A stretch of DNA of 64,000 bases from the NCBI RefSeq assembly GCF_000419525.1, contig NZ_ATTE01000001.1, positions 1,674,001-1,738,000 on the forward strand, written 5' to 3'. Origin of the DNA: Leucothrix mucor DSM 2157. GTDB lineage: Bacteria; Pseudomonadota; Gammaproteobacteria; Thiotrichales; Thiotrichaceae. This document shows, piece by piece, positions 1-64,000 of this stretch. A program made the translations under genes and the position numbers. The number at the start of each line of letters is the position of its first letter. Position 1 is the first letter of the stretch. The notes under the pieces are model-generated. The model had not been told where the DNA came from, searched no databases, and saw only the letters and a list, made by a program, of their open reading frames with translations.

Positions 1-205
1 GATTAAGAAAAAAATTCTCAGCAGCGGCCTGCGCGAAGTCAAATCCCATTGGATTGGCGAGCGGGTCATGCACGAGCTGCGGGAGCTGGATGGCGTGGCG
101 TATATTCGCTTTGCGTCGGTGTATCGCAGCTTTAACGACATCGATGAGTTTGTGGAAACCATCAACCTGATGGAACAAAAAGCGGCGACACAATCCGACA
201 ACTGA
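1..205 (+). CDS. nrdR: Transcriptional repressor NrdR, C-terminal part (5' end outside window)
   Basis: The reading frame is open from the window edge and ends at TGA 203-205, giving about 67 residues. The tail includes [13 protein letters not shown], the signature of the ATP-cone domain of NrdR, the zinc-finger/ATP-cone repressor of ribonucleotide reductase genes. The N-terminal zinc ribbon lies outside the window. ribD starts 10 bases downstream, and nrdR-ribD adjacency is standard in Gammaproteobacteria, which supports the call. Identification is firm; the 5' end cannot be judged. Confidence 0.93.
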
Positions 206-215
206 AGATTCTGCC

Positions 216-1367
216 ATGCACTCTGACCAATATTCTCTGAACGCTACCACGCACCTGTCATTTATGGCACGCGCGATTACGCTTGCCCGCAAAGGTCAGT
301 ACACTACGCACCCCAATCCTCGGGTTGGTTGTGTCTTGGTTAAAGATGAGCAGGTCATTGCAGAAGGCTATCATCAGCGCGCTGGTGGCCCACATGCCGA
401 AGTCGTGGCCTTACGCGCGGCTGGCGATGCGGCTAAAGGCGCAACCGCCTATGTCACTTTAGAGCCTTGCTCCCATACCGGTAGAACGCCGCCTTGTGCC
501 GATGCATTGGTCCGTGCTGGCGTCAGTATTGTCGTGATTGCAATGCAAGACCCTAATCCTTGTGTTGCCGGTAGTGGCATTGCTCGCTTAAAAGCCGCTG
601 GCATCCAAGTCATTTATGGCGTGATGGAAGCCGAAGCCCGCGCACTCAATCCGGGATTCATCCGGCGTATGGAGCATGGCTTGCCATTTGTTCGTCTAAA
701 AATGGCGACCAGCCTAGATGGCCGTACTGCCTTAGCCTCTGGAGAAAGCAAATGGATTACGGGCGCCGCTGCGCGACGTGATGTGCAATTCTGGCGTGCC
801 CGTAGCGATGCGATTCTAACCGGTATCAATACCGTTCTAGCCGATGACCCATCTTTGAATGTGCGCCTAAGCGCTCAAGAGCTTGGGATTGAAGGCGAAG
901 TCATTCAACCGATTCGCGTGATTATGGATTCACAATTGCGCTGCCCGCCTGACATTAAACTCTTAAGCTTGCCCGGTGAAACGCTGATCTACACCAAGCG
1001 CTATAACTCCGATAAGGTTTATGAGTTAGAGCAGGCTGGCGCTACCGTCGTGGTATTGGAAAGTGCCGACCCAACCGCGCGTTTATCACTGGAAGCTGTG
1101 CTGCGCGACTTGGCAAAGCGCGAAGTGAATGAAATCCATATTGAAGCAGGCTCCATCCTTGCAGGCCAGTTACTGGAAACCGGCATGGCGAGTGAGCTAT
1201 TATTATACATGGCGCCGAATATACTCGGCAGCGATGCCATGGGGGCCTTCCGATTACCCAACTTGCAGCAGATGCAGGACAGAATTAACCTGAAAATTCA
1301 GGATATTCGTGCAATTGGTGAAGATTGGCGTATCATAGCCGCCCTTGAACAAACACAGGTTGTATAG
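216..1367 (+). CDS. ribD: Bifunctional riboflavin deaminase/reductase RibD
   Basis: Carries out the second and third steps of riboflavin synthesis: deamination of the pyrimidine from GTP ring opening, then NADPH-dependent reduction of the ribosyl side chain. The 383 residues match the usual fused length. The N-terminal deaminase half (about 1-145) shows the zinc motif H60-A-E62 with C85 and C94 in PCxxxxxxxxPC. The reductase half starts around residue 150 (VRLKMATSLDGRTA) and contains the NADPH-site stretch ILTGINTVLADDPSL. The stop abuts the ATG of riboflavin synthase, so the two are co-transcribed and probably translationally coupled. Confidence 0.97.
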   Translation: MHSDQYSLNATTHLSFMARAITLARKGQYTTHPNPRVGCVLVKDEQVIAEGYHQRAGGPHAEVVALRAAGDAAKGATAYVTLEPCSHTGRTPPCADALVRAGVSIVVIAMQDPNPCVAGSGIARLKAAGIQVIYGVMEAEARALNPGFIRRMEHGLPFVRLKMATSLDGRTALASGESKWITGAAARRDVQFWRARSDAILTGINTVLADDPSLNVRLSAQELGIEGEVIQPIRVIMDSQLRCPPDIKLLSLPGETLIYTKRYNSDKVYELEQAGATVVVLESADPTARLSLEAVLRDLAKREVNEIHIEAGSILAGQLLETGMASELLLYMAPNILGSDAMGAFRLPNLQQMQDRINLKIQDIRAIGEDWRIIAALEQTQVV

Positions 1368-2027
1368 ATGTTTACCGGGATTATTCAAGCCGTAGGTACC
1401 ATACGCACACTCCGCGAAAAAGGCGGCGATGTCGCGCTACATGTGGGCACTGGCAAGCTCAAAATGAGCAATGTCGCACTGGGCGATAGTATCGCAGTGA
1501 ATGGCGTTTGCCTGACTGCTGTGCAGTTAAGTGACGATGGCTTTGTCGCTGATGTCTCGCGCGAAACCTTATCGCTAACCTCCTTAGGCCAGCTCAGTAC
1601 CGGCTCTTCTGTGAACCTCGAAAAAGCCCTGACCCTGCAAGACCATTTAGGTGGTCATTTGGTGAGTGGCCATGTCGATGGCTTAGGCATTGTCGAAGCG
1701 CGCCGTCACGATGCACGCTCCGAGTGGTTCCGCTTACAAGTCCCTGCTGAATTAGCAAAATACATTGCGGCCAAAGGCTCCATCACGATTGATGGCGTGA
1801 GCCTGACCGTCAACCGCGTGGATGGCTGCGCGTTTGAAATCAATATCGTTCCCCATACCTTGCAGGAAACCGTTATCGGCACCTATCAAGCGGGTACGAA
1901 AGTCAATCTTGAGGTCGATCTGGTAGCGCGTTATCTTGAACGCTTGCTGCAGGGCGACCAAGCTGCAATCAGCAGTTCAGGCCAAGGTGGAATCACCGAG
2001 GCATTTCTCGCCGAACACGGCTTCTAA
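1368..2027 (+). CDS. ribE: Riboflavin synthase, alpha subunit
   Basis: Catalyses dismutation of two 6,7-dimethyl-8-ribityllumazine molecules to riboflavin and the pyrimidine precursor. The 219-residue protein begins with the family hallmark MFTGIIQAVG and has two tandem lumazine-binding barrels, about 1-97 and 98-200; the second begins near GHLVSGHVDG. The ATG lies immediately after the ribD stop. Some databases name this gene ribC. Nothing is missing from the family pattern. Confidence 0.96.
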   Translation: MFTGIIQAVGTIRTLREKGGDVALHVGTGKLKMSNVALGDSIAVNGVCLTAVQLSDDGFVADVSRETLSLTSLGQLSTGSSVNLEKALTLQDHLGGHLVSGHVDGLGIVEARRHDARSEWFRLQVPAELAKYIAAKGSITIDGVSLTVNRVDGCAFEINIVPHTLQETVIGTYQAGTKVNLEVDLVARYLERLLQGDQAAISSSGQGGITEAFLAEHGF

Positions 2028-2044
2028 AAAGCGTTAAAATCACT

Positions 2045-3163
2045 ATGTTCAATTCCATAGAAGAAATCATCGAAGACCTCGCCAATGGCAAAATGGTCAT
2101 TATTGTTGATGATGAAGACAGAGAGAACGAAGGCGACTTCCTGATGGTGTCCTCAAAGGTACGCCCGCAGGACATCAACTTTATGGTGACCCACGGTCGT
2201 GGCTTGGTGTGTATGACCATGCGCCGTGAGCGCTGCAAGCAGTTAGATCTGCCACTGATGGTATCTGCCACTAATGATGTTCATGGCACTAATTTTACGG
2301 TGTCGATTGAAGCCTCAGAAGGTGTAACGACGGGTATCTCTGCCTATGATCGCTCGCTGACCGTACACGCGGCAGTAGCACCGGATGCAACGCCGGCGTC
2401 GATCGTACAGCCTGGCCATATTTTCCCGATTATGGCGCAGCCTGGTGGCGTACTGACTCGTGCGGGCCATACGGAAGCGGGTTGTGATTTAGCGGCATTG
2501 GCAGGCTACGAGCCTTCTGCCGTGATTGTCGAAATCCTGAACGAAGATGGCACCATGGCTCGCCGTGATGATTTGGTTGGCATTGCTGAAAAGCACCAGC
2601 TGAAGATCGGCACCATTGAAGATCTGATTCGCTACCGTCTGGATAACGAGACAACGGTAAACCGTGTGTATGAAAAGACCATTGACACGGCACACGGCGA
2701 ATTCAATCTGATTGCTTATCAGGATATTGCCAGCAACCAAACGCATCTGGCGTTGGTCAAAGGCGAGATCAGCGAAGATGATGAGGTGCTGACACGGGTG
2801 CATCTGGAAGATTCTGTGTGTGACTTGCTGTCGATGCGTGGCCCCGGAATGGGCTGGCCGCTGCAAGACGCAATGAAAACAATCAATGAAGCCGGCAAAG
2901 GCGTGGTTGTAATTTTACGCGAAGAGCGCACAAAGGTTGATATACTGGCACGCTTAGAGCAACTGGATGTGATTGCCGAAAGTCAGTCAGAAAAGCAACC
3001 AGAAGACAAAAAAGGCACGCCAGCAGAGCTACGTACCTACGGAATTGGTGCACAGATCTTATTGGATTTGGGCGTTCGCAAAATGTGCGTAATGAGTGCG
3101 CCGATGCACTTAAGCGGCATCGCCGGATTCGGGCTTGAGATAACCGGTTACAGACAGGAATAA
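2045..3163 (+). CDS. ribB: DHBP synthase with degenerate GTP cyclohydrolase II domain (RibBX-type)
   Basis: The N-terminal part (about 1-200) is 3,4-dihydroxy-2-butanone-4-phosphate synthase, with DDEDRENEGDF near residues 27-37 and HTEAGCDLAALAG; it makes the four-carbon unit for lumazine. The C-terminal part (about 205-372) aligns with GTP cyclohydrolase II (RVH, then EAGKGVVVILREE). However, the zinc motif CxTGDxxxSxRCDC is replaced by EDSVCDLLSMRGPG, and the conserved catalytic RAYALQDQG stretch is gone. This half should not open GTP, so a separate ribA is expected elsewhere. Automated tools usually call such genes bifunctional RibBA. Confidence 0.93.
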   Translation: MFNSIEEIIEDLANGKMVIIVDDEDRENEGDFLMVSSKVRPQDINFMVTHGRGLVCMTMRRERCKQLDLPLMVSATNDVHGTNFTVSIEASEGVTTGISAYDRSLTVHAAVAPDATPASIVQPGHIFPIMAQPGGVLTRAGHTEAGCDLAALAGYEPSAVIVEILNEDGTMARRDDLVGIAEKHQLKIGTIEDLIRYRLDNETTVNRVYEKTIDTAHGEFNLIAYQDIASNQTHLALVKGEISEDDEVLTRVHLEDSVCDLLSMRGPGMGWPLQDAMKTINEAGKGVVVILREERTKVDILARLEQLDVIAESQSEKQPEDKKGTPAELRTYGIGAQILLDLGVRKMCVMSAPMHLSGIAGFGLEITGYRQE

Positions 3164-3170
3164 TTGAAAT

Positions 3171-3647
3171 ATGAGTAATGTTAAAGAATACGTTGGTGAC
3201 TTCACACCCAATAAAGCGAAGTACGGCATCGCGGTCGCTCGCTTCAATGGCTTTGTGGTTGAAAGCTTGGTAGCAGGCGCAATTGACGCCTTAGTTCGTC
3301 ACGGCGTTGATGAAAAAGACATTGAAATCACTCGGGTACCGGGCGCATTTGAATTGCCATTGATTGCTCAGCACATGGCTCAAAGCAAAAAGTACGATGC
3401 AGTGATTGCCTTAGGCGCAGTGATTCGTGGCAGCACGCCACATTTTGATATCGTTGCAAATGAGTCGGCTAAAGGCCTGTCGGCGGTTGGCTTACAGTCT
3501 GGCCTGCCAGTGGTTAATGGCATCCTGACAACTGACTCTATTGAGCAAGCTATTGAGCGTTGCGGCACTAAAGCCGGTAACAAAGGTGCGGAAGCGGCTC
3601 TGACAGCGCTTGAAATGGTATCTCTGATTAAGAAATTCAATGACTGA
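3171..3647 (+). CDS. ribH: 6,7-dimethyl-8-ribityllumazine synthase
   Basis: Condenses the ribitylaminopyrimidine with the butanone phosphate to give lumazine, the substrate of riboflavin synthase. At 158 residues it has normal length. Visible motifs are [10 protein letters not shown] near residue 55 and [22 protein letters not shown], which contains the catalytic histidine of the TPHFD segment. It starts 7 bases after ribB, and its last 8 bases overlap the nusB start (ATGACTGA), so it is part of the same transcript. Confidence 0.97.
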
Positions 3648-4104
3648 AATAACTCCCAATATGCAGCTGGTCACCCAGCGGCAGTTAGCCCGTAAGCTGG
3701 CGATGATCGCGGTTTACCAATGGCAAATGACCAACAATACGTATCAGGATATCTATCTGGCAATTCAGGACGATCGTGATTTGTCCAAAGATTTCCGTCG
3801 CTGTGACCCAGTCTATTTTCAGTCTTTGGTTCGCCATGTGATTGATAATACCGAAACTGTTGATGCGCATTTCTTGCCATTGCTGGATCGTGGTGTTGAT
3901 CAGCTGGATCAGATTGAACTGGCGGCTTTACGCATTGGTATTACTGAACTTCAGCACCACCTTGAAGTGCCTTACAAGGTCGTAGTGAATGAAGCGGTAA
4001 ACCTAACCAAGAAATTTGGTGCGGATCAGGCGCATAAGTTTGTAAACGGTGTACTGGATAAGCTGTCGAAGACACTTCGCGCAGCGGAAACCGGTCAATC
4101 GTGA
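3640..4104 (+). CDS. nusB: Transcription antitermination factor NusB
   Basis: A small all-helical RNA-binding protein that joins NusE (S10) at boxA in rRNA antitermination. The 154 residues contain [18 protein letters not shown] near the N-terminus and [12 protein letters not shown] plus [17 protein letters not shown] and [10 protein letters not shown] in the C-terminal half, all family signatures. It overlaps ribH by 8 bases, the usual arrangement in Gammaproteobacteria. It does not act in riboflavin synthesis despite its position. Confidence 0.96.
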
Positions 4105-4124
4105 TCTGCGATTTAGGTATTTAA

Positions 4125-5075
4125 ATGGCGGGCGAGTTTGATTTAATCGCCCGCTATTTTAGCTGGCCTGCGCACTCAGATAGCGTCAACCTCAGTGTTG
4201 GCGACGATGCTGCCTTATTGGATATATCCCCCAACCACCAACTGACCGTTTCGGTCGACACTTTGGTTCCCGGTGTACATTTTCCTGTTGATACCTCGCC
4301 TTATGATATTGGCCACAAAGCGCTCAGCGTAAATGTGAGCGATATCGCCGCAATGGGTGGTGAGCCTCGCTGGTTTACACTGGCACTGACATTACCCACT
4401 TATGATACTGCTTGGCTAGAAGGCTTTTCCGCCGGCTTACGCGCTGCTGCAGAAAGCTATGGCGTAGATTTAATTGGTGGCGACACCACCCGTGGCCCAC
4501 AAACCATTAGTATCCAAATCATGGGTGAAACACCCGTCAGCCAAGCCTTACGCCGTAGTGCAGGTCAGATGGGCGATATTCTGTATACCACGGCAACCAC
4601 AGGCGATGCAGCAGCAGGATTGGCTATTTATCTGGAACAACTTTCGGAATTATCAGCGCCGCAACAATACTGCCTGGATCGACTCAATCGACCTACAGCA
4701 CGTGTTGCAGAGAGTCGTGTGATTCGTGACTATGCCAATGCCTGTATTGATGTGTCGGATGGTTTGTTACAGGATTTATCGCATATCCTGAAAGTTTCGG
4801 ACTGCGGTGCGACCATTTACACCGATCAAATAAAATTCTCCCCAGCCTTAAAGCCGTTATACAATCACCAACAATGCCTGAGCTTTGCACTCACCGGCGG
4901 CGATGATTACGAGCTGCTATTTAGCGTGCCACAGGTAAAAAGCAAAGCATTTGAACAAGCCATGCAGCAATCCGGCTATACTTATCAGGCGATTGGTAAG
5001 CTGACTGCAAACAGTGGCTTGATTCGCGACCGACAAGGCAACCCATTAACCGCAACCGGCTTTCAGCATTTCTAA
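4125..5075 (+). CDS. thiL: Thiamine-monophosphate kinase
   Basis: Phosphorylates thiamine monophosphate to thiamine pyrophosphate with ATP, the last step of the pathway; the TMP could come from the ThiE encoded near 28 kb. The 316-residue protein shows the PurM-like fold signatures: GDDAALLD near residues 26-33, SVDTLVPGVHF, ALSVNVSDIAAMGG, LIGGDTTRGP, a CIDVSDGLLQDL segment and a late TGGDDYELLF. The stop shares one base with the pgpA start (TAATG), indicating coupling. Confidence 0.96.
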   Translation: MAGEFDLIARYFSWPAHSDSVNLSVGDDAALLDISPNHQLTVSVDTLVPGVHFPVDTSPYDIGHKALSVNVSDIAAMGGEPRWFTLALTLPTYDTAWLEGFSAGLRAAAESYGVDLIGGDTTRGPQTISIQIMGETPVSQALRRSAGQMGDILYTTATTGDAAAGLAIYLEQLSELSAPQQYCLDRLNRPTARVAESRVIRDYANACIDVSDGLLQDLSHILKVSDCGATIYTDQIKFSPALKPLYNHQQCLSFALTGGDDYELLFSVPQVKSKAFEQAMQQSGYTYQAIGKLTANSGLIRDRQGNPLTATGFQHF

Positions 5076-5590
5076 TGACTCATTCAAATACACCAGCGCC
5101 ACAAAAACCGACGCAAGCCGAGCTAGCCAGTATGGTTATGCGCAACCCCATTCACATTTTAGCGTTTGGTTTTGGTAGCGGCTTAGCGCCTTTTGCACCG
5201 GGTACTTTTGGAACAGTCGCAGCTGTCTTGCTATATCTGATGTTTCAATCGTTAGATGTGGTGACTTACTGCTTGCTAACGGCTGTAGTGTGTGTGGTTG
5301 GAATTTGGATTTGTGGACGCTCATCGGAGATGCTGGGCGTGCATGATCATTCTGGGATTGTATGGGATGAGTTTGCAGGCTACTTCATTACGATGATCGC
5401 TGCGCCCGCGGGCTGGGTCTGGATTATTATCGGATTTGCCTTGTTCAGGCTGTTTGATATTTTAAAGCCATGGCCCATCAAATGGGTCGACCAGAAAGTG
5501 CATGGCGGTTTAGGCATCATGCTGGATGACATTCTGGCTGGCTTTATTTCTTTGGCGATTTTACAGGTGCTGGCTTACTTTTTCGCTTAA
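5075..5590 (+). CDS. pgpA: Phosphatidylglycerophosphatase A
   Basis: An inner-membrane phosphatase that dephosphorylates phosphatidylglycerophosphate to phosphatidylglycerol. The 171 residues start with a hydrophilic stretch, then GFGSGLAPFAPGTFGT (family motif), several hydrophobic helices, HDHSGIVWDEFAGYFITM and FRLFDILKPWPIKWVDQ, where the acidic catalytic residues sit. It ends the nrdR-to-pgpA transcription unit and is followed by a hairpin at 5608-5634. Confidence 0.96.
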   Translation: MTHSNTPAPQKPTQAELASMVMRNPIHILAFGFGSGLAPFAPGTFGTVAAVLLYLMFQSLDVVTYCLLTAVVCVVGIWICGRSSEMLGVHDHSGIVWDEFAGYFITMIAAPAGWVWIIIGFALFRLFDILKPWPIKWVDQKVHGGLGIMLDDILAGFISLAILQVLAYFFA

Positions 5591-5607
5591 GACCTTACCC
5601 ATGACAA

Positions 5608-5634
5608 GCCTTGATTCGAATGGTGTATCAAGGC
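5608..5634. terminator. Hairpin between convergent genes, likely bidirectional terminator
   Basis: GCCTTGAT at 5608-5615 pairs with ATCAAGGC at 5627-5634 around an 11-base loop, lying between the ends of pgpA (+) and the MetE-like gene (-). There is no strong T tract on either side, so termination is inferred from structure and position only. Confidence 0.45.
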
Positions 5635-5646
5635 CTGACTCAACGC

Positions 5647-6645
5647 TTAAGCCACTTGCTTGGCAGGGCGCTTTACATCATCCGGACGGTTAGAGCGTGG
5701 CAAACGTACCGGCTGAGAGAACCCAGCTTCAGTTAGCGCCTTAGCCAAGGTATTTAACTCACGGATTTTCTGCAACACAAAGGCATTCTCAGCTGTTGCC
5801 GTGCCGGCAACTTCCGCATCCATATCTTCAACCGGCAAGTGCTGGAATGACAGATTAGTCGCTAACCATAAACGCTCTTTCAAGCGCTTAGCGAATGGTT
5901 GCAGGCGAGCTAATAAATCGCCCAAATCTGCTTTTACCAAAGACTCTGCACTGACTACGCCTAGCGATAAAATCTTATGGCGTGGCAACCAATCAATCAC
6001 GCGCAATACTTGCTCTGGCGCACGACAAGCATCAATGTGCAGCGCCTGTACGGGCAACTGAGCGGCCAGCTGTAAATTCTTATTCAATGCACCAAAGCTA
6101 CTAGCCACCATGATTTTAACCGGCGCACGCTGTAATCTGAAATAGCTGCTGCGGTAAGCATGCGTCCATTCACGGCTCAGCGGCTGCGATAACATTGGCT
6201 CATCCAACTGCAACCAAGGCAGTTTTGTTTCGCCTAGTTTGCTTAGCAATTTAGCGTATAAAGGCAGAACTTTATCTAGCAGCGCTAAACGCTGTGAATC
6301 ATCCGTACACTCAACAGACCAGACCAAGCTAACCGGACCAAGGATAACCGCTTTGCACTGGTAGCCGGCTTTCGCCACGCGCTCAACCTGTGCCACTAAC
6401 TCGCTGGCATCTAATGTCAGTGCTGCGTCATTAGTCATTACTGGCGCATTGTAATACTGCGTGCTATCGAACCACTCACGGCTCTTAGTTGCAGTCTGCT
6501 CCAAACCAAACAGGTGGTGATTAAACGCCAGCTGCTCGGTTACACTGCCAGCTTGCAAGGTTAACCAATCAGTGTGCACACGCTCATTAGCCGGGGCGAG
6601 TGTAGCGGCGGTATAAACCTGGCCTAATGTGTGTGTGGTAATCAT
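5647..6645 (-). CDS. Stand-alone MetE N-terminal-domain protein
   Basis: The 332 residues align with the N-terminal barrel of cobalamin-independent methionine synthase (MetE): HTLG at the start, WFDSTQYYNAPV, KAVILGPVSLVWSVE, LDKVLPLYAKLL, LQLDEPMLSQPL, LPVQALHIDACRAPE and ERLWLATNLSFQHLPV. The catalytic C-terminal barrel with the zinc ligands (His, Cys, Glu, Cys) is entirely absent, and the stop follows directly. Part of the N-terminal lysine-rich folate-binding segment of full MetE is also missing. It therefore cannot be a complete methionine synthase. It faces a MetR-like regulator across a 107-base gap holding an inverted repeat. Its role is unknown: a partner of a separate catalytic half, or a repurposed domain. 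Confidence 0.85.
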   Translation of the reverse strand: MITTHTLGQVYTAATLAPANERVHTDWLTLQAGSVTEQLAFNHHLFGLEQTATKSREWFDSTQYYNAPVMTNDAALTLDASELVAQVERVAKAGYQCKAVILGPVSLVWSVECTDDSQRLALLDKVLPLYAKLLSKLGETKLPWLQLDEPMLSQPLSREWTHAYRSSYFRLQRAPVKIMVASSFGALNKNLQLAAQLPVQALHIDACRAPEQVLRVIDWLPRHKILSLGVVSAESLVKADLGDLLARLQPFAKRLKERLWLATNLSFQHLPVEDMDAEVAGTATAENAFVLQKIRELNTLAKALTEAGFSQPVRLPRSNRPDDVKRPAKQVA

Positions 6646-6716
6646 AAATGGTCCTTAAATTTGCTGTCTGTTAGTCTATGATTGCAGTTTACAGCGATAG
6701 ATTGATGATGAATAAT

Positions 6717-6734
6717 GATAGTTACACAACTATC
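6717..6734. promoter_or_regulatory. Inverted repeat in divergent promoter, candidate MetR-like operator
   Basis: GATAGTT (6717-6723) and AACTATC (6728-6734) form a perfect 7-base inverted repeat around ACAC, 19 bases before the regulator ATG. LysR-type regulators normally bind such imperfect dyads in divergent promoters and control both themselves and the facing gene. The sequence is not the E. coli MetR consensus TGAA-N5-TTCA, so assignment rests on position. Confidence 0.4.
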
Positions 6735-6752
6735 CATGAGCAGAACTAATCA

Positions 6753-7640
6753 ATGATAGAGCGCATTCACTTACAGATCATTCTCGCTTTGCATCAGTAC
6801 AAGACACTGACCGCCGCCGCCAGCTCACTAAATCTCTCGCAATCCGCGCTATCACACCAGATCAAACACTTAGAAGAGCGCTTAGGCGCTAAATTGTGGC
6901 AAAAAGAAGGGCGTCTATTGCGCTTAACCCAGCCCGGCGAGCAATTACTTAGCTGTGCGCAAAGCGTGATACCGGTATTGCAGCGGACCGAGCAGACTCT
7001 GCAAGCCTACGCAGAAGGGCGTCAGGGGAACTTGCGTATAGGCGTGGAGTGTTATCCCTGCTATGAGTGGCTAACGCGGGTAATTGCGGACTTTTTACAA
7101 GCCTCGCCAGATGTCGATGTGGATATTGTGCAGAAGTTTCAGTTTTCCGGTGTTGAGGGCTTACTGAATCACTCGGTCGACTTACTGATTACGCCTGACC
7201 CCTTTGAAAACCCATCGCTGATTTTTGAAGATTTGTTTGATTATGAATTGGTGCTGATGGTGGCTAAAGATCATCCGCTGGCTGATGTGGAGTATTGCAC
7301 CCCGCCAATGCTATCTGATCAAACCTTGATATTATTTCCAGTGCCAATTGATCGATTGGATATTTACACCGAGTTTTTGATACCTGCGCACGTCAGTCCA
7401 AAAGCGCAGAAATTCACAGAGTCGATTGAAATGATGTTGCAGTTGACCGTCTGCCAGCGCGGTGTGTTTACGCTACCGCGCTGGCTGGCAAATCATTACT
7501 GTGAGCAATATCCACTTAAGCCCGTAAAACTGGGTAAAGAGGGCGTCTATAAAACGCTGTTTGCTGCCTTCAAAAAGATCGATATTGAAACACCGTATAT
7601 CCATAGCTTTTTAGAGCTGGGAAAGCAAAAACAGCTTTAA
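6753..7640 (+). CDS. LysR-family regulator, MetR-like
   Basis: A 295-residue LysR-type regulator. The winged helix-turn-helix is at about residues 1-60 (TLTAAASSLNLSQSALSHQIKHLEERLGAKLW), followed by an effector domain that begins LRIGVECYPCYEWL. That stretch corresponds to the MetR segment that senses homocysteine. It is divergent from the MetE-domain gene, the same arrangement as metR-metE in enterics, which strengthens the MetR-like call. Whether it responds to homocysteine and controls only the neighbour is inferred. Confidence 0.82.
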   Translation: MIERIHLQIILALHQYKTLTAAASSLNLSQSALSHQIKHLEERLGAKLWQKEGRLLRLTQPGEQLLSCAQSVIPVLQRTEQTLQAYAEGRQGNLRIGVECYPCYEWLTRVIADFLQASPDVDVDIVQKFQFSGVEGLLNHSVDLLITPDPFENPSLIFEDLFDYELVLMVAKDHPLADVEYCTPPMLSDQTLILFPVPIDRLDIYTEFLIPAHVSPKAQKFTESIEMMLQLTVCQRGVFTLPRWLANHYCEQYPLKPVKLGKEGVYKTLFAAFKKIDIETPYIHSFLELGKQKQL

Positions 7641-7679
7641 GCCTATGGCTCTGTGCCTGCAAAGAAGCAACTTTAACAA

Positions 7680-8951
7680 TTATTCCCAAGGCTGCTCGCG
7701 AGTACGAACCACCAAATCATTCTCCAACGTACGATGCACCGGACAACGATCTGCAATCTCAATCAACCGCTTGCGCTGCGCCTCGGTCAAATCGCCTTTA
7801 AGCTCAATATCGCGAGTAATGCGTTCGATTTTTCCGCTTTGGCCTTCACAGTCGGCGCAATCATCGGTATGAATACGCTCATGCTTTAGGCGCACATTGA
7901 TATCTTCCAACGGGATTTTCTTGTGATTGGCATACATGCGAATCGTCATCGACGTGCAGGAGCCTAATGCCATTAACAGCAAATCATAAGGACTTGGGCC
8001 AAGGTTGCGACCACCAAAACTGACCGGCTCATCGGATAACACATGATGGTCTTCGGTATACAAACCACGCAGGAACTTTTGGTCCTTTTCAGTCACCAGT
8101 ACTTCGCCATGCTCCAAGGTTTTCACCAAGGCTGGAACATTTTCAGACATGGTCAGCTGTACAGCCTCATCCGAATCCAGCGGCGCTTCATCTAAATAAC
8201 GATCAGCCCAGCTAGCCAGCGTCTGTGCCACAAACTCAGCGTCAGCGGCTTTGGATAACATATGATCTGCATGATCCAGCGAAATAAAGCTCTTTGGATG
8301 CTTGGCCGCCTTGTAAATTCTAGCTGCTTCATCAACCGATACAATGTTATCAATCGGTGAATGAAATACCATCAGCGGGCGGCGTAGGTGGCCAATATGC
8401 TCAACATCAGCATGAGCGCGTAAATCATCCAGCAGCTGCTTTTGAACGTTAAATTTGCGTCCGCCAATATTGACTTCTGCTTTGCCATTGGCCTCCAGTT
8501 CACTCTGTGAGCCGGTAAACAAATGTTGTACGTGATCAGCGGTTGCTGGTGCGCCAATCGTCGCTAACGCTTTAATTGATGGCATACGATCAACTGCGCT
8601 TAGGATCGCGGCTCCACCTAGACTGTGCCCAATCAATAATTGCGGTGCTTTAAAGTCGCGCTCCATCATGGCAGTGGCAGCCAGCAAATCATCCACATTG
8701 GAGGAGAAGTTGGTGTTGCCAAAATCCCCGTCGCTATTGCCTAAGCCCGTGAAGTCAAAGCGAAATACCGCAATGCCATGCTTGGTTAATGCGCGTGAAA
8801 TTCGTGAGGCAGCAGCGATATCCTTACCGCAAGTAAAGCAGTGGGCAAACAGCGCGTAGCTGCGAATGGCAGAACCTTCTGCGGGCGTTTCCATTAAGCC
8901 AGCTAATTGCTGACCTTGGGCGTTATCAAACGTGACTTTTTGGCGGGGCAT
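7680..8951 (-). CDS. Alpha/beta hydrolase-OsmC fusion protein
   Basis: The 423 residues join two domains. The N-terminal alpha/beta hydrolase (about 1-250) has the nucleophile elbow GHSLGG and a late SLDHADHML segment carrying the likely catalytic His. The C-terminal OsmC/Ohr-type domain (about 270-423) has the two conserved cysteines, in MALGSCTSMTIR and IADRCPVHRTLEN, that reduce organic hydroperoxides in this family. This fusion recurs in proteobacteria. A plausible role is hydrolysis plus peroxide reduction, perhaps of acylated or fatty hydroperoxides; the substrate is not shown. No signal peptide, so cytoplasmic. Confidence 0.9.
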   Translation of the reverse strand: MPRQKVTFDNAQGQQLAGLMETPAEGSAIRSYALFAHCFTCGKDIAAASRISRALTKHGIAVFRFDFTGLGNSDGDFGNTNFSSNVDDLLAATAMMERDFKAPQLLIGHSLGGAAILSAVDRMPSIKALATIGAPATADHVQHLFTGSQSELEANGKAEVNIGGRKFNVQKQLLDDLRAHADVEHIGHLRRPLMVFHSPIDNIVSVDEAARIYKAAKHPKSFISLDHADHMLSKAADAEFVAQTLASWADRYLDEAPLDSDEAVQLTMSENVPALVKTLEHGEVLVTEKDQKFLRGLYTEDHHVLSDEPVSFGGRNLGPSPYDLLLMALGSCTSMTIRMYANHKKIPLEDINVRLKHERIHTDDCADCEGQSGKIERITRDIELKGDLTEAQRKRLIEIADRCPVHRTLENDLVVRTREQPWE

Positions 8952-9009
8952 AATAATTCCACTAGCTATTCGTGAGTGTTAATACGGTCGGCGGCTTATT
9001 TTAGATCAA

Positions 9010-9948
9010 TTAGGCTGCAAGATAGTGTAATAGGGTGCGCAGTGCAATGGCAACCAATGCGCCATAAGCGGCAGGGCGGACCACGGATGCAACGCGTGGG
9101 CCAGCGCTCATTAGTATCGCCACGCCAGCTACATCAAATGGGGTAATCAACAAGCCCGCACTGATATGAAATTCTCGCAAACTAATAATATCTTGCTGCA
9201 AGTACTCGGTCATCACTCCCATCATGGCGGTACCGCCGGCAATCGCTTTGGTAATCAGTGGCAACAGCATTTCGGGAGATAAATCCAGCGCATTGAAGGT
9301 TGGGGTCAGCAGGGTTTCTATCCCGCTAATCATGCCGGACGAACGCAGAATATTAACCAGCAATAATGCCAGTACCAGCATTGGTAAGGAGCTTACTGCC
9401 AGATTAAACGCTTCGCGGCCGGCGCTATTAATTAACTCTAGTAAGCCGCGAGTGTCATTTGCGACCGGATGCTCAGGCAACTCAACAAAGGGTGCCTCGG
9501 CATCATTTAACCCACGACCAAACAGATAATAAGTGGAGGCCGCTCCAGCCAACGCACCAATCACCGAGATACCAATAATCAGCATGGTATTGGCACCAAA
9601 CGCCGCCATCGGAAAGGTGACATTAGCTTGCGCTGCGCCAAATACCATCGCTAGCGTAGCTGCAATTTGCCGACGAGGAATCACGCTTTTATCCATCATT
9701 GCCAACGTGGCTAAGGGCGCAGCCACACCCACAAACAGCACTTGTATTAAGGCAAATAAACCCAAGCCCGGAATTCCAAATACACGTACGACTGGCGTCG
9801 AGTGCCTAACAATCCAATCCAAAATGCCGCGCGCTTCTAAAATGCGCATAATGGTTAGCATTACAATCATAATGGGCATCAATACAAACAATGCCAGCTC
9901 GACACCGGAACGCCCGGAGAGCAGTATTAAATCAGCAATTTCAGTCAT
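9010..9948 (-). CDS. Nucleoside-recognition (Gate) domain membrane protein
   Basis: A 312-residue integral membrane protein with about eight hydrophobic helices. It resembles the Gate/nucleoside-recognition family related to spore maturation proteins and YjiG/YjiH, with glycine-rich segments such as GIPGLGLFALIQVLF and ITKAIAGGTAMMGVM. Family members are poorly characterised; transport of a small solute is plausible. It is oriented with the downstream hydrolase-OsmC gene (58 bases) and follows the phosphatase gene by 36 bases, so the three may form an operon. Confidence 0.75.
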   Translation of the reverse strand: MTEIADLILLSGRSGVELALFVLMPIMIVMLTIMRILEARGILDWIVRHSTPVVRVFGIPGLGLFALIQVLFVGVAAPLATLAMMDKSVIPRRQIAATLAMVFGAAQANVTFPMAAFGANTMLIIGISVIGALAGAASTYYLFGRGLNDAEAPFVELPEHPVANDTRGLLELINSAGREAFNLAVSSLPMLVLALLLVNILRSSGMISGIETLLTPTFNALDLSPEMLLPLITKAIAGGTAMMGVMTEYLQQDIISLREFHISAGLLITPFDVAGVAILMSAGPRVASVVRPAAYGALVAIALRTLLHYLAA

Positions 9949-9984
9949 GGTGTATCCGAAGCGGGATAGGTAAGAGGGCGGCTG

Positions 9985-10464
9985 TTAATCCGTTTGAGAC
10001 AGGATATGATCCAACAAACCCTGCGAGGCTACTTCTACCATATCCAACACAGTTTCAAAACCCTGCGGACCACCATAGTAAGGATCAGGAACTTCGGTCT
10101 CCGGTCGCTGTGGCGCATACGACATCAGCAGGTGAACGCGTTGGCGCAGTGCCGGTGGCGTTAATTTTCGAAGTGCGCTCATATTGGCCTGATCCATCGC
10201 AATGACATAATCGAAGCGCTCAAAATCATCCACCGTAACCTGCCGTGCCCGTTGAGCAGACAAGTTATAGCCTTGCTTCAGTGCGGTGGATTGCGCACGT
10301 TTATCGGGCGGCTCGCCAACGTGATAGGCATGGGTTCCAGCAGAATCCACATGAATTTTATCACTCAGCTTATTGCGCTTAACCAATGCCTGAAATACGC
10401 CATGGGCGGTGGGTGAGCGGCAAATATTGCCCATGCAGACGAAGAGTACGTTTGTTTTACTCAT
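9985..10464 (-). CDS. Low-molecular-weight protein tyrosine phosphatase
   Basis: The 159-residue protein has the active-site loop C10-MGNIC-R16-S17 near the N-terminus (CX5R) and the general-acid aspartate in VPDPYYGG, both diagnostic of LMW-PTPs. The length is typical. Such enzymes remove phosphate from tyrosine or low-molecular substrates in the cytoplasm. There is no adjacent tyrosine kinase or exopolysaccharide operon, so a Wzb-type capsule role is not supported. Confidence 0.92.
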   Translation of the reverse strand: MSKTNVLFVCMGNICRSPTAHGVFQALVKRNKLSDKIHVDSAGTHAYHVGEPPDKRAQSTALKQGYNLSAQRARQVTVDDFERFDYVIAMDQANMSALRKLTPPALRQRVHLLMSYAPQRPETEVPDPYYGGPQGFETVLDMVEVASQGLLDHILSQTD

Positions 10465-10494
10465 GAATTGATACCCGAAAATAGCCTATGAAGA

Positions 10495-11526
10495 GTGCCG
10501 AACTTTGACATAATAAACGGCACCACTCAATGCAGGAATCCAAGCTTGAATCCAAACATAGACCCGCACTTAGCCACCATTATCCTTAACGCGACCGGCG
10601 CTAGTGAGTTATCGCTGGCTGGCACCATTCAAAACTTGTGGAGTGGTTATGGCAGTATCGACCGCTATCGTTTAACCGGCGGCGAACAAGCATCGGTAAT
10701 CGTGAAGCACGTACGCCTACCCAAGCGCAGCGAGCACCCACGCGGCTGGAATACCAATCTCTCCCATCAACGCAAACTGCGCTCCTACCAAGTGGAAACT
10801 GCTTGGTATGCACAGTGGGCAGCCCGCTGCAATGAAGATTGCCGTGTACCGCATTGCTTATCGCTAGAGCAACGCGATGATGAGTTTCTAATGGTGATGG
10901 AAGATCTCGATGATAGCGGCTATCCCGCCCGCAGGGAGCAAGCCTCCCTAGCTGAAATCAATGTGTGCCTACATTGGCTAGCTAATTTTCATGCCACGTT
11001 TTTAGGTGAGAAGCCGCAAGGGCTTTGGGAGACCGGTACTTACTGGCATTTAGAAACTCGGCCTGATGAGCTAGCTGCTTTGCCTGAAGGCGCTTTAAAG
11101 CAAGCCGCCGCGAGCTTTGATCAACGCTTAAAAGACGCCTCCTTTCAAACCTTAGTCCATGGCGATGCCAAGCTGGCTAACTTCTGTTTTTCTGAAGATG
11201 GCACTGAAGTAGCCGCGGTTGATTTTCAATATGTTGGCGGTGGTTGCGGCATGAAAGATGTGGCGTACTTTATTGGCAGCTGCCTCGATGAACACGATTG
11301 CGAGCGGTTGGAAGGGCAGTTACTCGATACTTACTTTGCGGCGTTAAACACGGCCTTAGCCAAGCACCAGTCAACCATTAATCCACAAGCGGTTGAAGCG
11401 GCATGGCGACCATTATACGCCGTAGCATGGTCTGATTTTTACCGATTCCTGCAGGGCTGGAGCCCCGGCCATTGGAAAATTCACAGCTATAGCGAGCGAC
11501 TCGCTAATGAGGTTATCTCAACATGA
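10495..11526 (+). CDS. Phosphotransferase of the aminoglycoside/choline kinase fold
   Basis: The frame from GTG 10495 encodes 343 residues with the kinase-like catalytic loop [11 protein letters not shown] and the metal-binding [18 protein letters not shown], as in the APH/choline kinase and ecdysteroid-kinase-like families. The N-terminal lobe contains a glycine-rich [10 protein letters not shown] loop and a lysine in VIVKHVRLP. The substrate is unknown. The start is uncertain: no good ribosome site precedes the GTG, and no in-frame ATG occurs before the domain. The stop overlaps the next gene by 4 bases. Confidence 0.82.
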
Positions 11527-12223
11527 CCACACACTCCCCAAATCCCGCGTACCTTGCCGACGATAAGCGCTACACGCAAATGACTTACCAGCGTTGTGGC
11601 CAGTCCGGCCTTAAGCTGCCTCGCTTATCCCTTGGCTTATGGCAAAACTTTGGCGCCGTTGATAACACCGTCAACTCACGAGATTTACTGCGCTGCGCCT
11701 TTGATAATGGCATTAACCATTTTGACTTAGCCAATAATTACGGCCCACCGTATGGCTCGGCAGAAGCTAATTTCGGCAAGTTGTTTCAAGCTGACTTCAA
11801 ACTCATCAACCACGTTACAATCTGTTTGATCGCCGGATTGAAGAGGGCTTGTGTGAAGTGCTGGATGAGAGCGGAGTAGGTGCCATTGCATTTTCACCCT
11901 TGGCGCAAGGCGTACTGACTAACAAGTACTTAAACGGCATCCCTGAAGATTCACGCGCCGCCAACAAAGCCATTGTGCATTTAAGTGAGAATGATATTAG
12001 TGCCGAGAAAATTCGCAAAGCGCAAGCATTAAATCAAATTGCCGAAGCGCGAGGTCAGAACCTTGCACAAATGGCGGTGGCTTGGGTACTGCATAATCCG
12101 GCGATTACCTCCTGCCTGATTGGCGCCAGCAAAACCGCGCAGATTTTGGATTCGATCAAGGCGTTGGAGAATCTGACCTTTAGCGATGAAGAGCTTCACT
12201 CAATCCGTGAAATTATTAGCTAA
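11523..12223 (+). pseudogene. Aldo/keto reductase (YghZ/Gpr-like), broken by internal deletion and frameshift
   Basis: The first frame (11523-11879) reads as the start of a YghZ-type L-glyceraldehyde 3-phosphate reductase: CGQSGLKLPRLSLGLW, FDLANNYGPPYGSAEANFG. The homology then jumps: just after QADF (near 11800) the other frame continues THQPRYNLFDRRIEEGL, then VGAIAFSPLAQGVLTNKYL and SCLIGASKTAQIL to the stop at 12223. About 120 residues are missing between these points, including the segments with the catalytic Lys and His, and the reading frame changes. The remaining halves cannot make an active barrel. It overlaps the upstream kinase gene by 4 bases. Confidence 0.88.
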
Positions 12224-12437
12224 ATTGAGCCATCACAGGTCAAATACCTATAATTTTACGATAGCGTGGAATAGCACTACACAGAACGCCGTAGAAGTGA
12301 TAGAAATAAGTGTGTTATTCGAAAACGAACCAATTCGCCAGATTTAGTGCTAATCCGGACGTTCATGTTCCGGCTGAAAACCCTCGCCGTCATAGCATAA
12401 CCCCTGCTAAACGGTAAAAATGGAGTGAAGAATCTAC

Positions 12438-15221
12438 ATGGAAAAAAACAAAAGTCACAACAAGCTAAGCACACTGAAACGAACCAAACTTGATCATTAC
12501 CACAGCCCGACAAAGTTTCGATTTGATACCTGGTACGCGCTGGAAGAATCTACTCAGCGCTTGCGTGACAAATACCGTCGGGGTGACAATACGGCGAAGG
12601 AGTTGGAGGCCACTCGCCAAGGGCTGGAAACCTTAAGCATTATCGAAGAATACACCGCGTTTCCATCGCAGGATGATTGCCAATATTTAAAGACCTTATT
12701 TGATGGCGAGGACTATTCCTTACTGGCGCAAACGGTCTCGTATATCGTGCGGGCTTTATCCAGTGAGCTGTACCGCACTCGCACTATCGACCTTGGCAAT
12801 ACCAAAGAACTGAACTCGCTGGATGCCATGAATGAGGCATCACGCCGTAATGATGATAACGTCAATAATCGTCACTATTTTGAAGTGCTGATTGTCGATG
12901 ATGGCTCCGAGGAAGACACGGCGTCATTGCGCGACAGCCTGCGTCAGGTACGCCGTCCGGAAGATAATTTCATCTACGATGTGGTCATCGTACCGAGCTT
13001 GGAAGATGCACTGATTGCGGTGATGTTTAACTACAATATCCAAGCCTGCGTGATTCGCTATGGCTTCCCGCTGCACTCCAAAAATCATCTGGAGTTATTG
13101 CAGCAATACCTCACCAATATTGATGACAGCAGCTATGAAGACACGCCGGAGAAAGAACGTGGTCCGCTACTGGCTGATCTGATTCGCACTTTGCGCCCAG
13201 AGCTGGATTTATATCTGGTCACCAATACGGCAGTGGAAGATCTGGCCAGCCGCGTAAGTCGCCGTTTCCGACGCATATTCTATCGCCAAAAAGATCATCT
13301 GGAGCTGCATTTAAATATTCTGCGCGGCATACAGGACCGCTACCAGACGCCATTTTTCACCGCACTGCGTGAATACAGTCGCCAGCCAACCGGCGTCTTC
13401 CACGCCATGCCGATTTCGCGCGGTAAGTCGATTACCAAGTCGCACTGGATTCAGGACATGCTGCACTTTTATGGCATGAATATTTTCCTCGCGGAAACCT
13501 CTACCACGTCCGGTGGACTCGACTCCTTGCTGCAGCCACATGGGCCCATTAAAAAAGCTCAAGAGCTCGCCGCACGCGCGTTTGGCGCTAAGTGGACCTT
13601 CTTTGTCACCAACGGCACCTCGACCTCGAATAAAATCGTTGTGCAAGCACTGGTACGCCCGGATGACATTGTACTGATTGACCGCGACTGTCATAAATCG
13701 CATCACTACGGCATGGTGCTATCCGGTGCGCGAGTTAGCTATCTGGACTCTTATCCGCTACATGATTACTCCATGTACGGCGCAGTGCCGATTCGCGAAA
13801 TGAAGGAACGCTTGCTGCAATATCGCGAAGCTGGCTTGCTCGATAAAGTGCGTATGCTATTGCTCACTAACTGTACCTTCGATGGCGTGGTGTATAACGT
13901 TGAACGCATTATGGAAGAGTGTTTGGCGATTAAGCCTGACCTGATTTTCCTATGGGATGAGGCCTGGTTTGCCTTTGCCGGTTGTGTGCCGACTTACCGT
14001 AAACGTACCGCCATGGCGACCGCAGCGCGCTTACTGAAAAAATACCGCACTGACGAGTACCGCGCGGAGTACGAAGCCTTTACCGAGCGCACCAAGGATA
14101 TGAGCGATGAGGAGCTGCTCCATGAGCGCCTGATGCCCGATCCGGATAAGGTCCGCATTCGCGTTTATGCTACGCAATCCACTCATAAATCGCTGACCTC
14201 TTTACGTCAGGGTTCGATGATTCATGTCTACGATCAGGATTTCAAGCACAAGGTACGCCCATCGTTTACCGAAGCCTTTATGACGCATACCTCTACCTCC
14301 CCCAACTACCAGATTTTGGCCAGCTTGGATGTGGGTCGTCGGCAAGTAGAGTTGGAAGGCTTTGAGATGGTGCAGCATCAGCTGGAGCTGGCCATGGCCT
14401 TGCGCGAGCGGGTGGCAAAGAATCCATTAATCAGCAAATATTTCCGCTTCTTAGTCGCTAAGGATTTGATTCCGGCAGAGTATCGCCAATCGGGCATTGA
14501 GTCGTATTACAGTGTGGAAACCGGCTGGGCTAACAGCAGCATGGAGCAAGCTTGGGATCAGGATGATTTTGTCATCGACCCCACGCGCCTCACGCTGTAC
14601 TTAGGTAAAACCGGCATCGACGGGGATACCTTTAAAAACGAATACCTGATGGATAAATACGGGATTCAGATCAATAAAACCTCCCGTAATACCGTGTTGT
14701 TTATGACCAATATCGGTACCACACGAAGCTCAGTCGCCTTCCTGTTGGAAGTGTTGGTACAGATTGCCACCGAGCTGGATCGGGACGCGGAGGATGCCAG
14801 TCAGGCAGAGCGCTTGATCAACCAGCGTCGGATTAAATCACTCTCTGAAGACTTGCCGCCGCTGCCAGACTTTAGCCGCTTTAGTCCGCAGTTTTTACGC
14901 GGTAAAGATGCCACTACGCCGGACGGTAAAATTCGTGATGCTTACTTCTTAGCCGCCGAACCTGATCAGTCGGAGTATTTCTTGCTGGATGATGGCAGTA
15001 TCGAAGCGGAGATGGCAAAAGGGCGGGATTTGGTATCCGCGACTTTTGTGATTCCGTATCCACCAGGCTTCCCGATCTTGGTGCCGGGGCAGGTGATCAG
15101 TAAGGAGATACTGGACTTTATGCGCGCGCTGGATGTGAAGGAAATTCACGGCTATCAAGTAGAGCTTGGTTTGCAGGTGCTGACTGAAGAAGTGTTAGCA
15201 ATACAAGCTAAGAAGCAGTAA
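12438..15221 (+). CDS. PLP-dependent Orn/Lys/Arg decarboxylase, long form
   Basis: A 927-residue fold-type I PLP enzyme of the Orn/Lys/Arg decarboxylase family. The wing domain (about 140-270) is receiver-like (HYFEVLIVDDGSEED). The PLP domain follows, with FFVTNGTSTSNKIV, DRDCHKSHHYG, the PLP-binding aspartate in FLWDEAWFAF and the Schiff-base Lys584 in TQSTHKSLTSL. The C-terminal domain includes FVIPYPPGFPILVPGQ. It is longer than E. coli lysine or ornithine decarboxylase (715-755 residues) because of an extended N-terminus and a late insert. Arginine, lysine or ornithine cannot be told apart here. A terminator follows. Confidence 0.88.
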   Translation: MEKNKSHNKLSTLKRTKLDHYHSPTKFRFDTWYALEESTQRLRDKYRRGDNTAKELEATRQGLETLSIIEEYTAFPSQDDCQYLKTLFDGEDYSLLAQTVSYIVRALSSELYRTRTIDLGNTKELNSLDAMNEASRRNDDNVNNRHYFEVLIVDDGSEEDTASLRDSLRQVRRPEDNFIYDVVIVPSLEDALIAVMFNYNIQACVIRYGFPLHSKNHLELLQQYLTNIDDSSYEDTPEKERGPLLADLIRTLRPELDLYLVTNTAVEDLASRVSRRFRRIFYRQKDHLELHLNILRGIQDRYQTPFFTALREYSRQPTGVFHAMPISRGKSITKSHWIQDMLHFYGMNIFLAETSTTSGGLDSLLQPHGPIKKAQELAARAFGAKWTFFVTNGTSTSNKIVVQALVRPDDIVLIDRDCHKSHHYGMVLSGARVSYLDSYPLHDYSMYGAVPIREMKERLLQYREAGLLDKVRMLLLTNCTFDGVVYNVERIMEECLAIKPDLIFLWDEAWFAFAGCVPTYRKRTAMATAARLLKKYRTDEYRAEYEAFTERTKDMSDEELLHERLMPDPDKVRIRVYATQSTHKSLTSLRQGSMIHVYDQDFKHKVRPSFTEAFMTHTSTSPNYQILASLDVGRRQVELEGFEMVQHQLELAMALRERVAKNPLISKYFRFLVAKDLIPAEYRQSGIESYYSVETGWANSSMEQAWDQDDFVIDPTRLTLYLGKTGIDGDTFKNEYLMDKYGIQINKTSRNTVLFMTNIGTTRSSVAFLLEVLVQIATELDRDAEDASQAERLINQRRIKSLSEDLPPLPDFSRFSPQFLRGKDATTPDGKIRDAYFLAAEPDQSEYFLLDDGSIEAEMAKGRDLVSATFVIPYPPGFPILVPGQVISKEILDFMRALDVKEIHGYQVELGLQVLTEEVLAIQAKKQ

Positions 15222-15237
15222 TCGCCTCAGCTTATCA

Positions 15238-15273
15238 GCCCGGTATTGGCATTTCGCCTTGCCGGGCTTTTTT
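15238..15273 (+). terminator. Rho-independent terminator of the decarboxylase gene
   Basis: GCCCGG (15238-15243) pairs with CCGGGC (15262-15267), with additional pairing possible inside, and is followed directly by six T residues. It lies 17 bases after the decarboxylase stop. Confidence 0.85.
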
Positions 15274-15328
15274 AATGCAGACTGTAAAGGCTACAATTGC
15301 CCAAAAAATAGTATTTTATTGATAAGCA

Positions 15329-15342
15329 TGCTATACAAAATA
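15329..15342. promoter_or_regulatory. Candidate operator of the FadR-type regulator (own promoter)
   Basis: TGCTATACAAAATA lies 30 bases before the regulator ATG. The core TATACAAAAT differs at one base from TATACGAAAT in the promoter of the convergent oxidase gene (17506-17515). A shared site in both promoters suggests one regulator for both, but binding is inferred. Confidence 0.35.
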
Positions 15343-15371
15343 GACTATAAGCGCGGGAGAGCGTCGAAAAG

Positions 15372-16034
15372 ATGCCAAAGCAAACTCTAGATAAATCATC
15401 GACCTCATTGTCGAAGCCAATCTATGACGCCTTAAAAGAGGACATCATTACCGGCAAGCTGGCGGCGGGGAAACCACTACGTCAGGACGAAATCGCCAAA
15501 GAGCATGGCGTGAGCAAAGTGCCGGTGCGTGAAGCATTGCTTAAGCTGGAGTCGGATGGCTTTGTGGTATTTCGCAAAAACTGCGGTGCGACGGTGCGTG
15601 AATTATCGATTGCTGAAATTTTGCATCTGATGGATATCCGCGTGGCGCTGGAGTGCAAAGCGCTGGAGCTGGCGATTCCGAACTTAATTCAAGCCGACTT
15701 GGTTGAGGCTAAAAGAATCTTAGACGAGTATACGGATGAGGATAGCCTGAGCTATTGGAGTAAGATGAATCAGCGTTTCCACCACCTGCTGTATGAGCCT
15801 TGTGGCAATGTGCAGTTGCTGGAGATGATCGCTGAAGTGCAGCGTAAAATGGGGCCAACCATTCGCTTACTGGTGACTGAAACAACCGGATTAACCAGAC
15901 CGCAAGCAGAGCATCGGGACATTCTAAGCGCCTGCGAAGCTAATAATGTGGCTTTGGGCGTGGAGTTGCTCAAGCAGCACATTGAAACCACTAAAAAAGA
16001 AACCGCCGCCATGTTACGGCGACGGGATCAATAG
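15372..16034 (+). CDS. GntR-family regulator, FadR/FCD subgroup
   Basis: 220 residues with an N-terminal winged helix (about 15-75: IYDALKEDIITGKLAAGKPLR, HGVSKVPVREALLKLESDGFV) and an all-helical FCD ligand-binding domain. Metal-ligand candidates are the Asp in LMDIRVALE and His residues in NQRFHHLLY and EHRDIL. A GGGAGAG ribosome site precedes the ATG. The gene is convergent with an FAD amine/amino-acid oxidase; members of this subgroup often control neighbouring catabolic genes, so the oxidase is the likely target. Confidence 0.9.
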   Translation: MPKQTLDKSSTSLSKPIYDALKEDIITGKLAAGKPLRQDEIAKEHGVSKVPVREALLKLESDGFVVFRKNCGATVRELSIAEILHLMDIRVALECKALELAIPNLIQADLVEAKRILDEYTDEDSLSYWSKMNQRFHHLLYEPCGNVQLLEMIAEVQRKMGPTIRLLVTETTGLTRPQAEHRDILSACEANNVALGVELLKQHIETTKKETAAMLRRRDQ

Positions 16035-16043
16035 ACTGACCTA

Positions 16044-17426
16044 CTACAAAACGCCTTTTGCACTCTCCAAAAGGCTTGTCATTAGCGCTGCATTCTCATA
16101 GCGTTGGAATGAGAAATCTGCCGCATACTCTGGCAACTCACCACCAGCTACCCAAGCCGCACACAGCTCGCCACCTGCGCAAGATGCCATCGTACCAAAG
16201 CCAGAATGGGCACAATTCATAAAGCTGCCTTCAGGGCCCATGGGGCCAATCAGCGGCCAATTCTCATCTGTCATTGTGTACCAGCCGCCGTAATGATGCA
16301 TGCTGCGAGGCAGTTTGCCATAGTAGGCTTTAAGCGCAGGGTTAAGCCGTGCCGCACCGCGCAATACAATCTCAGGGAAGTTGTCGTTTAGCGGCGACTC
16401 CCACGTTGCTTGTTCTGGCTTTTCATTAAAGGCCCAGCCCATCTTTATCCAATTACCATGATCGCCACCATCAGGGCGACAATGAATAGAGCCAGGCATC
16501 ACCTCTGCTAGCCAGCGGTATTCCGGGTCTTGCAGCATCATTTCGCGCTCATCATCAGCCCAGTCAATCAGCTGGCCATCCAAGTCGATAGAGAAAGGCA
16601 TATTGCGCGGAATGGCTTTTTCCCGATCTTCAAACGCGATCTTTTGCTGGAAGGTGTTGTACAGCGGTAGTTTGACATCCAGCATGGCGGCGATTTTATC
16701 GGCAAACGGGCCAGCGGCATTCACCACTTTAAGCGCGTTTAGCTTTGTGGTTCCCGCCGTATTATTTGAAGCGCTGCTAATCTCTAATTGATAGCATTCG
16801 TCGGTCTTATTAATCGACTCCACCGAGCCGATGATGCGAGTAGCACCGTTTGCTTTTAGGTACTCAAGCATGTGCATACCCAACTGCTGACCGCTGATAT
16901 CGCCACCCCGACGAATATGGATAATGGTTTGAATATCATCGGCGTAAGAGGGGAATGTCTTTCTAATCAGCGCTTGGTTACGCAGGATATCGACGCCGCG
17001 AGGGGCTGTTTCCCAGTCGGGCGCGATAGGTGGCTGATAGCTCGCTGAGCTGGCACTTTCATGATAACGAATTTCGTGCTCTACTTGCTCGCCAAGTCCA
17101 TTATGCAGCTCCTGAACAATTTGATCGATATTGGTTTCCCGAGTCGCCAGGGAGTAGCCACGTCGATTCATATTGATGCGATTACCACTCTCGCGGGCAA
17201 CGGCTTCGAGCAAATCAATTGAGCGATTAGTCAGCGCCACCATCGAAGGGTGCGGCCACCAGTTTCGGTAGTTTTCTCCAGATTGGGCAGAGGTGAAGTA
17301 CATCGGCTGATCACGGTCGATCAATACAATATTGCGCACACCGTGGTTTTTAGTCAAGTAGTAAGCGGCTGCTATTCCGACGATACCAGTACCGATAATT
17401 GCAACATCGGTTGTCTTGTTTGCCAT
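16044..17426 (-). CDS. FAD-dependent oxidoreductase (DAO/sarcosine oxidase type)
   Basis: About 460 residues with a Rossmann FAD-binding motif at the start (VAIIGTGIVGIAAAYYL) and a closing GFGTMASCAGGELCAAWV region typical of D-amino-acid/sarcosine/dimethylglycine oxidase-like flavoproteins. The start at 17426 (MANKTTDVAII) is chosen because AGGAGAG precedes it by 6 bases; a longer frame to 17492 has no site. The substrate is probably an amine or amino acid, not resolved. A tyrosine- and tryptophan-rich segment (NYRNWWPHPSM) lies near the isoalloxazine side. A motif shared with the regulator gene sits upstream. Confidence 0.88.
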   Translation of the reverse strand: MANKTTDVAIIGTGIVGIAAAYYLTKNHGVRNIVLIDRDQPMYFTSAQSGENYRNWWPHPSMVALTNRSIDLLEAVARESGNRINMNRRGYSLATRETNIDQIVQELHNGLGEQVEHEIRYHESASSASYQPPIAPDWETAPRGVDILRNQALIRKTFPSYADDIQTIIHIRRGGDISGQQLGMHMLEYLKANGATRIIGSVESINKTDECYQLEISSASNNTAGTTKLNALKVVNAAGPFADKIAAMLDVKLPLYNTFQQKIAFEDREKAIPRNMPFSIDLDGQLIDWADDEREMMLQDPEYRWLAEVMPGSIHCRPDGGDHGNWIKMGWAFNEKPEQATWESPLNDNFPEIVLRGAARLNPALKAYYGKLPRSMHHYGGWYTMTDENWPLIGPMGPEGSFMNCAHSGFGTMASCAGGELCAAWVAGGELPEYAADFSFQRYENAALMTSLLESAKGVL

Positions 17427-17501
17427 CTGAAACTCTCCTGATTGACGACCTGTTTGAGCGGGATAATGGATGAAAATATTATTGTATTCCATATATTTTA
17501 A

Positions 17502-17515
17502 ATAGTATACGAAAT
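17502..17515. promoter_or_regulatory. Candidate operator upstream of the FAD oxidase
   Basis: ATAGTATACGAAAT, with palindromic core GTATAC, lies 76 bases before the oxidase start in an AT-rich promoter. Its TATACGAAAT matches the motif at 15332-15341 before the FadR-type gene except for one base. FadR-subgroup operators often centre on GTATAC-like dyads. Confidence 0.38.
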
Positions 17516-17639
17516 GAAGTACTGGATACTGCTAAGCGCTGCGCTCACGGTCGCAAGACTTCAATTCAGCTTGCGATAAATCAAAACGCGCTTACAAAAA
17601 AGGCTAAGATGTGGAGTTTTAGTGGTAGTGATTTGCGCA

Positions 17640-18551
17640 ATGGAAAAACCAAGTATTCAATTTGCCAATGAGCTGGCGGAACTGTTAGCGCCTTTTGAGC
17701 AGCCACTCAAGCTCATCATCCATGTTGGCACGCCCAAAACTGGCACCACCAGCTTACAAACCTACCTCGACAAACGACAACGCAAATTGCGAGGGAAGGG
17801 GATTCTCTACCCGCATAATTTTAAGAATATTAAAAACCCCAGCGCCCCCAAACACCAGTGGTTTGAGAAAAACCTAGTCTCAACACACTTGGAGAACTTC
17901 TTAGAAAACTTTAAGAATATTATCGCGCAAGTTAAGGAAGACACTCACACCCTTATCCTGTCATCAGAGGGGATTTATAATTATTGGTGGGATTTTCCGG
18001 GTGACTCCAAAGACTTGTTAAAAGCGCTAAGTAAGCTTTTCGATGTCGAGGTTTGGGTATGGTTTCGCGAGCCGCTGGCGTTTATTGAAAGTTATTACAA
18101 GCAATGCATTCGCAACCCGCAGCTTGAGAGTAACCCCTGTTACGGCAAGGACCTATCTTTTGCTGAGATGTTGGATATTGACTGGTTTGCTCAGCACTTG
18201 GACTATCAGGGCTTTGTTAATGAGTGCCAAGCGCTGTTTGGCGAAGATAAGGTTTCAGCGTTTAAGTATGAGGGAGATGTGGTGCAGGAAGTCATCCAGA
18301 AACTCGGGCTGGCAACGCCGCATGACAATCCAACTCCGAGACAGAATAGAAGCTTAAATACGGCCTCGATCGCCTTACTCCGAACGATCAATCGCTATGA
18401 TATGACGGCTAAGGACAAGGAGCTGTTGATTCCCCATTTAAAAGCGATGAACGAGGTGCTTGAGGATTATGCGGAGGATACGGTGATTGATGAGGAGTCT
18501 CGGAAGCGGGTATTGCAGCTTGCGACTAGCATAGAAACAAAAATTAAGTGA
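17640..18551 (+). CDS. Sulfotransferase-like protein
   Basis: About 303 residues from ATG 17640 (the frame also opens at GTG 17622). A PAPS-binding 5'-phosphosulfate loop, HVGTPKTGTTSLQTYL, sits near residue 30, and a 3'-phosphate site candidate, WFREPLAFIESYYKQ, lies mid-protein; both are in the order expected for sulfotransferases. The acceptor is unknown: a glycan, lipid or small molecule is possible. No transmembrane segment is evident. It stands alone, followed by a hairpin and a convergent secreted-repeat gene. Confidence 0.75.
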   Translation: MEKPSIQFANELAELLAPFEQPLKLIIHVGTPKTGTTSLQTYLDKRQRKLRGKGILYPHNFKNIKNPSAPKHQWFEKNLVSTHLENFLENFKNIIAQVKEDTHTLILSSEGIYNYWWDFPGDSKDLLKALSKLFDVEVWVWFREPLAFIESYYKQCIRNPQLESNPCYGKDLSFAEMLDIDWFAQHLDYQGFVNECQALFGEDKVSAFKYEGDVVQEVIQKLGLATPHDNPTPRQNRSLNTASIALLRTINRYDMTAKDKELLIPHLKAMNEVLEDYAEDTVIDEESRKRVLQLATSIETKIK

Positions 18552-18593
18552 GTGCCTCGCGAGGGTAATTGTAACAATTAATCGCGGGCACTC
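18550..18593. terminator. Nested hairpin between convergent genes
   Basis: Outer arms GAGTGCCTCGCG (18550-18561) and CGCGGGCACTC (18583-18593) pair with one bulged T. Inside, TAATTGT (18566-18572) pairs with ACAATTA (18574-18580). It overlaps the last bases of the sulfotransferase-like gene and lies 16 bases beyond the end of the hemopexin-like gene, so it can serve as a bidirectional terminator. Confidence 0.55.
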
Positions 18594-18609
18594 TTCTAAT
18601 ACCGGCTGC

Positions 18610-19311
18610 TCATTTCATCAACGGTAAGAAATAAGCTTTCCCATTTCCCCAGTTGGTTACGGCATCAACACCACGACTCCACACACCCGGCCATGTTTTT
18701 GAGTTAATTGGTTTTGGGTAGCCGGGGTCGGCTTTGTCAGTTTTTATGTCATAACGGATGTACTCAGCTCCCTTAAAGAAATAAGCCTTACCGTTTCCCC
18801 AGTTGATTGCTGCATCAACACCGTTTCGCCATACCCCAGGCCACGTTTTTGAGTTAATCGACTTTGGATAGCCTGAGTCAGCTTTGTCATCTTTTATGTT
18901 ATAACGAATGTATTCAGATCCCTTGAAGAAATAGGCCTTTCCATTTCCCCAGTTGATTGCCGCATCAACACCATTACTCCATAGCCCAGGCCATGTTTTT
19001 TGGTTGATTAATTTTGGATAGCCAGAATCGGCTTTGTCGGATTTTATATCATAGCGGATATAACTGGATCCTTTAAAGAAATAGGCCTTACCATTCCCCC
19101 AATTAATTGTTGCATCGATACCGCTATTCCATACCCCAGGCCATGTTTTTTGGTTTATCAATTTTGGGTAACCCTGATCGGATTCATCAGATTTTATGTC
19201 ATACCGGATGTATGAGTCAGCCGCCTGTACAGTGCTATATGTGAGAAAAATTGTGAAAACCATGACAATTGACGCAAGTAATTTCGATTGAACTGTATTT
19301 TTATACATCAT
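18610..19311 (-). CDS. Secreted protein of four hemopexin-like repeats
   Basis: 233 residues. A Sec signal peptide (about 1-30, ending TVQAA) is followed by four tandem 50-residue repeats. Each carries YIRYDIK, GYPK, INxKTWPGVW, GVDAAINW and NGKAYFFKG, the pattern of hemopexin-type propeller blades. Four blades make one complete propeller, and the last repeat ends in FLPLMK. The repeats are very alike, pointing to recent duplication or gene conversion. Export to the periplasm or outside is expected. Hemopexin-fold proteins bind haem, metals or glycans; no ligand can be assigned. An AT-rich 240-base promoter region lies upstream. Confidence 0.85.
   Translation of the reverse strand: MMYKNTVQSKLLASIVMVFTIFLTYSTVQAADSYIRYDIKSDESDQGYPKLINQKTWPGVWNSGIDATINWGNGKAYFFKGSSYIRYDIKSDKADSGYPKLINQKTWPGLWSNGVDAAINWGNGKAYFFKGSEYIRYNIKDDKADSGYPKSINSKTWPGVWRNGVDAAINWGNGKAYFFKGAEYIRYDIKTDKADPGYPKPINSKTWPGVWSRGVDAVTNWGNGKAYFLPLMK
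18616..19215. repeat. Four tandem 150-base repeats inside the hemopexin-like gene
   Basis: The coding units for the four blades are each about 150 bases. They share near-identical blocks at DNA level, such as the segment for AINWGNGKAYFFKG in each unit. Copies 2 and 3 are most alike by eye. Such direct repeats can gain or lose units by slippage. Confidence 0.75.
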
Positions 19312-19552
19312 TTTACATTTCCTCTCTGATGAAACTGGACTTCTTATTTTACTTAATTCTCATAATGCGCACATTGATATATATCAAAAAAATAGCAAGC
19401 CACTCATGAAAAACTTACAAATAATATTTAATATGAATTAAATTAAAATTTATTGATATTTAACGATTTAGGAATATTCTATAGATAAGTAATGAAGAAA
19501 TTTACAAACAGTTTTTAAGTAGATAACCACTATTTTAACTAGGAGTCACATT

Positions 19553-20017
19553 GTGAATGGCCATATCAAAATTTACTCGGCAGTTCTTTTATCTATGTTT
19601 TTACTAACTGCTTGCGCCTCAAAAGAACTAGTTGATGAGAATCCAAGCAATGTCGTTAAAACTATCTCAACCAGCGAGAGCAATGTAAGCCTTCCTTATG
19701 GAAATACCACGACGATTAAGCTGAGTGACGATTTGGGCTTAAACAAGGTCATAAAAGGCCCTAAAGGGGATACGGTGGTTAATAAAACGGTAAAAATCAG
19801 TCAGTCACAGTTTGATGATCTAATCAAAAAAATTAAAAATATTGATATATCAACACTCAAGCCAATTGACCATCCTCCGCTTGTTGGTGGTCGGAGTGTT
19901 ACTTTACTCATCGTAACTGACAAAGGCTCGTACAGCTTCCACGATAGCTACAGATCAGACTTTCCTCGCATTATTGCTCAGTTATATAGTGATATTGATC
20001 GACTGATACCTGACTAA
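19553..20017 (+). CDS. Hypothetical lipoprotein
   Basis: 154 residues from GTG 19553, which is preceded by AGGAG. The N-terminus is a lipoprotein signal with lipobox LLTAC (Cys at about 21). The mature part is hydrophilic, with an acidic C-terminal region containing GRSVTLLIVTDKGSYSF and DRLIPD. I do not recognise a family. AT-rich base use unlike the housekeeping genes suggests transfer. It is followed by a membrane-protein gene after 114 bases. Confidence 0.7.
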   Translation: MNGHIKIYSAVLLSMFLLTACASKELVDENPSNVVKTISTSESNVSLPYGNTTTIKLSDDLGLNKVIKGPKGDTVVNKTVKISQSQFDDLIKKIKNIDISTLKPIDHPPLVGGRSVTLLIVTDKGSYSFHDSYRSDFPRIIAQLYSDIDRLIPD

Positions 20018-20131
20018 ACTGTGATGACTTTTCAGTGATTCAAAGCATTGACGAATGCCTACGGATAGAGTGATTTTATAGCCAATTACTGAACTGGCTT
20101 TAACGCATGTTAAAAACAGGGAAATGATAAA

Positions 20132-21067
20132 ATGACCAAAATATCAGCGCCTCCTACACAATGGGAAGTCAATATTTCTATATTAAACAACCCGCTGCTC
20201 TGGTTTCAGTTATTTATGGTTGCTTTAATTTCCTCCTCTTACCTTGCTCTGCTACTGGTCGGGTTTAATCTATTTGAGCATGCTTGGGACGATATTCCAG
20301 TATCACTTAGTATTGGCTTACTGATGGCGGGAGGCTTATTTGTAGCCTTTAGCTTAATTCTATTCTTAATGTATTGGCGAGGCGTACCAACTCGATATGT
20401 GCTGCATGATGGCTATATTGAGCAACATACGCTTGCAGTTGGAAAGAAAACCTCAACCCTTTTGAGTCTCTTCGGATTACTCTCTGGAAAAAGTACTGGA
20501 TATGCAGCGGCTGGTGCTACTTTACTGGCACGCTCCAGGGAGCAAATAGCGGTTAACTGGAAAGAGGCTACAAGTATAAAAGTATTTCCTAGGCGTCATG
20601 AAATACAGCTTTACAATGAGTGGCAAACCATTATGCAAGTCGTTTGCCCTGAAGATCAATTTGACAACATTCTTAACTTTATTCAACAACAAACCGAAAA
20701 TAAACAACCTACTGGGAATTTTAGCAACAGTAGAGAAATGCCTTTTTCTAAAAAAATCATTATTAGTTTATTTTCACTAATCTTTGGTTTTTTCTTATTT
20801 CCACGATTACCCATTCACTATGTAGGTATCTTCTCCATTGCCACAATAGGCTTTGCTTTTATGGCTTTGTGGTCAAGTGGACTAAAACAAAGAATTTTTG
20901 GAGGGATTCTTACAGTACTACCAATACTAGGCAGTGCACTTGCTTATTTTTATGGCGAGATAGATATGTCTCAACAAGGGGCAACTTATGCCTTGCTCAT
21001 TGAGCTATTTATATTTTTATATTTCACACTATTAGGAGTTACAGTTGCATTAAGACTTATTCGATAA
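20132..21067 (+). CDS. Hypothetical multi-pass membrane protein
   Basis: 311 residues with about six hydrophobic segments: two near residues 20-80, a cytoplasmic-type loop of about 100 residues (RYVLHDGYIEQHTL onward), then a cluster at about 205-310. No family is recognised. A GGGAAATGA ribosome site precedes the ATG. The F-type lectin gene starts 22 bases downstream, so the two are probably co-transcribed. AT-rich codon use suggests acquired DNA. Confidence 0.7.
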   Translation: MTKISAPPTQWEVNISILNNPLLWFQLFMVALISSSYLALLLVGFNLFEHAWDDIPVSLSIGLLMAGGLFVAFSLILFLMYWRGVPTRYVLHDGYIEQHTLAVGKKTSTLLSLFGLLSGKSTGYAAAGATLLARSREQIAVNWKEATSIKVFPRRHEIQLYNEWQTIMQVVCPEDQFDNILNFIQQQTENKQPTGNFSNSREMPFSKKIIISLFSLIFGFFLFPRLPIHYVGIFSIATIGFAFMALWSSGLKQRIFGGILTVLPILGSALAYFYGEIDMSQQGATYALLIELFIFLYFTLLGVTVALRLIR

Positions 21068-21089
21068 CACCAAATCATGGAGAACTAAC

Positions 21090-21611
21090 ATGAAAAAGCA
21101 TCTTATTTTCATTTCATTAATGGTACTTTTATTTACCAATACATTCAGTAGTGCAGCAGGTACTTCGGCATCGGGAATAAATATAGCTAAAGGCAAACCA
21201 GCTAAACAATCTTCGACTGGATGGGGTGGTAGCGCAAGCCGTGGGGTCGATGGCAATCCAAATGGACAATACAATGCCAACTCCGTCACGCACACCAATC
21301 AAGATCAAAATGCGTGGTGGGAAGTCGACCTGCAATCAGTTCATGTTCTGAATTCAATCAATGTCTACAATCGCACAGATTGCTGTGGTGAGCGTTTAAA
21401 TGGCTTTCGGGTTATTACTTCCATCAACCCGCTACCCAACAAGCCGTTAAGTAATAGCGAAGTCAATGCACTTAGGCATTGGGATGTAAAAACAGCGGGG
21501 AAGGTCAGTCGTATTAATCTTGGCAATGTTTCAGGGCGTTATGTTCGAATACAGCTGATCGGCCGAAACTACCTGTCTCTGGCAGAAGTTGAAGTGTTTG
21601 GACAGCCCTAA
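21090..21611 (+). CDS. Secreted F-type lectin (fucolectin-like domain)
   Basis: 173 residues. A Sec signal peptide (about 1-23) is followed by a single discoidin-like F-type lectin domain. The full fucose-binding motif HX26RXDX4R is present: H68, R95, D97 and R102, with the adjacent cysteine pair C98-C99 that in eel agglutinin forms the ring contacting fucose. AxGKPAKQSS, WWEVDL and the C-terminal RYVRIQLIG, LSLAEVEVFG complete the fold. It is expected to bind terminal L-fucose outside the cell; a role in adhesion is inferred. GGAG precedes the ATG. Confidence 0.9.
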   Translation: MKKHLIFISLMVLLFTNTFSSAAGTSASGINIAKGKPAKQSSTGWGGSASRGVDGNPNGQYNANSVTHTNQDQNAWWEVDLQSVHVLNSINVYNRTDCCGERLNGFRVITSINPLPNKPLSNSEVNALRHWDVKTAGKVSRINLGNVSGRYVRIQLIGRNYLSLAEVEVFGQP

Positions 21612-21708
21612 TAATCTTAAAGGTAGGAGGCTGTAAACCCTATTAAATACCTATTAAGACGCGGCTTATAAATGTCATCCAGATTATACGACAGTCAGCC
21701 TTAGCAAC

Positions 21709-21776
21709 TAACAGGAGCTCTACATCATCCGTTTGATTAAAAACGGGGTACCAATCAGATGTAGAAGCTCCTGTTA
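21709..21776. repeat. 68-base nested inverted repeat, possible terminator
   Basis: An 18-base arm at 21709-21726 (from TAACAGGAGCTC) pairs with 21758-21776 (to GCTCCTGTTA) with one bulge. Inside, CCGTTT (21729-21734) pairs with AAACGG (21741-21746). It lies between the convergent lectin and ridA genes. The long stem without a T tract is stronger than an ordinary terminator, so it could also be a short non-autonomous element. Confidence 0.6.
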
Positions 21777-21792
21777 GGCCTTATTGCCGGCT

Positions 21793-22137
21793 TTATTTAG
21801 CGGCAATAATAATAACTTCTACCTTATAATCCGGTGTTGCCAGCTTCGCTTCACCGCATGCTCTGCCAGGTGTATGGCCTTGAGGTACCCAGCTATCCCA
21901 CACCGCATTCATCGTTGCAAAGTCAGCCATATCCGCAACCCAAATAGTCGCTTGCAGAATCTTAGTTTTGTCGCTGCCAGCTTCAGCCAGTAGGTGGTCA
22001 ACTTTTGCCAGCATCGTGCGCGTTTGCTCGGTGATGTCGCCCGTAGGGTCGCCAACTTGGCCAGCAAGGTAAATCGTTTCGTTGTGTATGACCATCTGGC
22101 TCATGCGTGGGCCAGTTTCGAATCGTTGAATTGTCAT
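21793..22137 (-). CDS. RidA/YjgF family protein
   Basis: 114 residues of the RidA (YjgF/YER057c/UK114) family, with IYLAGQVG near the N-terminus and [30 protein letters not shown] at the end; the latter contains the conserved Arg and Glu of the imine-binding pocket. RidA enzymes hydrolyse reactive 2-aminoacrylate and related imines made by PLP enzymes. Subgroup not resolved. A 388-base region without a gene separates it from the divergent ATPase. Confidence 0.93.
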
Positions 22138-22525
22138 GTGCTTGTCCGGTTAGGGTTGAATGTAAATTTACTGATAATGGTTAATGCTGCTTAAGGCCAG
22201 CAGACCTTGCCCCGCATACTACGCCCACATGCATCAATAAAACATGCTCAGATACATCAACGAGGGAATACCTTTCTCCGACGCCGTACCATCAAACGAC
22301 TTATCTGCAAAGAATGCCGTAACTACTGAGTCTCAGCATTAATTGGAGGGCAGTTTGTTATTGCACAGCCATGGGCCAAGTTTCTCCTAGTGAATAATCA
22401 CTTGATTTGAATCAAGAAACAGCAAACAGAGGAGATATAGACTGTGAAGCATCTAAGTTGTTATTGGCCTATACCCTGAACCTTGCCAACTTCAACAAAA
22501 ACTCTGCAGCACGACCTCGCCTAAA
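22138..22525. other. Intergenic region between ridA and the P-type ATPase gene
   Basis: 388 bases between divergent genes. It contains the FNR-type box at 22402-22415. About 15 bases further on, GAGGAG is followed at 22444 by GTG and an 11-codon frame ending at 22479, which might be a leader peptide. The rest shows no RNA gene or repeat that I can see. Confidence 0.6.
22402..22415. promoter_or_regulatory. FNR/Anr-type box
   Basis: TTGATTTGAATCAA is a perfect match to the consensus TTGAT-N4-ATCAA, and flanking C and G extend the palindrome to 16 bases (22401-22416). It sits 110 bases before the ATPase start, consistent with anaerobic or oxygen-dependent activation. Which Crp/FNR-family protein binds is not known. 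Confidence 0.75.
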
Positions 22526-25222
22526 ATGGATCTTACTCAAACCAAAATCACTATGAAAAAACCATCAGAGAATAATCAGCATAGCGATTGGCACCGTATT
22601 GATATTGATTTAACGGCTCAACAGATCGATGTCGACGTTGCTTCTGGTTTGAGTGGACAAGAGGCTAAGGCGCGACTTGAAAGTCATGGCCCGAATGAAA
22701 TCTCCAGCACCAGCAAGCGGAGTCCATTTGCCTTATTACTATCGCAGTTTAGTGATTTTATGATTCTGGTGCTCATTGCTGCCGCTGCCATTTCCGGTTT
22801 CCTCGGTGAGCCGACTGATGCACTAGTCATCCTGGTCATTCTCATTCTTAATGCAGTCATTGGTTTCGCACAGGACTTTCGGGCAGAAAAGGCGCTGGAA
22901 GCATTAAGCCAAATGGCTGCCAGCCATGCGCTGGTGCGTCGCGATGGTGAGTATCAGGAAGTCCCTGCCGCTGAGTTGGTGCCGGGTGATGTGGTGCTGG
23001 TTGAAGCGGGCAATATTATCCCTGCTGATCTCAGGCTGATAGAAGCCGCTAACTTACAAGTGAACGAGGCATCGCTCACGGGGGAGTCCTATACGGTCGA
23101 AAAGCAGTCCGCTACCCTCGAAACGGACACTCATGCCTTGGGAGACCGCACCAATATGGCCTACAAAGGCTGTGTAGTGAGTAATGGGCGAGGGGAAGGC
23201 ATCTGTGTGGCGACGGGCATGGATACCGAGTTTGGTAAAGTTGCCAAGCTTTTGGATAACAGCGATAACAATAAAACGCCACTTCAACAGCGCTTGGGAC
23301 GCTTTGGTAAACGACTTTCCTTAATCATTCTGAGTGTCTGTGGCCTGATCTTTGGTCTCAGCTTATTGCGGGGTGAAGACCCGGGATTAATGTTTCTGAC
23401 GGCGGTCAGTCTAGCCGTCGCCGCGATTCCCGAAGCCTTACCCGCCATTGTCACTGTTTCGCTGGCGCTGGGTGCTAAGCGCATGGTTCAGTCGAACGCA
23501 CTGATTCGACGCTTGCCGGCGGTTGAAGCATTGGGCTCGGTCACTTTTATCTGCTCGGATAAAACGGGCACCTTGACTCAAAATCGCATGTCGCTTGAAG
23601 CAATACAGGCCGGTGGCACACGCTATGAATCGCTCCCACCAGCGGATGAGTCGGAATTTTGGCAGACCTTCGGGCAAGCTCTGGCACTGAATAATGATGT
23701 CCAGACGGGTGCTCAAGGTCAGTTACTGGGTGATCCCACTGAAGTTGCGCTGTATGAGGCAGCTACTGCTGCTGGCTATAACAAGCTAAAACTAGAGCAA
23801 GCCATGCCACGGGTTGGGGAAGTCGCGTTCTCATCTGAGCGTAAATGTATGACGACAATGCATACTCACGCCAACGCCATCATTGCCTTCACCAAAGGTG
23901 CGCCAGAAGCCATTCTGGAACGCTGCTCTAAACAAATGTCAGTTGATGGCAGCAAAGTGCCACTAGATCAGCAAGCGATACATCTGGCCGCTGAAGACAT
24001 GGCAAAACAAGGCTATCGCGTATTGGCTATGGCCTCTAGGCACTGGGATAGCAACCCCGCTAACCAAACGGAAGATCAGATAGAAAGTGAGCTGTGTTTT
24101 CTGGGACTGATTGCCCTGATTGACCCACCACGTGACAGTGCCAAAGAGGCGGTTGCCCAGTGTCATGATGCCGGTATAAAAGTGGTGATGATTACTGGTG
24201 ACCATCCTGCAACCGCATTGGCGATTGCTCAACGACTCGGCATAGCCAGTGAGCACGATAAGGTGATTAGTGGCGAGGACTTGGAAGCCTTGTCGGATGA
24301 AACGCTAAAAGCATCGATTCTGGATACAACTGTTTACGCACGCGTGAATCCTGAGCAGAAGATTCGTATCGTCGAATCACTGCAATCCCATCAACAGTTT
24401 GTTGCCATGACAGGCGACGGGGTTAACGATGCTCCGGCTCTCAAGCGTGCCGATGTGGGCGTGGCTATGGGGAAAATTGGTACGGAAGTTGCACGCGAAG
24501 CCTCTCAGCTGGTGTTGCTGGATGATGAGTTCAAAACAATTGTGACGGCCGTGAAGGAGGGCCGACGCATCTTTGACAATATTCGCAAATTTATCAAATA
24601 CACCATGACCAGTAATACGGGGGAGATTCTGACTTTGCTCCTTGCTCCATTGTTAGGAATGCCTATCCCGTTGCTACCGATTCATATTTTATGGATCAAC
24701 CTCGTCACCGATGGCTTGCCGGGCCTCGCCTTGTCGGTAGAGCCTGCGGAGAAAGAGGTGATGAAGCGTCCACCCAGACCTTCCACTGAAAGCATTTTCG
24801 CCCACGGCATGTGGCAGCATATGCTGTGGGTTGGCTTTCTGATTGCCGCACTATCATTGTCACCGCTTGTTTGGGCCGACTTACAAAGCTCTGAGCACTG
24901 GCAAACGATGGTGTTTACAACGCTGACTTTTTGCCAACTGGTTCATGTGATCGCTATTCGTTCGGAAAGGGAATCGCTATTCTCAATTGGGTTTACTTCT
25001 AATCCCATCTTGTTGATTACCGTTGTGCTGACCGTCGGTTTACAGTTAATTGTTATCTACACGCCTTGGCTGCAATCCATATTCAAAACGCAGCCGCTTA
25101 GCCTGCAAGAGCTCGGACTGTGTATGCTATTGTCATCCGTGATCTTTTTTGCCGTGGAAATCGAAAAATGGTTAGCAAGGCGAGGTCTTATCTACGCGAC
25201 TGTTAAAGCGTCCGTAAATTAG
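22526..25222 (+). CDS. Ca2+-transporting P-type ATPase (SERCA-like, P2A)
   Basis: 898 residues with all P-type hallmarks: TGES in the actuator domain, the phosphorylated Asp in CSDKTGTLTQNR, ITGDHPATA, and GDGVNDAPALKRADVGVAMG. Calcium-site residues of SERCA are matched by PEALP in M4, SNTGE in M5 and NLVTDG in M6; the M8 ligand is not clear. It should pump Ca2+ (or another divalent cation) out of the cytoplasm. The N-terminal region is hydrophilic. No good ribosome site precedes ATG 22526, and the second Met (10 codons on) is possible. An FNR-type box upstream suggests oxygen control. Confidence 0.92.
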   Translation: MDLTQTKITMKKPSENNQHSDWHRIDIDLTAQQIDVDVASGLSGQEAKARLESHGPNEISSTSKRSPFALLLSQFSDFMILVLIAAAAISGFLGEPTDALVILVILILNAVIGFAQDFRAEKALEALSQMAASHALVRRDGEYQEVPAAELVPGDVVLVEAGNIIPADLRLIEAANLQVNEASLTGESYTVEKQSATLETDTHALGDRTNMAYKGCVVSNGRGEGICVATGMDTEFGKVAKLLDNSDNNKTPLQQRLGRFGKRLSLIILSVCGLIFGLSLLRGEDPGLMFLTAVSLAVAAIPEALPAIVTVSLALGAKRMVQSNALIRRLPAVEALGSVTFICSDKTGTLTQNRMSLEAIQAGGTRYESLPPADESEFWQTFGQALALNNDVQTGAQGQLLGDPTEVALYEAATAAGYNKLKLEQAMPRVGEVAFSSERKCMTTMHTHANAIIAFTKGAPEAILERCSKQMSVDGSKVPLDQQAIHLAAEDMAKQGYRVLAMASRHWDSNPANQTEDQIESELCFLGLIALIDPPRDSAKEAVAQCHDAGIKVVMITGDHPATALAIAQRLGIASEHDKVISGEDLEALSDETLKASILDTTVYARVNPEQKIRIVESLQSHQQFVAMTGDGVNDAPALKRADVGVAMGKIGTEVAREASQLVLLDDEFKTIVTAVKEGRRIFDNIRKFIKYTMTSNTGEILTLLLAPLLGMPIPLLPIHILWINLVTDGLPGLALSVEPAEKEVMKRPPRPSTESIFAHGMWQHMLWVGFLIAALSLSPLVWADLQSSEHWQTMVFTTLTFCQLVHVIAIRSERESLFSIGFTSNPILLITVVLTVGLQLIVIYTPWLQSIFKTQPLSLQELGLCMLLSSVIFFAVEIEKWLARRGLIYATVKASVN

Positions 25223-25294
25223 ATTTACGCAATGAGCCGATAGTCTCTTTTGAATTGGATAAACGATCGGATGCCTTACGTCTGTTTATCAGGA

Positions 25295-26173
25295 CTAACG
25301 AATACGCCACTGATAGAGACTAGCCTCGCTATCGCTAACCACATATAAGTGATTACCATCGGGGCTGACAACCACACCTTCCGCCTTATCGATCGCTTTG
25401 CGCTTGCCTTTACGAGTGAGCCGGTAAAGTGGCAGGCTTTGGGTGACTTTGCCAGCCTCAAGATCGTAGAGAAAAACTCGTGCAGCCTGATCACTTACAA
25501 TCCAGAATCGCTTGCGTGTCGCATCATAGCTCAGGCCAGAAAAATCAACAGCAGCCTTGGGCTTGTCTGAATCAACAAAGCCTTGATCGGCGGTTAACTG
25601 TGTTGATGACAGAATGCGCTTTAAGTCAGCCGAGATTTCTACGAGCAGACCCGGTGGACCTTCAAGCAGGGCAAACAGGCTTTGGCGCTCCGGATGCCAG
25701 GCAATTCCTTCAAAACCATTGTTGTTGCCGGCGGCTTTGACGGTATCGCGGATTGCTGAATAGCCTTCCATGTCCTGAATTTTTTCGCGCTCAAGTCGCT
25801 TGCCATCCGCCATTGAGAAGCTGGCGATGCGCCCCTTGCTTTCATTGATGGTGTAAAAGGTTCCGGCTGTTTCGGCTAGGGTAATCGCCTCCATTTCGGA
25901 CTCTTTGATGGACAGGGTGGTAATCGCTTCCGGGTCGGTTGGAGAAAATCGGAAGACTGCGGAAGTATCATCGCTGATCGCCCATAGCTCACCGGTGCTT
26001 GCTGAGATTGTTAGGCCTGATGGCTCGTCTAAATCCTTGGCGATATCGTTGAGCTTGGTGCTGCTGATGTAGTCCAGGGAGAGGGTGGGCTCTGCCATTA
26101 GTGGACATCCGGAGAGTTGTAGGCAAATGATCAGAGACAGCCCGCTAAGCATTGGTAATTTTATTTGCCTCAT
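25295..26173 (-). CDS. SdiA-regulated/YjiK-type beta-propeller lipoprotein
   Basis: 292 residues. The N-terminal signal has a lipobox-like LQLSGC (Cys at about 22), then a propeller with repeats such as EPSGLTISASTGELWAISDD, FEGIAWHPERQSLFALLEG, FSGLSYDATRKRFWIVSD and EGVVVSPDGNHLYVVSDSE. This pattern is that of the SdiA-regulated domain family. Function in the family is unclear; the fold suggests a binding or lactonase-like role at the outer membrane. It overlaps the upstream AAA gene by 4 bases (ATGA). Confidence 0.85.
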   Translation of the reverse strand: MRQIKLPMLSGLSLIICLQLSGCPLMAEPTLSLDYISSTKLNDIAKDLDEPSGLTISASTGELWAISDDTSAVFRFSPTDPEAITTLSIKESEMEAITLAETAGTFYTINESKGRIASFSMADGKRLEREKIQDMEGYSAIRDTVKAAGNNNGFEGIAWHPERQSLFALLEGPPGLLVEISADLKRILSSTQLTADQGFVDSDKPKAAVDFSGLSYDATRKRFWIVSDQAARVFLYDLEAGKVTQSLPLYRLTRKGKRKAIDKAEGVVVSPDGNHLYVVSDSEASLYQWRIR

Positions 26174-27714
26174 AAAGAGCTAACCTCAAACGCCACCACA
26201 TTGCGAGTCTCTTTACTAAACTCCACGCCAATCAAGTGTATCGCCTGACCTGTTTCCTTAAATTTATCAGCATAGCCCTTATCTTTAATCTGCTGCAGGG
26301 CTTGGCCTTCTGGTGCTAACTCCACCACTTTAAATTCAAAAATATAGACCTGATCATTGAACAATAGCGTCATATCAATACGGCCAAGATTGGTTGCATC
26401 CTCCACCGTTACCTGTAAGCCTAACGAGGCAAAGTACGAGTAAAACACGCTGGCGTAAAAACCTTCAAACCGTTGAATGTCGTTATTGGTATACCAGTTG
26501 TAAGGAATGCTGGAGAAGAAGCGCTGAAATAGGGCTTTCAAACCCTCAAAATCATTGGCTAGCAGTAACTGGTAGAGCGCCACGCTGTTGTGGCTTTGCG
26601 CACCTTTATCTTCCACCATCAAGGAGAGCAGGCTTTCATTGAGGCTTTGGAGCACTTCCTGATTGGGATAACCCAAGGTGTAGTAGGTTTGCCCGCCGAC
26701 CCGCTGGCTACTTTTAATGGTCAGGTAGCCGGTTTGGAACAGTAGCGCCTCAGTATCCATACGTCCCACATCGAAGCTGGAAAGCATTGCACTGCTGCTG
26801 AGTAGGTTGTCCAGTTTGAGACTCGGTACCTGACGCTTGAACAATATATCGACCAGAAAAGAGGGCGTACCGGTTTCAAACCAGTAGTTACTAAACTCGC
26901 GCTGATCAAATAACTGGAGGATATCGAAGGGGTTGTAGACGCCTTCTCCTAGCCAGTTATAGCCGTTATACCAGCGACGAACTTCATCTCGGTCTAAGCC
27001 ATCAAGCTCGGCGGCAAACACCGTATCAATATCGTGATCGGTGTATCCGCATAGCGTGGAATAGCGACGATCGAGCGTAATGTCTTTGAGGTTGTTAAGA
27101 CCTGAGAAAAGACTGACTTTTGAAAACTTACTGACGCCCGTTAGAAAGCTAAACTTGATGTGTGCATCGTAATCTTTAATCGCGCCATAAAAGCCACGCA
27201 AGAAGTCGCGATTTGCTTTAGCGGTTTCAGGGTCTTGAAGTGCATCGAGGATGGGCTTGTCATATTCATCAACGAGTATCACAACAGGTAGCTGGAATTT
27301 TTTATGTAGTTGAACAATCAGATCGGCAAAGCGCCCGCTGGAGTAGTCGAACTGTCTTGTTATCTCAAACTTCTGTTCTAAGTGGCTTAGCTGCGTATCA
27401 ATAATATTCGCCAAGCCATTAGGGTCGAGAAATTTTTCACTGCCAAAGCTGATTCTCAATACCGGATATTTAATCGACCAGTCCCACTGATCTTGTGCAG
27501 CCAAGCCCTGGAATAATGGCTGATTGCCTTCAAATAACTCTTTGATGGTATCCAGAAACAGGCTTTTACCGAAGCGCCGTGGGCGGGAGAGAAAGTAACT
27601 CTTTCCGCTATTAATTAGCTCCAGCATCAACCCGGTTTTATCCACGTAGTAGTGATCATCCTTCCGAATTTCACTGAAGGTTTGGATGCCAATCGGTAAT
27701 TTACGTCGTTCCAT
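26170..27714 (-). CDS. AAA-type ATPase with PD-(D/E)XK nuclease-like C-terminus
   Basis: 514 residues. The N-terminal AAA-like module has a variant P-loop, SRPRRFGKSLFLD (near residues 43-55), and Walker B VVILVDEYDKPI. The C-terminal PD-(D/E)XK domain shows RIDMTLLF and IFEFKVVE, the D...ExK core. This architecture is a widespread family, often in many copies per genome; the function is not established but mobile-element and defence links have been suggested. Its stop overlaps the SdiA-regulated-type gene. No phage or transposase neighbours are seen. Confidence 0.88.
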   Translation of the reverse strand: MERRKLPIGIQTFSEIRKDDHYYVDKTGLMLELINSGKSYFLSRPRRFGKSLFLDTIKELFEGNQPLFQGLAAQDQWDWSIKYPVLRISFGSEKFLDPNGLANIIDTQLSHLEQKFEITRQFDYSSGRFADLIVQLHKKFQLPVVILVDEYDKPILDALQDPETAKANRDFLRGFYGAIKDYDAHIKFSFLTGVSKFSKVSLFSGLNNLKDITLDRRYSTLCGYTDHDIDTVFAAELDGLDRDEVRRWYNGYNWLGEGVYNPFDILQLFDQREFSNYWFETGTPSFLVDILFKRQVPSLKLDNLLSSSAMLSSFDVGRMDTEALLFQTGYLTIKSSQRVGGQTYYTLGYPNQEVLQSLNESLLSLMVEDKGAQSHNSVALYQLLLANDFEGLKALFQRFFSSIPYNWYTNNDIQRFEGFYASVFYSYFASLGLQVTVEDATNLGRIDMTLLFNDQVYIFEFKVVELAPEGQALQQIKDKGYADKFKETGQAIHLIGVEFSKETRNVVAFEVSSL

Positions 27715-27784
27715 AGTGTGTCAAATAGTGGGTGGCCAGAGACTCAAGCTTAGCATGAAATGGTGTTAGGAAAATGCTCCATCA

Positions 27785-28423
27785 TTAGCGCATCGCCTCA
27801 ACAATCCCCCGCGCCGCCAAACACGGATCATCCGCATGGCAAATCGCTGAAACCAGCGCAATGCCATGCACCCCAGTAGCCGCCACTTCCCGAATATTCC
27901 CCTGATTAATCCCACCAATCGCCACCACCGGCAGCGCTGTTTTTTGCAGGGTATCGACCAAGCCATCAAGCCCCCAATGCATTGAGGTATTGGTTTTGGT
28001 TGGCGTGGCAAAAATGGCGCTCAAGCCAATGTAATCCAAGTCCAGCTGCTGCGACTCGGCCAATTGCTGCGGCGACTCAATCGACAGGCCCAGAATTTTA
28101 TCCGGACCAATCAATTGTCGTGCAAGCGCTGCTGGCATATCCGACTGTCCCAAGTGCACACCGTCGGCATCAACGGCAAGCGCCACATCGACCCGATCGT
28201 TGATAATGAGCGGAACACCAGTGCCTACCAAAATAGCTTTAAGCGCATTGGCCCGCTCGATAAAGGCACGAATATCGCCGTGCTTTTCCCGCAGCTGAAC
28301 CATCGTGACGCCACCTTTTACCGCCTCCGCAACCACGTGCATCAGCGTTGCTAAGTCTTGCTGATCATCCGTGACCAAATAGAGTTGGTAAGGGTTGCTT
28401 GTTTGCGGTGTTGGTCTTGTCAC
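27785..28423 (-). CDS. thiE: Thiamine-phosphate synthase
   Basis: Joins HMP pyrophosphate and thiazole phosphate to form thiamine monophosphate. The 212-residue barrel has MVQLREKHGD, IINDRVDVALAVDADGVHLGQSD and the C-terminal VAIGGINQGNI phosphate-binding loop. It is the last gene of the riboswitch-controlled salvage operon; a 114-base gap separates it from thiM, wider than elsewhere in the operon. Its product would be phosphorylated by ThiL (near 4.1-5.1 kb). Confidence 0.96.
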   Translation of the reverse strand: MTRPTPQTSNPYQLYLVTDDQQDLATLMHVVAEAVKGGVTMVQLREKHGDIRAFIERANALKAILVGTGVPLIINDRVDVALAVDADGVHLGQSDMPAALARQLIGPDKILGLSIESPQQLAESQQLDLDYIGLSAIFATPTKTNTSMHWGLDGLVDTLQKTALPVVAIGGINQGNIREVAATGVHGIALVSAICHADDPCLAARGIVEAMR

Positions 28424-28537
28424 GATGTAAGCCTCTTTATTTGCTTTAATGCCTGTGCGCCTGTTGGCTATGCGCTAATTGCCTAGCGGTTGATTGGCTA
28501 GGTGTTTTATTAGCTGGCCGTTTATTGACTAGCTATT

Positions 28538-29353
28538 TTAAATGTTGACGACGGATAGTTTTAAACGCTCAGCAAGGGTGTCTACATCTAAAGCATACAG
28601 GGTATCCAATAGCGCGACTTGCAAACTGCCAGGGCCATTTGCTTGCTCGGCGGCAATCTCACCCGCTACACCCATCACGGCTGCGGCGGCTAAACCGGTG
28701 GTTTCACCGACAGCAGCAAAGGCTCCGGTCAGGGCGGTTAGCGAGCAGCCCATGCCAGTAATCAATGGCATCATCGCGTGGCCATTATCCAAGGCGATAA
28801 TCGTAACTTCCAGCGTCTCAGGGTCTTTACTAACGATGTAATCCGTCTCACCAGAGACCACAACATTACACTGGTAAGTCTCTACCAACGAAGCCGCCGC
28901 GGTTAACGCGGCCGAGCTGCTATCCTGTGCATCGACGCCTTTGCTTTGTGAAACCTCACCGGCTAACGCAATAATCTCCGAGGCATTGCCCCGAATGATT
29001 AAGCGCTTGGCCAATGCCGCAAAGCGACGCGAGGTATCGGTTCTCAAGCTGCTAGCACCACAGCCAACCGGGTCCAGAATCACCATCTTCTGATTTTCAT
29101 TAGCCTGCTCAATGGCAAAGGCCATGCGCTCAATCCAGACACTATCCAACGTGCCAATATTGATTACCAGCGCTCCGGCAAAGCTCATCATCTCTGCCAT
29201 TTCCAAACGTGAGTGCGCCATAATCGGCGATGCGCCCACGGCTAACAGGGCATTAGCGGAGTTATTCATGACCACGTAATTGGTGATATTCACTACCAAC
29301 GGCTTTTGCTCACGTAAGGTCGTCAGCGCATCGGTTATCAGTTTAGTGTGCAT
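28538..29353 (-). CDS. thiM: Hydroxyethylthiazole kinase
   Basis: Phosphorylates the thiazole alcohol salvaged from thiamine breakdown. 271 residues from ATG 29353, chosen because it forms TAATG with the tenA stop; a longer frame adds an implausible N-terminus. Signatures: [38 protein letters not shown], the catalytic Cys-containing [13 protein letters not shown]. Its presence shows salvage of the thiazole moiety. Confidence 0.96.
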
Positions 29354-30027
29354 TATGCGTTCTCCGTTGAAGCATTGAGGCCTTGCTGCCAAAAGGCAAC
29401 TTCCATGCGGGTTGCTGTGCGAAACACGTCGATTAAGCGTTGTCCGCGTGGGCTGTTGATCTCAATGTCTTTAAGTAGTTGGTTAAAGTATTCCGCACTG
29501 TCCGCTGCGCCACGTTGGAATTCATCGCCGCCGTATAACTGCACCCAACTGGCGAAGGGGTTGCCGTCAGTCACGGTATCGGGCGCAGTAAGGAGCTGCT
29601 TGCCAATCACCGCATAGCCAATGGAGCAGGGGGCCAACGCGGCATATAAATCCACCAGATCGCCACTCATTCCGGCATCTAATACATAGCGGGTGTAAGC
29701 GACGGTGCCGAAATCTTCGGTTTCCGCTTCCATGCTTTGCTCGCTGATTCCCCACTGCTGGCAGTAGGCAATATGGTGACCCATTTCGTGAGTCAGTAGC
29801 GCTTGCACATGGGGCAAAGCTTGGCGCATACCTTCCAGCGTTTGTGCTTTGTAAATCGCTAGCGCATAGGCACGGGCGTATTGCTTTAGAAACAGAAAAT
29901 CCTGCTTTAGATAATGCAAAAAGCAGTCTTGATTGAGTGTGCCAACGGCTAACTGCTGTACAAACTCATGCTCGGTATAGGCCTGCCACTCGGTCTCGCA
30001 CGCGGCAATTAAGTCTTGAAACTGCAT
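29353..30027 (-). CDS. tenA: Thiaminase II/aminopyrimidine aminohydrolase TenA
   Basis: 224 residues, helical. The active-site nucleophile Cys sits in [14 protein letters not shown], and [17 protein letters not shown] is visible. TenA hydrolyses aminopyrimidine breakdown products of thiamine to HMP, the substrate of ThiD. It lies between thiY and thiM: the ABC importer would bring in the pyrimidine precursor and TenA convert it. It starts 9 bases after thiY. Confidence 0.95.
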
Positions 30028-30036
30028 GTTATCGCC

Positions 30037-30981
30037 TCAGTTTAGGGTCGGAATGTAATCTTTAGCCGCAGGTACGGTGGAGATAATACCGTGATCCAGC
30101 ATGAACTGGCCGTAGTCGTCATAACGCTTAAGATCAATCGCGGATGGGCGCAGGGCAAAGCGGTTTAAAGTATCTCTCCATGCGCGTTTGTTTAGTTCAT
30201 TATCCAGCGTATCCGGTGCGTATTTGATAAACTCTTCCCACGCATCGGCGGGGTGATTGGTGATGTACGTGGTGGCTTTTTCAATGGCGGCGTTAAAGCT
30301 ATTAATGGCGGCCTTTTCGTAGGTTTTTGCATTAGCTACAAACACCAATTCATCATAGGCTGGCACGCCATTTTCTTCCGGGAAAAAGGCCTTGGCTTCA
30401 AAGCCTTCCAGCGCTAATTGGTTGGTTTCAAAGTTGCGCAAGCCGCCCCAAATCGCATCCACCTTGCCAGAGGCCAGCGATGAAGACAGCGCCCAACCCA
30501 CATTAACAATACTCACGTCGGAGTACTTGAGATCGACTTGTTTTAGCATGGTGCTGATAATAGCTTCTTCATTACCTGCAATCGCGATGCCGATCTTTTT
30601 ACCTTTTAAATCAGCCAGCGTTTTGACCTTGCCGTCTTTTAACACCATTAAGGTATTGAGTGGGGTAGCAATCAATGTCGCTGAGCGAATCAATGGCAAG
30701 CCAGCGGCTACCGAGATGGTGAGGCTGGGCTGGTAAGAAATCGCTAAATCAACCTTGCCAGTGGCGACCAACTTAGGTGGCATATTCGGGTCGGCTGGCT
30801 CTTGAATATCGACCTCTAAACCTTGGTCTTTAAAGTAGCCACGTTGCTTAGCGATCACAATTGGGCCGTGGTTTGGGTTTACAAACCAATCCAGCATTAG
30901 GGTTAGTTTTTTGGTTTCAGCCTGTGCAGGTAGCAAGCCTGACAACAGGGTAAGCAATAACGCGGCAATGACTTTTTTCAT
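30037..30981 (-). CDS. thiY: ABC substrate-binding protein for HMP precursor (ThiY-type)
   Basis: 314 residues with a cleaved signal peptide (LLTLLSGLLPAQA). The mature NMT1/THI5-like domain begins KKLTLMLDWFVNPNHGPIVIAKQRGYF. ThiY binds formylaminopyrimidine in the periplasm for the ThiXZ importer. It is co-oriented with thiX and thiZ, and AAGGAA precedes the ATG. Context (TenA adjacent, TPP riboswitch upstream) supports a pyrimidine precursor as ligand. Confidence 0.92.
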   Translation of the reverse strand: MKKVIAALLLTLLSGLLPAQAETKKLTLMLDWFVNPNHGPIVIAKQRGYFKDQGLEVDIQEPADPNMPPKLVATGKVDLAISYQPSLTISVAAGLPLIRSATLIATPLNTLMVLKDGKVKTLADLKGKKIGIAIAGNEEAIISTMLKQVDLKYSDVSIVNVGWALSSSLASGKVDAIWGGLRNFETNQLALEGFEAKAFFPEENGVPAYDELVFVANAKTYEKAAINSFNAAIEKATTYITNHPADAWEEFIKYAPDTLDNELNKRAWRDTLNRFALRPSAIDLKRYDDYGQFMLDHGIISTVPAAKDYIPTLN

Positions 30982-31018
30982 GGGGTTCCTTTTGGGGGGG
31001 TAGGTAAAAAATTAGGGA

Positions 31019-31816
31019 TTACAAATCCCAGGGGATGAGTTTTTTAAGCAGATAGTCCGTCATGAAATACAAAACGACGGAGAGCATGGAGAGCAGAAAT
31101 AGGGCGGCGAACATTTCATCGATCATCATGCGCGCATTGGCTTGCAACATGAGATAGCCCAAGCCTTCGCTGGAGCCCACCCATTCACCGGCTACTGCGC
31201 CGATCGGGGCTACGACCACTGCCACCCGAATGCCGGAGGCCAGCGCGGGCAATGCAGCAGGGAGTTGAATGTGCCGTAACCGTTGCCAGCGACTGGCTTG
31301 CATGGTTTGCGCTAGATCGAGAAAGCCTCTGGGCGTATTGCGCAGCCCGTCATAGCAACAGGTCGTCACCGGAAAGAAAATAATGATGGCCGCCATCGCC
31401 ACTTTGGAGGCCATGCCATAGTCCAGCCAGAGCATTAGCACCGGCGCAATGGCAAATACTGGCACGGCCTGACTGGCGATCAGCACCGGTAGCAGCCAAC
31501 GTTTAACCGGTTTAAACAGCAGCATTTGCAGGGCAAACATCAGCCCTAAGCTCAGGCCCAACACAATCCCTAGAATAATTTCCTGCCCCGTGACCCAGCC
31601 GTGATAGAGCAGTACGTCGTAGCGCAGTATCAAGCGCTCCAGCACGGCCAGCGGCGTTGGCAAAATAAACGGCTGCAAATCGAACAGCAGAATTAAGCCC
31701 TGCCAAACACCCAGCAATACGGCAACCGTAATAGCTAAGCGCAGTAGGGTTTGTGGCAGCGAGCTACGCTGCTTTAGCTTGAGGCTTGGCTGCGCCAGTT
31801 GAGTAAGCTCAGTCAT
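31019..31816 (-). CDS. thiX: ABC permease for HMP precursor (ThiX-type)
   Basis: 265 residues from ATG 31816, which overlaps the thiZ stop by 8 bases (ATGACTGA). About six transmembrane helices; the EAA-like loop is around DLAQTMQASRWQRLRHIQLPAALPAL. It is the membrane channel of the ThiXYZ importer. The longer frame to 31879 is rejected for lack of fit to the family N-terminus. Confidence 0.9.
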   Translation of the reverse strand: MTELTQLAQPSLKLKQRSSLPQTLLRLAITVAVLLGVWQGLILLFDLQPFILPTPLAVLERLILRYDVLLYHGWVTGQEIILGIVLGLSLGLMFALQMLLFKPVKRWLLPVLIASQAVPVFAIAPVLMLWLDYGMASKVAMAAIIIFFPVTTCCYDGLRNTPRGFLDLAQTMQASRWQRLRHIQLPAALPALASGIRVAVVVAPIGAVAGEWVGSSEGLGYLMLQANARMMIDEMFAALFLLSMLSVVLYFMTDYLLKKLIPWDL

Positions 31817-32564
31817 AATCGTCCTCCAATAGCTGAAAGATCTGCTGTTGAATGGCGGCGGACTCTGCGGATAACTCACGCGGCGGCAAACTCTCCGGCA
31901 GCGCGATGGACTCCGCCTGTGCGGGACTGCCTTTTAAAATATATAAGCAATCGGCTAAGCGAACAGCTTCTTGTGGGTCGTGCGTAATCAGCACTACCGT
32001 TTTGTCTTTAAGCAGTTCAAACGACAGGGTTTGTAGCTTGTGACGCGTCACGGCATCGAGCGCGGAAAATGGCTCATCCATTAATACCAGCGGTTTATCC
32101 TGCATTAGCGTTCTGGCTAGAGCGACGCGCTGACGCATACCGCCGGATAAGGTTTGCGGCAGGGATTGGCTATGCTCTGAAAGCCTGACTTGCTGCAGTA
32201 ATTGTTGTGCTTTTTGCTTAATTGCTGGGGTGATGGCTTGGCCGCTGAGTCGATAACTTAGGCACACATTTTCCTCAACCGTTAGCCATGGCAGTAGCAA
32301 ATCCTGCTGCGCCATATAAGCAATGCGGCCCGCTAGCGATTGCCCACCACTGACTTGTAGCTCACCTTGCCAATGCACTTGCTCATCCAATAAGCCGGCC
32401 AAATAGCGCAGTAGGGTGGTTTTACCGCTACCGCTGCGACCGAGTAATACTGTCCACTGCTTCGCTGGAATCGCCATGGAAAAGTCTTGCAAGGTTGGAC
32501 TGGTGGCTTGCTGGTATTGCAGCGTTGCGTGGTTAATGGCGATGCTGATATCAGCGTGGGGCAT
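31809..32564 (-). CDS. thiZ: ABC ATP-binding protein for HMP precursor (ThiZ-type)
   Basis: About 251 residues from ATG 32564. Walker A GRSGSGKTTLLRYLAG, signature LSGGMRQRVALARTL, Walker B VLMDEPFSALD and the H-loop LITHD are all in place. It energises the ThiXYZ importer. The start overlaps the thiD stop by 14 bases; a start at 32585 is also open. Confidence 0.92.
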   Translation of the reverse strand: MPHADISIAINHATLQYQQATSPTLQDFSMAIPAKQWTVLLGRSGSGKTTLLRYLAGLLDEQVHWQGELQVSGGQSLAGRIAYMAQQDLLLPWLTVEENVCLSYRLSGQAITPAIKQKAQQLLQQVRLSEHSQSLPQTLSGGMRQRVALARTLMQDKPLVLMDEPFSALDAVTRHKLQTLSFELLKDKTVVLITHDPQEAVRLADCLYILKGSPAQAESIALPESLPPRELSAESAAIQQQIFQLLEDDYD

Positions 32565-33471
32565 GAGTGGCTTCCAACTCAGCATCTAGGGCATGTTCAG
32601 GCAGATTATTGACTGCAATATCCGCGCAATTGTCTTGGGAGCTTTCCACAGAATTTCCAAGCGCAAAGAAGTGGTGCACCGGGCCATGGCCTTGGCCAAT
32701 ATTTAAAGTATCAGCCTGAGCGAGCGCCGCATGCAGATACGCTTTAGCTTTTGCTACGGCATCAGTCAGGGATTCGCCTTGCGCCAGATAAGAGGCAATC
32801 GCGGAAGATAAAGTACAGCCTGTGCCATGCGTATTTTGGGTATCAATGCGTGTAGCACTTAGCCGCTCCACCTTATTCGCCGTAATCAACAGATCAACAC
32901 TCTCCGGAGAGTCGCTTAAATGGCCGCCTTTTAGTAGCACTGTACGCGCACCCAGTTGGCGTAAGTCATTCACCATTTGCATCATTTCGGCTTCATTGCG
33001 CGGTACAGGGCGGCCAATTAGCAGGGCGGCTTCAGGCAAGTTCGGCGTAATCACATCAGCCAGACCAAGCAACTCACTTTTAAGGCTGCTAATGGCGGAT
33101 TTCTCAAGCAGGGGATCACCGCTGGTGGCGACCATTACAGGGTCTAGTACAAGAAACTTGGGTTGGTACTGGCGTATTTTAGCGGCCACCACCCGAATAA
33201 TATCGGCATCGGCCAACATGCCAATTTTAACGGCGCTGACGTGAATATCGCTAAACACCGCATCCAGCTGCTTTTCAACATGCTCCAGTGGTATCGGGAA
33301 AATGGCGGACACGCCAAGGGTATTTTGTGCGGTAATCGCGGTGATTACCGAGCAGGCATAGCTACCGGTTGCCGAGATGGCTTTGATATCGGCCTGTATA
33401 CCGGCACCGCCGCCGCTATCGGAGCCTGCGATGGTTAAAACAATGGGAGTGGAAATGGGCTGGTGTAACAT
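32551..33471 (-). CDS. thiD: Hydroxymethylpyrimidine/phosphomethylpyrimidine kinase
   Basis: Phosphorylates HMP twice to give HMP pyrophosphate. 306 residues: VLTIAGSDSGGGAGIQADIKA at the start, VLDPVMVATSGDPLL and NTHGTGCTLSSAIASYLA with the catalytic Cys. About 40 residues at the C-terminus (after GHGPVHHFFALG) extend beyond the usual length of about 266. It is the first gene after the TPP riboswitch. Confidence 0.96.
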   Translation of the reverse strand: MLHQPISTPIVLTIAGSDSGGGAGIQADIKAISATGSYACSVITAITAQNTLGVSAIFPIPLEHVEKQLDAVFSDIHVSAVKIGMLADADIIRVVAAKIRQYQPKFLVLDPVMVATSGDPLLEKSAISSLKSELLGLADVITPNLPEAALLIGRPVPRNEAEMMQMVNDLRQLGARTVLLKGGHLSDSPESVDLLITANKVERLSATRIDTQNTHGTGCTLSSAIASYLAQGESLTDAVAKAKAYLHAALAQADTLNIGQGHGPVHHFFALGNSVESSQDNCADIAVNNLPEHALDAELEATHAPR

Positions 33472-33561
33472 GTGCGCTCCTCGACTGATGCGGGAACGAC
33501 AATTATCGAGTGGGCAGACCCCATGGGGAGTCTGGGGCTAATGACCGCGTCGATAGTGCTA

Positions 33562-33640
33562 GTTCCCTACGTCAGTATTAACTGAATCAGGTTCAACGGG
33601 TCTCGCAATGCGCGATCTCAGCAAATGAATGCTCCCCGAC
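33562..33640 (-). promoter_or_regulatory. TPP riboswitch (THI element)
   Basis: Read on the minus strand, the region begins GGGGAGC, then has the pyrimidine-binding CTGAGA, ACCC, TTGAACCTGAT and the pyrophosphate-side ACTGACGTAGGGA. These are the conserved blocks in the order of a TPP aptamer. It lies about 90 bases before thiD and should switch the salvage operon off when TPP is plentiful. The expression platform between 33472 and 33561 is not resolved. Confidence 0.95.
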
Positions 33641-33730
33641 TATGTGGTGCAGTATAGCCAAACTTCAGTGTGATGAGCAATGCTCTATATTACTCATCTT
33701 CACCCACTGGCTATGTCTACTAAAAAGCAA

Positions 33731-34579
33731 TCAATACCGACTTAGAAACGCCTGAACATCATTATAGCTACTACTTAAACGACGCAGCGGTGCCGCCAGA
33801 CTCGCCACAATTCTCACATGATCAATCCCAGGATAAAAACGAGTCGTTACCGGATTACCCGCATTCTGCAATGCCTGAGTAAAGCGCTGCGTGTGAAATG
33901 GCAATACCCGCGTATCAGCTTGCCCATGTAGCAATAAGGTTGGTGGCATACCCGAATACACATTGGCGGTCGGCTTGGCTTTTTGTGCAGTAGCGCCTGC
34001 AAAAATCGGCTTCACTTCGGCATCATTCAGCGGTAAATCATAAGGCCCTGCCATGGCAATCAGCCCCACCGAGCGCGCTCGAACACCACGCTGATTCAGA
34101 TAGCTGCGATCAGTCGCTAACAAAGCGGCGGTGTGCGCGCCCGAAGAATGCCCCATCAAAATAAAGGCGTTCATCGGCTTACCCAATACGCGGGTAGCAT
34201 TGGTTTCGGTATAGCGAATGGCATCGGCCACATCATTCACAAACGCCGGAAAGCGCACTGCAGGATATAGGCGATAGTTCGGCACAATCACGGTATGGCC
34301 TAAGCCGGTTAAGGCATGAGCAACAAACTCATAATCTCGCTTATCACCTTGCTTCCACGCGCCGCCATACACAAACACAATGGGCGGTTTATTGCTCGCT
34401 TGCTTGGGCTGGTAGACATCGAGTGACTGGCGCTGATCGCTGCCATAAGTGAAAGTATTAAGCGTGTAGCTATCGGATGGAATCATTGAATTCAACACGG
34501 CAGCAGGCTTTAAACTGCTGCAACCAACCGCAAATACCAGTAGCACGATTGGCAATATAATCCATAGTAACTTATTCAT
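33731..34579 (-). CDS. Alpha/beta hydrolase lipoprotein (esterase-like)
   Basis: 282 residues from ATG 34579, preceded by AGGGGA; a longer upstream frame is rejected because this start gives a signal with lipobox FAVGC. The catalytic Ser lies in GHSSGAHTAA; the oxyanion segment reads VYGGAW rather than the usual HGGAW. A late Asp (GQADTRVLP) and His (GIDHVRIV) complete the triad. This is the carboxylesterase/BD-FAE type; the substrate is unknown. It acts in the periplasm or outer membrane. Confidence 0.85.
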   Translation of the reverse strand: MNKLLWIILPIVLLVFAVGCSSLKPAAVLNSMIPSDSYTLNTFTYGSDQRQSLDVYQPKQASNKPPIVFVYGGAWKQGDKRDYEFVAHALTGLGHTVIVPNYRLYPAVRFPAFVNDVADAIRYTETNATRVLGKPMNAFILMGHSSGAHTAALLATDRSYLNQRGVRARSVGLIAMAGPYDLPLNDAEVKPIFAGATAQKAKPTANVYSGMPPTLLLHGQADTRVLPFHTQRFTQALQNAGNPVTTRFYPGIDHVRIVASLAAPLRRLSSSYNDVQAFLSRY

Positions 34580-34802
34580 AGTTTTCCCCTGCAAACACGT
34601 TTTGTGTGAACCAGCCCAGTGCGATAAGCATAAGCCTTCTGATGCCGGCATCCAGCATCCACACATTCTCTATGTCTACGCAGGGGAGGCGCTAAGTGGA
34701 TTCTATGGGGCACATTTACGGCTGAAACACACCCAAAACAATGACCTTGAAACCTTAAAGCGCGTTACCATAGTTCATATTTTAATTAATTTAGGTAAAA
34801 CA

Positions 34803-35240
34803 ATGGATATTTTAAAGGAAGTCAAAGATGCGTGGGGATGGACCGGTGTTGAGCCAGTGGAAGTCGTCACCGAAAATGACTTTGGCAATCTAATCCTAAA
34901 AGATGCGAATAACCACTTTTGGAGGCTGTGCCCGGAAGATGTGTATTGTGATGTCATTGCAAAATCCATTGAAGAGTACAATGCATTGATCGAAGACCAA
35001 GAGTTTGTTGATGATTGGTTTATGGACCCGATGGTTGCCGAGGCAAAGAAAAAGCTGGGTGATTTAAGTGCGAATAGAAAGTACTACCTGGTGACGCCTG
35101 GGATACTGGGTGGTGACTATGACGCGAGCAATATTAAGATTTCAACGCTAGCAAAAATCATCCGTTTCTCCGGAGAGTTGGGGAAACAGGTGAGCGATTT
35201 ACCGGATGGCGCAGAAGTGGAGATCAACGATATTCGCTAG
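34803..35240 (+). CDS. DUF1851 (Tdi1-type T6SS immunity-like) protein
   Basis: 145 residues from ATG 34803, preceded by TAGGT; the longer frame to 34602 adds an unrelated N-terminus. The domain shows FGNLILKDANNHFWRLCPEDVYCDVIA, the signature of the DUF1851 family that includes Tdi1, the immunity protein to the Agrobacterium type VI DNase effector Tde1. No type VI apparatus, VgrG or toxic DNase is seen nearby, so it is an orphan. An immunity role is inferred from the family only. Confidence 0.75.
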   Translation: MDILKEVKDAWGWTGVEPVEVVTENDFGNLILKDANNHFWRLCPEDVYCDVIAKSIEEYNALIEDQEFVDDWFMDPMVAEAKKKLGDLSANRKYYLVTPGILGGDYDASNIKISTLAKIIRFSGELGKQVSDLPDGAEVEINDIR

Positions 35241-35369
35241 CCATTACCATCGGCGCACAGATACAGCCATCCAAAAAATTAGTCAGATACCCAGATCGCT
35301 TTAATCAGATTGTCATCTGACTACTTTATGCTCACGCTTTTGGCATACGTCTGGCGGCGAGGATTTGAT

Positions 35370-37082
35370 GTGCAACTGTTTCTGATTGATGGGATTGGTC
35401 CGTTTTTCAAAGGCTATCGTCGTAAGAAAATTAATTGGTCGAAAATTCCGTTTGCGCATATCAAAACCGAAGGGCCCGAACGTCACGAGCAGTTCGCTGA
35501 GATTCGCAAAGATCTCACAGAGTTTGCCGAGCGGGTAAGCCAGCAAGGTTATAATGCGGTTTCACTGGATGATGTCACGCATCTGGTACCGCACCTTTGG
35601 TACGAGCCTGAGCTTAATGCGCGCATTGAGGTACTGCGTGAGGAGTACCTCGCCTTATTTGAGATTCTTAGCGCGCGGGGCTTGGCTATTTATCTCACCA
35701 TGGATATGTTTTCCACCACACCTGCTGTTCGCCAAAAATTGGGCAATTCGCCGCAAGCCATTAATGATTTTGTAAAGCAATTGCTGGATCGCTTTTTGCG
35801 TGATTTCCCGCAAGTGGCCGGCGTGATTGTGCGCATTGGCGAGTCCGATGGCTTGGATGTGGCCGGCGAGTTTCGCAGTGAGTTACAAATTCGCACCCCC
35901 AAAATGCTTAACCGCTTTTTGCATCGCGTGCTGCCGGTCTTCGAGGCGCATGGCAAAAAAATGATTCTGCGCACGTGGACAGTGGGCGCATATCCGGTGG
36001 GCGACCTAATCTGGCATCGCGGCACCTTAGCTAAAGCCATTGAGGGAATCGACACCGACGCCTTTATTCTCTCCATGAAATATGGCGAGTCGGATTTCTT
36101 CCGATATTTACCGCTCAATAAAAGCTTCTTCCGCACCAAGGTTCAAAAGCTGATCGAGCTGCAAGCACGTCGCGAATACGAAGGTGCAGGGGAGTTTCCC
36201 GCCTTTATTGGCGAGGATTACGCACACTACGCTCAGGAGCTACAAGGCGCTGAGAATATGGTTGGCATTAGCGTGTGGTGTCAAACTGGTGGCTGGCTGC
36301 CATTTCGACGCTTGGCTTTTATTGGTGACGGCTCGATCTGGACGGAAATCAATGCGGCGGTGACATTGCGCCTGTTTCGAGACAATTGCACCGTCGCCCA
36401 AGCGCTCAAGCAAAGCTATCCTGACTTAAATACTGCTGAGTTAGGCAAGCTGCTGCGCTTATCCGAAGAGGTGATTCACGAGCTGTATTATCAGGAGGAA
36501 TTTGCCCGTCAGAAATTGTTTTTCCGGCGGGTACGCATTCCACCATTGGCAGGGGTGTATTGGAATACGATTTTTATTAATCATTCGCTGCGTAAGGTGT
36601 TGCGCTATTTTGTGCACGACCCTGAGGCTAGTGTAAAAGCAGGTTATGCGGCGCTAGGGAAAATGAGTGAGATGCGCAACTTAGCCCAGCGCTTAAATTT
36701 GCCCGACGATGATATTGAATACATGCAACACACGCTCGGCATTTTGGCGCTAGCTCGGGAGTACTTTTTCCAGCCTTTCGAGCCAGAGGTGTGTGAGCGC
36801 ATTAAAAAAGCCAAAAAGCGCTATAAAAAACGGTACCCCAAAGGCACGCGCTATCGCTATGCCATACGAACTAATTTCGAGCCGTTTAAACTGCGGCGAA
36901 GGTTTTTAAATTGGAGTCTGGCGATATTGTTACGCCGCAAACGTGGCTATCGCTTGGTTGATCAGATATTTACGATTCATTTGTTATCGCTGGGGTATCG
37001 GCTGATCAAAACCCATCGCACGCGCTTTATTCCGAAATTTGCCAGAAAAAGTGCAATGGGCGTTGATGCGATATTGAAATGA
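35370..37082 (+). CDS. Large protein resembling GH67 alpha-glucuronidases; function unknown
   Basis: About 570 residues from GTG 35370, chosen for the GAGGA site 6 bases upstream; ATG 35328 and TTG 35310 are also open. The middle part looks like a TIM-barrel glycosidase: VAGVIVRIGESDGLDV, DAFILSMKYGESDFF, KLIELQARREYEGAGEFPAF and VGISVWCQTGGWLP correspond in order to GH67 alpha-glucuronidase motifs. The similarity is weak, and the C-terminal 200 residues are basic and unrecognised (KKAKKRYKKRYPKG). No signal peptide. Substrate and activity are not shown. Confidence 0.65.
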   Translation: MQLFLIDGIGPFFKGYRRKKINWSKIPFAHIKTEGPERHEQFAEIRKDLTEFAERVSQQGYNAVSLDDVTHLVPHLWYEPELNARIEVLREEYLALFEILSARGLAIYLTMDMFSTTPAVRQKLGNSPQAINDFVKQLLDRFLRDFPQVAGVIVRIGESDGLDVAGEFRSELQIRTPKMLNRFLHRVLPVFEAHGKKMILRTWTVGAYPVGDLIWHRGTLAKAIEGIDTDAFILSMKYGESDFFRYLPLNKSFFRTKVQKLIELQARREYEGAGEFPAFIGEDYAHYAQELQGAENMVGISVWCQTGGWLPFRRLAFIGDGSIWTEINAAVTLRLFRDNCTVAQALKQSYPDLNTAELGKLLRLSEEVIHELYYQEEFARQKLFFRRVRIPPLAGVYWNTIFINHSLRKVLRYFVHDPEASVKAGYAALGKMSEMRNLAQRLNLPDDDIEYMQHTLGILALAREYFFQPFEPEVCERIKKAKKRYKKRYPKGTRYRYAIRTNFEPFKLRRRFLNWSLAILLRRKRGYRLVDQIFTIHLLSLGYRLIKTHRTRFIPKFARKSAMGVDAILK

Positions 37083-37176
37083 TCTTAGCGCTAACCGTTG
37101 CTACGACTTTGGAAAGATTTAGTGTAAGCCCGCCGCCAGTTACCAGTGGCGAGCAGTTCGGTTATCCGAATGGTTA

Positions 37177-37860
37177 TTAACGGCGCAGCAATAACATCAA
37201 ATAACCAATGTTCAACATACTGGAAAGCGCTGCGGCAAAATAAGTAAACGCAGCAGCAGTCAGTATTTTTCGCACGGCGGGCATTTGCTCTGGGGTCACA
37301 TAGCCTTCTTCCAAAATCGGCAGGGCTTTACCAAAGCTGGCATCCCATTCTTCTGGCAATACGATGAGATAGGTCAGGGCGGCAATTAGCTGCATCACTA
37401 CGCTAATAATAATGGGCAAGGCCATTGCGATGGGGGTACGCAAAAAGATCGCCACCACAGGCGAGGCCCACAATACATAGATCCCATATTGGCGTAGCTT
37501 AATCGCTTGTGGAATATACTTTTCACGAAGTTTGAAGACTTCTTCTTTACGGGAAAATTGAATGGCATGGCCAACTTCATGCGTGGCAACCGCAATGGCT
37601 TTCAGCGAGCGGCCATTATAATTAGTCGGGCTTAAGCGCACCATTTTGTCGGTCGGGTCAAAGTGATCACCATTTTCTTCAGTGACTTCCACCCCAATGC
37701 CGCTAAGCCCAAAACGTTCGATCAGGTGTTTGGCCAGCTCGCCGCCGGTGCCTTCGATGCCCGGTAGATCCTGCGAGTGTTCGCGCATCACTTTGCGAAT
37801 CCACATTTGCGGTAGATAGCTCAGGATTATCAGTAGGCCAAAAATTACGATCAGGATCAT
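37177..37860 (-). CDS. Membrane zinc metallopeptidase (YugP family)
   Basis: 227 residues. An N-terminal membrane helix (about 1-20) is followed by a soluble segment with HEVGH at 94-98, the zinc-binding HExxH motif, and VRLSPTNYNGRSLKAIAVATHEVGHAIQ, typical of the Zn_peptidase_2/YugP family. Several more hydrophobic segments follow (about 125-225). Inner-membrane protease; substrate unknown. It stands alone. Confidence 0.92.
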   Translation of the reverse strand: MILIVIFGLLIILSYLPQMWIRKVMREHSQDLPGIEGTGGELAKHLIERFGLSGIGVEVTEENGDHFDPTDKMVRLSPTNYNGRSLKAIAVATHEVGHAIQFSRKEEVFKLREKYIPQAIKLRQYGIYVLWASPVVAIFLRTPIAMALPIIISVVMQLIAALTYLIVLPEEWDASFGKALPILEEGYVTPEQMPAVRKILTAAAFTYFAAALSSMLNIGYLMLLLRR

Positions 37861-37944
37861 GCGGGGCGGTCTCTGCGAGGGTTGGTGCTTAGTATAAGGC
37901 TAAATCCGCCGCCGCGTGGAAATAGCCTCATACTTCTCAACGGA

Positions 37945-38547
37945 TTAGTCCATCCAGATAAAGCCCACACACAGCGCAGTTAGCACTGCCATGGTGATAT
38001 TAAACAGCCGCAGAACATTCTGCTGGCCTAAAAACTGGCGCATATATTGCCCAAACCCCGCCCAAACCATAATGGATGGCGTGCCCACTACCGCATAGAT
38101 CGTGGTAATCATCAGCACCGACCACCAATAGCCATCACCCATTAACGAGAAGCTGGCATTGGCTGAGATCACCATAATCCACGCTTTCGGGTTGATGTAT
38201 TGAAAGGCCGCCGCTTGTACCAGCGAGAAGGGCTTACCTTCGGCTTTCTTATCACTAATCGCGGAGAAGGACAGCAGTTTGTAGGCCAGCCATAACAGAT
38301 AAGCACTCCCGACAATGCGCAGCACCTGCTGTAGTACTGGGAACTGGGTAAATAGCGCGCCTAAACCCAAGCCCACTGAGACATTCAACAAACCCATACC
38401 GGTAATAATGCCGGCAATGTGTGGCAGCGTGCGTTTAAAGCCGAAGTTAGCGCCCGAGGCGGTCAGCATAATATTATTGGGGCCCGGTGTAACAGAGGTT
38501 ACAAAGGCGAACAGAGTGACTGCGAGTATCAGTTCCAGAGAAATCAT
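37945..38547 (-). CDS. LysE-family amino-acid exporter
   Basis: About 200 residues from ATG 38547 (ATG 38562 is an alternative; upstream extension is rejected). The start MISLELILAVTLFAFVTSVTPGPNN is diagnostic for LysE/RhtB exporters, with about six transmembrane helices. It is divergent from a MocR-type regulator, and the 135-base gap holds a palindrome. The likely role is export of an amino acid or derivative under control of that regulator. Confidence 0.88.
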   Translation of the reverse strand: MISLELILAVTLFAFVTSVTPGPNNIMLTASGANFGFKRTLPHIAGIITGMGLLNVSVGLGLGALFTQFPVLQQVLRIVGSAYLLWLAYKLLSFSAISDKKAEGKPFSLVQAAAFQYINPKAWIMVISANASFSLMGDGYWWSVLMITTIYAVVGTPSIMVWAGFGQYMRQFLGQQNVLRLFNITMAVLTALCVGFIWMD

Positions 38548-38586
38548 AATGGGTGTTTCCATAGCGTAGCAATGACAGTTATACGA

Positions 38587-38605
38587 AATTGTCATGGTGA
38601 CAATT
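38587..38605. promoter_or_regulatory. Palindrome between lysE-like and mocR-like genes, candidate operator
   Basis: AATTGTCA (38587-38594) and TGACAATT (38598-38605) form an 8-base inverted repeat around TGG, within the 135-base divergent promoter region. MocR regulators bind repeats in such intergenic regions; both genes could be controlled from it. Confidence 0.5.
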
Positions 38606-38682
38606 ATTGTTTTACACCGCTTTAATCGGTACAATTTATTCTGTAATGCCCTGATATTTTAGTCAATAAGAGTATTGTACCC

Positions 38683-40068
38683 ATGACAATGTGGACGCCG
38701 GACCTATCCAATTATAAGAATGCACGCTATCAGGCGATCGCCGATGAAATAGAGCGTGGGATAAAACAAGGCAGCTTAAATGCCGGTGATAAGCTGCCGA
38801 CGCATCGTGCGTTGGCGGATCAATTAAGCGTTACCATTGGCACCGTCACGCGGGGTTATGCCGAAGCTGAAAAGCGTGGTGTGGTGACTGCAAGGGTCGG
38901 ACGCGGCACCTTTATTCGCTCCGATGAGCAAGATCGCGGCTTTGCGATTTTGGCCCGCGAGCAGCGCAACCGTATCGACTTCACTCAGAACTTACCCATA
39001 CCAATGGATACCGATCGCTACTTGCAAATGGCCCTACGCGAGGTCGCCGAGGATGTCCCCAATCTCGATCTGGTGGGTTACCAACCAGAGAAAGGCGTAA
39101 ACCATCAACGCGAATGGGCGGCGCAGTGGCTGCAAGGTTTGGGCGTTAATTGTGTTGCCGAAGACTTAACCATTACTTGTGGTGGGCAACATGGCATTTC
39201 ATTGGCACTGGCCGCCACCTTACGGCCTGGCGAACATTTGTTATGCGAAGGACTGACTTACCCCGGCTTAAGCGCCATCGCTGCGCAAATGGGTGTGAAG
39301 CTCACGGGTGTCGAGCAAGATGAGCAGGGGATTATTCCCGAGTCACTGGAAGAGCATTGCAAAGCCGGTCATTTTCGGGCGCTGTATTGTACACCAGTGG
39401 CGCAGAATCCAACCAATAGCTGCATTACCGCCGCGCGTCAGGCGGCAATTGCTGAGATTGCCGAGCGCTATCATTTGTGGATTATTGAAGATGCGGTGTC
39501 GGCGTATTACTGCGATGACAAACCACCCAGCTTCTACAATCTGAATCCTGAGATTAGCCTGTACATTAATAGCCATTCTAAAATGTTGGCCGGTGGTTTA
39601 CGTGTGGGCTATCTGGTCACGCCGCCACGGCTTAAACAGCAAGTCGCGGCGGCCATTCGCTCGCATTGCTGGTTTACCTCACCCATTACGGTCGAGGTGG
39701 CGCAGCGCTGGATTAGCAGTGAGCATTATGCTCGTTGTGAAACTAATATCCGGGCAGAGCTAGCCTCTCGAATCGCCGCTGCACGACGCATTTTAGCAGG
39801 CTGTAACTGCCGGATACTGGATGGCAGTTTTCATGTTTGGCTGGCCTTACCAGAGCCATGGCGGGCGGCAGACTTTGAAGCAAGGCTTAATGAAAAAGGC
39901 GTTGGATTACTCAGTTCAGAGCCATTTGCGGTTGGCCGATTTGCGGCGCCGCAAAGTGTGCGGATTTGCCTGAGTGCGCCGGTCACACTGGCCGATGTCG
40001 AGAACGGTTTGGAGATAATCCGTGAAGAATTAGACAGCGGTGTGAGCAACAAACTTTATGTATTTTGA
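38683..40068 (+). CDS. MocR-family regulator (GntR helix-turn-helix plus aminotransferase domain)
   Basis: 461 residues: an N-terminal winged helix (about 10-80: NARYQAIADEIERGI, LPTHRALADQLSVTIGTVTRGYAEAEKRG) and a fold-type I aminotransferase-like domain with TCGGQHGISLALAATLRPGE, YCTPVAQNPTNS, IIEDAVSAYYCD and the PLP-lysine candidate in YINSHSKMLAGGLRVGY. MocR proteins use PLP as an effector to control nearby genes; the divergent exporter is the natural target. Confidence 0.92.
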   Translation: MTMWTPDLSNYKNARYQAIADEIERGIKQGSLNAGDKLPTHRALADQLSVTIGTVTRGYAEAEKRGVVTARVGRGTFIRSDEQDRGFAILAREQRNRIDFTQNLPIPMDTDRYLQMALREVAEDVPNLDLVGYQPEKGVNHQREWAAQWLQGLGVNCVAEDLTITCGGQHGISLALAATLRPGEHLLCEGLTYPGLSAIAAQMGVKLTGVEQDEQGIIPESLEEHCKAGHFRALYCTPVAQNPTNSCITAARQAAIAEIAERYHLWIIEDAVSAYYCDDKPPSFYNLNPEISLYINSHSKMLAGGLRVGYLVTPPRLKQQVAAAIRSHCWFTSPITVEVAQRWISSEHYARCETNIRAELASRIAAARRILAGCNCRILDGSFHVWLALPEPWRAADFEARLNEKGVGLLSSEPFAVGRFAAPQSVRICLSAPVTLADVENGLEIIREELDSGVSNKLYVF

Positions 40069-40137
40069 TGGATAGCATTTGTTAGCACCTCAGGCCTGCA
40101 TTAGAATAGGGGGTATTTCCCAGCCTTTGGTATCCCC

Positions 40138-40761
40138 ATGCAGACCTTGTTTGTTAACGATAACGCCATCACTCCCTCCAAAGTAGTCTGCGTTGGCAGA
40201 AACTACGCCGACCATATTGCTGAGCTGAATAATGAAGTGCCCAGCGAGCCGGTGATATTCGTTAAACCAAACTCTGCGATCGCTACCGAGCTAAGCGCCG
40301 GTAACGAGCAGGGCGACGGTGAAGCGATCCATTATGAAGGCGAGATCTCCTTTTTAGTGACAGATGGCAAACTATCCGCCGTGGGCTTTGGTTTGGATTT
40401 AACCAAGCGCGCTGTGCAATCACGCTTAAAAGCTAAAGGTTTGCCATGGGAGCGCGCCAAAAGCTTTGATGGCTCTGCGGTGTTTAGTGGCTTTGCCGCC
40501 TTTGAAGGCGATAGCAGCGAGCTCAGCCTTGAGCTTTATATCAATGATGCTTTGATTCAGGAAGGTGGCTACCCGCTAATGCTGCATAAGCCTGAAGCTT
40601 TGCTAGAAGAAGTGCAGAGCTTTATGAGCTTTGAGAATGGCGATGTACTGATGACCGGCACGCCAGCAGGTGTGGGCATTGTGAATCGTGGCGATGTATT
40701 TCACGGGAAAATTCTGCAACAAGGCAAGTTGATTGTCGAAGCGCGCTGGACAGCCGCCTAA
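40138..40761 (+). CDS. Fumarylacetoacetate hydrolase-family protein
   Basis: 207 residues: VCVGRNYADHIAELNNEVP at the start, then EPVIFVKPNSA, IHYEGEISFLV with metal-binding Glu residues and late VLMTGTPAGVGIV. This is the short YcgM-like branch of the FAH family, whose members include acylpyruvases and isomerase/decarboxylases of aromatic breakdown. No pathway genes lie next to it, so the substrate is open. Confidence 0.9.
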   Translation: MQTLFVNDNAITPSKVVCVGRNYADHIAELNNEVPSEPVIFVKPNSAIATELSAGNEQGDGEAIHYEGEISFLVTDGKLSAVGFGLDLTKRAVQSRLKAKGLPWERAKSFDGSAVFSGFAAFEGDSSELSLELYINDALIQEGGYPLMLHKPEALLEEVQSFMSFENGDVLMTGTPAGVGIVNRGDVFHGKILQQGKLIVEARWTAA

Positions 40762-40844
40762 GCTTAAGCCGTGTAATTAGAGCGGGCATCGGTTACTCTA
40801 CCGCTGTTTAAACCCAATCAATTGACTTAAGACCAGAGGACCAG

Positions 40845-41177
40845 ATGGCAAGCAAAGATAATAACTCCGAAGCGCAGAATAAAGAGCAGCCGGACGCGGC
40901 ATTTTTCAAGCGTGCCGATGCGCATATTGATCTCTCAAATTCGCAAATGGGCAAAGATGCCAACAGCGGCCAAGTGAGTGCTTCAATGATGTTTTCACTG
41001 GCTCGCTTCAATGCCTGGCTCACCGCTGCCAGCAGTGGCAATGTGATCCAGATGCTGGACAGTAAAGAAGATGCAATCGAGTATTTTGTGGCGGAATACA
41101 AGCAGATGCTAGAGCAAAACCTCGACGAGTATATTGAAAATTTCGACAAATATATGGGTACCCGGGACAAAGAATGA
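40845..41177 (+). CDS. DUF3144 protein
   Basis: 110 residues, hydrophilic, with AAFFKRADAHIDLSNSQ and ASMMFSLARFNAWL followed by an acidic helical tail (DAIEYFVAEYKQMLEQNLDEYIENFD). This is the DUF3144 pattern. The family has no known function. Its last 4 bases overlap the start of the FAD protein (ATGA), implying co-translation. Confidence 0.85.
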   Translation: MASKDNNSEAQNKEQPDAAFFKRADAHIDLSNSQMGKDANSGQVSASMMFSLARFNAWLTAASSGNVIQMLDSKEDAIEYFVAEYKQMLEQNLDEYIENFDKYMGTRDKE

Positions 41178-42781
41178 TCCGTTTAACCAATATAAAATTA
41201 CCGCTTGATCATAACGAGCAGGCACTGCGCCAAGCTGTCTTGGCTGAGCTAAAAATCGACGATACTGAGCTGCTCAGCGTTGAGGTGTTTCGTCGTGGCT
41301 ACGATGCGCGCAAGAACAGTAATATTTTCCTGATCTATACGCTGGATGTCACGACCACTCACGACGAGGCGCTTCTGGCGCAGTTTGCGGATAACCCGTT
41401 GATCAAGCAGACCCCGGATATGAGCTACAAATTTGTCGCTCAGGCCCCGACTGATCTGCAAGAGCGGCCGGTGGTGATTGGCTTTGGCCCTTGTGGTTTG
41501 CTGGCCGGTTTGGTGCTGGCGCAAATGGGTTATAAGCCACTAATACTGGAACGCGGTAAAGCGGTTCGTGAGCGTACCAAAGATACCTTTGGCTTTTGGC
41601 GTAAGCGCGAGCTCAACACCGAATCGAATGTGCAATTTGGTGAGGGCGGCGCGGGGACTTTCTCCGATGGCAAGCTGTATAGCCAAGTGAAAGACCCGAA
41701 GCATTACTCGCGTAAAGTGCTGAATGAATTTGTTGAAGCCGGTGCGCCGGATGAGATTTTATTTGTCAGCAAACCGCATATCGGTACCTTTAAATTGGTA
41801 ACGATGGTCGAGAAAATGCGTGCCAAGATTATCGAGCTGGGCGGCGAAATTCGCTTTAATGCACGGGTCGATGATCTGGATATTGAGAATGGCCAAATCA
41901 CCGGCCTGACCTTATCGACTGGCGAGCACATTAAGTCCAAGCACATTGCCTTGGCCGTTGGCCACAGTGCGCGCGATACCTTTGAAATGCTGCTGAAAAA
42001 AGATGTGTATATCGAAGCAAAGCCGTTCTCGGTGGGCTTCCGTATTGAGCACCCGCAGTCACTGATCGATGCCGCGCGCTTTGGTAAAAATGCCGGTAAT
42101 GAGATTTTGGGCGCCGCCGATTATAAGCTGGTACACCATTGTAAAAATGGCCGTTCGGTTTACAGCTTTTGCATGTGCCCCGGTGGTACCGTGGTGGCCG
42201 CGACCTCTGAAGAGAAGCGCGTAGTAACTAATGGCATGAGCCAGTATTCGCGGAATGAGCGCAACGCTAACAGCGCAATCGTGGTGGGCATTGACCCGTC
42301 TGATTATCCAGGCGGCCCATTGGCAGGGATTGATTTTCAGCGCGATTTGGAAAGCAAAGCCTATATCCTGGGTGGCGAGACTTACGATGCGCCCGCACAG
42401 CGCGTGGGCGACTTTATGCGTGGCCAATCCTCTGAAAAATTGGGTGATGTGACGTCATCTTACACTCCGGGAATTAAGCTGACAGACCTCAGCAATATTT
42501 TACCGGACTTCTGCACCAAAGCGATTCGTGAAGCCATTCCTGCGTTTAATCGCAAGATCAAAGGTTTTGCGCTGGATGATGCTTTGCTAACCGGTGTTGA
42601 AACGCGCACCTCTGCGCCAATCAATATCAAGCGCGATGTCAGCTTCCAGAGCATTAATACCAAAGGGTTGTTTCCAGCGGGTGAAGGCGCAGGGTATGCC
42701 GGTGGCATTATGTCGGCCGCAATCGACGGCATCAAAATTGCAGAAGCCATGGCATTGAGTATCAATGCGACCGAATTCTAA
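41174..42781 (+). CDS. FAD-dependent dehydrogenase, COG2509 type
   Basis: 535 residues. An N-terminal region of about 95 residues (IRLTNIKLPLDHNEQAL) is followed by an FAD-binding Rossmann fold (VVIGFGPCGLLAGLVLA), ESNVQFGEGGAGTFSDGKLYS and a C-terminal GEGAGYAGGIMSAAIDGI FAD segment. This family is widespread, with no clear reaction assigned. It is coupled to DUF3144 and lies 21 bases before the NADH dehydrogenase gene, so a redox role is plausible. Confidence 0.92.
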   Translation: MIRLTNIKLPLDHNEQALRQAVLAELKIDDTELLSVEVFRRGYDARKNSNIFLIYTLDVTTTHDEALLAQFADNPLIKQTPDMSYKFVAQAPTDLQERPVVIGFGPCGLLAGLVLAQMGYKPLILERGKAVRERTKDTFGFWRKRELNTESNVQFGEGGAGTFSDGKLYSQVKDPKHYSRKVLNEFVEAGAPDEILFVSKPHIGTFKLVTMVEKMRAKIIELGGEIRFNARVDDLDIENGQITGLTLSTGEHIKSKHIALAVGHSARDTFEMLLKKDVYIEAKPFSVGFRIEHPQSLIDAARFGKNAGNEILGAADYKLVHHCKNGRSVYSFCMCPGGTVVAATSEEKRVVTNGMSQYSRNERNANSAIVVGIDPSDYPGGPLAGIDFQRDLESKAYILGGETYDAPAQRVGDFMRGQSSEKLGDVTSSYTPGIKLTDLSNILPDFCTKAIREAIPAFNRKIKGFALDDALLTGVETRTSAPINIKRDVSFQSINTKGLFPAGEGAGYAGGIMSAAIDGIKIAEAMALSINATEF

Positions 42782-42802
42782 CCTTTAAAGAGTAACAACC
42801 GT

Positions 42803-44095
42803 ATGCAAACTATTGTGATTGTCGGAGGTGGGGCTGGTGGCCTTGAACTAGCCACAAGCTTGGGTAATAAGCTTGGCAAAAAGAAGCAAGCTAAAGTCAT
42901 TCTGGTGGATAAAAACCGGACCCATATCTGGAAGCCCTTGCTGCATGAATTAGCCACCGGCGCACTGGACCGCAGTACCGATGGCGTGGTGTATCACGCG
43001 CACTCCGTTCGACATCACTATCAGTTTCAACTGGGTAATATGATTGGCTTAGATGGCGCAGCCAAGACTATTAGCTTAGCGTCGTTAGACGATGACAAAG
43101 GCAATGAAATCCTCCCGGAACGTACCCTAAAGTATGACACGCTGGTGATGGCGGTTGGCAGTGTGAGTAATGACTTTGGCACCAAAGGCGTCGCCGATAA
43201 CTGCTACTACCTTGACTCTCACAAGCAAGCTGAGCGCTTTCACCATGCCATGCTAGATCAGTTTATGCGAGTCTATCAGCCGGGTGCGGCGGGTAAGCTG
43301 AAACTGGCGATTGTGGGCGGTGGTGCGACGGGGGTTGAGCTCTCTGCTGAGCTATATCACGTGTCTGAGTTGATGAAGATGTATGACCTCTCAGATGAGG
43401 GAACGACTCAGCGCCCCCAAGTGACATTGCTGGAAGCAGGGCCACGCATTCTGCCAGCACTGCCTGAGAAGATCGCAACCTCTGCACGCCGTGAGCTTGA
43501 AAAACTGGGCGTAAAAGTCATGGTCAACACCCGCGTAATTGAGGCGGATAAGAATGGCTTTATTACCGCAGATGACAGCCGGGTGGATGCGCACTTAACG
43601 GTGTGGGCTGCCGGTGTTAAAGCGCCAGACTTTATTCCAGAACAGGGCTTTTTCGAAGTTAATCGCATTGGCCAGATTATGGTGAAGCCAAGCTTGCAAA
43701 GCACCGTGGACGACTCGGTATTTGTAATCGGTGATTGCTGTGGTTGCAAGCAAGAAGATGGTAGCTGGGTGCCACCTCGCGCACAATCGGCGCATCAAAT
43801 GGCTAGCCAAGTGTATAAAAACATTATGCTACAACGCCAAAACAAGCCGCTTAAAGATTACGTTTACAGCGACTATGGCTCACTGGTTAACCTCAGTAAC
43901 TACAGCACCGTCGGTAGCTTAATGGGTAACTTATCTAAGGGCTCGATGTTTATTGAAGGGCACTTGGCTCGTATGGTGTATGTCTCCTTATACCGCATGC
44001 ATCAGATCGCCATTCATGGCTGGTTTGGTGGCGCAGCGGTGTGGATGGCGCATAAAATCGGTAACACCGTAAAACCAAAAATGAAGCTGCACTAA
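42803..44095 (+). CDS. ndh: Type II NADH dehydrogenase
   Basis: 430 residues, close to E. coli Ndh (434). FAD Rossmann motif IVIVGGGAGGLELATSLG at the N-terminus, NADH-binding LKLAIVGGGATGVELSAEL mid-protein, VWAAGVKAP and VFVIGDCCG. The last 80 residues contain an amphipathic region (LARMVYVSLYRMHQIA) expected to anchor the enzyme to the inner membrane. It passes electrons from NADH to quinone without pumping protons. Confidence 0.93.
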   Translation: MQTIVIVGGGAGGLELATSLGNKLGKKKQAKVILVDKNRTHIWKPLLHELATGALDRSTDGVVYHAHSVRHHYQFQLGNMIGLDGAAKTISLASLDDDKGNEILPERTLKYDTLVMAVGSVSNDFGTKGVADNCYYLDSHKQAERFHHAMLDQFMRVYQPGAAGKLKLAIVGGGATGVELSAELYHVSELMKMYDLSDEGTTQRPQVTLLEAGPRILPALPEKIATSARRELEKLGVKVMVNTRVIEADKNGFITADDSRVDAHLTVWAAGVKAPDFIPEQGFFEVNRIGQIMVKPSLQSTVDDSVFVIGDCCGCKQEDGSWVPPRAQSAHQMASQVYKNIMLQRQNKPLKDYVYSDYGSLVNLSNYSTVGSLMGNLSKGSMFIEGHLARMVYVSLYRMHQIAIHGWFGGAAVWMAHKIGNTVKPKMKLH

Positions 44096-44128
44096 ACTGT
44101 AGTGGCATAACACTCGGGGGAACACATC

Positions 44129-44977
44129 ATGCAGGCCATTCTCTGGATGTCTGGCGCACTGGCATCGTTTTGCGGCATGGCAATCGGCGCACGTGAGCTC
44201 AGCGGCGAGATCAATACCTTTGAAACGCTGTTCTTCCGAAGCTTGATTGGCCTGCTGGTGGTGACGACTGTCATCTTCTCCAGCGGGCAACTCTCCCTAT
44301 TTAAAACCCAACGCATTAAGCTACATACTCTGCGCAATGTCTTTCACTTTGGCGGCCAGTACGGCTGGTTTCTGGGGATTGGATTATTGCCGCTGGCTGA
44401 AGTGTTTGCCATTGAGTTTACCGTGCCATTTTGGACAGCAATTCTGGCGGCAGTGTTTCTAGGGGAGTCGTTTACCTGGCGGAAATCGCTGGCAGTCCTA
44501 TTAGGGCTGTTGGGTGTGTTAGTGATCGTGAAGCCCGGTACGGAAATCTTCAATAGCGCCTCGCTGATTGTACTGGCTGCGGCGGTCGCTTATGCCGTTT
44601 CACATACCGCTACCAAGGGGCTGGCGTCCACTGAAAAGCCGCTGACCATTTTGTTTTATATGTGCTTAATCCAGCTGCCAGTGAGTTTGATATTGGCCAT
44701 TCCTAACTGGACGGTGCCGGAATGGGTGCATTGGCCGTGGTTGCTGCTGGTAGGCATCACCGCGCTAACGGCGCACTTTTGCATGACCAAGGCAATGCAG
44801 TCTGCCGAGGTGAGTGTCGTGGTCACGCTGGACTTTATCCGCCTGCCTCTGATCGCAATGATTGGTGTGCTGCTCTATGGCGAAAGTGTCAATCTGTCGC
44901 TGGCGATTGGCGGCGTGCTCATGTTGCTGGGTAATCTGGTGAATTTCTACAAGCCTAAAGCGGCTAGTAATCAATAA
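44129..44977 (+). CDS. DMT-superfamily transporter (EamA)
   Basis: 282 residues with about ten hydrophobic segments in two EamA-like halves, the first ending near LGLLGVLVIVKPGTEIF and the second near LAIGGVLMLLGNLVNF. This is the drug/metabolite transporter family, inner membrane. The substrate cannot be told. It starts 34 bases after ndh; GGGGGAA upstream gives a ribosome site. Confidence 0.9.
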   Translation: MQAILWMSGALASFCGMAIGARELSGEINTFETLFFRSLIGLLVVTTVIFSSGQLSLFKTQRIKLHTLRNVFHFGGQYGWFLGIGLLPLAEVFAIEFTVPFWTAILAAVFLGESFTWRKSLAVLLGLLGVLVIVKPGTEIFNSASLIVLAAAVAYAVSHTATKGLASTEKPLTILFYMCLIQLPVSLILAIPNWTVPEWVHWPWLLLVGITALTAHFCMTKAMQSAEVSVVVTLDFIRLPLIAMIGVLLYGESVNLSLAIGGVLMLLGNLVNFYKPKAASNQ

Positions 44978-45084
44978 AACGGTGAACAGCAAGCCAAAGA
45001 ACTATGATAAAATCGATACTTAGCTTAAGGAAGTGAAAATCTACAGGATTCGGCTTGCCCAAGCCCTTGATCAATTGTACTGTC

Positions 45085-45119
45085 ATAACGCGGCACCTCA
45101 CTCGATGGTATCGCGTTAT
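45085..45119 (+). other. Hairpin in the 5' region of the cysteine dioxygenase-like gene
   Basis: ATAACGCG (45085-45092) pairs with CGCGTTAT (45112-45119) around a 19-base loop, ending 26 bases before the ATG at 45145. It could be a weak terminator or a translational control element; no evidence favours either. Confidence 0.3.
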
Positions 45120-45144
45120 TGCTGTCTATCTTTTGAGGGAATCT

Positions 45145-45741
45145 ATGTCAAATATCCAACGTTTTCGGCACTTCATTCAGGACTTCACTCGCCTAATTGA
45201 TGGCGCTGAGGGTAACGAGCCACAGATTCTAGCCACTGGAAAACCCTTGCTAGTCGACCTGATTAACCACGATGATTGGTTACCGTCCCGATTCTCTCAA
45301 CCCGACCGCAATACCTATCAGCAGTTTTTATTGCACTGCGACCCGCTGGAACGTTTTTCAGTGGCCAGCTTTGTCTGGGGGCCGGGCCAAACCACGCCAA
45401 TACATGATCATACCGTGTGGGGCATGGTTGGCGTAATGCGTGGCGGTGAACGTTGCGAAGAGTTTAGCCACGATAGCGAAACCGGCGCATTGCAGTGTAC
45501 CGCTCAGCATGAGCTAGGCGTTGGTGATGTGGATTTAGTCTCACCTACCATCGGTGATGTGCATCGGGTAAGTAATGCCTTGAGCGATCAGGTCTCGGTT
45601 AGTATTCACATTTATGGCGCTAATATCGGCGCAGTCAAACGTCATACTTTTGATGAAGCCAGCGGTAAGGCCAACACCTTTATCTCCGGTTACAGCAATA
45701 ATGTCATGCCCAATCTTTGGGACCGCTCGCTGGAGGCTTAA
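45145..45741 (+). CDS. Cysteine dioxygenase-family cupin
   Basis: 198 residues from ATG 45145 with GAGGGA before it; the longer frame to 45055 is rejected. The cupin metal site is PIHDHTVWGMVGVMRGGERCEEF, with a second His in VSPTIGDVHRVSNAL. This is the cysteine dioxygenase/3-mercaptopropionate dioxygenase family: Fe(II)-dependent oxidation of a thiol to a sulfinate. The thiol substrate is not resolved. Confidence 0.9.
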   Translation: MSNIQRFRHFIQDFTRLIDGAEGNEPQILATGKPLLVDLINHDDWLPSRFSQPDRNTYQQFLLHCDPLERFSVASFVWGPGQTTPIHDHTVWGMVGVMRGGERCEEFSHDSETGALQCTAQHELGVGDVDLVSPTIGDVHRVSNALSDQVSVSIHIYGANIGAVKRHTFDEASGKANTFISGYSNNVMPNLWDRSLEA

Positions 45742-45786
45742 GCCTTCGGCAATACCTCAACCCCGATCACATTCTCAGGAATCCCC

Positions 45787-46947
45787 ATGTCTGAATCAAC
45801 CGAGCGCCTACGGGTGCTCACGGCGGGTATACTCAGCCTTATTTTACTAGTGGGGATTGCCCGCTTTGCCTATACGCCGCTATTACCGATTATGCAGCAG
45901 GAAGCAGGATTAGGTATTTACGATGCCGGTCTGCTGGCTACCATCAATTACATCGGTTATCTGTGTGGCGCGATTATCGCCTCACAAATTAGCAGCATGA
46001 TTTTAAAAGATAAGCTGTATCGATTAGGGCTGGTGGTCGCGGTACTAACGACCATTGGCATGGGCTTAACCACTAATGTTTGGCTTTGGTCGGCGCTGCG
46101 TTTTTTGGCGGGATTAAGCAGTGCGGCAGGCTTGTTGCTGGCTTCTGCCTTGATTATGAACTGGCTCATTCGCAATGATCATCGCAGCGAACTGGGTATC
46201 CACTTTTCGGGCTTAGGGTTAGGGATTGCCTTTGCTGCGATTGCTGTTGAAATCCTCCATCGTTATTTTGACTGGGATCAGCAGTGGTTTATTTTAAGCG
46301 CCATTGGTGTGCTGATTTTGATTCCAGCATGGCGTTGGCTGCCACCACCAGATACCAGCGCGGTAACCCGTAGCGGCAGTGCCATGGTGGACAATCCGCC
46401 TGGTCCGGCCTTTATGCGCTTGTTTATGATTTCCTATTTTTGTGCGGGCATTGGTTATGTGGTGAGTGCGACCTTTATTGTCGCGATCGTCAATAAGCTG
46501 CCGGGGCTGGAAGGTAAGGGCGCTTGGACATTTATGGTACTGGGTTTAGCGGCGGCACCGGCTTGTATTATCTGGGATTTGATTGCACGGCGAATTGGCG
46601 ATATTGATGCGCTGATTCTGGCTGGCTTAATCCAGATTGTGGGGATTATGTTGCCGATACTGGTACCAGGGTTTGCCATGGCAATACTTGGTGCAGCGAT
46701 GTTTGGTGGCACGTTTATTGGGATCGTAAGCTTGGTGCTGACTATGGCTGGGCGCTATTACCCGACACGGCCTGCGAAGATGATGGGAAAAATGACTGTG
46801 TCGTATGGCTTGGCGCAGATTGTTGGACCTATGATTGTAGGGCTGATGGCGCAGCAGAGTGGGGATTATAGTAATGGTCTGTATCTGGCGGCTGGGGCGA
46901 TGGTGGTTTCGGTGTTGGTGATGGTGCCATTGCGGAAGATGGCTTGA
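45787..46947 (+). CDS. YbfB/YjiJ-family MFS transporter
   Basis: 386 residues, twelve hydrophobic segments. The start reads LLVGIARFAYTPLLPIMQQEAGL, and GYLCGAIIASQIS and LMAQQSGDYSNGLYLAAG are typical of the YbfB/YjiJ group. Inner-membrane transporter, substrate unknown. AGGA precedes the ATG, and the gene follows the cupin gene by 45 bases. A strong bidirectional terminator lies 95 bases after its stop. Confidence 0.92.
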   Translation: MSESTERLRVLTAGILSLILLVGIARFAYTPLLPIMQQEAGLGIYDAGLLATINYIGYLCGAIIASQISSMILKDKLYRLGLVVAVLTTIGMGLTTNVWLWSALRFLAGLSSAAGLLLASALIMNWLIRNDHRSELGIHFSGLGLGIAFAAIAVEILHRYFDWDQQWFILSAIGVLILIPAWRWLPPPDTSAVTRSGSAMVDNPPGPAFMRLFMISYFCAGIGYVVSATFIVAIVNKLPGLEGKGAWTFMVLGLAAAPACIIWDLIARRIGDIDALILAGLIQIVGIMLPILVPGFAMAILGAAMFGGTFIGIVSLVLTMAGRYYPTRPAKMMGKMTVSYGLAQIVGPMIVGLMAQQSGDYSNGLYLAAGAMVVSVLVMVPLRKMA

Positions 46948-47042
46948 GGTAGGGCAATATTGAAGACGTCACAATCGCAAACTCCAGAGCAACTGCCGAT
47001 GCGATGAGAGGTGCTTTAGTCTAAAGCAACAAACACCAAAAA

Positions 47043-47068
47043 AACGCCCGCTAAACTCAGCGGGCGTT
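47043..47068. terminator. Strong bidirectional Rho-independent terminator
   Basis: AACGCCCGCT (47043-47052) pairs with AGCGGGCGTT (47059-47068) around a 6-base loop. A T run follows on the + strand, and a run of A residues precedes it, giving T residues when read on the minus strand. It lies between the convergent MFS and nuclease genes. Confidence 0.92.
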
Positions 47069-47113
47069 TTTATTTTGGATAATCGCTTAACAAGCCATTA
47101 CCTGTTAACTAGC

Positions 47114-48958
47114 TTAGCTACGACGTAAGCGCACCAAAGCCAATCCAAATAACGAGAACAACATCCACAATGGCGAAATCGCACCACCACCACTCTTAGG
47201 CGTGATATTTAGCCCAACAATCACCGGATCATGATCTGAAGAGCGGTAAGCACTATCGCCATAATAGGAAGTCACTTCAGTATCCGCCTTGAAGTTAGTG
47301 TTGTAATCAAAGCCAATCGGCTCATCCGCATTGATATGCCACTCAGTTGTATCGCTGACTTTGCCGACCAGTGAAGCGCTGGCAAAGGCATAATCCAAGG
47401 TTCCCCATTCACCATCATAGACATACGATGAGGATTCACCGGCTTTAGCACCTAGGTCCACGTAGCCTGCATCTTTCAGGGCAGTGATTGGGTCTTCCAT
47501 TGCGTAGGAGTTGAAATCGCCCAGCAGTAGGATGTTTTGGTTGTCCATGCTACCCAGTTCAGTCAATAGCATTTCAACCGCACCTAAGCGAGTCAGGTTG
47601 CAGTTACCTTGACCATCATCCAGATCAGGATCACCAAGCTCATCACAATCTGAGCCTTTAGATTTCAGGTGATTAACCACCACGGTAAAGGCATCTTCAT
47701 CATCGCCATCTACGGCTTTAAAGCTTTGGATCAGGCTAGGGCGGTTCTTATCATCGTTATAATCAACCGATGAGTAGTCACCAAACGGAACCACTTTTGC
47801 AGGCTTATAAATTAGCGCTTGCTTGATGGCATCATCACCTAGCATGCCGGTCTTGATGTAGTCATAAGTATCGGTACCGACAATGCCATTTAGATTATCA
47901 ACCAATGTCGCGACGGCGGTATCATCAGCATTATTCTCGATTTCGATCAAGCCAAAAATATCGGCATTGATGGCCGACAGGGCGCTCATTAGCTTGGCAT
48001 TCTGACGCTCAAATTCCGCGTCATCATCCGCGCCTCGGCAGTTAGTATCGCCGTCGCCACAAATTTCTGAGCCTGCGGACTTGAGTGTTGTGAAGTAGTT
48101 AAGCACGTTAAAACCAGCGACTTTAAACTCACCACCAACAGACTCTGGTGTAGCTGAGCGCGCATTGGCTGCTTCGAAAACGACATCCGCTGCCGGAACG
48201 AGGGTGTAACTACCATAGCTATAATTCACAACACTCGTGAGGCCAGTTACGGTGTAGCCACCGCGAATGGGGTTGTCATAAGTCAAATCACCAAAGCCCG
48301 GATAGCTCACGGTAGGGTTCTGTGCATTACTGCCGTCATCCATTACCACCACATTTAACTCATTAGCGGCTTTTTGCAGATTAGCGTCATCACCCGGTGC
48401 AGCGACTTGAGTGGGGTTAGGTAGCTTGCCTGAAGATGATAATGACACCTGTCCATAACGCGCTAATGAGTACGTCTCCGTTACTGTCAACGCTTGCGGG
48501 AAGGTGATCAACATCCCCTCGTATTTTTCAAGGTCATCAGCTGCACTAAATGGCAGACTGACGTCTGTTGCGGCTACGGTTGCACCCGTTTCACACACTT
48601 CATAGCTACTCAGGCTTTTCAGCTGAGTCAGATCATAATACTCATCAACCACACCTTCGACCGCTACCACGTCGCCCACGGCCGGACTATTGTCGCGATC
48701 GTAAACGAACAAACCTTCCGAGCTGGCAGGGTCGCCATCTTCGTCGGCTAGCTCTTCCTGAATCATATAGCCGTTCAGAGCAGGCAGTACCTTAGTAACC
48801 ACCGCTTGCAGCGTCACAGTCTCATCGACCATGGACGAGTTTGCGCCAGTGCCTTGCACCTCAGAAATGACGTGAGTGGGTAAGTAACATTGGCCGAATG
48901 CAGTGCCGCTCAGTGTTAACAACGCTGGTGCGCAGTATAGAAAGGGTTTCAGCTTCAT
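47114..48958 (-). CDS. ExeM/NucH-family extracellular endonuclease with GlyGly-CTERM
   Basis: 614 residues. A signal peptide (about 1-22) is followed by an OB-fold-like region (residues 30-130), then an endonuclease/exonuclease/phosphatase domain with FNVLNYFTTL, IFGLIEIENN, VVVNHLKSKG, ILLLGDFNSY and SSDHDPVIVGL. The C-terminus is SGGGAISPLWMLFSLFGLALVRLRRS: a GlyGly-CTERM signal, hydrophobic helix and basic end, recognised by rhombosortase. The enzyme should be secreted and degrade extracellular DNA. Several acidic stretches and a cysteine-containing insert are normal for ExeM. Confidence 0.92.
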   Translation of the reverse strand: MKLKPFLYCAPALLTLSGTAFGQCYLPTHVISEVQGTGANSSMVDETVTLQAVVTKVLPALNGYMIQEELADEDGDPASSEGLFVYDRDNSPAVGDVVAVEGVVDEYYDLTQLKSLSSYEVCETGATVAATDVSLPFSAADDLEKYEGMLITFPQALTVTETYSLARYGQVSLSSSGKLPNPTQVAAPGDDANLQKAANELNVVVMDDGSNAQNPTVSYPGFGDLTYDNPIRGGYTVTGLTSVVNYSYGSYTLVPAADVVFEAANARSATPESVGGEFKVAGFNVLNYFTTLKSAGSEICGDGDTNCRGADDDAEFERQNAKLMSALSAINADIFGLIEIENNADDTAVATLVDNLNGIVGTDTYDYIKTGMLGDDAIKQALIYKPAKVVPFGDYSSVDYNDDKNRPSLIQSFKAVDGDDEDAFTVVVNHLKSKGSDCDELGDPDLDDGQGNCNLTRLGAVEMLLTELGSMDNQNILLLGDFNSYAMEDPITALKDAGYVDLGAKAGESSSYVYDGEWGTLDYAFASASLVGKVSDTTEWHINADEPIGFDYNTNFKADTEVTSYYGDSAYRSSDHDPVIVGLNITPKSGGGAISPLWMLFSLFGLALVRLRRS

Positions 48959-49221
48959 GCAGTATCCTTTTTATGTGATGGTAGGAGTGATCGCTATGGG
49001 CGCATAAATGCGCGAGAACGACGTAGCCTATGGGTTGAATGTTAAAGTTTTGTGTATCTGAAGCGTTTTTTCTTAGTTTGCGGATAACTTAGGGTTGGAA
49101 CGGGTGGATAAAATCTCAAACGCTTAGCTTTGATCGTATATTAATGTGCATGGATATGGCAAACACAAACCGTTAGTATTTAGACATTGATGATTTTCAC
49201 TAAATGATTGGGATTTTGATA
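48959..49221. other. Intergenic region upstream of the nuclease gene
   Basis: 263 bases. The promoter of the nuclease gene is expected at the left side. A small GCGCATAAATGCGC dyad is near 49001-49014. No further gene, repeat or clear regulatory site can be seen. Confidence 0.5.
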
Positions 49222-49323
49222 ATGTCTAAGATTGAAAACTGGTTTTGGAAGGCCGTTGCGGTGCTGACTGGATTGCTATTAATCGCACTGGGACTGTTTT
49301 CACTGTATGAGCTGGTTAGCTGA
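49222..49323 (+). CDS. Small single-span membrane protein (33 residues)
   Basis: ATG 49222 to TGA 49323 gives 33 residues: a short polar start (MSKIENWFW), one hydrophobic segment of about 20 residues (AVAVLTGLLLIALGLFSLY) and a short polar end. A purine-rich TTGGGA lies 12 bases upstream, a weak ribosome site. It is probably an inner-membrane peptide of unknown role; random occurrence cannot be excluded. Confidence 0.45.
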   Translation: MSKIENWFWKAVAVLTGLLLIALGLFSLYELVS

Positions 49324-49337
49324 CAAGCAAAAGCCCT

Positions 49338-49412
49338 GTGCATTGTCCACAGAAACTGTGGATAACAGTGTTAATAGCGAAATGACAACCACCGTAGAGC
49401 GAGTCAGAGCCT
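49338..49412. repeat. Interspersed repeat with inverted DnaA-box pair, copy 1
   Basis: Starts near TGTGCATTG and runs to GTCAGAGC. It contains TTGTCCACA (49343-49351) and, inverted, TGTGGATAA (49357-49365), the exact complement of the DnaA box TTATCCACA. A similar unit of about 75 bases lies at 50423-50498. The two flank the GNAT and VOC genes. Confidence 0.75.
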
Positions 49413-49460
49413 CGCCTCTAGCTAATTGATTATTAATTAATCAGTGTGTATATAAGTAAA

Positions 49461-50009
49461 ATGATGACCCAACCCATTCTAACTACGGCACGCCTCACAC
49501 TGCATCCTTTTACGCTGGAAGATGCGGCCATTATCACATTATTGGCGGGCGATAAGCGTGTGTCGGAGATGACGGCCAGCATTCCTCATCCGTACTCTAA
49601 AGACTTGGCTCTGCAGTGGATTGCCGGTCGCGAGCCCCAATGGCAATCCGGGCATTATGCTTACTACGCCATTACGTTAACCGACTCAGGCGACTTGATT
49701 GGTGCCGTCAGCCTTATGGAATCCGATGAGCCTAATCAACCGCAGCAAGCCGAGTTAGGCTATTGGATTGGCGTGCCATACTGGGGCAAGGGCTATGCGA
49801 CTGAAGCGGCGCAGGCGCTAATCAATTTTGGATTTGAGTCATTGGATTTTCAGCGCATTGTCGCACGTCACCTAAGCCGCAATCCGGCTTCTGGCAAAGT
49901 GCTCACCCGTTGCGGCTTTCAACATTTAAAGAAAACGGAAGGTAGCTGCGGCGAGAAGTTCGAAGCATTGGATTATTATGAGATGATAAAGCCTGATCCC
50001 ACCCACTAA
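49461..50009 (+). CDS. GNAT acetyltransferase (RimJ/RimL type)
   Basis: 182 residues from ATG 49461; a GTG 15 bases earlier is also open. TARLTLHPFTLEDAAII at the start and the acetyl-CoA pyrophosphate loop YWGKGYATEAAQALINFGF fit the RimJ/RimL branch that acetylates N-termini or small amines. The target is unknown. It lies between two DnaA-box repeats and 12 bases before the VOC gene. Confidence 0.9.
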   Translation: MMTQPILTTARLTLHPFTLEDAAIITLLAGDKRVSEMTASIPHPYSKDLALQWIAGREPQWQSGHYAYYAITLTDSGDLIGAVSLMESDEPNQPQQAELGYWIGVPYWGKGYATEAAQALINFGFESLDFQRIVARHLSRNPASGKVLTRCGFQHLKKTEGSCGEKFEALDYYEMIKPDPTH

Positions 50010-50021
50010 GCCGGAGCACTC

Positions 50022-50405
50022 ATGTTAAAAGGCATTCACCACGCAGCGATTATTTGTTCGGATTACACGCGCTCCAAACATTTTTACACGCAAGTGTTAG
50101 GGCTGGAAATCGCCGCTGAGAATTACCGAGAAGCACGCGACTCCTACAAGTTGGATTTACAATTACCCGATGGCACTCAGGTGGAGTTGTTCTCATTTAA
50201 TGGCTGCCCCGAGCGACCGAGTTACCCCGAAGCACAGGGCTTGCGGCATCTGGCGTTTGTGGTTGAGGATTTGGATAGGGTAGTTGCCCACCTTGAATCT
50301 CATGCCGTAGCAGTTGAGCCGATTCGGGTTGATGAATATACTGGTAAGCGCTTCACCTTTTTCAGCGATCCGGATAATCTGCCGCTTGAGCTGTACGAAC
50401 GCTAA
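50022..50405 (+). CDS. VOC-family protein (YaeR/glyoxalase-like)
   Basis: 127 residues with a vicinal oxygen chelate fold: GIHHAAIICSDYTRSKHFYTQVLGLE, then GLRHLAFVVEDLD and a terminal DPDNLPLELYER, which together hold the paired His/Glu metal ligands. It resembles E. coli YaeR. A lyase, dioxygenase or resistance function cannot be told apart. It forms a small operon with the GNAT gene. Confidence 0.9.
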   Translation: MLKGIHHAAIICSDYTRSKHFYTQVLGLEIAAENYREARDSYKLDLQLPDGTQVELFSFNGCPERPSYPEAQGLRHLAFVVEDLDRVVAHLESHAVAVEPIRVDEYTGKRFTFFSDPDNLPLELYER

Positions 50406-50422
50406 GGCCATAGTATTGCCTT

Positions 50423-50498
50423 ATGCACATTGTCCACAGAAACTGTGGATAAGATTGTTGATAGCAAAGTCATAAGCCGCACAGAGCGAGACAGAGCA
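50423..50498. repeat. Interspersed repeat with inverted DnaA-box pair, copy 2
   Basis: Contains TTGTCCACA (50430-50438) and inverted TGTGGATAA (50444-50452), as in copy 1 at 49338-49412, and continues with matching GTTGATAGC, AGAGCGAG and CAGAGC blocks. The centre is identical in both copies over at least 23 bases. Confidence 0.75.
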
Positions 50499-50609
50499 AC
50501 CGCTCAAGCGGATTGCTTAAAAAACAACCAGTAACTATTGCTGTAAAAAAATGGCCTCAGGCAGTATTATCCGCGCAACCTTATTTCACCCAAACCCGGC
50601 ACACATTCC

Positions 50610-51242
50610 ATGACTACAAACCTTCATATCATCGACCATCCTCTGATCCAACACAAACTGACGCTGATGCGTCGTCGCGAAACCTCCACTCGTACCTTCC
50701 GCCAATTAGTCAACGAAATCGCTATGCTGCTGTGTTACGAAGTGACTCGCGATCTGCCGCTGACCACTGAGCTGATCAATACGCCTATGGAAGAAATGGA
50801 TGCACCGATTCTGGCTGGTAAGAAGCTGTGCTTCGTGTCAGTGCTGCGCGCGGGTAATGGCTTACTGGATGGCATGCTTAACCTGATCCCATCCGCACGT
50901 GTTGGCCATGTGGGCTTGTATCGCGACCACGATACACTGCAAGCGGTTGAGTATTACTACAAAGTACCAAGCGACATTGCTGACCGTTTGGTGATTGCCG
51001 TTGACCCAATGCTGGCAACTGCAAACTCTGCGATTGCCGCAGTACAACGCTTAAAAGATGGCGGCGCGAACAACATTCGTTTCTTATGCTTGCTGGCAGC
51101 TCCGGAAGGCGTTGAGGCATTTAATAAAGCGCATCCTGATGTGCCGTTATACACGGCAGCGGTTGATCGCCAGTTAAACGAAGCAGGTTACATCCTGCCA
51201 GGTTTAGGCGATGCGGGTGACCGTATTTTTGGTACTAAATAA
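50610..51242 (+). CDS. upp: Uracil phosphoribosyltransferase
   Basis: 210 residues. Converts uracil and PRPP to UMP in pyrimidine salvage. [37 protein letters not shown], the PRPP loop [22 protein letters not shown] and the C-terminal [10 protein letters not shown] are diagnostic. The gene is followed by two hairpins. Confidence 0.97.
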
Positions 51243-51260
51243 GTCACCGAAGCCTAAGCC

Positions 51261-51280
51261 ATCATTGATTACTCAATGAT
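51261..51280. terminator. Small hairpin after upp
   Basis: ATCATTGA (51261-51268) pairs with TCAATGAT (51273-51280) around a 4-base loop, directly before the larger hairpin at 51282-51322. Weak and AT-rich. Confidence 0.4.
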
Positions 51281-51281
51281 A

Positions 51282-51322
51282 CACAGCGCCCTGATCGAAT
51301 GTATTTTGATCAGGGCGCTGTG
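51282..51322. terminator. Hairpin terminator between upp and cbpM
   Basis: CACAGCGCCCTGATC (51282-51296) pairs perfectly with GATCAGGGCGCTGTG (51308-51322) over 15 bases around an 11-base loop, between the convergent upp (+) and cbpM (-) genes. It has no long T tract but the stem is strong. Confidence 0.7.
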
Positions 51323-51327
51323 GATTA

Positions 51328-51648
51328 CTAGCCTTCAATAAACCGCTCTAACTGCAAACGGTAAGCTGCGTTTTCACGCTCCAAGGCTTCTTTTTGCTGC
51401 ATCAGATCAATCATCATTGATACGGCAACCCAATCGATTTCAAAGTCATTGGCTAAACGTGCTGCCTTTTTGATGACAGGTACGGCACTGGCTTCAAACA
51501 CCCAGTCCGCAGCCAACTCACCCTGAATCGGCGTGACGATATCATGACTGACGATTTCAACGATCACGTCATGTTCCAGACGCTCCAGATTGCACAATTC
51601 GGCAAACGAGATATGTAGTATGGTGGCACTCATTTCGTATTCCTCCAA
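51328..51648 (-). CDS. cbpM: Chaperone modulator CbpM
   Basis: 106 residues, with [14 protein letters not shown] and [36 protein letters not shown]; the C-terminus is a coiled-coil. CbpM binds the J-domain of CbpA and inhibits its DnaK co-chaperone and DNA-binding action. Its start overlaps the end of cbpA by 19 bases, the standard pairing. Confidence 0.93.
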
Positions 51649-52574
51649 TCTGCTCTGGGGTCAAACTCGGCACTCTCTGCAAGTTGCGCCCACAGCTTCT
51701 GAGCCTCCTCATTGCTGTCGGCTGGCATCACAACTTTGACCACCGCATACAAATCACCGGTTTCTTTTTTACCTTGTAAGCCTTTTCCTTTAATGCGCAT
51801 CTTCTTACCGGCTTGCGTATTGGGTGGAATGGTCAGGCTGATTTTACCGGTGAGGGTAGGTAGCGTGACCTTAGTGCCCAGCGCGGCTTCCCACGGTGCC
51901 AGTGGCACAGTAATCGTGAGGTTGTGCCCCTGAACATCAAACAAAGGATGCGGAACCAAGCGCACATGCAGGTACAAATCACCCGCCTCGCCACCGCCAA
52001 AGCTCGGTACTCCCTGACCTTTTAAACGAATGCGCTCGCCATCAACCAAGCCTTTAGGAATAGTGACCTTGAGCTGCTTTTTGACCTGCGTGACTTGGCC
52101 ATTTTCCATCTTGGGAATCGTGTATTCGATCGTGCGCTGTTGATCGCCGATAGTCTCTTCTAGAAAGACTGGCAACTCAATTTCGGCATCTTCGCCGCGC
52201 ATTGGTCTACGCGTATGGCCGCCTGCACCTGCAGGGCCACCGCCACCAAAGATCGAATTAAAGAAGTCAGAAAAGTCTTCAGAAGACTGACCGCCAGATT
52301 CAAAACCACCGCTACGTTGCCAATCCGGTGGTGGCTTAAATCCTCCACCTGGCTGACCGCCGTATTTGCGAAGCTCATCAAACTCTGCGCGCAGTTTCTC
52401 ATCTTTCAGAACGGCGTAGGCTTCGGCGACTTCCTTGAACTTCTCGCCCGCACCTTCCTCAGGATTGACATCCGGATGGTATTTGCGGGCCAGCTTGCGG
52501 TAAGCCGTTTTGATGGCTTTAGCATCCGCCTCAGGCTCCACGCCCAGTATTTTGTAGTAATCCTTAAAGTCCAT
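51630..52574 (-). CDS. cbpA: Curved DNA-binding protein CbpA (DnaJ-type co-chaperone)
   Basis: 314 residues. J-domain at 1-70 with HPD in KYHPDVN, a Gly/Phe-rich linker (around 75-130: [29 protein letters not shown]) and two substrate-binding beta domains, with no zinc finger, as in CbpA. It stimulates DnaK and binds curved DNA. It is co-transcribed with cbpM. Confidence 0.95.
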
Positions 52575-52644
52575 ACGTACCTTCGGGTAAGTGAATGAAA
52601 CACGGTTATTACTATGCGCTTAAAAGGGTGGGTAGGTTATGATT

Positions 52645-53220
52645 TTAATCAAGTTGTTTAAGGAAAATGCGCATGTCTTCGTTATCAACTCGCTGGTAAA
52701 TCTCCTCGACAGCTAAGGTGGCTTTAATAGACTCAAACGTGATCTCTTGTCCGGGGTAATAATACTCCGAACGCCAGTCTAAACGGCGACGCTGTACTTC
52801 AATTTCAGCGACATCCTGCTCAATTAGCACATATTCCTGAACACTGGGTAAGTCTAGGTATTCGGCTCGCTTTTCAGTTTTATCCGCACGACGGGTACTG
52901 CGTGACAGAACTTCAACAATCAGAATTGGAGACTCCCGAACATGCTCATCATCGGATGTATCGCTATCACAGATAATTTGTAAGTCGGGGTAGCGATAGC
53001 GGTTTTCTTGAGTCTTCAGCAACATATCGCCACCGACCGGAAAACAGGGCTGGCCGCGTAACTCATTCCATAACAAGCCATACAGATTGCCAGTAATGAG
53101 ATTGTGCCAGAGGCTTGCTCCGGCCATTGCAAATACCTGACCTTCAACAAACTCATGCTTAACTTCACTCTCACGCTCGCCAGAGAGGTAGTCTGCGACG
53201 GAGATGTCATTAGTTTTCAA
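52645..53220 (-). CDS. Uma2-family putative endonuclease
   Basis: 191 residues of the Uma2/PD-(D/E)XK type: SVADYLSGERESEVKHEFVEGQVFAMAGAS, YRYPDLQIICD with the first acidic residue, and PILIVEVLSRSTRRADKTEK with the ExK-like motif. The family is abundant in cyanobacteria and scattered elsewhere; its biology is unknown. It lies near the toxin-antitoxin pair with no gene coupling. Confidence 0.9.
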   Translation of the reverse strand: MKTNDISVADYLSGERESEVKHEFVEGQVFAMAGASLWHNLITGNLYGLLWNELRGQPCFPVGGDMLLKTQENRYRYPDLQIICDSDTSDDEHVRESPILIVEVLSRSTRRADKTEKRAEYLDLPSVQEYVLIEQDVAEIEVQRRRLDWRSEYYYPGQEITFESIKATLAVEEIYQRVDNEDMRIFLKQLD

Positions 53221-53265
53221 GTTTAAAGGCGATGCTGTATTAAGAACATTTTAATTGGCTGTTTT

Positions 53266-53496
53266 TTATGAAGAAGTGTCGCCGTAATGGTTCTGCAGTT
53301 TCTTCAACAACTCCAGCCCACGCTTTTTATCGCCACGACTGGCAAGCGCCTTAAAACGATTTTCCGCATCGAACTCGGTTAGCGCCATGATGGTGAACTC
53401 TTCGTACAGCTTGTTGATACTGATCTTGCGAGACGCAGCCAAAGATTTAACCCGCTGATGGGTGTCTTCCGGCAGTCTAACTGTAATCATACCCAT
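53266..53496 (-). CDS. Ribbon-helix-helix antitoxin-like protein
   Basis: 76 residues. The N-terminal MITVRLPEDTHQRVKSLAASRKISINKLYEEF is a ribbon-helix-helix DNA-binding fold; the C-terminal tail (LLKKLQNHYGDTSS) would neutralise the partner toxin. Its start overlaps the toxin stop by 10 bases, and it is the second gene, an order opposite to most type II pairs. Confidence 0.85.
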   Translation of the reverse strand: MGMITVRLPEDTHQRVKSLAASRKISINKLYEEFTIMALTEFDAENRFKALASRGDKKRGLELLKKLQNHYGDTSS

Positions 53497-53918
53497 GATG
53501 ACTCCTTAATAAATGTTTGGGGGGTAACGACTTTTAGCTCGTCGAATATTAACTCCCCACTTTTAAAATCACGCACATTGCTGGTAATGATGTATTTGGC
53601 TCCACCAGCGACCGCAAGTTCAATCAGATGATTATCACCTTCGTCTTTCAGGTTGGGACGCCAGCCGAAATAAATCTTGCACCATAGGCAGCAGGATAAA
53701 AAAGCTGATAGGAACTCCAAGCGTTCACTATCATCGAGTGGGCATTTCTGCATGATATCTTCACGGCTAATCACGTCTTGATATTCGTTGAATAGCGCAT
53801 CACCCATCAACGGCATGATTTTATCCTCCAAGCTAAGTGCTATCACCTGCCTTGCAGTACCCGCTTCTTTTCCCAATAAGGCTGCAGCCATAACATTGGT
53901 ATCAATGACAACTTTCAA
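53487..53918 (-). CDS. PIN-domain toxin-like ribonuclease
   Basis: 143 residues. The PIN fold has the first acidic site in VVIDTNVMAAALLG, a Glu in NEYQDVISRED and late Asp-rich DEGDNHLIELAVAGGAKYIITSNVRDF, the Mg2+-binding set of the COG1569 PIN group. It pairs with the downstream RHH protein; RNA cleavage is expected from the family. A palindrome 28 bases upstream may be the autoregulatory site. Confidence 0.88.
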   Translation of the reverse strand: MKVVIDTNVMAAALLGKEAGTARQVIALSLEDKIMPLMGDALFNEYQDVISREDIMQKCPLDDSERLEFLSAFLSCCLWCKIYFGWRPNLKDEGDNHLIELAVAGGAKYIITSNVRDFKSGELIFDELKVVTPQTFIKESSWV

Positions 53919-53945
53919 AGAACTTACTCCCCAATCTTGATATTA

Positions 53946-53969
53946 AATGCTAGCATATACACTAGCATT
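53946..53969. promoter_or_regulatory. Palindrome at toxin-antitoxin promoter, candidate operator
   Basis: AATGCTAG (53946-53953) and CTAGCATT (53962-53969) form a perfect 8-base inverted repeat with an 8-base spacer, 28 bases before the toxin start. RHH antitoxins typically repress their own operon by binding such a dyad. Confidence 0.6.
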
Positions 53970-54030
53970 TTAAAAGTTGAAGTTTTTAGCTCAACCAGTC
54001 CTATATCGTGAAACATCCAAAAAGATAATC

Positions 54031-54098
54031 GTATTACCCTATAAAGTACAAAAATAGCTACTTATACTGCGCTATTTTTAGAACATTTAGGGTAATAC
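54031..54098. repeat. 68-base nested inverted repeat downstream of the deaminase gene
   Basis: Outer arms GTATTACCCTA (54031-54041) and TAGGGTAATAC (54088-54098) are perfect over 11 bases. Inner arms AAAAATAGC (54050-54058) and GCTATTTTT (54071-54079) are perfect over 9, with 8 unpaired bases on each side between them. It lies between the end of the deaminase gene and the toxin-antitoxin promoter. Confidence 0.7.
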
Positions 54099-54152
54099 AA
54101 TATTTCAAACCTGTAACTCTAGATTGTCAGGTCGCAGGAAATCTACCCAATC

Positions 54153-55424
54153 TTACAACCGAAAATCCACCGCCGAAGATTGCTCACCCAGCGTCACCGT
54201 ACTCAAGCGCGGCGCACTAGTCGCAACCACCTTACCGCGACGCATTACCATCAAGCGATTACTACGCAAGCGCAATGCCTCTACCGTATCTTTAGCCTGC
54301 AACACCACCAAATCCGCATTACAACCAATCTCCAGGCCATAGCCTTCCAAATTCATCGTTTTCGCACCGTTTTCAGTGACGGATTTAAACGAGGCCTGCA
54401 TCTCTGCCACACCAGTCATTTGTCCAACATGTAACCCCATGTGCGCCACATCCAGCATGTCGTAAGTGCCAAGGCTATACCACGGGTCCATAATGCAGTC
54501 ATGGCCGTAAGACACATTGAGGCCTCGCTGAGTCAGCTCTTTCACCCGCGTCATGCCGCGTCGTTTCGGGTAGCTATCATGGCGACCTTGCAGCGTGATA
54601 TTAATCAGCGGATTAGCCACCACATTGAGTTTCGCCTCTGCCATTAGCGACATCAGCTTGCTCACATAATAATTATCCATCGAGTGCATGGAGGTGAGGT
54701 GAGAGCCAGTCACGCGGCCATGTAAACCCAATCGTTGCGTTTCATAGGCCAGTGTTTCAACATGACGTGAGAGCGGATCATCCGACTCATCGCAGTGCAT
54801 ATCTACCATCAAGCCACGCTCGGCGGCTAGTTCGCACAGCGCTTTAACCGATGCCGCACCATCACTCATTGTGCGCTCAAAATGGGGAATGCCACCGACC
54901 ACATCCACGTCCATATCCAGAGCACGGTTTAGGTTTGTAACGGAGTTTTTATAACGGAAATAGCCATCCTGCGGAAACGCCACCAGTTGCAGATCAATCC
55001 ATGGGGCCATTTCTTTGCGCACTTCTAAAAGCACTTCGGTCGCCAGCAGGCTGTCATCGCAGATATCGACATGGCTGCGAATCGCCAAAGTGCCTTGAGC
55101 AACGGCCCACTGGCAAATATCTAAAGCGCGCTTTTTTATGTGCTCAGCGTTGAGGTCGGGCTTTAGCTCATTCCAGATTTGAATGCCTTCCAATAGCGTA
55201 CCGCTTTGGTTTAAGCGTGGCTGTCCGAGGCTTAGCGTGGAATCCATGTGGAAATGGCTGTCAACGAAAGGTGTGGAAACCAAATTGCCTACGGCATCGA
55301 AGCTCTCATGTGCTGGTAGGTCTTTGGCTTGGCTGACTTCGACAATTTTGCCGTCTTTAATGCCGATGGACATGTTGCTGCGGCCATCGGGGAGGCTTGC
55401 GTTTTGGATTAGATAATCGAGCAT
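54153..55424 (-). CDS. Cytosine deaminase-like amidohydrolase
   Basis: 423 residues. Metal ligands: VDSHFHMD (HxH), MHCDESDD, GSHLTSMH and YGHDCIMDPWYSLG. This is the cytosine deaminase/CodA pattern; it would turn cytosine (or a related pyrimidine) into uracil and ammonia. Upp and the transporters around it agree with pyrimidine use. Closely related enzymes accept isoguanine or creatinine-like rings, so substrate is not certain. Confidence 0.88.
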   Translation of the reverse strand: MLDYLIQNASLPDGRSNMSIGIKDGKIVEVSQAKDLPAHESFDAVGNLVSTPFVDSHFHMDSTLSLGQPRLNQSGTLLEGIQIWNELKPDLNAEHIKKRALDICQWAVAQGTLAIRSHVDICDDSLLATEVLLEVRKEMAPWIDLQLVAFPQDGYFRYKNSVTNLNRALDMDVDVVGGIPHFERTMSDGAASVKALCELAAERGLMVDMHCDESDDPLSRHVETLAYETQRLGLHGRVTGSHLTSMHSMDNYYVSKLMSLMAEAKLNVVANPLINITLQGRHDSYPKRRGMTRVKELTQRGLNVSYGHDCIMDPWYSLGTYDMLDVAHMGLHVGQMTGVAEMQASFKSVTENGAKTMNLEGYGLEIGCNADLVVLQAKDTVEALRLRSNRLMVMRRGKVVATSAPRLSTVTLGEQSSAVDFRL

Positions 55425-55565
55425 CGTGGCATACCGTTAGTTAGATAGGGCTTATCTTACAATGAAATTAGGGGAGGGTAGAGAAGGAATCAATAGCCTG
55501 CCAGTGGAAAGCCAAAGGTGCATCTGTTACAACAGTTATAACCGTATCCAAACTTAGGATTCTCT

Positions 55566-56765
55566 ATGGCCTTATCCGATTACGCTTTATGGCGCTCTCC
55601 CTCCCATCACGAAGATCTCGACGAGGCCCACGATCACGTTCACTGGGTTGAGTTGTTCTATGATTTGATCCACGTAGTCTGCATTTTCATGCTAGGTAAC
55701 TACCTATCACACCACTTGTCTTTTCAAGGCCTGTTTATCTTTGCAGCGTTATTTACCGCTATCTGGATGGCGTGGGCAGAGGCTTCCTATTTCAGTTCCT
55801 TATTCGTCAGTACGGATGTTTACCACCGCTGCATTATGCTGGCGCAGGTTTGCACGGTGATGTTAATGGCCGCATCCATCCCGGATATTGCAGACGGTGG
55901 CGCTGTTTATTTTGGCGTTGCCTATGCCTGTAACCGAGCGCTTACCGCCTTATTATATCGGCGTGTTATCTGGCGACGGGCTGGAGCATTTGAAGTCTCT
56001 CGTGAAATGTCGCGTAACTTTTTCATTGCTGCATTAGTCTTTTTAGTGGCGGCCTTCTTGCCATCCCCTTGGAGTTACTGCCTGTTTGGCGTGATGATTG
56101 TGCTTATCCAAATCAGCTTTTTTCATCCCAAGTACGGCGTCATGCGGCTAAAGCGTTTTACCCCACGGGTGGCTCATTTCTCTGAGCGGTTTGCACTCTT
56201 ATTTTTAATCGTGATGGGCGAGGGCTTTTTTAAACTGGTCATTGCTTTATCTGAAAAAGGGGTCGATAAGGTCAGCGCCGATGTGTTGATCAACTTTTTC
56301 CTCGGCGGTATTACTATTTTCATACTGACTTGGGCTTATTTCGATTTTGTTGGAAATGGCAGCCCAATCGCAGATAACAAAAAGCTTAGAGCACGTTGGT
56401 GGTATGGTCATTTGGCGCTGATGCTAGCGGGCGTAATGATTGGAGTGGCGTTAAAAGCGGAAGTGCAGGTCGATTTCTTTGATCAATACCCATTCAAGTA
56501 TGCCGTTTTGGCTTGTGGCGGTTTTATCCTTTTCTGTCTGTCGTTGGCGACTATTCAATCCGCAATTGAACACCATGCTGGGCACCGCTTTTACACGCGA
56601 GATGTTCAGGTCTTTGGTATTGCCATGGCGATCGTGACACTCTGCGCAGTACCTTTTGTACCCGCGTGGGTAGGTAATGCCTTGTTCGGTATTGCGGTGG
56701 TCTCGCAGATAGCGATTCCGCTGGTGAGGGCTGTGCGCGCCATTGAAACCGGAGATAAAACATAA
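55566..56765 (+). CDS. Low-temperature-requirement A (LtrA) family membrane protein
   Basis: 399 residues, about eleven hydrophobic segments. VHWVELFYDLIHVVCIFML near the start and VAHFSERFALLFLIVMGEGFFKLVIAL mid-protein are the LtrA family signatures. The family was named from Listeria; its function is not established. It ends 5 bases before the convergent ABC permease gene. Confidence 0.9.
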   Translation: MALSDYALWRSPSHHEDLDEAHDHVHWVELFYDLIHVVCIFMLGNYLSHHLSFQGLFIFAALFTAIWMAWAEASYFSSLFVSTDVYHRCIMLAQVCTVMLMAASIPDIADGGAVYFGVAYACNRALTALLYRRVIWRRAGAFEVSREMSRNFFIAALVFLVAAFLPSPWSYCLFGVMIVLIQISFFHPKYGVMRLKRFTPRVAHFSERFALLFLIVMGEGFFKLVIALSEKGVDKVSADVLINFFLGGITIFILTWAYFDFVGNGSPIADNKKLRARWWYGHLALMLAGVMIGVALKAEVQVDFFDQYPFKYAVLACGGFILFCLSLATIQSAIEHHAGHRFYTRDVQVFGIAMAIVTLCAVPFVPAWVGNALFGIAVVSQIAIPLVRAVRAIETGDKT

Positions 56766-56770
56766 GCACC

Positions 56771-57715
56771 TTAAATCCGATCCCCCTTACGAAACGGCTG
56801 CAACAACGCCTTAGGATAAGTCGCCCGCCTAGCCATTACCATCATCGCCACAATGCTCAATACATAAGGCATCATCAAAAAGAATTGGTAGGGAATAGCA
56901 CCATTGGTCATTAGGTTTGCACGTACCTGCAATGCATCAAACAAGGCAAATAGAATTGCACCAAGAAAGGCTTTACCGGGCTTCCACGAAGCAAAAATAA
57001 CGAGTGCGACACAGATCCAACCACGACCATTAATCATCCCGAAGTAAAATGCATCAAACGCTGATATCGTGAGAAACGCGCCACCAATCGCCATCAGCGC
57101 ACTACCAATCATAACGGCCCCAGTACGAATCGCCAGCACATTAATACCCTGTGCTTCATTGGCTATTGGGTTTTCACCAGCCATGCGAACAGCAAGCCCA
57201 ATCGGCATCCGATACAGTACATAGATGATGATCGGCACCAATGAATAAGCCAAATAAGTCAGCGGCGACTGATTGAATAAGGCAGGGCCAAGCACGGGTA
57301 TATCCACTAGAAAGGGAATCGCTACATCCTGAAAGGGAACGATTTTTGGTGGCGCTGTAGTTGACGGTATCAGCATTTTGAATATGAAGTAACTAAGTGA
57401 TGATGCCAATAGCGTGATGCCAATGCCACTAACGTGCTGAGAGAGCCCGAGATGCACGACAAAAATACTGTGCAGGAAGCCAAACACCATTCCAACGAGT
57501 GCTGCAAATAGCACGCCTCCCCATAAATCACCGCCTTGGAAAACCCACATCCACCCAGCCATCGCGCCCATGGTCATGATGCCTTCGATACCGAGGTTGA
57601 GCACGCCAGCACGTTCACAAATCAGCTCGCCGAGTGTGCCAAATATCAACGGCGTCGCAATGCGGATAACGGCAGCCCAAAAACCGGTCGTAAGAAATAA
57701 CTCAAGAATTTCCAT
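56771..57715 (-). CDS. ABC permease of BMP-type nucleoside importer (NupQ/YufQ-like)
   Basis: 314 residues, hydrophobic, with FGTLGELICERAGVLNLGIEGIMTMGAMAG at the start and NPIANEAQGINVLAIRTGAVMIGSALMAIGGAF, typical of the RbsC/BPD_transp_2 permeases that partner BMP-family binding proteins. Last gene of the four-gene importer operon, 9 bases after the other permease. Confidence 0.92.
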   Translation of the reverse strand: MEILELFLTTGFWAAVIRIATPLIFGTLGELICERAGVLNLGIEGIMTMGAMAGWMWVFQGGDLWGGVLFAALVGMVFGFLHSIFVVHLGLSQHVSGIGITLLASSLSYFIFKMLIPSTTAPPKIVPFQDVAIPFLVDIPVLGPALFNQSPLTYLAYSLVPIIIYVLYRMPIGLAVRMAGENPIANEAQGINVLAIRTGAVMIGSALMAIGGAFLTISAFDAFYFGMINGRGWICVALVIFASWKPGKAFLGAILFALFDALQVRANLMTNGAIPYQFFLMMPYVLSIVAMMVMARRATYPKALLQPFRKGDRI

Positions 57716-57724
57716 GCTCGACTC

Positions 57725-58771
57725 CTAACGCCAGATGATGCGATAACGAGTCAGCATATTGCTCACTAAAATCGCTAATAATGATACGGAAACAAGTACG
57801 TCAGCTATGTAGTTTGGAATGTTAACTGCGCGACTCATAGCGTCAGCGCCCACATAGACAGAGGCTAGAAAAATAGCGGCAGGGATAACCGCTAATGGCC
57901 GCAACTGGGCAAGCATTGCCACGGCAATCCCGGTATAGCCAAACCCTGGGGAAATATCTAAAGTCAGGTAGCCTTTTAAGCCTGCCACCTCACTAACGCC
58001 TCCCATGCCAGCCAAGCCGCCACTCATCATGGCCACTAAAAACACCGATGAGTTGACTGGAATACCAAAGAAAGCCGCTGCTTTTGGGTTGTGTCCTACA
58101 GCACGGATTTCGTAGCCCCATACGGTATATTTGAGGATAAACCAGATAGCGACCGCCAAGCAGACCGCAATAATAAAACCAATATGCAGTCGTGATTTTG
58201 CAACGATAGTGGGTAGTACACCTGCATCAATAATGGGCTCAGCCTGAGGCCATCCCATTGACATGGGGTCTTTCCAAGGGCCTTCCAGTAGCAAAGACAC
58301 AAACAATAAGACCACGAAATTCAATAGCAGGGTGGTAACGACTTCATCGACTTTAAGGTGTGTTTTAAGCAGTACAGGGAGTAGTAACATCAAACCACCA
58401 GCCACCGCGCCTGCGATAAATAGTGTCGGGATCATCAGGAGTGGTGGCAGATTTATCATGCCAGTCCCAATCCACGTTGCCATCATTGCGCCGCAATATA
58501 ATTGGCCTTCAGCACCGATATTCCAAAACTTTGCCCGAAATGCGACTGCGGCTGCCAGACCGGTAAAGATCAATGGGGTCGCGCGAGTCAGACTTTCGGT
58601 AATGGCAAAGCTTGAACCTACTGCACCTTTGATCAATGCCCAATACGCGTTTAAAGGGGATTCGCCTGCCCAGATAATCAGCAGCGAACACAGTAGAAAA
58701 GCACTCAGTAATGCGAGAATAGGTGAGAGCCTGGAGAATGCAGGTACGTTTTCACGAAGTTCTAATCTCAT
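57725..58771 (-). CDS. ABC permease of BMP-type nucleoside importer (NupP/YufP-like)
   Basis: 348 residues, about ten hydrophobic segments; ITESLTRATPLIFTGLAAAVAFRAKFWNIGAEGQLYCGAMMA is the family landmark. It forms the channel with the NupQ-like permease. The start overlaps the ATP-binding gene by 4 bases (ATGA). Confidence 0.92.
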   Translation of the reverse strand: MRLELRENVPAFSRLSPILALLSAFLLCSLLIIWAGESPLNAYWALIKGAVGSSFAITESLTRATPLIFTGLAAAVAFRAKFWNIGAEGQLYCGAMMATWIGTGMINLPPLLMIPTLFIAGAVAGGLMLLLPVLLKTHLKVDEVVTTLLLNFVVLLFVSLLLEGPWKDPMSMGWPQAEPIIDAGVLPTIVAKSRLHIGFIIAVCLAVAIWFILKYTVWGYEIRAVGHNPKAAAFFGIPVNSSVFLVAMMSGGLAGMGGVSEVAGLKGYLTLDISPGFGYTGIAVAMLAQLRPLAVIPAAIFLASVYVGADAMSRAVNIPNYIADVLVSVSLLAILVSNMLTRYRIIWR

Positions 58772-60327
58772 GTTAATTGCACCTCATCAGCCAGTATTTC
58801 TCCACTCATCATTAGTCCAACTTTCTGCACATCGAGTTGAGCAACGGGATAAGGTCCACGAAGCTGGCCATCAAACATCACCGCAATTCTGTCTGATACT
58901 TGGAAAAGCTCATCTAAGTCTTCTGAAATAAGGACAATGCCTGCGCCCGATTGGCGAGCTTCTAATAATTTTTCTTGTACAAAACTGATCGCACCTTCAT
59001 CCAATCCACGAATAGGTTGGTTGGCGATAATGAAGTGCGGGTTATTACTAAAATTACGTGCCAGAATGAGTTTTTGGATATTACCGCCAGAGAGTAGGCG
59101 GGTTTCAGCATTTGGGCCTTCACAGCGAATATCGTACTGTTCGATCAACTGCTCAGCTTCTTGTCGAGCCTCGCTTTGATTGATAAAAATACCGCGCTTC
59201 GCTTGAGTTCTGACCTTTTCAGCGATTAGGTTTTCCCACACTGTCATTTCGCCAACCACACCTTCAGTACCACGGTCTTCAGGAATGCGTCCGACTTTAA
59301 GTCCCACTAACGCACGAGGGTCTGCTTGCTTAATAGGGTTATTAAATAGCAGGAACTCGCCACCGTCAGGCAGCGTTTGACCATTCATAATGGCAGCAAG
59401 ACTAGATTGTCCATTGCCCGCCACACCCGCTATGCCAACAATTTCATTTTGATGAACGTCGAGGTTTATATTCTCGAGTGCTACTAAGTTGGGAGTTGCT
59501 TTTAGTTGCACGTTTTGTAGTGCCATCACTCGCGTTCCAATCGCAAGTGGTAAGGCTTTCGGTCTGGTCACCTTGCGTCCGACCATTAGCTCAGCCAGCG
59601 AGGCTTTACTGGCGTCTTTGGTTAGCACTTCACCGACCATTTTGCCGCCTCGAAGTACCATCACACGATCACTCACCGCCAATATTTCATGGAGCTTGTG
59701 AGAGATGAAAATTATGGATAAACCCTCAGCGACCATTTGCTTGAGGATACTGAATAACTGTTGTGCCTCTTGGGGAGTGAGTACCGCAGTAGGCTCATCC
59801 AAAATCAATACGCTAGCACCGCGATACAGTGCTTTAAGGATTTCTACACGTTGCTTTTCACCGACGGATAAATTAGCGACCAATGTATCTGGCTTGATGA
59901 CTAATCCAAAGCGTTCGCTCAGCTCGGCTAGTCTGCGGCGAGCGGCTTTGTCGTTGCGGTAAAGTTGAAATAGGGGTTCTGTGCCTAGCGTAATATTATC
60001 CAGAACACTGAGGTTATCGGCGAGCGTAAAGTGCTGATGCACCATACCGATACCTTGTTTAAGCGAGGCCTGTGGTTGCCCTGGGGGAAGGGGCTCACCG
60101 TTAACCTCTATACTACCTTCCTCACTCACATAATGACCAAACAATATGTTCATCAGGGTAGTTTTACCGGCACCGTTTTCACCTAAAATGGCCAGTACTT
60201 CCCCTGCAGCCAATGACAAGGAAATATTGTCATTGGCCACCAGAGACCCGAAGCGTTTGGTAATGTTGCTGAGCTTTAAACGGCAGTTAGTTTGACTACT
60301 GATTGGAGTTTCAGTCATCATTATCAA
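58768..60327 (-). CDS. ABC ATP-binding protein, tandem domains (NupO/YufO-like)
   Basis: 519 residues with two ABC domains. The first has Walker A LGENGAGKTTLMNILFG, signature LSVGEKQRVEILKAL and VLILDEPTAVLT. The second is degenerate: AGVAGNGQSSLAAIMNG at Walker A, LLSGGNIQKLILARNF as signature and FIIANQPIRGLDEGA where a Walker B would be. One weak site is normal for sugar/nucleoside tandem ATPases. Confidence 0.93.
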   Translation of the reverse strand: MIMMTETPISSQTNCRLKLSNITKRFGSLVANDNISLSLAAGEVLAILGENGAGKTTLMNILFGHYVSEEGSIEVNGEPLPPGQPQASLKQGIGMVHQHFTLADNLSVLDNITLGTEPLFQLYRNDKAARRRLAELSERFGLVIKPDTLVANLSVGEKQRVEILKALYRGASVLILDEPTAVLTPQEAQQLFSILKQMVAEGLSIIFISHKLHEILAVSDRVMVLRGGKMVGEVLTKDASKASLAELMVGRKVTRPKALPLAIGTRVMALQNVQLKATPNLVALENINLDVHQNEIVGIAGVAGNGQSSLAAIMNGQTLPDGGEFLLFNNPIKQADPRALVGLKVGRIPEDRGTEGVVGEMTVWENLIAEKVRTQAKRGIFINQSEARQEAEQLIEQYDIRCEGPNAETRLLSGGNIQKLILARNFSNNPHFIIANQPIRGLDEGAISFVQEKLLEARQSGAGIVLISEDLDELFQVSDRIAVMFDGQLRGPYPVAQLDVQKVGLMMSGEILADEVQLT

Positions 60328-60342
60328 GCTCCGGGTAATTGC

Positions 60343-61335
60343 TTAGAAAGTTGACTTCGGCTCTTCGTCGTTAATAGCCACTTCGTGCTTTCCGGCAATG
60401 ATGTCAGCACTCAGTGCTTTGACTTTGTCTTTCGCCTCATCGCTGATGCGATCTTCAAACTCATAGAAAGGGGCCAGCGATGCGCCACCTTTTGCCATCA
60501 TTGTCCACTCTTTGTAGTTCTCAGCGCTAAAGCTGCCATCTTTTACTTTCTTAATGGCTTCGCCGATTGCATTTTCCATGTGCCAAAGTGCAGAGGTCAC
60601 CACCACATCGGTGCCGTTCTCTTCTTTGTTCATGTCATTCACGTTACCAAAGGCTAGGATGCCTTTTTCCCGTGCTGCATCGACCACACCTGCACGCTCT
60701 GCGTACAAGATATCAACGCCGGACTCAACTTGTGCAAAGGCGGCTTCTTTTGCTTTTGGTGGATCATACCAAGAGCCGATAAAGCTAACTTTGAACTGCA
60801 CTTCCGGGTTGACCGAACGTGCACCTTCCATAAACGCATGAAACAGACGATTCACTTCACCGATCGGATAGCCTCCAACCATGCCTATTTTATTCGACTT
60901 GGTCATCGAACCTGCGATGACCCCCATCAAATAACAAGGCTCATGAATGTAGTTATCGAACACAGACATGTTTTTACCGTACTCAGGGAAAGAATCGCCC
61001 ATCAGTAATGCCAGCTCAGGATAGTCGTCAGCCACTTTTCTGACTTCACGACTAATACCAAACGCCTCGCCAACCACCAGATTAACACCGCTTTCCGCAT
61101 ATTCGCGAAGCACTCGGATGTAATCGGTATTGGCGACTTTCTCGGAATAGACGTACTCAATCTCGCCCGCATCAGCCGCAGCTTGCAACGCGAGGTGGAG
61201 TCGAGCATCCCATTTTTGCTGTAAAGGTTGAGTGTATATACCAGCGACTTTAATGGTTTCAGCGTAAACCGAAGCCGAGAAAATCAGGGCAAATGCCATC
61301 ATGATCTTGGCGATAAACTTGTTTCGGTATTTCAT
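60343..61335 (-). CDS. BMP-family nucleoside-binding protein
   Basis: 330 residues. Signal peptide (about 1-25, ending SVYA), then KVAGIYTQPLQQKWDARLHLALQAA and late GMVGGYPIGEVNRLFHAFMEGARSVNPEV, DVVVTSALWHMENAI. This is the Med/BMP family of purine nucleoside receptors. It delivers ligand to the downstream ABC genes; the NCS1 permease lies upstream. Substrate: nucleoside or nucleobase, not proven. Confidence 0.93.
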   Translation of the reverse strand: MKYRNKFIAKIMMAFALIFSASVYAETIKVAGIYTQPLQQKWDARLHLALQAAADAGEIEYVYSEKVANTDYIRVLREYAESGVNLVVGEAFGISREVRKVADDYPELALLMGDSFPEYGKNMSVFDNYIHEPCYLMGVIAGSMTKSNKIGMVGGYPIGEVNRLFHAFMEGARSVNPEVQFKVSFIGSWYDPPKAKEAAFAQVESGVDILYAERAGVVDAAREKGILAFGNVNDMNKEENGTDVVVTSALWHMENAIGEAIKKVKDGSFSAENYKEWTMMAKGGASLAPFYEFEDRISDEAKDKVKALSADIIAGKHEVAINDEEPKSTF

Positions 61336-61384
61336 AGTTCATTCTCTTGTTAATTGAAAAAGAGGGTCAACGTATGGATATCAC

Positions 61385-62839
61385 TTACTTAATCTTACCC
61401 GCAACAAAATAGATCAAGCCACCTAACAACGAACCAGTAAACCAGCCATAGCTATAGAACCAGCTCAGCTCGCCCGTCATTTGCGCAAACACAGTCAACG
61501 CAACCGGTACGAAAAATGCTACAAATCCACGCCAGTTCCATGCAGGGTAGTCGCCTTTTCCGGTGTACAGGCCAGGTAAGTCTAATTGCTGCTTACGAAT
61601 CAGGAAGTAATCGACAATCATAATACCAGCAATCGGGCCAAGCAGGCTGGAGTAGCCTAGTAACCAGTTGGAGTACATGCTCTCAACGCTCACGTCAGAA
61701 ACGATCACATCCAGCTTACGCAGTAGCTCCCAACCCATCATGACCACACCGACCAAACCTGTCAGCATGACCGCTTTAACGTGGTTGATTTTCTTCGGTG
61801 CAATGTTCTGGAAGTCGTTAGTTGGAGACACGATATTGGCTGCAGTGTTAGTCGACAGCGTTGCAATGATAATCAAAATCATCGCGGTGATTACCCAAAA
61901 TGGGCTCTCGATTTTACCAATCAGCGTCACAGGGTCAGATACCGTTTCACCGACCAGCTGCACAGACGCAGAAGTCAGAATCACACCCAGTGCCGCAAAC
62001 AGGAACATGGTTAATGGTAGGCCAACAATCTGGCCCCAAATCTGGCTTTTCTGTGACTTGGCATAACGGCTAAAGTCAGGAATGTTCAGAGACAATGTCG
62101 CCCAGAATCCAACCATCGCAGTCAAGCCGCTTAGGAAGTAACCCATAAATGGCGCATCCGCTGGGCGGTTTGGTTCCTGAGCAAATAACTCGGTGATCGA
62201 TGCTTGAGGGTAAGCCCACACGATCAAACCAACACTGACCGCTAGTAGCAAGGGTGCCGATAAGGTTTCCAGCCATTTAATTGACTCAGAGCCACGAATA
62301 ACCACCAGCAGGTTCATTGCCCAGAAAATGAAGAAGCCAAGTACTTCACCGGTGCCGCCTAAGCTGGCCCAACCGGGGGAAAACTCGGAGATCAGCAAGT
62401 GAATCGCCAGACCACCAAACATCGTCTGAATACCGAACCAACCACAGGCCACAATCGCCCGAATCAAACAGGGCACATTGGAGCCGATAATTCCGAAGGA
62501 GGAACGTAAAACAACCGGGAAAGGAATACCGTATTTGGTACCGACGAAGGCGTTAAGAATGAGCGGGATTAAAACGATGACATTAGCGGCGAAGATGGTC
62601 CATAAAGCTTCACTAACCGATAAACCGAAGTAGGCGGTTAACACACCACCGAGCGTGTAAGTCGGTACGCAGATCGACATCCCGATCCACAGTGCGGCGA
62701 TGTTCCATTTACCCCACGTACGTTGTGCAATTTTCGTCGGCGCAATGTCATCATTATAATAATCACTGCTAGCGACGTCATCGCCTAGCTCCAACTCAAT
62801 AAACTCGCCCTGCATTCTAGTACTGCTTTGTTTATTCAT
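61385..62839 (-). CDS. NCS1-family nucleobase/hydantoin:cation symporter
   Basis: 484 residues, about twelve hydrophobic segments. DDIAPTKIAQRTWGKWNIAALWIGMSICVPTYTLGGVL is typical of the Mhp1/PucI/allantoin branch of NCS1; FPVVLRSSFGIIGSNVPCLIRAIVACGWFGIQ follows. Substrate candidates: hydantoin, allantoin or uracil/dihydrouracil. The upstream M20 carbamoylase gene points to a reductive pyrimidine or hydantoin pathway. Confidence 0.9.
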   Translation of the reverse strand: MNKQSSTRMQGEFIELELGDDVASSDYYNDDIAPTKIAQRTWGKWNIAALWIGMSICVPTYTLGGVLTAYFGLSVSEALWTIFAANVIVLIPLILNAFVGTKYGIPFPVVLRSSFGIIGSNVPCLIRAIVACGWFGIQTMFGGLAIHLLISEFSPGWASLGGTGEVLGFFIFWAMNLLVVIRGSESIKWLETLSAPLLLAVSVGLIVWAYPQASITELFAQEPNRPADAPFMGYFLSGLTAMVGFWATLSLNIPDFSRYAKSQKSQIWGQIVGLPLTMFLFAALGVILTSASVQLVGETVSDPVTLIGKIESPFWVITAMILIIIATLSTNTAANIVSPTNDFQNIAPKKINHVKAVMLTGLVGVVMMGWELLRKLDVIVSDVSVESMYSNWLLGYSSLLGPIAGIMIVDYFLIRKQQLDLPGLYTGKGDYPAWNWRGFVAFFVPVALTVFAQMTGELSWFYSYGWFTGSLLGGLIYFVAGKIK

Positions 62840-62931
62840 AGTTCACCTAATAAACGGTCAAAGATCATGAAGGGCGACAGCGCAATGTGTCGCCCCGGTG
62901 TGGTATTTCCTCTCCGGTTTGCAAACAGGTT

Positions 62932-64000
62932 TTAGCCCGGCTGATTAGCCTTTTCCAGCATGGCGTTGATCAATACATCACAGCCTGCGGTAATCCACTC
63001 AGGCTTGGCATCTTCCACTTCGTTATGGCTGATGCCGTCAATGCATGGCACGAATACCATTGATGTTGGAGCTACTTGCGACATGTAACAGGCATCATGA
63101 CCGGCACCGGCGACAATATCCTGATGAGCAAAGCCACAAGCTTCAGCGGCATTGCGCACCGCGTTGACACAGCCTTCATCAAACGGGACAGGCGCATAAT
63201 AGAAGATTTGCTCCAGGTCTTGCTCTAAGCCAATGGTTTGGCAGATTTCATCGATGCCGCTGCGAATCGCCGCATCCATTTTTGCCAATACTGCATCATC
63301 CGGATGACGAATGTCGATAGTGAGGAACACATTACCAGGGATAACGTTACGCGAGTTCGGATACACATTCAGCATACCCACTGTGGCGCAGGCCACTGGC
63401 GCATTATCCAAACCGACTTTGTTCACCAGATCAACCACGCGTGCCGCACCTAATAGCGCATCTTTACGACGAACCATTGGAGTAGGGCCAGCATGCGACT
63501 CAACGCCGGTTAGGTTCAGTTCGTACCAACGCTGACCTTGCGCGTGAGTTACCACACCGATTGGTAGTTCGGCTTCTTCAAGGATTGGGCCTTGCTCGAT
63601 ATGCACTTCAAAGAATGCGTGAACATCGCGGCCGCCCACTTCCTCTTCACCAGCATAGCCAATGCGCTCCAGCTCTTCGCCCATGGTCTTGCCATCTTCA
63701 TCGGCACGGGATAAGCCGTATTCCAAATCAAATACACCGGCAAATACGCCAGATGCCACCATGGCAGGGGCAAAGCGTGAGCCTTCCTCATTGGTCCAGA
63801 TCGCCGCTTCAACCGGGTGCTCAGTCTCAATGCCGTGATCGTTTAAGCTACGAATCACTTCTAAACCAGACAGCACACCATAAACACCATCAAAACGGCC
63901 ACCAGTCGGTTGTGTATCAATGTGGCTACCCGTAATTACCGGCGGGAGGTCGTTGTTCTTACCGGCACGACGGGCAAACACATTACCCATTTTATCGATC
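62932..64000 (-). CDS. M20-family Zn hydrolase (carbamoylase/ureidopropionase type), 5' end outside window
   Basis: The frame runs to the window edge, and the preceding codons continue in frame (IDKMGNVFARRAG), so the start lies beyond. Seen are GSHIDTQPTGGRFDGVYGVLSGLEV with metal-binding His and Asp, WTNEEGSRFAPAMVASGVFAG, MVRRKDALLGAARVV and late GAGHDACYMSQVAPTSMVFVP. This is the N-carbamoyl-beta-alanine/allantoate/N-carbamoyl-amino-acid amidohydrolase group. With the NCS1 permease it fits pyrimidine or hydantoin breakdown; the exact substrate is open. Confidence 0.92.
   Translation of the reverse strand, partial: IDKMGNVFARRAGKNNDLPPVITGSHIDTQPTGGRFDGVYGVLSGLEVIRSLNDHGIETEHPVEAAIWTNEEGSRFAPAMVASGVFAGVFDLEYGLSRADEDGKTMGEELERIGYAGEEEVGGRDVHAFFEVHIEQGPILEEAELPIGVVTHAQGQRWYELNLTGVESHAGPTPMVRRKDALLGAARVVDLVNKVGLDNAPVACATVGMLNVYPNSRNVIPGNVFLTIDIRHPDDAVLAKMDAAIRSGIDEICQTIGLEQDLEQIFYYAPVPFDEGCVNAVRNAAEACGFAHQDIVAGAGHDACYMSQVAPTSMVFVPCIDGISHNEVEDAKPEWITAGCDVLINAMLEKANQPG

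Follow-up and report, generated by a model that had tools for sequence, protein, structure and literature searches.

The window analysed here, the whole 64,000-nucleotide stretch of the Leucothrix mucor genome, contains a gene for the N-terminal half of the methionine synthase MetE that lacks the catalytic half, a leftover that has probably gained a non-catalytic job. We call its product a MetE-derived pseudoenzyme which, judged by its sequence, would functionally be a member of neither MetE nor split MetE. Our preferred reading, whose chances we regard as evenly balanced, is that of a selected, MetR-controlled, non-catalytic barrel that has evolved recurrently and acts via protein contact. 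An earlier note on this DNA had recognised the lone half and suggested that it is kept for a purpose, an interpretation that our analysis supports in part.

A stand-alone MetE N-terminal barrel

The gene and its surroundings comprise the following features.

5605 to 5637, reverse strand: hairpin between convergent pgpA and the MetE N-terminal gene (z -2.21), a possible terminator
5647 to 6645, reverse strand: 332-aa open reading frame with an ATG start, a stand-alone MetE N-terminal (beta-alpha)8 barrel
6646 to 6752, no strand: spacer common to both divergent genes, with a metR-proximal block partly conserved in congeners G003 and G005 (by eye)
6688 to 6716, forward strand: promoter-like TTTACA-17-AATAAT for metR, a consensus match only
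6717 to 6734, no strand: inverted repeat GATAGTT-acac-AACTATC (GATAGTT-N4-AACTATC), the sole exact copy in the genome
6736 to 6750, forward strand: degenerate MetR-box-like site ATGAGCAGAACTAAT (ATGAG-N5-CTAAT), just before the metR start and adjoining the inverted repeat
6753 to 7640, forward strand: divergent MetR-like LysR regulator gene, best NCBIfam match MetR NF011950

The hairpin has no strong T run and is missing from the terminator scan list. The 332-aa protein matches Meth_synt_1 (PF08267) with residues 49-254 against profile positions 102-311 of 313 (134.5 bits, E 7.5e-39), the first ~100 profile positions being unmatched, and this match together with the length of the frame confirms the stand-alone N-terminal barrel that the earlier note had proposed. 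Comparison with Meth_synt_2 (PF01717) upholds the assignment, as that profile gives a weak match of 23 bits to residues 49-261, nearly the same stretch, because the two MetE barrels are homologous. The protein also has the properties by which N-subunits of split MetE are recognised in the accessible part of PMC7857596, namely a PF08267 score above the PF01717 score and a length of at most 400 aa.

An AlphaFold2 model made from a five-sequence alignment (mean pLDDT 68, pTM 0.73) contains ten predicted strands, eight of which were assigned by hand to the barrel; strand positions depend on this model of pLDDT 68, in which strand 1 falls below 50. The best matches of the model among solved structures are MetE enzymes, with residues 1-311 superposed by VIA-align on residues 1-380 of Candida MetE (Z 26.0, rmsd 3.8, 300 aligned), followed by the single-barrel synthase 3rpd (Z 22.1) and uroporphyrinogen decarboxylases (Z ~19). 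As modelled, the window protein is a MetE N-terminal barrel with pieces removed and no new fold.

Stand-alone copies in the genus and in other lineages

Across 57 genomes, our own included, orthologues with open frames of similar length occur in congeners G003 and G005; both are intact, and they are 65% and 58% identical to the window protein. These three copies are referred to as Leucothrix-type. The remaining four of the seven genomes of the genus (G001, G002, G004 and G006, with G001 56% and G004 69% complete) give no match to the N-terminal half. In G001 the locus is in place and metR is kept (84% identity), with the MetE N-terminal gene missing, and G006 is without either gene. As to conservation among relatives, which the earlier note had wished to see checked, the frames of G003 and G005 are intact, and the absences in G001 and G006 count against its interpretation. 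In G002 a metR-like gene (51%) precedes genes for MesX (PF08908, 602 bits) and for a Meth_synt_2 protein whose start resembles that of MesD (L073 2-2370, reverse strand, and L077), and within one genus this type of regulator is therefore seen beside a stand-alone MetE N-terminal barrel, a MesX-MesD pair, or neither. An ACT-domain gene lies between pgpA and the locus in G005 (L021:6029-6421) and G001 (L072:1071-1475; domain Pfam-tested for L072) and is absent in the window.

A profile of the three copies matched 17 of 63 genomes of the family, 12 with full MetE and five with stand-alone genes. The new stand-alone genes, in G407 and G408, belong to a second genus (g5). The G407 copy (317 aa) is divergent from metR, and the G408 copy is cut by a contig end at 167 aa; among the other g5 genomes four have full MetE divergent from metR and six have no match. 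Full-length metE faces metR in related genera just as the window gene does. In a survey of the phylum, in which 106 of 398 genomes gave a match, the only frame found was short and clear of contig ends in our own genome and in G479, G647, G707 and G765 of family f160, which we guess to be a Pseudomonadaceae-like gammaproteobacterial family, the label Thiotrichaceae-type for the Leucothrix-type and g5 copies being a guess of the same kind; a sixth genome, G286, is split by contig ends. No catalytic half follows the f160 copies within the 9-10 kb around each. The G479 gene is directly divergent from metR, and in G707 a single gene separates the copy from metR; the 9-10 kb around each of the G647 and G765 copies gave no metR match.

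A very diverged stand-alone copy of 313 aa (PF08267, 80 bits) is present in G256, with no metR match in the 13.6 kb around it; the search there for a catalytic half covered these 13.6 kb and the PF08267 matches listed in the class survey. By eye, the genes next to this copy (L120:9019-9960) resemble those of a TetR regulator and an S9 peptidase. In G099 and G293, short MetE frames were rejected as stand-alone copies, being due to contig ends. The idea that the stand-alone genes are a MetE start joined to the last residues of the enzyme gained no clear support from their C-terminal tails, inspected by eye.

Parts lost from the barrel

The window protein has ~48 residues in place of ~100 in MetE. 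Gone are the alpha1 segment including the Arg and Lys of the folate tail, most of the beta2-alpha2 hairpin, and the linker. In Thermotoga maritima MetE, Arg15 and Lys18 contact the folate tail and Lys104 the pterin, and the alpha1 region, the long hairpins and the alpha8 loop form the contacts between barrels (accessible text of PMC539065). In the window protein the alpha1 part with the first two contacts is deleted or replaced and the Lys104 position is Glu57, with the alignment columns assigned by hand from the RELK and KWF motifs; the partial loss of the folate-lysine segment claimed by the earlier note is thus borne out.

The same parts were compared in eight stand-alone copies (G256 and G408 left out) and a hand-chosen set of 24 full-length MetE. 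The alpha1 segment keeps 11 of 39 residues in the three Leucothrix-type copies and 11-14 in the four readable copies of this type and the second genus, all four having lost the Arg15 and Lys18 positions, whereas each of the 24 full MetE has all 39. The four f160 copies retain the segment (37-39 of 39), with the Arg in two and the Lys in two. The hairpin, 35-44 residues long in full MetE, is reduced to 6-26 residues in seven of the eight copies (36 in the eighth, G707) and in Leucothrix-type copies to 6-9 of ~40. The Lys104 position is replaced in every copy except that of G707 (7/8) and in none of the 24 full MetE. The loop that precedes alpha8, an inter-barrel part of 22 residues, is represented by 15-21 residues in Leucothrix-type copies and is almost complete in the window protein, with 21; strands 3 to 8 are retained nearly in full. 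By this alignment, the lost parts are those that would formerly have bound folate or touched the catalytic barrel, and other lineages appear to have lost some of them.

Conservation has shifted along the barrel

Invariant positions were counted near the C-terminal (top, catalytic) and the N-terminal (bottom) ends of the eight strands. Among full MetE in the first setting the top was more conserved in all 2024 of 2024 triplets (mean 0.65 versus 0.38 for the bottom), and bottom minus top reached at most -0.07 in that setting and +0.08 in the settings restricted to strands 3-8. The Leucothrix-type triplet, at an overall identity similar to that of full MetE, gives 0.51 for the top and 0.76 for the bottom (+0.25), a difference reached by 0/2024 full triplets in each of six settings. 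Of 276 full pairs, none or one reaches the value of the g5 pair (top 0.74, bottom 0.88), and the f160 triplet (0.66 and 0.69) is equalled by no full triplet in five settings and by 73/2024 in one; in the first setting no full set reaches the value of any of the three lineages. Triplets of mixed lineage have a weaker bottom excess, matched, depending on the setting, by between 0 and 656 of the 2024 full triplets, which suggests that each lineage may conserve different bottom residues. The charge of the bottom face is +6 to +7 in Leucothrix-type copies, -2 to +4 in full MetE and -3 to +3 in the other stand-alone copies. On the predicted model, conservation has moved away from the barrel top and towards its bottom, a pattern that full MetE does not have, and it is mainly because of this shift, read from the alignment and the predicted model, that we propose a role in protein contact.

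The obvious other reading of this shift is that a lone barrel is under stronger structural constraint. One rival explanation of the gene is that the protein has no useful job and that selection merely keeps a strongly expressed leftover from misfolding, an explanation that we consider improbable, though worth weighing. Such selection would likewise favour deletion of sticky loops between the barrels, and the interface loops are indeed trimmed; the branches are long (1.81 and 0.72 substitutions per site); the classical top pocket shows no concentration of conserved positions (28/56 versus 112/244, p 0.34), whereas strand beginnings do (34/45 versus 106/255), which could be structural; and the gene is lost in G001. 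However, silencing or deletion would be expected of a gene without use, and this one persists across ~0.9 protein substitutions per site between our genome and G005, and its bottom is more conserved than that of full MetE at similar overall identity.

We give similarly little credence to a novel enzymatic or ligand-binding function of the top pocket. The predicted barrel with its eight assigned strands would be compatible with such a function, and H5, D148, E149, H203 and D205 are invariant in all eight stand-alone copies compared. These residues are, however, equally invariant in the 24 full MetE and may be merely ancestral, conservation of the top face is lower than in full MetE, and a Cys of strand 8 has been lost in Leucothrix-type copies.

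Selection on the stand-alone gene

The three Leucothrix-type pairs have dN/dS of 0.063, 0.130 and 0.103, with likelihood gains of 138-194 over dN/dS = 1, and the second genus has 0.05 (one pair, 167 codons), so that 2dlnL across the pairs of both groups is 120-194; since synonymous sites are saturated (dS 2.8-3.9), these values are rough, though clearly below 1. For comparison, five of six metR pairs give 0.01-0.04 (the sixth was not fitted), the five pairs that could be fitted, of seven involving f160 copies, give 0.06-0.13, and for pairs of full MetE from that family the range is 0.04-0.08. The gene is thus under purifying selection, and the suggestion that it is kept for a purpose stands in the sense of selection (dN/dS 0.06-0.13) only.

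That the gene is a neutral remnant on its way out is hard to believe, although its presence among relatives is patchy and broken MetE frames do exist: in a class survey of 369 genomes, at least 117 of them with a match, at least three (G062, G063 and G353) have internal stops in MetE. Such frames are what decay looks like, and they differ from the stand-alone genes in having stops inside. The pervasive frameshifts that the earlier note named as the mark of a remnant are not found in the two congeners that have the gene, all three Leucothrix-type frames being intact, and these frames together with dN/dS far below 1 lead us to reject a decaying remnant.

Number of origins

In a tree of the regulators, the metR of G407 is sister to that of G010, which faces a full MetE (100/99), and the clade of these two (99/98) excludes the Leucothrix-type metRs (100/100). 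The metR locus of the second genus is as such separate from that of Leucothrix and groups in the tree with a locus that has full MetE, which argues for separate reductions in the two genera if transfer of just the short gene is set aside; going by these sequences, the second genus probably reduced its MetE separately from the Leucothrix-type copies, and reduction probably also occurred in further lineages.

One origin of all stand-alone copies was rejected: a tree of the N-terminal halves is indecisive on this point, and the metR tree favours separate loci. The five Thiotrichaceae-type copies group together weakly (66/92), and constraining the second genus with the full MetE of G010 gives an equally good tree (p-AU 0.575). 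On the tree of 34 sequences (10 stand-alone and 24 full), in which the bootstrap is unsettled and the branches of G256 and G765 are very long, the stand-alone label needs six changes (bootstrap 4-7), just two of which are forced by well-supported branches; between the first and the second version of this tree, 7 of 21 full sequences were dropped and 10 others added. Three shared derived residues were seen in the two Thiotrichaceae-type lineages against a simulated mean of 1.0, and 18 of 200 simulations were as high, an excess that is not significant. The motif QRxPxK at strand 5 is found in 8 of 10 stand-alone copies (the G408 fragment also shows it; G256 is without it) and was rejected as a mark of these copies, being present also in 6 of 24 full MetE, five of them in f160, so that in the f160 stand-alone copies it was probably inherited.

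Absence of a catalytic half

The 332-aa frame stops before the catalytic barrel with its zinc ligands (His-x-Cys, Glu, Cys) and as such encodes neither that half of MetE nor a core methionine synthase of the MesA-MesD kind. The genome itself (5.19 Mb in two contigs, listed completeness 100) contains no second PF01717 or PF08267 match at E<=0.001, which means that a recognisable catalytic half is absent elsewhere. The missing catalytic half of the earlier note, which had called for a genome-wide search for a separate C-terminal half or core-MetE, is thereby confirmed. The window protein cannot be a methionine synthase. Our genome contains a complete MetH with homocysteine, pterin, cobalamin and activation domains, and MetH is also present in G003 and G407; it was not found in G005 (64% complete) or G408 (80% complete).

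Despite the precedent of split MetE, whose subunits are adjacent or, rarely, distant (PMC7857596, accessible text), an N-subunit with its catalytic partner elsewhere is unlikely, indeed the least credible of the explanations considered, as no catalytic subunit and no other PF01717 match were found in our own genome, for which we reject a distant half, nor another such match in the carriers G005, G407 and G408 (64-87% complete), the folate contacts and inter-barrel parts are lost, and a distant Meth_synt_2 protein of G003 has no counterpart in our genome. The latter protein (L102:1744-2865, 373 aa, 48 bits) has His-x-Cys, Glu and Cys motifs by eye, and its gene adjoins cupin-like and RraA-like genes (by eye), possibly as part of a catabolic cluster.

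The MetR-like neighbour and the shared spacer

The divergent LysR gene agrees with the MetR-like regulator of the earlier note. MetR NF011950 is the best of 57 families matched, with 184.3 bits against a cut-off of 382, and we therefore name the protein MetR-like. The proposed inverted-repeat operator fares less well: the repeat is present but differs from the published MetR motif, ATGAA-N5-TTCAT (PMC4239095, accessible text), and with up to two mismatches it occurs at eight places in the genome versus 26 for a control pattern, and so marks no MetR regulon.

The adjoining site ATGAGCAGAACTAAT has three mismatches to the published motif and one to ATGAR-N5-YTCAT. Sites with at most one deviation from the latter occur in four of five stand-alone spacers (our own genome, G003, G407 and G479), the G003 spacer having a perfect consensus box and that of G005 none, and MetR-box-like sites were found in 4/4 spacers scanned between full-length metE and metR. 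Most of these sites either span the metR start or directly precede it, with that of G407 ~50 bases before it (by eye). The pattern ATGAR-N5-YTMAT occurs once in the window, at 6736-6750, where 1.27 occurrences are expected, and is weak evidence on its own because the pattern was loosened after the site had been seen.

No MetR-like box with at most one deviation was found in the 400 bases before metH of our genome, and metH is divergent from an ArsR-type regulator fused to a methyltransferase (seen on L096, bases before metH at 2908), which we take to be possibly of the SahR type. Based on these sequence features, MetH is probably not controlled by the MetR-like protein. A gene for an alpha/beta hydrolase fused to an OsmC domain (window 7680-8951, reverse strand) adjoins metR, and does likewise in G005 and G004.

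Discussion

According to the accessible text of PMC4239095, the core of the MetR regulon is metR and metE, often as a divergon, and the window retains this arrangement of Proteobacteria with a box-like site near the metR start; it differs in that only the non-catalytic half of the metE partner is left. The window protein resembles the tandem barrel of MetE in the sequence and predicted fold of its N-terminal barrel and in the divergence of its gene from metR, and differs in lacking the catalytic zinc barrel, the linker, the folate segment, most of the hairpin, and Lys104. As in the N-subunit of split MetE (Pyrococcus PF1268 type, in the portion of PMC7857596 available), a PF08267 protein of less than 400 residues is encoded alone. 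In contrast to that subunit, it has no catalytic partner that was found in the genome, has lost interface parts, and is encoded next to a metR-like gene in an organism that also has MetH. As far as the same portion goes, split MetE is found mainly in Archaea and is also reported from a Sulfobacillus, with the N-terminal half encoded alone together with a catalytic partner, and 107 genomes were scored as split MetE when candidates for both halves were found. The core methionine synthases (MesA-MesD and core-MetE) are likewise half-size relatives of MetE, but consist of the catalytic half alone (PMC7005905 and PMC7857596, accessible parts), where the window protein is the other half. The earlier note's view of core-MetE as the reverse case is correct in this respect, although N-terminal halves encoded alone are known from split MetE. 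The N-terminal barrel of MetE is itself described as the product of an enzyme domain duplication that has had its own sites erased (PMC539065, accessible text). In the accessible texts of the literature searched, which included PMC9069715 and PMC13059711, we found no description of a bacterial MetE N-terminal half without a catalytic half.

The preferred reading of a selected, non-catalytic barrel would start from an ancestor with full-length MetE in a metR-metE divergon, which may have lost the catalytic half and the linker, presumably because MetH sufficed. The remaining barrel would then have shed the parts that held folate and touched the catalytic barrel, and, barring transfer of the short gene by itself, two genera or more would have undergone this reduction separately. 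The MetR-like protein would, by analogy with MetR, sense the methionine state and, from the layout and the box, most likely induce the divergent gene when homocysteine builds up. As its sequence suggests, the product would fold as a closed barrel that lacks both the folate contacts and the zinc-homocysteine half, and the pattern of conservation points to a partner protein that may be bound by the bottom face. Such a protein would have an accessory or regulatory role in the methionine cycle. A more specific version, that MetE repeatedly became a homocysteine-regulated barrel whose new bottom face controls, for example, MetH or MetR, is offered tentatively. If it is true, parallel evolution has made a class of pseudo-methionine-synthases, which would go unnoticed because the N-terminal profile sees them as MetE.

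A dead half of an enzyme here survives alone under selection, apparently more than once, and as such offers a replicated natural experiment in how a pseudoenzyme domain gains an independent role. Annotation by the N-terminal profile may call such genes B12-independent methionine synthase, and B12 dependence would then be mispredicted. We also note that Thiothrix subterranea has an annotated metE on a 151 kb plasmid (NZ_CP133216.1), which suggests that metE may move in this group.
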